A stretch of DNA of 23,255 nucleotides from positions 1 to 23,255 of the IMG/VR virus record IMGVR_UViG_3300010151_004145, one strand, 5' to 3'. Below the pieces are notes generated by a model. The model was not told the DNA's origin. It searched no databases and saw only the letters and a program-made list of their open reading frames with translations. Shown one piece after another: positions 1 to 23,255 of this stretch; within the stretch, counting starts at the first letter, position 1, and the number at the start of each line of letters is the position of its first letter. The DNA is from a virus. The position numbers and the translations under genes are program-made.

Positions 1-40
1 AACCCAAATATTTATATAAAAAGATTTTAAAATAAATATT

Positions 41-1276
41 ATGAAGGATTTTATAAGAGATAGATTAAGATTATTGTTGGAGCATAAAAAAACCACACAT
101 ACTGGTGGCAATAAAAGAACACCTGGTGGTAGGGGTGATAATGTTTATTATCTACAACATGGAACTAAAGGTGATTTTAAAACACATTATAATGAATATA
201 AAACTGAGGTATTTAATGAATTAGAAAATGATAATTTATACTTACAAAGATTATTCTACAGTACCGACCCAGACATAAAATATGGGACATTTAGTTTTAG
301 GGTTAGTGTTAACTCAAAGGGGGGTCCTAAAATACAAGGCGTTGAATCACCTGTTAAAAGACAAAGTTCTGGTTGTTTTAAAACTAAGAATATGTTAATG
401 TGTAATGTTTCTGCCCCACTTAGGTTCAAAGAAAATTTATTAGGTAAAATAATTAAACTTAAACTTAACAGTGGTAAATCTTTAGTCTTTCAAATAGTTG
501 CTAGATTTGGTGATGATAAAATATTCTTCACAATTTGTAATAATGAAAATATTTTATCCATATTTTCTAAAAATAATATATTTGTAACTGACTTGGCTTC
601 ACTTATGGGTTCAAGTGAAATTAAAACTAAATATACACATATAAAAAATGTGTCTGATTTCAAAAATTACACCAAAAAAATTGATGAGTGGAAACCATAT
701 ACATTTAAACTAAGTAAAGGTGCCACCATTCATGGTGATGATGGTACATATACATGCAATTTAACGGATGTCATAAAAGAATTTGAAGGGTTACCTATAC
801 CATTTATACCAATTAGAAACTACCTAAATAATAAAAATTGGTCACCATCACCACATTACTATGCATATTTAAATTTGTTGTACAGTGAATATAAAAATAT
901 AGAAGATTTTATTGATGGTAGCGTTGGATATTTGGATGATAAGGCTAAGGATATTTCAAAAGAAAAAACACCAGAAAAACATAAATATAAACATGATAAA
1001 TTAAAAGATGAAATAAAAAACAAAGAAAAGAGGATGGGAACAGTTATGAAAATGGATGTTGACCAAGATAAGGAAATAAGGGCAAAAAGGGAAGCGATTA
1101 AAGGTGAAAAAATTAAAGCTGTTAAATCGGCTAAGTCACTAAAAGGGTCGCTAGAAAAGGTGGAGGACGATAAGGAAGTTGAAAAAATTAAGGCAGAAAT
1201 TGCTATGTATAACAAAAGGGCACGACAATTGGGTGAAATACAAAAACAACTTGAAAAAAAATTAAAAGACTTATGA
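41..1276 (+). CDS. Unknown phage protein with L-x-E N-terminal tag and C-terminal coiled coil
   Basis: 411-residue protein of unrecognised family. It opens with a basic amphipathic helix (MKDFIRDRLRLLLE, residues 1-14) that ends in L-L-E and resembles the starts of several other genes here. A Gly/Arg-rich linker follows, then a mixed alpha/beta body (about residues 30-290). The C-terminal 110 residues are almost entirely Lys, Glu, Asp and Ala and should form a long charged coiled coil. The ATG at 41 follows an A-rich leader without Shine-Dalgarno and an AATATTTAT element at 7-15. Its TGA overlaps the ATG of the metallopeptidase-like gene by 4 bases (ATGA), so the two are probably translationally coupled. 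A virion or prohead-associated role is an inference from the tag alone; no enzymatic motif is seen. Confidence 0.85.
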   Translation: MKDFIRDRLRLLLEHKKTTHTGGNKRTPGGRGDNVYYLQHGTKGDFKTHYNEYKTEVFNELENDNLYLQRLFYSTDPDIKYGTFSFRVSVNSKGGPKIQGVESPVKRQSSGCFKTKNMLMCNVSAPLRFKENLLGKIIKLKLNSGKSLVFQIVARFGDDKIFFTICNNENILSIFSKNNIFVTDLASLMGSSEIKTKYTHIKNVSDFKNYTKKIDEWKPYTFKLSKGATIHGDDGTYTCNLTDVIKEFEGLPIPFIPIRNYLNNKNWSPSPHYYAYLNLLYSEYKNIEDFIDGSVGYLDDKAKDISKEKTPEKHKYKHDKLKDEIKNKEKRMGTVMKMDVDQDKEIRAKREAIKGEKIKAVKSAKSLKGSLEKVEDDKEVEKIKAEIAMYNKRARQLGEIQKQLEKKLKDL

Positions 1277-1659
1277 AGAGTTATATAAAGAAATTACTTA
1301 ATGAGAGTATGAGCAATAGGGTGTTAATGGAAAAATTCATAGACTTTGTTGTTGATTATCTATCACTCAGTAAGAATTTTAAGGTTAGATTAACAACAGA
1401 TAAGATTGATATCATAACAACCGCATACTATGAGATTGATAATAATATTGTATGTGTTTATATAAAAGATAGGGCAATTGTTGATATAATGCGTTCTGTT
1501 GCCCATGAATTAGTTCACCACTCTCAAAATGAAAATGGTGAACTTGTTGGTGACCCAAGTGAAGGGGCAGATGGGTCTGATTTGGAGAACCAAGCCAATG
1601 CAGTGGCTGGTGAAATCATAAGAATATTTGGCAAACAGAACCCAGAAATTTATGGTTAA
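1273..1659 (+). CDS. Small HExxH metallopeptidase-like protein (minigluzincin type)
   Basis: 128 residues. The zinc-binding helix HELVH is seen at residues 78-82 (catalytic E79), and a second helix, LENQANAVAGE, begins at residue 104. Its E105 is well placed to be the third zinc ligand of a gluzincin-type site. That two-helix arrangement in about 130 residues matches minimal zinc peptidases found in phages and bacteria. No signal peptide or membrane segment is visible. The N-terminus MKSYIKKLLNE (1-11) is a basic helix ending L-N-E, the same tag type as the gene before it, with which it overlaps by 4 bases. Substrate is unknown; it could act on phage head proteins or on host proteins after injection. 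It converges with the minus-strand gene, the two stops overlapping at 1656-1659. Confidence 0.8.
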   Translation: MKSYIKKLLNESMSNRVLMEKFIDFVVDYLSLSKNFKVRLTTDKIDIITTAYYEIDNNIVCVYIKDRAIVDIMRSVAHELVHHSQNENGELVGDPSEGADGSDLENQANAVAGEIIRIFGKQNPEIYG

Positions 1660-2825
1660 AAGGCCGCTTCATAAAACCAAATACCATCATTTTTACCCAC
1701 CCCTTCCTGTTCCTTAATCATATTAAAAGAATTAATCTTCTTTTGTATGAAGGTTTTAAGATATTCTGGTGGTTCGCAATTTGAATACCCTTTACATTGT
1801 TGAACCATTAATCGTTCAGATGATTTGTAATGTTCCCTAATTTCCAATGTAAAGTCATTAAAGGTATAAATGGCACAACGACCTTTTTCAACAGAATTAA
1901 CATATGTGGCCACACAATGATTCTGTTTTTTACCTTCCAGGTACAACCCCTTAGTTGTCTTAATCATATTGAAGTTTGAATATTCTTCAAATTCCTTAAA
2001 AATAGCCTTTATCTTTAACTCTCTATCGGACTCATGGTAAATAATTTCTGAAATATCCTTAGACATGTTATCGTGTTCTTCCTTAAGCCTTCTTAAAGAC
2101 CATGAGCAATTTATTTTTTTATTAAGAATTTTCGCCATATTGACAGAATCTAAAAATAACCCACTATGTTTATTCTCTAACCAATCTGGTTTTAATGATT
2201 CAACATTTTTCAAGTGCTTCATCATTTTTTTAAAGTTATATCTATGATTTTTCTTACTAGCTGAAGTATGGATTATTTTGGCAACTGGATATGTTGTACC
2301 ATATTCATGTTTCAAAGCTTTTTTTAATGAATATAGTTTTTTATTAACTATGGTATTAAATGAGACATTAGTTAACACATTGTGTTCACACATGAACCTA
2401 ACCCATGTGAATCTTTCCTTCAATATATCGAAGACTTTATTATGCGCCATTAACGTACTAATTTGAAACAATGTTAATGGTTTAACACCACGCTTATACT
2501 TATTCATATTATTAACACACCAAAATTTACCTTCCTTGTATATCACAGAAAAAAGTTTTTTTTCGTGTGAATATATTTTATTTGTGACACTTATACCATA
2601 TGTTTTTTTAAACATTACAATAGAAAAATCACCATTTTTTTTATTGAATAACCAAAGTTTTTGATGTGAATAATTAGAGGTGTCATTCATATAAATAACT
2701 CTGGCATGGAACCTGTTTTTTTTATACGCCTCAAACAAATAATCAATTTTTTCTGACTTATTTTCAAGCAATAATAAAGATTCATCTTTAAAATATTCTT
2801 CTTTTTCAACTTTATATTTCTTCAT
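1656..2825 (-). CDS. PcfJ-like protein
   Basis: 389 residues. The C-terminal third carries the signature of the PcfJ-like family: E-G-x(3)-N-H-C-V-x(2)-Y (H303, C304, V305) followed by G-R-C-A-I-Y (315-320), a TLEI strand (326-329), and V-Q-Q-C-K-G-Y-S-N (341-349). PcfJ proteins are known from conjugative plasmids and phages, but their biochemical activity is not established. The N-terminal 280 residues are Lys/Asn-rich and unrecognised. It is the last gene of a short minus-strand block and converges with the metallopeptidase-like gene. Family assignment rests on motif recognition; function is unknown. Confidence 0.75.
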   Translation of the reverse strand: MKKYKVEKEEYFKDESLLLLENKSEKIDYLFEAYKKNRFHARVIYMNDTSNYSHQKLWLFNKKNGDFSIVMFKKTYGISVTNKIYSHEKKLFSVIYKEGKFWCVNNMNKYKRGVKPLTLFQISTLMAHNKVFDILKERFTWVRFMCEHNVLTNVSFNTIVNKKLYSLKKALKHEYGTTYPVAKIIHTSASKKNHRYNFKKMMKHLKNVESLKPDWLENKHSGLFLDSVNMAKILNKKINCSWSLRRLKEEHDNMSKDISEIIYHESDRELKIKAIFKEFEEYSNFNMIKTTKGLYLEGKKQNHCVATYVNSVEKGRCAIYTFNDFTLEIREHYKSSERLMVQQCKGYSNCEPPEYLKTFIQKKINSFNMIKEQEGVGKNDGIWFYEAAF

Positions 2826-2939
2826 GATTAAAATTTTAAACGCTTTTTAAAAGTGAATAGTTTTGTGTTCAGTCCTCTTATATATTAGTATATAATTGGT
2901 TGTTGGGTGGATAAATCCCTCAATTTTAGTTTACCCATA

Positions 2940-3089
2940 TCACCAAAATAATTTAATTAGCACAACAGCAACAATTGTTTTTAAAAAAATATCATCAGAA
3001 AAACTTGGATTTACAATTGAATAAACCCCACCAATGATTATAGCAATTAAACATGCTAAATCTCCCGAAGTTATTTCCTTTATTTTCAT
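2940..3089 (-). CDS. 49-residue predicted membrane peptide
   Basis: A short minus-strand frame begins with ATG at 3089 and ends with TGA at 2940-2942. The product begins MKIKEITSGDLACLIAIIIGG, continues with a polar loop VYSIVNPSFSDD, and ends with a second hydrophobic segment (residues 35-49). This predicts two short transmembrane helices, or one helix plus a hydrophobic tail. The start has an A-rich leader as in neighbouring genes. It fills most of an otherwise empty 396-base space between the genes ending at 3222 and starting at 2825. Its role is unknown; small phage membrane peptides are often lysis, anti-holin or superinfection-exclusion proteins, but nothing here decides between these. 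Confidence 0.5.
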   Translation of the reverse strand: MKIKEITSGDLACLIAIIIGGVYSIVNPSFSDDIFLKTIVAVVLIKLFW

Positions 3090-3183
3090 AATTTGTGTTT
3101 TTTTTATTATAAACACCACATTTTATTATTAAAATCTTAAATTAAGGGGGGGTGTTATAAGAACCCTCAAATTTATCAATGGA

Positions 3184-3191
3184 CAAATATA
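3184..3191 (-). promoter_or_regulatory. Possible Bacteroidota -7 element (TATATTTG)
   Basis: On the minus strand this reads TATATTTG, fitting the TAnnTTTG -7 element of the main Bacteroidota sigma factor. It lies about 95 bases upstream of the membrane-peptide gene at 3089. The nearest upstream TTG is only 14 bases away, shorter than the usual 17-23, so support is weak. Confidence 0.3.
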
Positions 3192-3221
3192 GTAAATTAT
3201 ATTAACAAAAAAAAATTTTAC

Positions 3222-3473
3222 TTAATAAATCGGATATATTTTTATATTACCCAATAAATATTGGGTTTTTTTATTGTTTAAAAAATATTCAATTACATTT
3301 ATCATAAAATAAATATCATATGGTGGCATAAACAAAAAATCACATAGTTTAAGTACTTTGTTAACAATATTTTCTTTAGTTGTATGTTTATTGGTGATAT
3401 ACTCATAAACATATGGGTGGTTATCTGGTAAAGATATGTTTAAAAAATTATATACAATTTCAAAATCCTCCAT
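3222..3473 (-). CDS. Small unknown protein
   Basis: 83 residues, unrecognised. The sequence is rich in Tyr, Ile, Asn and Leu, with a Pro-Pro turn (FMPPYD) near residue 50, and appears to be a compact alpha-helical soluble protein. ATG at 3473 is the first in frame. The gene is divergent from the thioredoxin gene, with 79 bases between the two starts, so both may be controlled from that space. The reading frame is short in an AT-rich genome, but it is bounded sensibly and has no competing plus-strand frame. Confidence 0.6.
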   Translation of the reverse strand: MEDFEIVYNFLNISLPDNHPYVYEYITNKHTTKENIVNKVLKLCDFLFMPPYDIYFMINVIEYFLNNKKTQYLLGNIKIYPIY

Positions 3474-3494
3474 TTATTTTTAAGTTTTTATGTT

Positions 3495-3502
3495 TATATT
3501 TG
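3495..3502 (+). promoter_or_regulatory. Possible Bacteroidota -7 element upstream of thioredoxin
   Basis: TATATTTG on the plus strand, 50 bases before the thioredoxin ATG, fits TAnnTTTG. No TTG is found 17-23 bases upstream, so this is a tentative -7 element only. Confidence 0.3.
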
Positions 3503-3552
3503 TTATTGTAATTATATTACTTTAATAATAAATAATAGTAAAAAAAATAAAA

Positions 3553-3864
3553 ATGTATTTGAATTTAACGGATGAAACAATAAATGAAGCATTAAATAAT
3601 TCTGGAATAACAATATTATGTTTTAAAAGTAACTGGTGTGGTCCATGTAAGGTGTATACACCAATATTAAAAGAATTTTCTAATGAAACACCAAGTGTAA
3701 CTTTGGGGGTTATGGATATTGATACAAATCCAAGAACATCATTAAAGTATGGTATACGAAGAATACCCACAACCGTAATATTTCAAAATGGGCAGCTAAT
3801 AACTAAGGTTCCTGGTGTAATACCAAAGAAAAAATTAAAAGAATTTGTTGATAATTTACGTTAG
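3553..3864 (+). CDS. Thioredoxin
   Basis: 103 residues, the normal length of a single-domain thioredoxin. The redox site W-C-G-P-C-K is at residues 28-33, and the cis-proline loop R-I-P-T-T is at 70-74. The D-I-D strand (55-57) before the active-site partner helix also fits the fold. There is no signal peptide, so it should be cytoplasmic. Phage thioredoxins commonly serve as reductants for ribonucleotide reductase or as accessory factors for phage enzymes; neither partner is in this window. The start is an ATG after an A-rich leader. A gene of the small-unknown cluster follows 18 bases later. Confidence 0.93.
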   Translation: MYLNLTDETINEALNNSGITILCFKSNWCGPCKVYTPILKEFSNETPSVTLGVMDIDTNPRTSLKYGIRRIPTTVIFQNGQLITKVPGVIPKKKLKEFVDNLR

Positions 3865-3869
3865 TTTAA

Positions 3870-3878
3870 CATATTTAT
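3870..3878 (+). promoter_or_regulatory. Recurrent CATATTTAT element
   Basis: One of four exact CATATTTAT copies in the window, all between genes and all upstream of plus-strand genes. Here it ends 4 bases before the ATG at 3883. It could be a phage-specific promoter core or a translation-start feature. Confidence 0.35.
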
Positions 3879-3882
3879 TAAT

Positions 3883-4224
3883 ATGGCACATAAATTAATA
3901 ATATCTGAAAATCAATATAAAAAATTAAAGAAATTTTTATTTGAGAATACTAGGCATGCTGCAATGGTAAATACAATCATAATTGATTTAAATAAAAATT
4001 ATAATAAAGTAATCGAAACTTACAGAGATGGTGATGAATATAAACAAAGGAAGAGTTTTGAGATAATTGTTGATGGACGAATAATCACACCAAGAGGTTT
4101 ATTGGAATATTTAAGAAAAAAATATGATGTTGGTGAGGGGTTTTTAATGCAATTATTGGAAGATTGGTGTAATAATAAAATAAAAGATGGGTTTCTATCT
4201 AAAAATATTGGATTAATGGAATAG
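3883..4224 (+). CDS. Unknown protein with L-x-E N-terminal tag
   Basis: 113 residues, no family recognised. The N-terminus reads IISENQYKKLKKFLFE (residues 6-21), a basic amphipathic helix ending L-F-E, like the tags on other genes here. The body is alpha/beta with a short strand-turn segment (SFEIIVDGRIITPRG), followed by an acidic helix ending near a single Trp. The ATG at 3883 lies directly after TAACATATTTATTAAT. Its TAG overlaps the GTG start of the next gene by one base (TAGTG), indicating coupled translation. Function unknown. Confidence 0.8.
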   Translation: MAHKLIISENQYKKLKKFLFENTRHAAMVNTIIIDLNKNYNKVIETYRDGDEYKQRKSFEIIVDGRIITPRGLLEYLRKKYDVGEGFLMQLLEDWCNNKIKDGFLSKNIGLME

Positions 4225-4544
4225 TGGATATAAAACAAAAAATAAGAGACAAATTAAGAGAACGATATGGTGAGTTTGAAACTTATTTAGAGCATGAATA
4301 TGAAAAATATATTACAGATAATATATATTATGCCGCTAATGAGGATAGAGAAGAATGGGCAACATATAATCAAGTTATTTTAGAACTTAAACACACACTG
4401 AAAGATATGTTAAAGGTCAAAGAATTACAATATAAATTGACAGAAACACTAAAACCAAATATTGTTTGTATTGAACTTTTAAGCGCAATAAAAAATAGGT
4501 CTCCAGAATTAGATAGATTATATAATAAAATTAATTCTTTTTAA
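4224..4544 (+). CDS. Small unknown protein, possible paralogue of next gene
   Basis: 106 residues, unrecognised, predicted all-helical. The start is a GTG overlapping the previous stop; no in-frame ATG lies near the beginning, and the GTG start yields a basic helical N-terminus (MDIKQKIRDKLRERYGE). The core has W-A-T-Y-N-Q-V-I-L-E-L, then L-Q-Y-K-L-T-E and an N-I-V segment. The next gene has W-E-V-Y-N-I-I-I-D-E-L, I-K-Y-R-V-T-D and an N-T-I segment with similar spacing. The two may therefore be diverged tandem duplicates. Function unknown. Confidence 0.75.
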   Translation: MDIKQKIRDKLRERYGEFETYLEHEYEKYITDNIYYAANEDREEWATYNQVILELKHTLKDMLKVKELQYKLTETLKPNIVCIELLSAIKNRSPELDRLYNKINSF

Positions 4545-4554
4545 AATTAAAAAA

Positions 4555-4893
4555 ATGGAATGTATTAACTTTACCATTAAACATGGTATGGGTGAGTATA
4601 GTAACTTAGATAAAGAATATTATACTTTTTTAAAAAAAACTATCACAAATGTTGATGAGGATAAGTTACATAGGTGGGAGGTTTATAATATTATTATAGA
4701 CGAATTAATAAACATTGGTTATTATAACATTTTTCAAGAAATTAAATATAGGGTCACTGATGATGAAAACATTAATACTATCATATTAGATGTCATTACC
4801 AATGAAATTACAAATATATCTACACTATTATATTTCATGAAAAAAAGGGTTAAGAAATACATTGAACAAGATTTTTACAACCAATTTTACTAA
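4555..4893 (+). CDS. Small unknown protein, possible paralogue of previous gene
   Basis: 112 residues, unrecognised, helical. It starts at an ATG after an A-rich leader, 10 bases after the previous stop. It shares the W-x-x-Y-N-x-[VI]-I-x-E-L pattern and the downstream Y-[KR]-[LV]-T-[ED] pattern with the preceding protein. It carries a more hydrophobic C-terminal helix (TLLYFMKKRVKKYIEQ). The shared positions are few enough that chance or convergence in an Ile/Asn-rich proteome cannot be excluded. Confidence 0.75.
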   Translation: MECINFTIKHGMGEYSNLDKEYYTFLKKTITNVDEDKLHRWEVYNIIIDELINIGYYNIFQEIKYRVTDDENINTIILDVITNEITNISTLLYFMKKRVKKYIEQDFYNQFY

Positions 4894-4900
4894 ATTTTCG

Positions 4901-4908
4901 TATATTTG
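4901..4908 (+). promoter_or_regulatory. Possible Bacteroidota -7 element
   Basis: TATATTTG fits TAnnTTTG and lies 36 bases before the ATG at 4944. If it acts as a promoter, transcription would begin close to 4912-4916, which argues for the ATG at 4944 over the GTG at 4911 as the start of the next gene. No well-spaced TTG box is seen. Confidence 0.3.
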
Positions 4909-4943
4909 AGGTGTTGAAGATAATTTCACAAAAAGTTAAATCT

Positions 4944-6365
4944 ATGAATGAAAACAAATCGATAGATAGGTTAACATTTTTATCAAAAAAATTTAACATT
5001 TTTAATCTTAAAAATGACTATACAGAATCGGACTTAAACGAAATTACCCCATATAATAACTTTAAAAAAATAAAGGGGCACAATAGCAATATACTAGCAT
5101 TAAGATGTGTTTCTGAAATAAAAAAAATAAAACCAAATGGTTCTGAAGTTATCAAAAATAAGGTCAATGTTTATATAACTGACCGTGTATTTAACACAAT
5201 AATTAAGTCAGACCCAACCCCCAATAAAATATACACACAATGGATACTTAACTTATTTTCAAAGTTATTAAAGAATGAAGAAACAATCAGTGATGCTATT
5301 AGGTTGGTTGAAGAAGATTTGCCATTAGCTGAAGTTTATTTAAATTTATTCGAAAATAATAAGAGAAAACAAAAATTTAAAAAACTTTGTTCTGGAAGTT
5401 ATGTCTTAAAGGATATTAAAGACCCAACAAACATAAACCAATATAAGTCTCTTTCTCAACTATATGATGCTATTGACCCATTCATTGAACGAGACCCATC
5501 TGAGATGGAAACATTAATACAAAAATTTGTAGATAGTGGGCAAGCTGAGATATCAGTTAGATGTAGGAAATTTACGGTTTATATTCCTAAAACAAGAGAT
5601 GCTAATTGCATATTTAATAAATTTGTTAATTGGTGTACGGCCACCCCTGGTAATGGTATGTTTTCTCACTATATAAATTATAAAACACCAAGCAACCCCA
5701 AATCGGTCTTATATGTTATAATAAATAATAAATTTTTTAATGGAGAGTTAGAAGATAATTATCTTTATCAAATACATTTTGAAAGTAATCAGATTAAGAA
5801 TAGGAAACAAAATAAACATGGTGATTTTTTTAGTGATGTGATAAATGAGAGTGAAACAATTTCTAAATATTTTTATGATATATTAAACCCTATGGCCACA
5901 CAGGTTGGTACTAATAAAAATAACATTTATTTAGAGTATCAAATAAAATTTGGTTGGACCCAAGCTTTATTTGATATTATTGACGAATTCACACCAATCA
6001 TACGAATATTAAATAGGGATATACCTAAATTAGCTAATTTATCTAGATTTACTAAATTAAATACGTTAGCAATTGCAAATGCTAATTTATCTAAATTGCA
6101 CAAATCATTAAAAACATTAACAAATTTAAAAGAATTAATACTCCCAAATAACAAATTAACATCATTACCGAAAGAAATTGGGGCATTACAAAACCTTATA
6201 TTCCTTAATATATTAGGTAATAAAATAACAAACATACCCGATGAAATCAAGTTTCTTGATAAAACAAATGGGGGTAAGTTATATAGATTAGCTGTAACAC
6301 CGAAAGATATTGGTAAACACAATTATGATAGATTACGGAAATTATTACCATCGGTTGAAATGTAA
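4944..6365 (+). CDS. WCTA-motif protein with C-terminal leucine-rich repeats
   Basis: 473 residues from the ATG at 4944; an in-frame GTG at 4911 would add 11 residues (MLKIISQKVKS), and that longer form is possible. The central region has V-N-W-C-T-A (residues 228-233), then an L-Y-V-I strand (257-260) and Y-Q-I-H-F-E-S-N-Q (275-283). The order (Cys motif, strand, Gln/aromatic strand) is reminiscent of the PcfJ core encoded at 1656-2825, which may indicate distant homology. The C-terminal 110 residues hold about four leucine-rich repeats (for example LTNLKELILPNNKLTSLPKEIG at 392-413) and end in a DRLRKLLPSVEM cap like that of the LRR protein at 16055-16777. LRRs usually bind proteins. Enzymatic role, if any, unknown. 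Confidence 0.78.
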   Translation: MNENKSIDRLTFLSKKFNIFNLKNDYTESDLNEITPYNNFKKIKGHNSNILALRCVSEIKKIKPNGSEVIKNKVNVYITDRVFNTIIKSDPTPNKIYTQWILNLFSKLLKNEETISDAIRLVEEDLPLAEVYLNLFENNKRKQKFKKLCSGSYVLKDIKDPTNINQYKSLSQLYDAIDPFIERDPSEMETLIQKFVDSGQAEISVRCRKFTVYIPKTRDANCIFNKFVNWCTATPGNGMFSHYINYKTPSNPKSVLYVIINNKFFNGELEDNYLYQIHFESNQIKNRKQNKHGDFFSDVINESETISKYFYDILNPMATQVGTNKNNIYLEYQIKFGWTQALFDIIDEFTPIIRILNRDIPKLANLSRFTKLNTLAIANANLSKLHKSLKTLTNLKELILPNNKLTSLPKEIGALQNLIFLNILGNKITNIPDEIKFLDKTNGGKLYRLAVTPKDIGKHNYDRLRKLLPSVEM

Positions 6366-6376
6366 ATATTAAAAAT

Positions 6377-6901
6377 ATGGTAACTAATGATTCAAAATGG
6401 TTTAGAGTAAATAAAGGGTTTATTCAAATGACATTATTTGAATATTTAGAAAACCTTTTTAAATGTGAACATGAAAATGGTTATAAACTAAAGATTGCTA
6501 TTGGGACTGATTCTCAAAGAAACCCAAAAGGTTATAGGTTTGCAACAGTTATTGTTATTATTAGAGAAGAACATCTAGGTGATGGGGTTATTGTAGGCAG
6601 AGGGGGTATGATTGTGGCTAAAACGTATTATAGTGATAGGTATAAACAAACAAGAGGAGGGGTTAAGGAAAGAATGCTTTTTGAAGTTAGTAATTCAATA
6701 GATGTTGCTTATGAAATTTCACCCCTTTTAGACCGCTATAACATACCATTAGAGGTTCATGCAGATATTAATCCAGATGTTAAATGGGAGTCAAGTAAGG
6801 CCCTTTCAGAGGTTGTAGGTTATATACTTGGAATGGGTTATGAATTTAGGGTTAAACCAAATGCGTGGGCGAGTTCAAGTGTTGCTGACAATATTTGTTA
6901 A
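6377..6901 (+). CDS. RNase H-like protein, YkuK/DUF458 family
   Basis: 174 residues, the full length of the DUF458 (YkuK) family of RNase H-fold proteins. Seen motifs: I-G-T-D-S-Q at residues 42-47 on the first strand, H-A-D-I-N (128-132), S-S-K-A-L-S-E-V-V-G-Y (139-149), and K-P-N-A-W-A-S-S-S-V-A-D ending at D171. The acidic residues D45, D130 and D171 sit where an RNase H-like metal site would be expected. The family is widespread in Bacillota and phages, but its substrate is not established; a role in nucleic-acid processing is an inference from the fold. It follows the LRR gene by 11 bases, probably in the same operon. Confidence 0.85.
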   Translation: MVTNDSKWFRVNKGFIQMTLFEYLENLFKCEHENGYKLKIAIGTDSQRNPKGYRFATVIVIIREEHLGDGVIVGRGGMIVAKTYYSDRYKQTRGGVKERMLFEVSNSIDVAYEISPLLDRYNIPLEVHADINPDVKWESSKALSEVVGYILGMGYEFRVKPNAWASSSVADNIC

Positions 6902-6935
6902 TTTATAAATAATTTCGTCTTTTTGTTTTTTTATA

Positions 6936-6944
6936 CATATTTAT
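6936..6944 (+). promoter_or_regulatory. Recurrent CATATTTAT element
   Basis: Exact CATATTTAT copy, 32 bases before the ATG at 6977, followed by a run of A and T. Same element as at 3870, 13066 and 18212. Confidence 0.35.
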
Positions 6945-6976
6945 TTATATAAAATTTTATAAAATTTCTAGAAAAC

Positions 6977-7159
6977 ATGTCAAAAAGAAAAACTGTTAAA
7001 GTTACCGAAAATGAATTAGTTGAGTTAATTGATAAAATCGTCAATGAAACTGTAAATGAAAAGAAAAAAATGTGGATTGCTGAACAAAACAAAGTGAAAA
7101 AATCCTTAATCGAATCAAGACTGTCTAAAATTGAATCTCAACTTAAAAATTTAAAATAA
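6977..7159 (+). CDS. Short helical protein
   Basis: 60 residues, unrecognised. It is strongly charged and helical throughout, with heptad-like spacing in the second half (SLIESRLSKIESQLKNL), so it may be a small coiled coil. Residues 7-27 (VKVTENELVELIDKIVNETV) resemble the helical tag ending in N-E found at the start of other genes in this window, so this could be a minimal tagged structural or scaffold-type protein. It is transcribed separately from, or at the end of, the upstream operon and is closed by the hairpin terminator at 7176. Confidence 0.7.
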   Translation: MSKRKTVKVTENELVELIDKIVNETVNEKKKMWIAEQNKVKKSLIESRLSKIESQLKNLK

Positions 7160-7175
7160 CAAAATAGTGTTTAAG

Positions 7176-7211
7176 AAATATCCAACCCTATATTAGGGTT
7201 GGATATTTTTT
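7176..7211 (+). terminator. Strong intrinsic terminator between convergent genes
   Basis: A 15-base-pair perfect stem (7176-7190 with 7194-7208; core TCCAACCCTA / TAGGGTTGGA) with a 3-base loop runs into a T tract (7206-7211). It ends the plus-strand gene at 7159 and faces the minus-strand clpC gene ending at 7316. The complementary strand also has T-rich sequence beyond the stem, so it may work in both directions. Confidence 0.85.
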
Positions 7212-7315
7212 GACCCTGTTTTAGGTTCAGTCGTATAAATAACAATTAATCTGTGGGAAAATATCAAATAATTTTTTTATGGACTTTTTGCCTATACCTA
7301 TATTTTTTTCACACC

Positions 7316-9862
7316 CTAAGAAATTATAATTTCACCTATTTTTTTATCATAAGAAATTTTAATCAATTGCCCTTCATTAACTTTACCATTTAATATTGCA
7401 TCAGCAATTGGGTCTTCAATATAACGTTGTATTGCTCTATTTAGTGGTCTTGCACCATAAGCTTCATCATATCCCTCTTTTGCAACATAATCAATGGCAC
7501 TTTTATTAACCTTTATCTTATAATTAACCTCAAGTAACCTAACTTTTAATTTTTCTAATTCGTGTTTAATGATTAAATTTATATCATTTTGTTTAAGACT
7601 ATTAAAAATTATGGTATCATCAATTCTATTTAAAAATTCTGGGTTAAATTTTTTCTTGAGGGCTTTTTCAATGATAGACCTTGATTTTTCTTGTTCATTA
7701 ACAATTGTGGCACTCGTCTTAAACCCAAGATTATTACCAAATTCGTTAACTTGTTTAACACCAACATTTGATGTGAGTATTATAAGACAATTTTTAAAAT
7801 TTATTTTTCTACCAGACCCATCAGTTAGTTGACCTTCGTCAAGAACTTGTAAGAGTATATTAAATACATCATTATGGGCTTTTTCAATCTCATCAAATAA
7901 TATTACTGAGTATGGTTTCCTCCTAACTTTTTCGGTTAATTGCCCACCCTCACCATAACCAACATAACCTGGTGGTGGACCAATAAGCCTAGATACTGAA
8001 TGCTTTTCCATATATTCAGACATATCCATTCTTATTAATGAATCAATATCCCCAAACATGTGTTCGGCCAACAATTTAGAGAGATAAGTTTTTCCTACCC
8101 CTGTTGGGCCTAGGAAGATAAAAGAAATTGGTTTATCTTTATCCTTTATACCCAATCTACTTCTTTTTATGGCATTAACAACCTTAACAACGGCTTCATC
8201 TTGACCTATAACCCTATCCATAAGTTCTTTATCCATTGTGAGTAGTTTTTCATTTTCTTTTGTTGATATTTTACTTAGGGGGATTCCAGTCATTGTTGAA
8301 ATAACCTCACATATGTGTGTTTTATTAACAATTGACCTTTCCTTATCCAAAGATTCTAACCATTCTTCTTTAGCAATGATTAGTTTTTTATTAATTTTTT
8401 TCTCTTCATCCCTTAATTTAGCAGCCTCTTCATATTTTTGCATCTTTACCACATTTATTTTTTTTACATTAATATTTTCTTTTTCTCCTTCAAGTATCTT
8501 AATGTTTTGTGGGGTTTCTTGATTTATGTTTCTAGCAGCACCTGCTTCATCTAAAATATCGATTGCTTTATCTGGCATTGCCCTATGAGAAATATATCTG
8601 TGTGACATTTTAACACATTCATTGATTGCTTCAGTAGTATATGTAACTTTATGATAATTCTCATATGAGAATTTTATATTATTTAATATAATCTTAGTTT
8701 CTTCAAGTGTCGGTTCTTCAATTAAAACTTGTTGAAATCTTCTAGTTAACGCACCATCTGTTTCTATGTTTTCCCTAAATTCATCAAGTGTTGTCGCACC
8801 AATAACTTGTATTTGACCCCTAGCTAACGCTGGTTTAAATATATTTGCCGCATCCATACCCCCAGACGTATTTCCAGCACCAACAATTGTGTGAAGTTCA
8901 TCAATAAATAAAATAACATCTAAATTATCTTTTAATTCGTCTAATATTGCTGTCATTCTTTCTTCAAATTGACCCCTATATTTTGTTCCAGCAACAATTG
9001 TTGGTAAATCAAGTGAATATATTTTTTTATTTAATATAATTCTTGGTGCTTTACCGTCATTAATCATAATAGCCAAACCTTCAGCAATTGCCGTTTTACC
9101 AACCCCAGGTGCACCAATTAAAACTGGGTTATTTTTCTTTTTTCTAGATAATATTTGCGCAACCCTTTTAATTTCCTTTTCTCTACCGATAACAACATCT
9201 AATTTACCTTCTTTAGCTAATTGTGAAATATCCATACAAAATCTATCCAACACTGGTGTTTTACTATTTTTATTTGAACTTTTTTTACCACTTCTTGCCC
9301 CGCCAGAGTCGGCTGGCCCACTATTAAATTCCTCCGTTGAATTTTTAAAGTCATCGGTTTTTTTAAGCATATCTTCAATTTTTTTTAATTCATTATCTAA
9401 AGTATCATTTTCTTCATTATAATCTAATACCCACTCAAAAAAACTATTATATGTTATTTGATGTTTTTTAAGTAGTTTCAATAAGTCCAATTTTTTTAGA
9501 CTGAGCATACTTAAAATAATATGTGATGTGTCGATAAATGTATCGTTTAATTTTGTTGCTTCATAATCTAACCCATCTAAAAGTTTTTTGCTTTTGTCGC
9601 TAAAGGGTAGTTTGAGTTTTTTTTTGTCATTCACCCCATGATAATCAAAAGTTTGTGTTAATGTTAGATATCGACTTATGTCATCATATAATTCATTTAA
9701 ATCTATACCAATTTCATCCATTATATTGGTCGATTTATTTTTATTATCATTTATTATTGATAATAATATATGTTCTGGTTTAATATATTTATCACCGTAA
9801 TTCTTCGCTTCCGCATTGGCATCTTTCATTATTGTTTTAACTTTTGGTAATATTTTTTTCAT
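7316..9862 (-). CDS. clpC: ClpC-like AAA+ unfoldase
   Basis: 848 residues from the ATG at 9862, chosen because it begins at the Clp N-domain; the frame stays open upstream to 9973 but that part is not Clp-like. Order of parts: two Clp_N repeats (about 1-150), a Ser/Gly linker, D1 AAA+ with Walker A GAPGVGKT at 250-257 and Walker B ILFIDELH, a UVR-type motif in the middle insert (about 472-490, QKYEEAAKLRDEE), and D2 with GPTGVGKT at 585-592, the pore segment GYVGYGEGG, and VILFDEIEKAH. The UVR motif marks ClpC rather than ClpB. An L-G-F tripeptide (712-714, bases 7721-7729) sits where ClpC/ClpA carry the ClpP-docking loop. Known family role: ATP-driven unfolding and feeding of substrates to ClpP. 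No clpP is in the window, so use of host ClpP is inferred. Confidence 0.95.
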   Translation of the reverse strand: MKKILPKVKTIMKDANAEAKNYGDKYIKPEHILLSIINDNKNKSTNIMDEIGIDLNELYDDISRYLTLTQTFDYHGVNDKKKLKLPFSDKSKKLLDGLDYEATKLNDTFIDTSHIILSMLSLKKLDLLKLLKKHQITYNSFFEWVLDYNEENDTLDNELKKIEDMLKKTDDFKNSTEEFNSGPADSGGARSGKKSSNKNSKTPVLDRFCMDISQLAKEGKLDVVIGREKEIKRVAQILSRKKKNNPVLIGAPGVGKTAIAEGLAIMINDGKAPRIILNKKIYSLDLPTIVAGTKYRGQFEERMTAILDELKDNLDVILFIDELHTIVGAGNTSGGMDAANIFKPALARGQIQVIGATTLDEFRENIETDGALTRRFQQVLIEEPTLEETKIILNNIKFSYENYHKVTYTTEAINECVKMSHRYISHRAMPDKAIDILDEAGAARNINQETPQNIKILEGEKENINVKKINVVKMQKYEEAAKLRDEEKKINKKLIIAKEEWLESLDKERSIVNKTHICEVISTMTGIPLSKISTKENEKLLTMDKELMDRVIGQDEAVVKVVNAIKRSRLGIKDKDKPISFIFLGPTGVGKTYLSKLLAEHMFGDIDSLIRMDMSEYMEKHSVSRLIGPPPGYVGYGEGGQLTEKVRRKPYSVILFDEIEKAHNDVFNILLQVLDEGQLTDGSGRKINFKNCLIILTSNVGVKQVNEFGNNLGFKTSATIVNEQEKSRSIIEKALKKKFNPEFLNRIDDTIIFNSLKQNDINLIIKHELEKLKVRLLEVNYKIKVNKSAIDYVAKEGYDEAYGARPLNRAIQRYIEDPIADAILNGKVNEGQLIKISYDKKIGEIIIS

Positions 9863-9942
9863 ATTAATGAATATTGGTTGTGTATTATATATTTTACTGT
9901 TCCCAATCATGAACACTAAAGTAATGTAATTTTTTATAATTA

Positions 9943-9973
9943 CAAATATAATAAATGTTTTATATAAAATCAA
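9943..9973 (-). promoter_or_regulatory. Bacteroidota-type promoter for clpC
   Basis: Read on the minus strand: TTG (9971-9973), a 20-base spacer, then TATATTTG (9943-9950). This matches the known flavobacterial pattern of TTG and TAnnTTTG separated by about 17-23 bases. It points at clpC, whose ATG is 81 bases downstream. It is the best host-type promoter in the window and suggests expression by the unmodified host polymerase, possibly early. Confidence 0.6.
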
Positions 9974-10012
9974 GGTTGATAATTAAAAAATAATGCCTAT
10001 ATTTTAAAATAA

Positions 10013-10213
10013 ATGATTATGATGTCTAATAAATTTAAAAAAATAATACTACTACGTAAGATAGGTTCAGATATTATCAAAGTAGAACACATAAATTCGA
10101 ATATGTTAATAACTAATAACCATATTATTATACTTGAAGACCATGATACATCATCTATAGGTAAAATATACGAAATTAATGAAATTGATTCTTATAAAAC
10201 ATATAACAAATAA
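10013..10213 (+). CDS. Small unknown protein
   Basis: 66 residues, unrecognised. The sequence is beta-rich in the middle (NMLITNNHIIILED) and may form a small beta barrel or SH3-like fold, which is a guess from pattern only. Three in-frame ATGs occur at 10013, 10019 and 10022; 10013 is preferred because it follows the A-rich leader. It is divergent from clpC and lies 16 bases before the KTSC gene, with which it is probably co-transcribed. Confidence 0.65.
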   Translation: MIMMSNKFKKIILLRKIGSDIIKVEHINSNMLITNNHIIILEDHDTSSIGKIYEINEIDSYKTYNK

Positions 10214-10229
10214 TTAAAAAATAAAAATT

Positions 10230-10649
10230 ATGATTTTAGAAAAAATTGAAAAAAATGGGTTAATTGAAGTTCTTTATGAATCTTCTAATATTGTCGCATC
10301 TAAATATAATAAATCAGATAAGAGCTTAAATATTATATTTAAACATGGTGGTAATTATGTTTATTCAAACGTACCAGAAACAGATTATTTTAGATTTGAG
10401 ACAGCAGAAAGTCAAGGTAAGGTTTTAAATTCAAATATAAAGAAATACGCATTTATAAAAGAAGAGAATGTTGATGTTTCAGAAGTTATTGATAGAATAA
10501 AAAACATAAAACAAGAAGAGGTTATAATATTTGAAAGGGGTTTGATTGACTGTATGAAAAAAGTCACAAAACATTATGATGATATTGGTAGATTGATTGG
10601 TATTGATAAATTAAATAAAATGCTTTTAAAGTATGAGTCAATTAAATAA
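10230..10649 (+). CDS. KTSC-domain protein
   Basis: 139 residues. Residues 16-75 match the KTSC domain pattern: S-S-N-I-V-A-S-K-Y, then L-N-I-I-F-K-H-G-G-N-Y-V-Y-S-N-V-P (33-49) and a helix with A-E-S-Q-G-K-V-L-N-S-N-I (58-69). KTSC is a small alpha/beta domain of unknown biochemical function, common in phages and bacteria and sometimes fused to nucleic-acid enzymes. The C-terminal 60 residues (IDRIKNIKQEEV onward) are helical and unrecognised. The start is an ATG in an A-rich leader. Confidence 0.82.
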   Translation: MILEKIEKNGLIEVLYESSNIVASKYNKSDKSLNIIFKHGGNYVYSNVPETDYFRFETAESQGKVLNSNIKKYAFIKEENVDVSEVIDRIKNIKQEEVIIFERGLIDCMKKVTKHYDDIGRLIGIDKLNKMLLKYESIK

Positions 10650-10690
10650 TAATTTATGTAAAAATTAAAACTAATGTTACACTTTTTTAT

Positions 10691-10730
10691 AAAACTAATA
10701 TATTTATAGGGACACTAATATATTAGTTTT
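10691..10730 (+). terminator. Long AT-rich hairpin before the tail-fibre cassette
   Basis: Perfect 14-base inverted repeat AAAACTAATATATT (10691-10704) and AATATATTAGTTTT (10717-10730), loop of 12 bases. It lies after the KTSC gene and ends in TTTT, so a weak terminator is possible. It also contains TATATTTAT, a near copy of the recurrent intergenic element, so a regulatory role is equally possible. Confidence 0.5.
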
Positions 10731-10748
10731 CCAACGTACTAGTGGTCT

Positions 10749-10774
10749 AGGGGTTAAATAATTTACAAACCCCT
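10749..10774 (+). promoter_or_regulatory. Second hairpin in the leader of the tail-fibre cassette
   Basis: AGGGGTT (10749-10755) pairs with AACCCCT (10768-10774) across a 12-base loop, 17 bases before the ATG at 10792. It is G/C-rich for this genome, has no T tract after it, and could shape translation of the first cassette gene. Confidence 0.4.
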
Positions 10775-10791
10775 TAATAAAATTTTAAATA

Positions 10792-11190
10792 ATGGCAAAT
10801 AAAAAGTTTTCTCAATTTACTAACCAAGCACCAACGGTAACAACATTTTTTGTGGGTTACGATGGTACTACAAATGTTAGAATACCCTCAGCCTCAGTGG
10901 GGGGTGGTGAATGGGATTGTGTTACAGAAACAACAACAAGTAGGGCTGCTACTGATAAAGAATTTATATTGGTTAATAATGTTACATGCATAATTACATT
11001 ACCCCCACCAGTAGCCCAATACCGTATTAGTTTTAAAACTATTGTTGTTCCCACTAGTATAGAAATAAAAACCAATACCACTGGTGTACATATAGATGGG
11101 ACAGACTATAGTAGCACTGGGTTTCCTATGGGCACCCAATGGGAGCAAAGAGCAGTAATCTGTGATGGGACTCATTGGTATTGGTATTAA
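10792..11190 (+). CDS. Tail-fibre or virion adhesin small protein
   Basis: 132 residues. The start MANKKFSQFTNQAP followed by T-x-F-F-V-G-Y-D-G-T-T-N-V-R-I-P (residues 17-33) is a pattern common at the N-termini of phage fibre-type proteins. The C-terminus (QWEQRAVICDGTHWYWY) matches the fibre-tip style in which a surface strand reads C-D-G-T-x-W-Y. The middle is beta-strand-rich with many Thr and Ile. It is the first gene of a cassette of Thr/Gly/Asn-rich virion proteins. Exact place on the particle (fibre, decoration or baseplate) is not shown. Confidence 0.65.
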   Translation: MANKKFSQFTNQAPTVTTFFVGYDGTTNVRIPSASVGGGEWDCVTETTTSRAATDKEFILVNNVTCIITLPPPVAQYRISFKTIVVPTSIEIKTNTTGVHIDGTDYSSTGFPMGTQWEQRAVICDGTHWYWY

Positions 11191-11208
11191 ATGTAATTAA
11201 TAGTGTCG

Positions 11209-11532
11209 ATGCAATCAAAAATATATACAATAATTCATGCAGCAGCATCTGCTGATGTTGTTAATTATAAATACTATCAAGTTTATGCTGGTGCAACTAC
11301 TATTGCGACAATTAATGGTGTGTCTGTCCCTATGGTTGCGACATCCATAATAGATACATCAGTTACTTCAATTGCTGGAACCAATGTCTATGTATTAGGT
11401 GAACCAATTGATGTACGAGATGGGCCCCAAACATTAAGTAATTATCCAACACCAACCCCCCCTGTTTTTCTTGTTACTGAGTTGGGTGATTTTATAATCA
11501 CAGAAAATGATGATAATATTTTAAATGAATAA
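11209..11532 (+). CDS. Small virion-type protein, paralogue of the gene at 13130
   Basis: 107 residues from the ATG at 11209; an in-frame GTG at 11203 is an alternative. Residues 5-85 are nearly the same as the protein at 13130-13387: both carry IYTIIHAAA.ADVVNYKYYQVYAGA, INGVSV.M and VYVLGEPI.V, ending LSNYP.P. It adds a C-terminal acidic extension of about 27 residues (ELGDFIITENDDNILNE) that the paralogue lacks; such extensions on phage structural proteins can connect partners. The fold appears all-beta. It lies between two fibre-type genes, so a virion surface role is likely but unproven. Confidence 0.7.
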   Translation: MQSKIYTIIHAAASADVVNYKYYQVYAGATTIATINGVSVPMVATSIIDTSVTSIAGTNVYVLGEPIDVRDGPQTLSNYPTPTPPVFLVTELGDFIITENDDNILNE

Positions 11533-11563
11533 AAACAAATAAATAAATAAATAATTTAAAACA

Positions 11564-12916
11564 ATGGCATACGAACCAACACTAGAACATCTTACCTCAA
11601 TGGATTTCAAGATAGAAACAGGAGGAACAACAATCTTATTTAGAGATTATGACAATCGAGCAACTCTGGAAACTTATCCAGCAAATAGCATTATAGCTGT
11701 CGCCAATGGTGCTGATATAAGAATTCAATTCAATGGAGGAGAAAGGATATTAGTAGACAAATTAGATATAACAAACATTACCATAAACGGTGTTTTAGTT
11801 ACACAAGTACAAGCAACCGCAATTAATGAACTTAATGAACTTTATGCTAATGTCGGGAGTGGGGTTGCGCCTGCAATAACAAGTAGTACAAGTTTAGCAT
11901 CAATTGTGGGTAATAATATAAATTTTACTCCAACAGGGACTAATGTTGTAACGTGGTCTTATGATTCTTTACCTACAGGTATTGTGAGTGTTGAAGGACA
12001 ACACAAAACACTTATAGGTGGTAGCGGTTTAAGTGCTGGAACATATAATATAATAGCGAGAGCAACAAATTATCATGGAACTGATACTAAAACGATAACA
12101 CTTACTGTTAGTCCAGTATATACAAATATGTATAGTTTTGAGGGACTTGCAACTAATAGTTATTTTAGTACGGGAGCATCTGCATCAGATAATAATACTT
12201 GTCCAATGTACATGGCACAAGGAACTACTACAGGTACTCCATGGACATTGTGGACTTGGTTTAAATTATCTTCTTCAGCTCCAGGAGCGAATAGTGCTAG
12301 AAGTATTTTTTCATTTGGATATTTTGACCATGGATATGGATGGGGGCAAAGATGCATGTTTGTTGCAGCAGCAAAATCTAGCACAGGTGGGATAGATTTA
12401 AGACTTTATTATGGGAATACTCGTTATGGTGGCTATGTGCGGTTAATTCATCATGGTGCTGCTTTAGATGCGTGGCACTCGCTAATGATTGTCTATGATG
12501 GTGGAAATGTTAATGATGGTACTGCTAATGCTTTTAGTATGGCGATAGATGGTACTTTTATAACTCCTACTGTACACATTAACGGTACAGGTTCTGCTGA
12601 TGGTGTTTGGTGTTTTGGTAATGGAAACCCGAACACACTTAAAATAGGTCATAACCCAGGAAGAGATTCAGAATATTTATTAGTATCGGAATTGGCAACA
12701 TTTGCAGCAGATAAAACAGCAGATTTAACTTCCTTACATAATGGAGGAAATGCTAATTTAGACCTTACCCCTTATAGCCCTACTCAATGGTATAGAATGG
12801 GAGATGATGGAGATTATGCAGCTACACCATTAATGGTAAATAGAGGAAGTTTACCAAATTTAGATATGACAATGCAATCTGGAACTGTTGCAAATTATGT
12901 TTCAGATGTACCTTAA
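11564..12916 (+). CDS. Tail-fibre/adhesin with Ig-like and LamG-like domains
   Basis: 450 residues. Residues 1-100 form a likely attachment region (MAYEPTLEHLTSMDF...). Residues 105-185 look like an Ig-like beta-sandwich (PAITSSTSLAS ... LSAGTYNIIARATNYHGTDTKTITLTV). Residues 195-445 resemble a LamG/concanavalin-type lectin domain: WTLWTWFKL, F-S-F-G-Y-F, WHSLMIVYDG, FSMAIDG and the closing QWYRMGDDG. LamG-like domains bind carbohydrates, so receptor binding is inferred. Base use differs from flanking genes (more GGA Gly codons, higher GC), suggesting recent acquisition. A remnant of a second copy follows at 12940. Confidence 0.75.
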   Translation: MAYEPTLEHLTSMDFKIETGGTTILFRDYDNRATLETYPANSIIAVANGADIRIQFNGGERILVDKLDITNITINGVLVTQVQATAINELNELYANVGSGVAPAITSSTSLASIVGNNINFTPTGTNVVTWSYDSLPTGIVSVEGQHKTLIGGSGLSAGTYNIIARATNYHGTDTKTITLTVSPVYTNMYSFEGLATNSYFSTGASASDNNTCPMYMAQGTTTGTPWTLWTWFKLSSSAPGANSARSIFSFGYFDHGYGWGQRCMFVAAAKSSTGGIDLRLYYGNTRYGGYVRLIHHGAALDAWHSLMIVYDGGNVNDGTANAFSMAIDGTFITPTVHINGTGSADGVWCFGNGNPNTLKIGHNPGRDSEYLLVSELATFAADKTADLTSLHNGGNANLDLTPYSPTQWYRMGDDGDYAATPLMVNRGSLPNLDMTMQSGTVANYVSDVP

Positions 12917-12939
12917 AAACAAATAAATAAATTAAAACA

Positions 12940-13008
12940 ATGGCATACGAACCAACATTAGAATATCTTACCTCTATGAATTTTAAGATTGAAGGGGGTG
13001 TATTATAG
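12940..13008 (+). pseudogene. Truncated second copy of the LamG-protein gene start
   Basis: A 22-codon frame MAYEPTLEYLTSMNFKIEGG ends at TAG (13006-13008). It repeats the first 20 residues of the gene at 11564 (MAYEPTLEHLTSMDFKIETGG) with three substitutions and a one-residue gap. The leader is also copied: both have AAACAAATAAATAAAT and TTAAAACA before the ATG. Nothing of the rest of the gene remains before the next element at 13066. It reads as the scar of a duplication or fibre-gene exchange. Confidence 0.75.
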
Positions 13009-13065
13009 TCAAACATCAATTTAAACATAATATAAAAAATAAAAATGTGGTTTTAATTTTTATAG

Positions 13066-13074
13066 CATATTTAT
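13066..13074 (+). promoter_or_regulatory. Recurrent CATATTTAT element with adjacent small hairpin
   Basis: Exact CATATTTAT copy, 55 bases before the ATG at 13130. Directly downstream is a 7-base inverted repeat TTATGTT / AACATAA (13077-13083, 13088-13094) with a 4-base loop. Confidence 0.35.
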
Positions 13075-13129
13075 AATTATGTTGAACAACATAAACGTAT
13101 AATAACACAAATATTTAAATAAATTAATA

Positions 13130-13387
13130 ATGCCAATACATTTAGGGATATATACAATAATTCATGCAGCAGCAGATGCTGATGTTGTTAATTATAAATA
13201 CTATCAAGTTTATGCTGGTGCAGACGCTGCTGTGACAATTAATGGTGTGTCTGTCACTATGGCCGCATCATCAATACTAAACATATCGGTTAGTTCAATA
13301 TCTAATACATCTGATGTCTATGTATTGGGTGAACCAATTAATGTGCAAACTGGGTCCCCGACATTAAGTAATTATCCAGCACCATAA
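13130..13387 (+). CDS. Small virion-type protein, paralogue of the gene at 11209
   Basis: 85 residues. It shares the IYTIIHAAA.ADVVNYKYYQVYAGA block and VYVLGEPINV with the protein at 11209-11532 and stops at LSNYPAP, without the acidic C-terminal tail. The DNA is also closely similar across the shared part, so the duplication is recent. It follows the scar of the truncated LamG-gene copy; together the four pieces form an A-B-b-A pattern. Likely a small beta-rich virion surface or decoration protein; function unknown. Confidence 0.7.
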   Translation: MPIHLGIYTIIHAAADADVVNYKYYQVYAGADAAVTINGVSVTMAASSILNISVSSISNTSDVYVLGEPINVQTGSPTLSNYPAP

Positions 13388-13420
13388 AAACAATAATAAA
13401 TAATAATAATAAATTAAAAA

Positions 13421-15082
13421 ATGAGTAAAAGAAATATAGTAAAACCAACTGGATTAAAAGGAACTGAAAAATTAAGTAGAGTGAAGCAATTAATGGGTGT
13501 TGCACCAATTAATGAAAGTATTAATCGTTCAGTAATAGAATTAACTAAGAATGGGCCAGATGGTAATATTTACGCCATTGTTAGGGAGAATCAAGAATAC
13601 TACATAAAGTCATGTAAGAATAAGAAAAATGTTATTTCTGAAGATTTTAAATATATTGGTGGTTTACAAAATAAAAAGAGTAAATCATACCCTTCATATG
13701 CTAAGGCCATAAAACACTTAAACCTAAAGTTTATTAGTCTTAATGAGGCGCATTCAAAATCTGGAAACATAAATACATTCAAGAATGATAATATACTTGA
13801 TGAACATCATGCAATTGCCCCTAATAAAGCATTTAGTGAAACAAAACCAATGGATAAAAACATATCCAAAGAATATATTGTAAACAAAAAGGGTGCAAAA
13901 TTGTCTTATGATAATAAAAAGGGTAAAGAGAAGGATGGTTTTGGTGATAATGTGGCTGATAAGGATGCGATTGATGAATTGGAAGATGTTAAGCTGAATG
14001 AAACTGAACGTTTAATTGATAAATTTTTGGTTGAAAACACAACTAAAGAAACACTAACAGTTGGTAAATTAAACAACTATATAACGGAAATGATTGATGA
14101 TGATGAGTATGACCCAATTTCATACGCCAAACAAAGTGGAGAAAGGGAACAAATAGAAAACTTACATAATAATGAAGAACTTATTGCTGCCGCAATAGAA
14201 GAAGTAGGTGGTAAAGATATTTGGGATACATTGTCTAGTGAAGAAAAAGAGATTGTTTTTTTTGATGTACAAACAAAAGAGGCAGATTGGATGCAAAACT
14301 ACCAAAAATCTGATTTTGAGGGAATGGGACCACTTGATGAGTCAATTGTTGAACGTTTATCTAGAATATTAAAAAAAAAAAGATTAACTGAGTATAAAAA
14401 ACCAAGTAAAAACACAGGTTTATTTGAAGATGAGGAAGATGGTTATAATTTAGACGAAGAAACATCCTATAAGATAAAACTGGATGCACCAAGCAGTGAA
14501 CCAGATTTTGATGCATCTGATGAAGAAGAAGATTTTTCATTGGATTCTCTTGAGGATTCTGATGAAGGTTCTGATAATGATAAACCATTTGATGATGACG
14601 AACCATTTGACCCAGGTGTTGAGGCTGATGAAGAAGAAGACCCAGAAAAATTCATTCAACAATTGGCTGGCAAAATAGGCACCTCCCTTAGAACATATAC
14701 AAAAGATAATGGCGAACCAGATTTCGACCTTGAAAAGTATGTCATTAACTCAGTTATTTCCGCAACACATACCGCTGAAATGGATAAATCAGACCAAAAA
14801 GATATTATTGAAAAAATTAAAACATCTGGAGATGAGGGTGAAGATGAAGATTTGGGTGATGATGAATTTGATGATGATTTAGGTGGTGGTGATGAAGACT
14901 TGGGTGGTGATGAGGATTTGGGTGATGATGAGGATGGTGACACTGAAGAAAATTTGGAGGAAATGTTTAAGATGGCCAATGTTTATGAATCATTTCAAAG
15001 TAAAAATTTGGATAAGTCAAAAAAATCACGTATTATTGTGAATAAGGGTAAAATTGAACATTTAATACAAAAACATATATAA
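13421..15082 (+). CDS. Acidic prohead or structural protein candidate
   Basis: 553 residues. The N-terminal part has a small domain (about residues 40-110, ELTKNGPDGNIYAIVRENQEYYIK ... YIGGLQNK ... AIKHLNLKF) of a kind recalled from T4-like phage structural proteins, but no family name can be given with certainty. Candidate [LI]-x-E sites occur repeatedly: PINE-S, SLNE-A, FLVE-N, RLTE-Y and GLFE-D. The last 200 residues are highly acidic, with a G-D-E-D-L-G repeat run (bases about 14830-14950, residues 470-510) like the repeat tail of the portal. Size, acidity, many cleavage-type sites and position upstream of the terminase and portal fit a scaffold, internal or head-assembly protein. This is inference; T4 scaffold genes normally lie after the portal. 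Confidence 0.7.
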   Translation: MSKRNIVKPTGLKGTEKLSRVKQLMGVAPINESINRSVIELTKNGPDGNIYAIVRENQEYYIKSCKNKKNVISEDFKYIGGLQNKKSKSYPSYAKAIKHLNLKFISLNEAHSKSGNINTFKNDNILDEHHAIAPNKAFSETKPMDKNISKEYIVNKKGAKLSYDNKKGKEKDGFGDNVADKDAIDELEDVKLNETERLIDKFLVENTTKETLTVGKLNNYITEMIDDDEYDPISYAKQSGEREQIENLHNNEELIAAAIEEVGGKDIWDTLSSEEKEIVFFDVQTKEADWMQNYQKSDFEGMGPLDESIVERLSRILKKKRLTEYKKPSKNTGLFEDEEDGYNLDEETSYKIKLDAPSSEPDFDASDEEEDFSLDSLEDSDEGSDNDKPFDDDEPFDPGVEADEEEDPEKFIQQLAGKIGTSLRTYTKDNGEPDFDLEKYVINSVISATHTAEMDKSDQKDIIEKIKTSGDEGEDEDLGDDEFDDDLGGGDEDLGGDEDLGDDEDGDTEENLEEMFKMANVYESFQSKNLDKSKKSRIIVNKGKIEHLIQKHI

Positions 15083-15083
15083 T

Positions 15084-15197
15084 ATGAATAATCCAACTGT
15101 TAAGCCAAAACCAAAAGTTAGTCCGACAAAACCTTCACCAAGAAGAAAGAGGATTTGGAAAACTAAGCCAGTTGTTACACCAAAACCTAAGATGTAG
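15084..15197 (+). CDS. 37-residue Pro/Lys-rich basic peptide
   Basis: ATG at 15084, one base after the previous stop, TAG at 15195-15197. The product is a Lys/Pro/Arg-rich peptide (MNNPTVKPKPKVSPTKPSPR, then RKRIWKTKPVVTPKPKM) with no hydrophobic core, so it should be disordered and could bind DNA or the acidic neighbour. Tight spacing on both sides (1 and 3 bases) supports it being a real operon member despite its length. Confidence 0.6.
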   Translation: MNNPTVKPKPKVSPTKPSPRRKRIWKTKPVVTPKPKM

Positions 15198-15200
15198 AAA

Positions 15201-15611
15201 ATGAAGTTAGTATATATAAATGAAATTGGTATGGATTGGGTTGGAAACCACCTTTACGAGTTCTTATTTTCAGAATCAATAGATAATATTGATGGTGATG
15301 ATTGGGATGCTTATCCAGCTTCTAATAAACCATCACCACCTGGATTTGATTTTGTATCAAGGGTTGGTAGACTAACTTCTAAACTAAACTTTGAATTGGT
15401 TCAAAAGAGTGACACATTTGCGGTATGGGACGCTGTAGATGGAATAATAGCACTTGCTTGGGAAGATATAACAGATTATGATGAATACCCAGATAGTAGA
15501 CTTTATTTTAAATTTGGTGAAGATATTAAAACTGTTGAAGATAAATTATATGAAAAAGATATCATACTGAAATATAAGGAAATTAATAAAAATATTGCAA
15601 ATGAGAATTAA
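15201..15611 (+). CDS. Unknown acidic phage protein
   Basis: 136 residues, unrecognised. It is acidic and aromatic-rich (GMDWVGNHLYEFLFSE near the start; DDWDAYPASNKPSPPGFDF; VWDAVDGIIALAWEDI), suggesting a compact alpha/beta fold. It starts at an ATG directly after the basic peptide gene and overlaps the next gene by 11 bases (15601-15611). The operon position links it to head assembly; no catalytic motif is visible. Confidence 0.75.
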   Translation: MKLVYINEIGMDWVGNHLYEFLFSESIDNIDGDDWDAYPASNKPSPPGFDFVSRVGRLTSKLNFELVQKSDTFAVWDAVDGIIALAWEDITDYDEYPDSRLYFKFGEDIKTVEDKLYEKDIILKYKEINKNIANEN

Positions 15612-16047
15612 AAAGAAACATGTTATTGAGGAAATTAATAATATAGAAAAGAACACTGATGACTATTTAGATGACGTTAAGAAAGCAAAAAACAAAATTA
15701 AAAGTGAAATACCAAGCCTACCCCCAGACGAACTTGATAACATTGCAGCCCAAATTGCTGCCAATGAACCAGTAAATGAAGTTGGTAAAGATAAGGTGCA
15801 TACTACTAAATTTGATAGATGTGTTGCTGATGTTAAGAAGCAACCAAATGTAGATAACCCATATGCTATTTGTCAAGCTTCTTTGGGTGCAGATGCCATA
15901 AAAAAGTCACATAGAAAAAAAGAAGATGAAGATTATACTAATGAAACAACAGTAAGTATAACTAAAGGAAAATTATTAGAAACCATATTAAACAAAAAAC
16001 CAAGAAAAGTTGTAAAAACAATTAGAGTTGGTGATATAAAAAGATAA
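15601..16047 (+). CDS. Small head-region protein with C-x(n)-NPYAIC motif
   Basis: 148 residues from the ATG at 15601. An in-frame TTG at 15595 would extend it by two residues but is less likely. Residues 77-99 (F-D-R-C-V-A-D-V-K ... N-P-Y-A-I-C-Q-A-S) match a short two-cysteine motif recalled from many phage structural or internal proteins, whose function I cannot name. The rest is highly charged and helical. A C-terminal segment SITKGKLLETIL contains an L-x-E site. It overlaps the preceding gene and sits 7 bases before the LRR gene. Confidence 0.75.
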   Translation: MRIKKKHVIEEINNIEKNTDDYLDDVKKAKNKIKSEIPSLPPDELDNIAAQIAANEPVNEVGKDKVHTTKFDRCVADVKKQPNVDNPYAICQASLGADAIKKSHRKKEDEDYTNETTVSITKGKLLETILNKKPRKVVKTIRVGDIKR

Positions 16048-16054
16048 TTTTTTT

Positions 16055-16777
16055 ATGAAACACTACATAAAACAAAGGTTTAGAGAATCTCTTTTAAATG
16101 AAGAACCAAGTGATGTGGATAAAATAATCAATCTATTAAAATCTGGAGATGAATCAAATATTGAATTAGCATATGCTCTTGGAGAGGGACAAGGTATTAA
16201 TGTTGATGAATTGGTTAAATCAATATATGGTATATTGTTAACTAAATCAAAAGGTAACACAATAAAAAATAAGTTATTAAATCTATCCAATTTGAAGGGG
16301 TTAGATTTATCTAATAACAAACTAACCACATTGACAAAAGGCATAACCAATCTAACCAATTTGAAGTATTTGAATTTAGAATATAACAAACTAACCAGTT
16401 TAGAAGGTATAGAGAATTTAACCAATTTGATATGGTTGAGGTCATCTAATAACCGACTAACCACATTGACAAAAGGCATAACCAATTTGAAGGGGTTGGA
16501 TTTACGTAATAACAAACTAACCAACTTAAAAGGTATAGAGAATTTAACCAATTTGAAGGTGTTGTATTTAGATAATAACAAACTAACCACATTGCCAAAA
16601 GGCATAACCAATCTAACCAATTTGAAGGGGTTGTATTTATCTAATAACAAACTAACCAGTTTAGAAGGTATTGAGAAGTTCACCAATTTGGAGAGGTTGT
16701 CTTTACATAATAACCCGATAAGTGATGAAGAAATTGAACGAATAAAAAAATTATTACCAGATACAAAAATATATTAA
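16055..16777 (+). CDS. Leucine-rich repeat protein with L-x-E N-terminal tag
   Basis: 240 residues. Residues 1-16 (MKHYIKQRFRESLLNE) are a basic helix ending L-N-E, the tag type shared with several genes. A short helical domain follows (to about 75), then seven leucine-rich repeats of the L-x-x-L-x-L-x-x-N-x-L type (about 77-225), closed by a cap EEIERIKKLLPDTKIY. Repeats alternate between a 23-residue form (LTTL.KGITN) and a 22-residue form (LTSLEGIEN). No signal peptide or membrane anchor. LRRs form curved protein-binding surfaces; here the target may be a host or virion protein. It shares its cap style with the LRR protein at 4944-6365. Confidence 0.88.
   Translation: MKHYIKQRFRESLLNEEPSDVDKIINLLKSGDESNIELAYALGEGQGINVDELVKSIYGILLTKSKGNTIKNKLLNLSNLKGLDLSNNKLTTLTKGITNLTNLKYLNLEYNKLTSLEGIENLTNLIWLRSSNNRLTTLTKGITNLKGLDLRNNKLTNLKGIENLTNLKVLYLDNNKLTTLPKGITNLTNLKGLYLSNNKLTSLEGIEKFTNLERLSLHNNPISDEEIERIKKLLPDTKIY
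16283..16710 (+). repeat. Coding LRR repeat array with two-repeat superunit
   Basis: Tandem units of 69 and 66 bases alternate within the LRR gene, nearly identical at DNA level (for example CTAACCAATTTGAAGGGGTT). The fourth unit lacks 9 bases (16481-16489 region), fitting slippage between two ACCAAT copies. Confidence 0.8.
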
Positions 16778-16852
16778 AAATTATTATGGGAAACTTAGAA
16801 TATTCATTTGATAACATATTAAAATTATGAAAAAAGAAATAAAAAGATAAAC

Positions 16853-17995
16853 ATGAAAAAAGGTAAAAAATTAATACTTGAGAATCTTCTTTATGAGGAA
16901 AACATTACAGAAAGACTTCACCCAAAATTGGAGGAGGATTTAAGAAATGGATGTCATTCATTATCAGAATGTGGTATAATGCCAGAAGGTGATGAAATGA
17001 CTAGTGAGATGAAATTAATTAGAGAAAGATTTAAAGAAGTGGTTAATAGATGTCGTGCGGCATTTGATGTGGATGAAATAAATAATCGTGAAATGATGCA
17101 ACAACAAATGCCATTGGTTAGAAATGCAATTCAAATGGAATCAAACCACAAAGAATTCCTACAAGAATTGGCCGTTAAGATGGTGTCTGAAGAATTTGAT
17201 ATACCAGAGGGGGCAATAAACTTTGAGTCAGAATTAACCAATAATATAACTCTTGAAGGTACAATAAGTAATAAAGGTCCACAAAGAATGGAAGAAGAGT
17301 TTGAATTTAATAATCATGATGAACTGGTTAATGCAAATTCTGAAGTTAAGAAAAGAAGAGTTTTAAATGCCATGACACAAGGGGCAGCAAAAAAGGTTAA
17401 TCATATGTTTCATATGGTAAATGATGACTTAGTTAACTTAAACCCAAGACTACCCAACATTTATAATAAAATGATGTCAGCCGCTGATTATATGTTTTTT
17501 ATCATACCAAATATGGAAAAAATGGTTAGTGGTGGAAAGTCTGAATGTGACTTTAGTGGTGAAGTACCAAAGGTTAAAGCACAAGCTATGGTATTCCCAG
17601 TATTAGTCCATGAATTATGTAAAGGTGTTATGGAGGTATTATCTTCACATGGGTTACCAAAAAAGAAAAAAATCTCCGTATATGTTATAAATAAAGCCGA
17701 TTTCATTGAAGCAGAACCATGGGATATGCGTTTGGGGCCAGCAATATGGGGTAAATTTTGTAAGGCAATGCCAGATGAAGATTTTAACCTTAAGCATCAT
17801 GTTTATGCTGATATGGCAAGCCTACCCCCAAAGGATTTTAACCCACTAATGAAAGAAATAATATCTGGAACCAAAAAGAGTAAGAAAGTAGTTCAAAAAA
17901 TGGTTAATGAAATAAAAGAACAGATTAAGGAAGATGAATTCAATGAAGCTATGGGTGACCAATACTTCAATGAAGAGGATTTATTAGGGGCGTAA
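16853..17995 (+). CDS. Conserved phage protein of unknown function, upstream of terminase
   Basis: 380 residues. The N-terminus MKKGKKLILENLLYEENITE contains a basic helix ending L-Y-E. The protein is helical and Met-rich. A distinctive block, V-F-P-V-L-V-H-E-L-C-K-G-V-M-E-V-L-S-S-H-G-L-P (residues 247-269), resembles a conserved segment recalled from hypothetical proteins of large marine and Bacteroidota T4-like phages. The H-E pair there is not followed by a second His at the HExxH spacing, so it is not a classical zinc site. The C-terminal 50 residues are charged. Position before terL suggests a packaging or head role; that is inference. Confidence 0.78.
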   Translation: MKKGKKLILENLLYEENITERLHPKLEEDLRNGCHSLSECGIMPEGDEMTSEMKLIRERFKEVVNRCRAAFDVDEINNREMMQQQMPLVRNAIQMESNHKEFLQELAVKMVSEEFDIPEGAINFESELTNNITLEGTISNKGPQRMEEEFEFNNHDELVNANSEVKKRRVLNAMTQGAAKKVNHMFHMVNDDLVNLNPRLPNIYNKMMSAADYMFFIIPNMEKMVSGGKSECDFSGEVPKVKAQAMVFPVLVHELCKGVMEVLSSHGLPKKKKISVYVINKADFIEAEPWDMRLGPAIWGKFCKAMPDEDFNLKHHVYADMASLPPKDFNPLMKEIISGTKKSKKVVQKMVNEIKEQIKEDEFNEAMGDQYFNEEDLLGA

Positions 17996-18030
17996 AACCC
18001 ATTGGGATGTAAGCGACAAACACTAACTTT

Positions 18031-18169
18031 GTGAAAGAATATATTGACGAATAGTATCTGGACTTGCTTCACCAATTGAACAAACAATATTGACTTTAAA
18101 ACATCAATTAAATCACTCAAAAAATATATTGAGAAGTCGGATGAAGATTTTAAATTAAAATTACTATAA
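18031..18169 (+). pseudogene. Possible decayed small gene before terL
   Basis: No intact frame fills the 229 bases between 17996 and 18224. From the GTG at 18031 one frame reads VKEYIDE, TAG (18052), YLDLLHQLNKQY, TGA (18091). A frame offset by +1 from 18086 continues as NIDFKTSIKSLKKYIEKSDE and on to a stop at 18167-18169, directly before the terminator. The pieces read as one helical protein broken by a nonsense codon and a frameshift. T4-like phages place the small terminase gene just before terL, but this is too short to claim that. Chance is possible. Confidence 0.3.
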
Positions 18170-18192
18170 ACCACCCAATTGGGTGGTTTTTT
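18168..18192 (+). terminator. Intrinsic terminator before terL
   Basis: AAACCACCC (18168-18176) pairs with GGGTGGTTT (18181-18189) across an AATT loop and is followed by T residues to 18192. It would end the operon from 13421 onward, implying that terL has its own promoter. Confidence 0.85.
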
Positions 18193-18211
18193 CATTTTAA
18201 TGATTAGGTAA

Positions 18212-18220
18212 CATATTTAT
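18212..18220 (+). promoter_or_regulatory. Recurrent CATATTTAT element before terL
   Basis: Exact CATATTTAT copy in the 32 bases between the terminator and the terL ATG (18225). Because the upstream operon is terminated, a promoter must lie in this short space, which makes this copy the strongest case for a promoter role. Confidence 0.45.
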
Positions 18221-18224
18221 ATAT

Positions 18225-20012
18225 ATGCTAACTAATGAAGAAATATTAACCGAATACTTTAAATCTATTAAAGACCCTGTGTACGCAATTGAAACTTATC
18301 TCGAAACAAAAGATAATACACAAGGTGGGTTTGTACCATTCAAACTATTCCCAAGGCAGAAGCAAATAGTACGAGCATATGACACCCATAGGTTCAATCT
18401 TGTGGCAAAACCAAGACAAGCTGGTATATCAACAACTACACAGGCATATATGGCCGTAAAGTGTGCATTTGCTGACTCAGATAACCCAGAAACGGTTTTA
18501 CTTATTGCAAATAAATTAAAACTAGCGCAAAAATTTCTTAGAGGTATAAAAGACTACTTATTGCAAATACCAAGATGGGTATGGGGTGATGAGTATTATG
18601 GTACCCCAGAAAAAGAAAAAAAAGATATATTCTTATCAAATTCAAAAATAGAAGTTGAATTACCAAATGGTTGTCAAATAATAGCTGTGGCGACATCTGA
18701 AGATGCATTAAGGGGTTATACTCCAACATATTTAATATTTGATGAGGCCGCATTTATTGATAATGGTGATGCTGTTTATGCTGCTGCAATGTCTTCTTGT
18801 GCTACTGGTGGTAGGGTGATGCTTATTTCAACACCGAATGGTATGGATTCTCTATATTATAAGACGTATGAACAATCCAAAAGCGGTAAAAACAATTATA
18901 ATATCATTGAAATGAGATGGTATGAAGACCCAAGGTATAATAAAGGTTTATGTTGGATTAAAAAGGATGATAAGGGAAATATATTGGAAGAAATAAACGA
19001 ATTTGAGTTTATAAATGAAAAATATAGGGTTAGGATAAAGAATGGTTATAAGCCAACATCCCCATGGTATGAAAATATGTGCATGACATTAAATAATAAT
19101 GTAAAAAAGATTGCACAAGAGTTAGATGTTTCATTTCTTGGTTCTGGTGGTAATGTTATTGCTGATGAAGATATTATATTTCACGAAGAAAATAACGTTG
19201 AGGACCCAGTTTGGGTTGATGGTAGAGAAAAAGAATATTGGATTTGGGAAAAACCAATAGAAGGTCACCAATATATACTTAGTTCTGATGTTGCGAGAGG
19301 AGATGGTGAAGATTCATCGACTATTGTAATAGTTGACTTCACGACAATGAAACAAGTTATGGAGTATCAAGGGAAAATACCACCAGATTTATTGGCTGAA
19401 ATCATATATGAATATGGTAATTTATATAAGGCTTATACTATCGTTGATATTACTGGTGGAATGGGTGTTGCAACAGTGTTGAAACTACTTGAAATGAAGT
19501 ATAAATATTTACATTATGACGCACCAAGAGGCAAAATACTGAATAGTAAAAAGGCGCAATTAACACCACATTCAAAAGATAGTAAGATACCAGGATTTAA
19601 TGCTAATGGGGTTAGATTACCAATGATTGCCAATTTTGAACGAATGGTTAGGGAAAATGGTGTTATAATTAAATCAAGAAGATTGATTTCTGAAATGAAA
19701 ACGTTTGTATATAGAAATGGTAGGCCAGACCACATGAGGGGTTATCATGATGATTTAATTATGGCTATGTGTATGGCACTTTGGGTTCTTGAGCATTCAT
19801 TTAAGAAATTAGAAAAGATGGAAAAACAAAATAAAGCCATGTTATCTAGTTGGAGAATAGGTAGCTCTAATAAGAAACAAAACGAAGATAATAATACTGG
19901 GGTAGTAAATAATAAAAAGGTATTGAAAAAACCTAAGTTTAGTAGAAATGTTTCTAAGAATATGCAAGACCCAAATGGTGACTATTTATGGTTATTTGGT
20001 AGATTTAAATAA
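18225..20012 (+). CDS. terL: Terminase large subunit (T4 gp17-like)
   Basis: 595 residues, usual length for a T4-type large terminase. N-terminal ATPase: Walker A variant A-K-P-R-Q-A-G-I-S-T-T (61-71), Walker B Y-L-I-F-D-E (169-174), and coupling motif S-T-P-N-G (202-206). C-terminal RNase H-fold nuclease: D355 in S-S-D-V-A-R-G-D, D408 in I-V-D-I-T-G-G, and D509/D510 in Y-H-D-D-L-I-M-A, the expected metal-binding acids. It cuts concatemeric DNA and drives it into the prohead through the portal. All key residues appear present and no intein or frameshift interrupts it. It is preceded by a terminator and followed 66 bases later by the portal gene. Confidence 0.97.
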   Translation: MLTNEEILTEYFKSIKDPVYAIETYLETKDNTQGGFVPFKLFPRQKQIVRAYDTHRFNLVAKPRQAGISTTTQAYMAVKCAFADSDNPETVLLIANKLKLAQKFLRGIKDYLLQIPRWVWGDEYYGTPEKEKKDIFLSNSKIEVELPNGCQIIAVATSEDALRGYTPTYLIFDEAAFIDNGDAVYAAAMSSCATGGRVMLISTPNGMDSLYYKTYEQSKSGKNNYNIIEMRWYEDPRYNKGLCWIKKDDKGNILEEINEFEFINEKYRVRIKNGYKPTSPWYENMCMTLNNNVKKIAQELDVSFLGSGGNVIADEDIIFHEENNVEDPVWVDGREKEYWIWEKPIEGHQYILSSDVARGDGEDSSTIVIVDFTTMKQVMEYQGKIPPDLLAEIIYEYGNLYKAYTIVDITGGMGVATVLKLLEMKYKYLHYDAPRGKILNSKKAQLTPHSKDSKIPGFNANGVRLPMIANFERMVRENGVIIKSRRLISEMKTFVYRNGRPDHMRGYHDDLIMAMCMALWVLEHSFKKLEKMEKQNKAMLSSWRIGSSNKKQNEDNNTGVVNNKKVLKKPKFSRNVSKNMQDPNGDYLWLFGRFK

Positions 20013-20078
20013 TTATTGATATAATGGTTTAATTATTTAATAAATTCATTATAATTATACATATAAATTAAAATAAAT

Positions 20079-23000
20079 ATGGCGAAGAAAAGATTAACAA
20101 TATTTCAAAGGCTTAATAATATATTTGGTCCAGATGGAGTTAATATACAAAAAGATAAAACTAATAGATATTCTATAAGTAATGATGTTTTATTAAAAAC
20201 ACAAGATAAAGCAGAATATGATGTTGCGAAATTACAAGCGCAACAAAATAAATATTTAGGTGGAACGTGGAGAAAAGTAGATAATGAACTTTTTCAAAAA
20301 GCTGTTCATTATGAAACAACAAGAATTGGGTCATATTCTGATTTTGAAAGTATGGAATTCTACCCAGAAATTTCTGCCGCATTAGATATTTTTATGGAAG
20401 AATCCACAACGGTAAACGAAAAGGGGAGAGTATTAAACATTTACTCCGACTCTAAGAGAGTTAAGACAATATTAGAGGACTTATTTTTTAATAGATTGGA
20501 TATTCACACATCCCTACCAATGTGGACTAGAAATGTATGTAAATATGGTGATAATTTTGTTTTTTTAAATATCGATGATAAGGCTGGTATTATTGGTTGT
20601 AGGCAAATGCCAAACTTTGAGATTGAACGTAGAGAGGGAGATTTATACAGTAGACTCACTAACACTAATAGCGCATCTAGTGAGGAAGAACCAAAAGTTA
20701 AATTTATTTGGAGAGGTAGGGATGTAGAATTTAATTCATGGCAAATTGCACATTTTAGGTTATTGGGTGATGATAGAAGACTCCCATATGGTACCAGTGT
20801 TTTAGAGAAAGCTAGAAGGATTTGGAAACAATTAATTCTATCTGAAGATGCTATGTTGATTTATAGGGTAACAAGGGCACCAGAAAGAAGAGTATATAAA
20901 ATATATGTTGGTAATATTGATGATGAAGACGTACCAGCATATGTTGATGAGATTGCAAATAGATTTAAAAGAATGCCAATTATTGACCCACAAACTGGTC
21001 AAATTGATTTACAATATAACCAATTAGCTAATGACCAGGATTTCTTCATACCCGTTAGAAGTGAAGATGCACCAAACCCTATTGATACATTGGCTGGGGC
21101 TTGTATCGCTTTAGATACTAGAATCCCTTTATTAGATGGGAGAACATTGGAACTTAATGAAATAATTAATGAATGGGATAATGGTAATAGAGATTTATGG
21201 GTGTATTCGTGTGACCCACAGACTGGTAAATTAGCACCAGGTATGATTACGTGGGCTGGAGAAACTAGAAATAATGCTGAAGTAATTAAAATTACCTTAG
21301 ATAATGGTGAAGAAATTATAACTACTCCAGACCATAAATGGGTTCATAGAACTAATGGATTTGTTGAAGCCAAAGATTTAAATATTGGGGACTCTTTAAT
21401 GCCCTTTTATAAAGACACTAAAAAGATTAAATCTAATACAAATAATTATGAGCGTGTTTGGGATAGTTCTAAACAACAATGGGTTTTCACCCATAGGATG
21501 GTTACTAATTATTTAAATAATACAAACATTATTGAAGAATATGTGTATGATAAAAAATACACCAATAAAAATAAATTAGTAAGGCATCATAAGGATTATA
21601 ATCGTTTTAATAATAACCCAAGTAACTTAGTTTGGATGAATGTGTTAGACCATATTAAATTACACCAAGATGTTATATTGGAAACTATTTGGGCTAACCC
21701 CAAAGAAAATAAGGAAAAAATACGTAAAGGGGTTAATACCTATATTTCAAACTTAACTGAAGAAGAAAAGAAACTTAGAGGAATACAATCTAAATTAAAT
21801 TCAATTAATTCTAGGGATAAAGCTAAAAATACTTATCTTAATAACCCAAATAAATTAAATTTTGATATTGTTAGAACCAAAAATTCACGTAATTACTGGT
21901 CTAAGGGTTCCTCTAAAGAAAAACAATCAATTAAAGCTAAAGAATTATGGGAAAGTGAAGAATATAAAAATAAAGTTTTTAATAAAAAACAAAAATTAAC
22001 ATTTACCAACACACTTTATAATATGTTTTTTGAAATGTTTAAACAATATGGTAAGGTAGATTTAACACTAATAGAACTTAATAAATCTGAAGAATTTATG
22101 TATGAATTCTTCAGCACTAATAAAAGTATTAGAAGTTCATTAACTAATTTAAATGAATTCACTAGAAATCACCTAGACAAAATGATTAAAGAACGTGGGT
22201 TTAAAAATTATAGAGAATGGTGTAAGATTGCCGCTGAAGAATTAGGATATAAAAATGTTAGAGCTTGGAGATATTTTATAAATAAAGAAAAGAAAATATT
22301 ATATAACCATAAGATTATTAATATAGAATACTTAGAAAACAAAATGAACACTGGAACTATTACCGTAGATGGTGATGAAAAATACCATAATTATCATACA
22401 TTTGCGATAGAATCTGGGGTATTCATTAAAAATTCTAATTTGGATGCGATAGCAGATATAGAGTACCTCCAGCGAAAATTATTTACCGCATTAAGGGTAC
22501 CAAAAGCCTTTCTTGGTTTTGAAGACCCACAAGGTGAGGGGAAGAATTTAGCTCTCCAGGATGTTAGATTTGCTAGAACTATTAATAGGATACAACAAGC
22601 ATTAATAATGGAATTAAATAAAATAGCAATATTGCATTTATTCTTGCTTGGTTTAGAAGATGAGTTAGATAATTTCACACTAACACTTAACAACCCATCG
22701 ACACAAGCTGAAATGCTTAAGTTAGAACATTTACAATCTAAGGTAAATCTATATAAGGATGCTGTTAGTGATGGTGGTAATGGTTTTGGTGTTATGTCCA
22801 TGACAAAAGCTAAAAGAGAAATACTTGGGTGGTCAGACGATGAGATTAAACAAGACCTATTAGAACAGAGATTAGAAAAAGCAGCATCAGCTGAAATGGA
22901 AAATACACCAGAAGTTATAAAATATACTGGAACATTTGATGAAGTTGATAGGCTTTATGGTGACATTAATATCGCTAAAAATGTTGGTGGTGAGGGTGCT

Positions 23001-23255
23001 GAAGGTGGTGGTGATAGTAGTGGTAGTAGTGGAGGTGGCTTCGGTGGTGGTGATGTTGGGGGTCTTGATTTTGGTGATGAGGGTGGTGATGACCTTGATT
23101 TTGGTGGTGATGAGGGTGGTGATGAGGGTGGTGATGACCTTGATTTTGGTGGTGATGAGGGTGGTGATGACCTTGATTTTGGTGGTGATGAGCCAACTGA
23201 TGAATCTGTAAAAAAAGATGAAAATTTATTATTGGAACAAATGAAAAAACATAAT
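20079..23255 (+). CDS. Portal protein (T4 gp20-like), intein-containing, 3' end beyond window
   Basis: An open frame of 1059 codons runs from the ATG at 20079 to the right edge with no stop. N-extein residues 1-341 hold the T4-type portal core, including L-P-Y-G-T-S-V-L-E-K-A-R-R (about 244-256) and the R-A-P-E-R-R-V segment typical of gp20, then Q-D-F-F-I-P-V-R and D-T-L-A-G-A. The C-extein resumes at S786 with N-L-D-A-I-A-D-I-E-Y-L-Q-R-K-L-F-T-A-L-R-V-P, the next conserved gp20 block. Without the intein, 615 residues are visible. The portal is a 12-fold ring at the head vertex that initiates assembly and passes DNA. The C-terminal part has an acidic Gly/Asp repeat tail unusual for gp20. The start follows an A-rich leader. 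Confidence 0.95.
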   Translation, partial: MAKKRLTIFQRLNNIFGPDGVNIQKDKTNRYSISNDVLLKTQDKAEYDVAKLQAQQNKYLGGTWRKVDNELFQKAVHYETTRIGSYSDFESMEFYPEISAALDIFMEESTTVNEKGRVLNIYSDSKRVKTILEDLFFNRLDIHTSLPMWTRNVCKYGDNFVFLNIDDKAGIIGCRQMPNFEIERREGDLYSRLTNTNSASSEEEPKVKFIWRGRDVEFNSWQIAHFRLLGDDRRLPYGTSVLEKARRIWKQLILSEDAMLIYRVTRAPERRVYKIYVGNIDDEDVPAYVDEIANRFKRMPIIDPQTGQIDLQYNQLANDQDFFIPVRSEDAPNPIDTLAGACIALDTRIPLLDGRTLELNEIINEWDNGNRDLWVYSCDPQTGKLAPGMITWAGETRNNAEVIKITLDNGEEIITTPDHKWVHRTNGFVEAKDLNIGDSLMPFYKDTKKIKSNTNNYERVWDSSKQQWVFTHRMVTNYLNNTNIIEEYVYDKKYTNKNKLVRHHKDYNRFNNNPSNLVWMNVLDHIKLHQDVILETIWANPKENKEKIRKGVNTYISNLTEEEKKLRGIQSKLNSINSRDKAKNTYLNNPNKLNFDIVRTKNSRNYWSKGSSKEKQSIKAKELWESEEYKNKVFNKKQKLTFTNTLYNMFFEMFKQYGKVDLTLIELNKSEEFMYEFFSTNKSIRSSLTNLNEFTRNHLDKMIKERGFKNYREWCKIAAEELGYKNVRAWRYFINKEKKILYNHKIINIEYLENKMNTGTITVDGDEKYHNYHTFAIESGVFIKNSNLDAIADIEYLQRKLFTALRVPKAFLGFEDPQGEGKNLALQDVRFARTINRIQQALIMELNKIAILHLFLLGLEDELDNFTLTLNNPSTQAEMLKLEHLQSKVNLYKDAVSDGGNGFGVMSMTKAKREILGWSDDEIKQDLLEQRLEKAASAEMENTPEVIKYTGTFDEVDRLYGDINIAKNVGGEGAEGGGDSSGSSGGGFGGGDVGGLDFGDEGGDDLDFGGDEGGDEGGDDLDFGGDEGGDDLDFGGDEPTDESVKKDENLLLEQMKKHN
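21102..22433 (+). mobile_element. Intein with HNH homing endonuclease in the portal gene
   Basis: 444 residues (portal residues 342-785), in frame. Block A starts at C342 (CIALDTRIPLLDG). Block B has T-P-D-H-K-W-V with T416 and H419 in the TxxH arrangement, then F-V-E-A-K-D-L-N-I-G-D. Blocks F/G: Y-H-N-Y-H-T-F-A-I-E-S-G-V-F-I-K-N, ending N785, with S786 as the +1 nucleophile. The penultimate residue is Lys, not the usual His. Between them is an HNH motif (R-H-H-K-D-Y-N-R ... N-P-S-N-L-V-W ... H-I-K-L-H, bases 21585-21665). Splicing would join LAGA to SNLDAI, a continuous portal sequence. Confidence 0.93.
23082..23192 (+). repeat. Three identical 33-bp units coding for GGDDLDFGGDE
   Basis: Units at 23082-23114, 23127-23159 and 23160-23192 are identical and in frame with the portal. 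A 12-base GGDE unit (23115-23126) separates the first two. They lie inside a longer Gly/Asp/Ser-rich segment (from about 22981) near the C-terminus of the visible portal. Confidence 0.9.

Follow-up and report, generated by a model that had tools for sequence, protein, structure and literature searches.

The portal gene of an uncultured T4-like phage is interrupted, almost certainly, by a class 1 mobile intein that bears an HNH nuclease and occupies a recurrent site of T4 gp20-like portal genes. The analysed DNA, called the window below, is a 23,255-base virus fragment from IMG/VR. An earlier sequence-only reading had proposed a complete HNH intein in this gene, and intein profiles, the Hint fold, the HNH motif and empty alleles in relatives all agree with that proposal.

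The interrupted portal gene

The portal reading frame begins at 20079 on the plus strand and, in the frame translation, is open throughout to the end of the window. As the window stops within the C-extein, the 3' end of the gene lies outside it; in the relative L003 the portal and intein form a full frame of 1114 codons. The N-extein (20079..21101, plus strand) holds the first 341 residues of the portal and ends in DTLAGA; besides Pfam Portal_T4, it matches the PHROG portal family (E 2e-49) and the T4 gp20 structures 3ja7 and 6uzc. The C-extein (22434..23255, plus strand) starts from Ser+1 and carries the remaining portal with a Gly/Asp-rich tail. Portal_T4 is matched with an overall E of 3.5e-64 in two stretches that span positions 5-426 of its 433: the first (5-277) breaks off at base 21101 and the second (278-426) restarts at base 22434. 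Since the profile resumes at 278 straight after 277, no part of the portal is missing or duplicated. The large terminase subunit (T4-type, intein-free; 18225..20012, plus strand; Pfam Terminase_6N 7e-10, PHROG terminase 8e-43) lies directly upstream and places the portal in a head/packaging block. The Portal_T4 match over its length and the adjoining terminase together identify the gene as a T4-like portal gene (gp20). Among named phages, the closest portals without an intein belong to Microcystis phage Mel-JY01, at 41% identity, and Flavobacterium phage immuto, at 38%.

Some other features of the window were recorded. The Gly/Asp-rich repeats of the portal C-terminus (22990-23200) differ in length among close relatives. 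Two leucine-rich-repeat proteins are encoded at 16055-16777 and 4911-6365, and near-identical DNA repeats in the first of these cross-align with relatives of the window. A ClpA/ClpB-type AAA+ ATPase is encoded at 7316-9973 on the minus strand, opposite to the portal.

The insert itself (21102..22433, plus strand) measures 1,332 bases and encodes 444 residues, from Cys1 (codon 342, TGT, 21102-21104) to the terminal Asn444 (codon 785, AAT, 22431-22433), with Ser+1 next; profiles, the predicted fold and the empty alleles L040, L041 and L042 support these limits. Residues 1-103 (21102..21410, plus strand) make up the N-terminal half of the Hint splicing domain, with Cys1 and block B (T75-P-D77-H78); the intein_Nterm profile TIGR01445 (1-79) matches from intein residue 1 with an E of 1.4e-10, over the cutoff of that profile. 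The C-terminal half (residues 402-444; 22305..22433, plus strand) was placed by its conserved residues and contains block F His432, Lys443 and Asn444. The PF14890 Intein_splicing match (E 2.5e-7) scores 31.1 bits, slightly under the curated cut-off of 35.8. The best curated match, NF052663 (RtcB_rel_intein2), aligns across residues 1-444 with an E of 1e-29; the host protein of that family is RtcB, and the match is confined to the intein part and stays under the full-length cutoff of the family.

Between the two halves lies the HNH motif HHKDYNRFNNNPSNLVWMNVLDHIKLH (residues 162-188; 21585..21665, plus strand), recognised weakly by Pfam (HNH_3, E 0.017) and more strongly by PHROGs (HNH endonuclease, E 8e-5). 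Its active-site pattern HH...N...DH..H is intact, as in an HNH homing endonuclease. Residues 189-397 (21666..22292, plus strand) follow it as the helical part of the homing endonuclease; the AlphaFold model shows the helices of this part, and it is presumed to bind DNA. A LAGLIDADG nuclease was considered and rejected, with no match in Pfam or NCBIfam, in line with the earlier assignment of the nuclease to the HNH type.

The AlphaFold model of the intein, built with 19 sequences, has a mean pLDDT of 83, with values of 89-97 in the N-terminal half of the splicing domain (residues 1-103) and 91-97 over the first 100 residues. Foldseek gave 39 PDB matches to it at E <= 0.001, and nearly all among the matches listed are inteins, which points to a Hint fold in the model. 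Cys1, the block B TxxH, and the C-terminal Asn with Ser+1 are those of a class 1 intein, and without the insert the host protein reads through unbroken, as judged from both the Portal_T4 277|278 junction and the empty alleles. The penultimate His that is usual, not obligatory, in class 1 is replaced by Lys443; this is not counted against class 1 membership, since phage class 1 inteins without this His are known according to Kelley et al. 2016 (PMC5050341). Cys37 of the intein (21210-21212, in WVYSC), for which no catalytic role is known, is present in at least 90% of the aligned relatives; a redox role is conceivable.

Empty and occupied alleles

In L040 and L041 the portal is 96% identical in protein, the insert is absent and the exteins are joined in frame as DTLPGA|SNLD. 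Together with the break in the Portal_T4 match, these intein-free alleles confirm that the junctions proposed earlier (C342, N785, S+1) are exact. Among the distinct portals that were gathered, 62 are empty and 54 are occupied at the window site, numbers that give a biased frequency because some loci were found via the intein itself. The 62 portals without the insert also settle a point on which the sequence-only reading could have failed, namely that homologues might carry the segment as an ordinary stretch of their portals. A search with the N-extein only gave 76 empty and 2 occupied loci among the best 80 in an automatic count, L043 being a third occupied one.

The insertion junction aligns between residues 353 and 354 of T4 gp20 (6uzc numbering). 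In the T4 structure, residues 350-359 lie within the channel loop (PMC4493910). This loop connects the clip domain with stem helix 7, narrows the bore to about 28 angstrom and is conserved to an exceptional degree. An intein in the channel loop of a 12-subunit ring would block DNA passage and ring assembly, so splicing should be obligatory; from this position it is very likely that splicing is needed for a working portal. The +1 residue is Ser in all 53 scorable occupied sites. At the empty sites it is Ser in 30 of 62, and Gln, Thr, Ala or Asp in the other 32; a similar pattern of +1 Ser has been described for the MCM-d intein (PMC10643990).

None of 50,697 phage records held the same intein at the same site in an isolated phage, and the best of them was metagenomic (LR756508), with three portal inteins, all at other sites. 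No match of the region at the DNA level was found among deposited phages. GTDB genomes yielded only three relatives, all from metagenome-assembled bins.

Lineage, selection and mobility

A profile search of IMG/VR returned 342 relatives of the intein. The 78 loci kept from it, with the earlier loci, gave 57 distinct inteins (90% identity) at exactly the window site. Fifty of them have Lys as the penultimate residue and four have Phe, while Asn, Tyr and Arg occur once each; none has His. Residues that are invariant in the 19-sequence alignment include Cys1, T75, D77, H78, G418, T419, D423, H432, G439 and N444. The HNH motif is found in 53 of the 57. Two inteins, L153 (207 aa) and L032 (197 aa), are nuclease-free and lack the helical region, the nuclease of L030 has decayed and that of L134 is partly lost; all four retain the splicing blocks and the penultimate Lys.

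In seven pairs omega was 0.05-0.15 for the splicing domain and 0.11-0.47 for the endonuclease region, and by this measure strong purifying selection acts on the splicing domain. The low omega of the splicing domain and the presence of Lys in 50 of 57 inteins, also in nuclease-free forms, indicate that Lys is the normal state of the lineage; Lys443 as a sign of decay was ruled out on the same two grounds. The earlier suggestion that the penultimate Lys makes splicing slow or conditional thus finds no support in these sequences. By analogy, PMC5050341 argues against it as well: class 1 inteins of mycobacteriophages have Gly, Lys or Ser at the penultimate position, restoring His in one of those with Gly slowed splicing, and it was suggested that the His of block F substitutes for the penultimate His.

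The comparison of L011 and L012, each recovered from two assemblies, bears on mobility. Their inteins are 97.9% identical in DNA and the flanking exteins 79-82%; over the stretch that runs from about base 300 of the intein to its 3' end, identity approaches 100%, and it drops immediately outside. Over 3.4 kb upstream, L043 agrees with the empty-site L041 at 410 of the 435 informative positions, but 10 of the 12 informative positions in the last 151 bases before the junction are of the window type, and all 458 available bases of the intein are identical to those of the window. This tract is apparently the trace of homing with patchy co-conversion. Because the intein is cut off by the end of the L043 contig, the assembly there may be chimeric, although two L041-type positions within the switched tract argue against a simple chimera. 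Both L043 and the L011/L012 pair point to movement into intein-free alleles.

Many pairs of inteins retain 33-50% identity where the C-extein parts of their portals agree at only about 17-27%. On a tree of 116 portals the occupied or empty state changes at least 17 times, five of these changes being forced by supported branches. The branches of L153 and L164 are artificially long, with a second intein lying within their 80-residue flank, and those of several distant rows are also long; for that reason we relied only on the changes at supported branches and on the nucleotide comparisons. Judged from these comparisons, the window intein is a mobile class 1 intein that has been horizontally transferred. 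The site-341 inteins of L194 and L208 are mosaic (3' halves 95-99% identical, HNH region about 53%), which suggests shuffling of the nuclease part.

Splicing, alternatives and the wider portal family

The mechanism that best explains these data starts with one precursor of about 1,110 residues, which would be translated from the portal gene. The Hint domain (Cys1, block B TPDH, block F His, Asn444 and Ser+1) would remove residues 342-785 and ligate LAGA with SNLD; the spliced portal would have about 666 residues. Because a retained 444-residue domain on each of twelve subunits would hardly be tolerable, splicing is very likely both efficient and obligatory. We infer from sequence that splicing occurs, and likewise its rate. 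During mixed infections the HNH enzyme would cut intein-free portal alleles at the presumed cleavage site, and repair would copy the intein in together with a short flanking tract.

A genuine intein with slow or switchable splicing, acting through Lys443 or Cys37 to time portal and head assembly, is an unlikely alternative to which we nonetheless give the most weight among the rivals. It draws on the absence of the penultimate His across the lineage, on the near invariance of Cys37, though this is no known catalytic residue, and on conditional splicing documented in other inteins (cited in PMC7156551). Lys is, however, common to the lineage, and one mycobacteriophage intein splices faster with its native non-His residue than with His (PMC5050341); moreover, the empty sites in close relatives mean that a regulatory role is not required.

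We regard as less probable still that the window intein is degenerate, either splicing but immobile or mobile but defective in splicing. The loss of the HNH part in L153 and L032, its decay in L030 and its partial loss in L134 count in favour of this reading, but both catalytic sets are intact in the window, and recent movement is suggested by the 458 bases that are the same in a contig with different flanks. That the segment stays in the portal as a permanent domain would agree with a reading frame open throughout, and is the most improbable reading of all: it conflicts with the exact C1/N/S+1 boundaries and the Hint fold, with the sporadic occurrence among near-identical portals and with a location in the DNA channel loop, and it was ruled out by the empty alleles and the exact junctions. 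The efficiently spliced, mobile class 1 intein remains the preferred reading.

Inteins of other portals in the family were found after reference residues 94, 108, 153, 239, 252, 264, about 308, 316, 327, 341 and 378, the window site being 341. Three inteins are present in one portal in L126/L127/L129 (a frame of 1,847 codons), L153, L199, L202, L219, L254 and L036, the last being the 484-kb phage record LR756508; the portal of L221, which is truncated, probably has three as well. Automatic boundaries were wrong for L022, L124, L134, the first insert of L153, L196, L199, L203 and L229, and these were read by eye or omitted. L022 (702-2468) has two neighbouring inteins at portal sites other than that of the window, TGGG|C...FN|S and YNPM|C...KN|S, with just some ten extein residues between them.

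Inteins that begin with Pro occur at site 153 (L126, L221, L236, L249 and L254) and at site 316 (L153, L164, L199 and L229). Those of the main group keep the block F Cys (DVYCMEV or DVYCMTV), with an internal WC, and of the WCT motif they appear to lack both Trp and Thr, the motif positions having been read by eye. The definition of class 3 inteins includes the WCT motif and the block F Cys (PMC7664689). From their sequences, the Pro-first inteins may follow a class 3-like splicing route although their motif is incomplete. We lean towards seeing the T4-like portal gene of this uncultured phage group as an intein hot spot, with at least 10 sites, up to three inteins per gene and Pro-first class 3-like inteins at 153 and 316. 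Such many-site intein loading of a phage structural gene was not found in the literature searched, which covered few subscription journals.

The sequence-only reading held that portal inteins are less often described. They are indeed uncommon in the literature, but Kelley et al. 2016 (PMC5050341) already report PORT inteins in the portal protein of cluster C1 mycobacteriophages, so that both portal inteins and a penultimate Lys are known from mycobacteriophages. The PORT inteins belong to another phage group and are likened to the one in the window by host gene, not by site or sequence. Haloarchaeal MCM (four sites) and polB (three sites) are likewise single conserved genes with more than one intein, each with a nuclease of its own, and in MCM-d a Ser lies directly downstream of invaded sites, as here, and the flanks are co-converted, as they apparently are here too (PMC10643990); those are archaeal replication genes, whereas here a phage structural gene has at least 10 sites across relatives. 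The TerL inteins of the T4-like Salmonella phages Maynard and Marshall and of Campylobacter phage IBB_35 are also Hint inteins in a packaging gene, but their host gene is the terminase and not the portal.

Inteins are mostly known from genes of replication and nucleotide metabolism. Here a capsid gene that forms a 12-subunit DNA channel has been invaded repeatedly, in the channel loop itself, and empty, full, nuclease-free and apparently freshly transferred alleles are all on hand for study. The natural set of class 1 inteins with a penultimate Lys is useful for work on the assistance of Asn cyclisation and for new splicing tools. For annotation, portal genes of 1,100-2,000 codons are to be expected in such phages.
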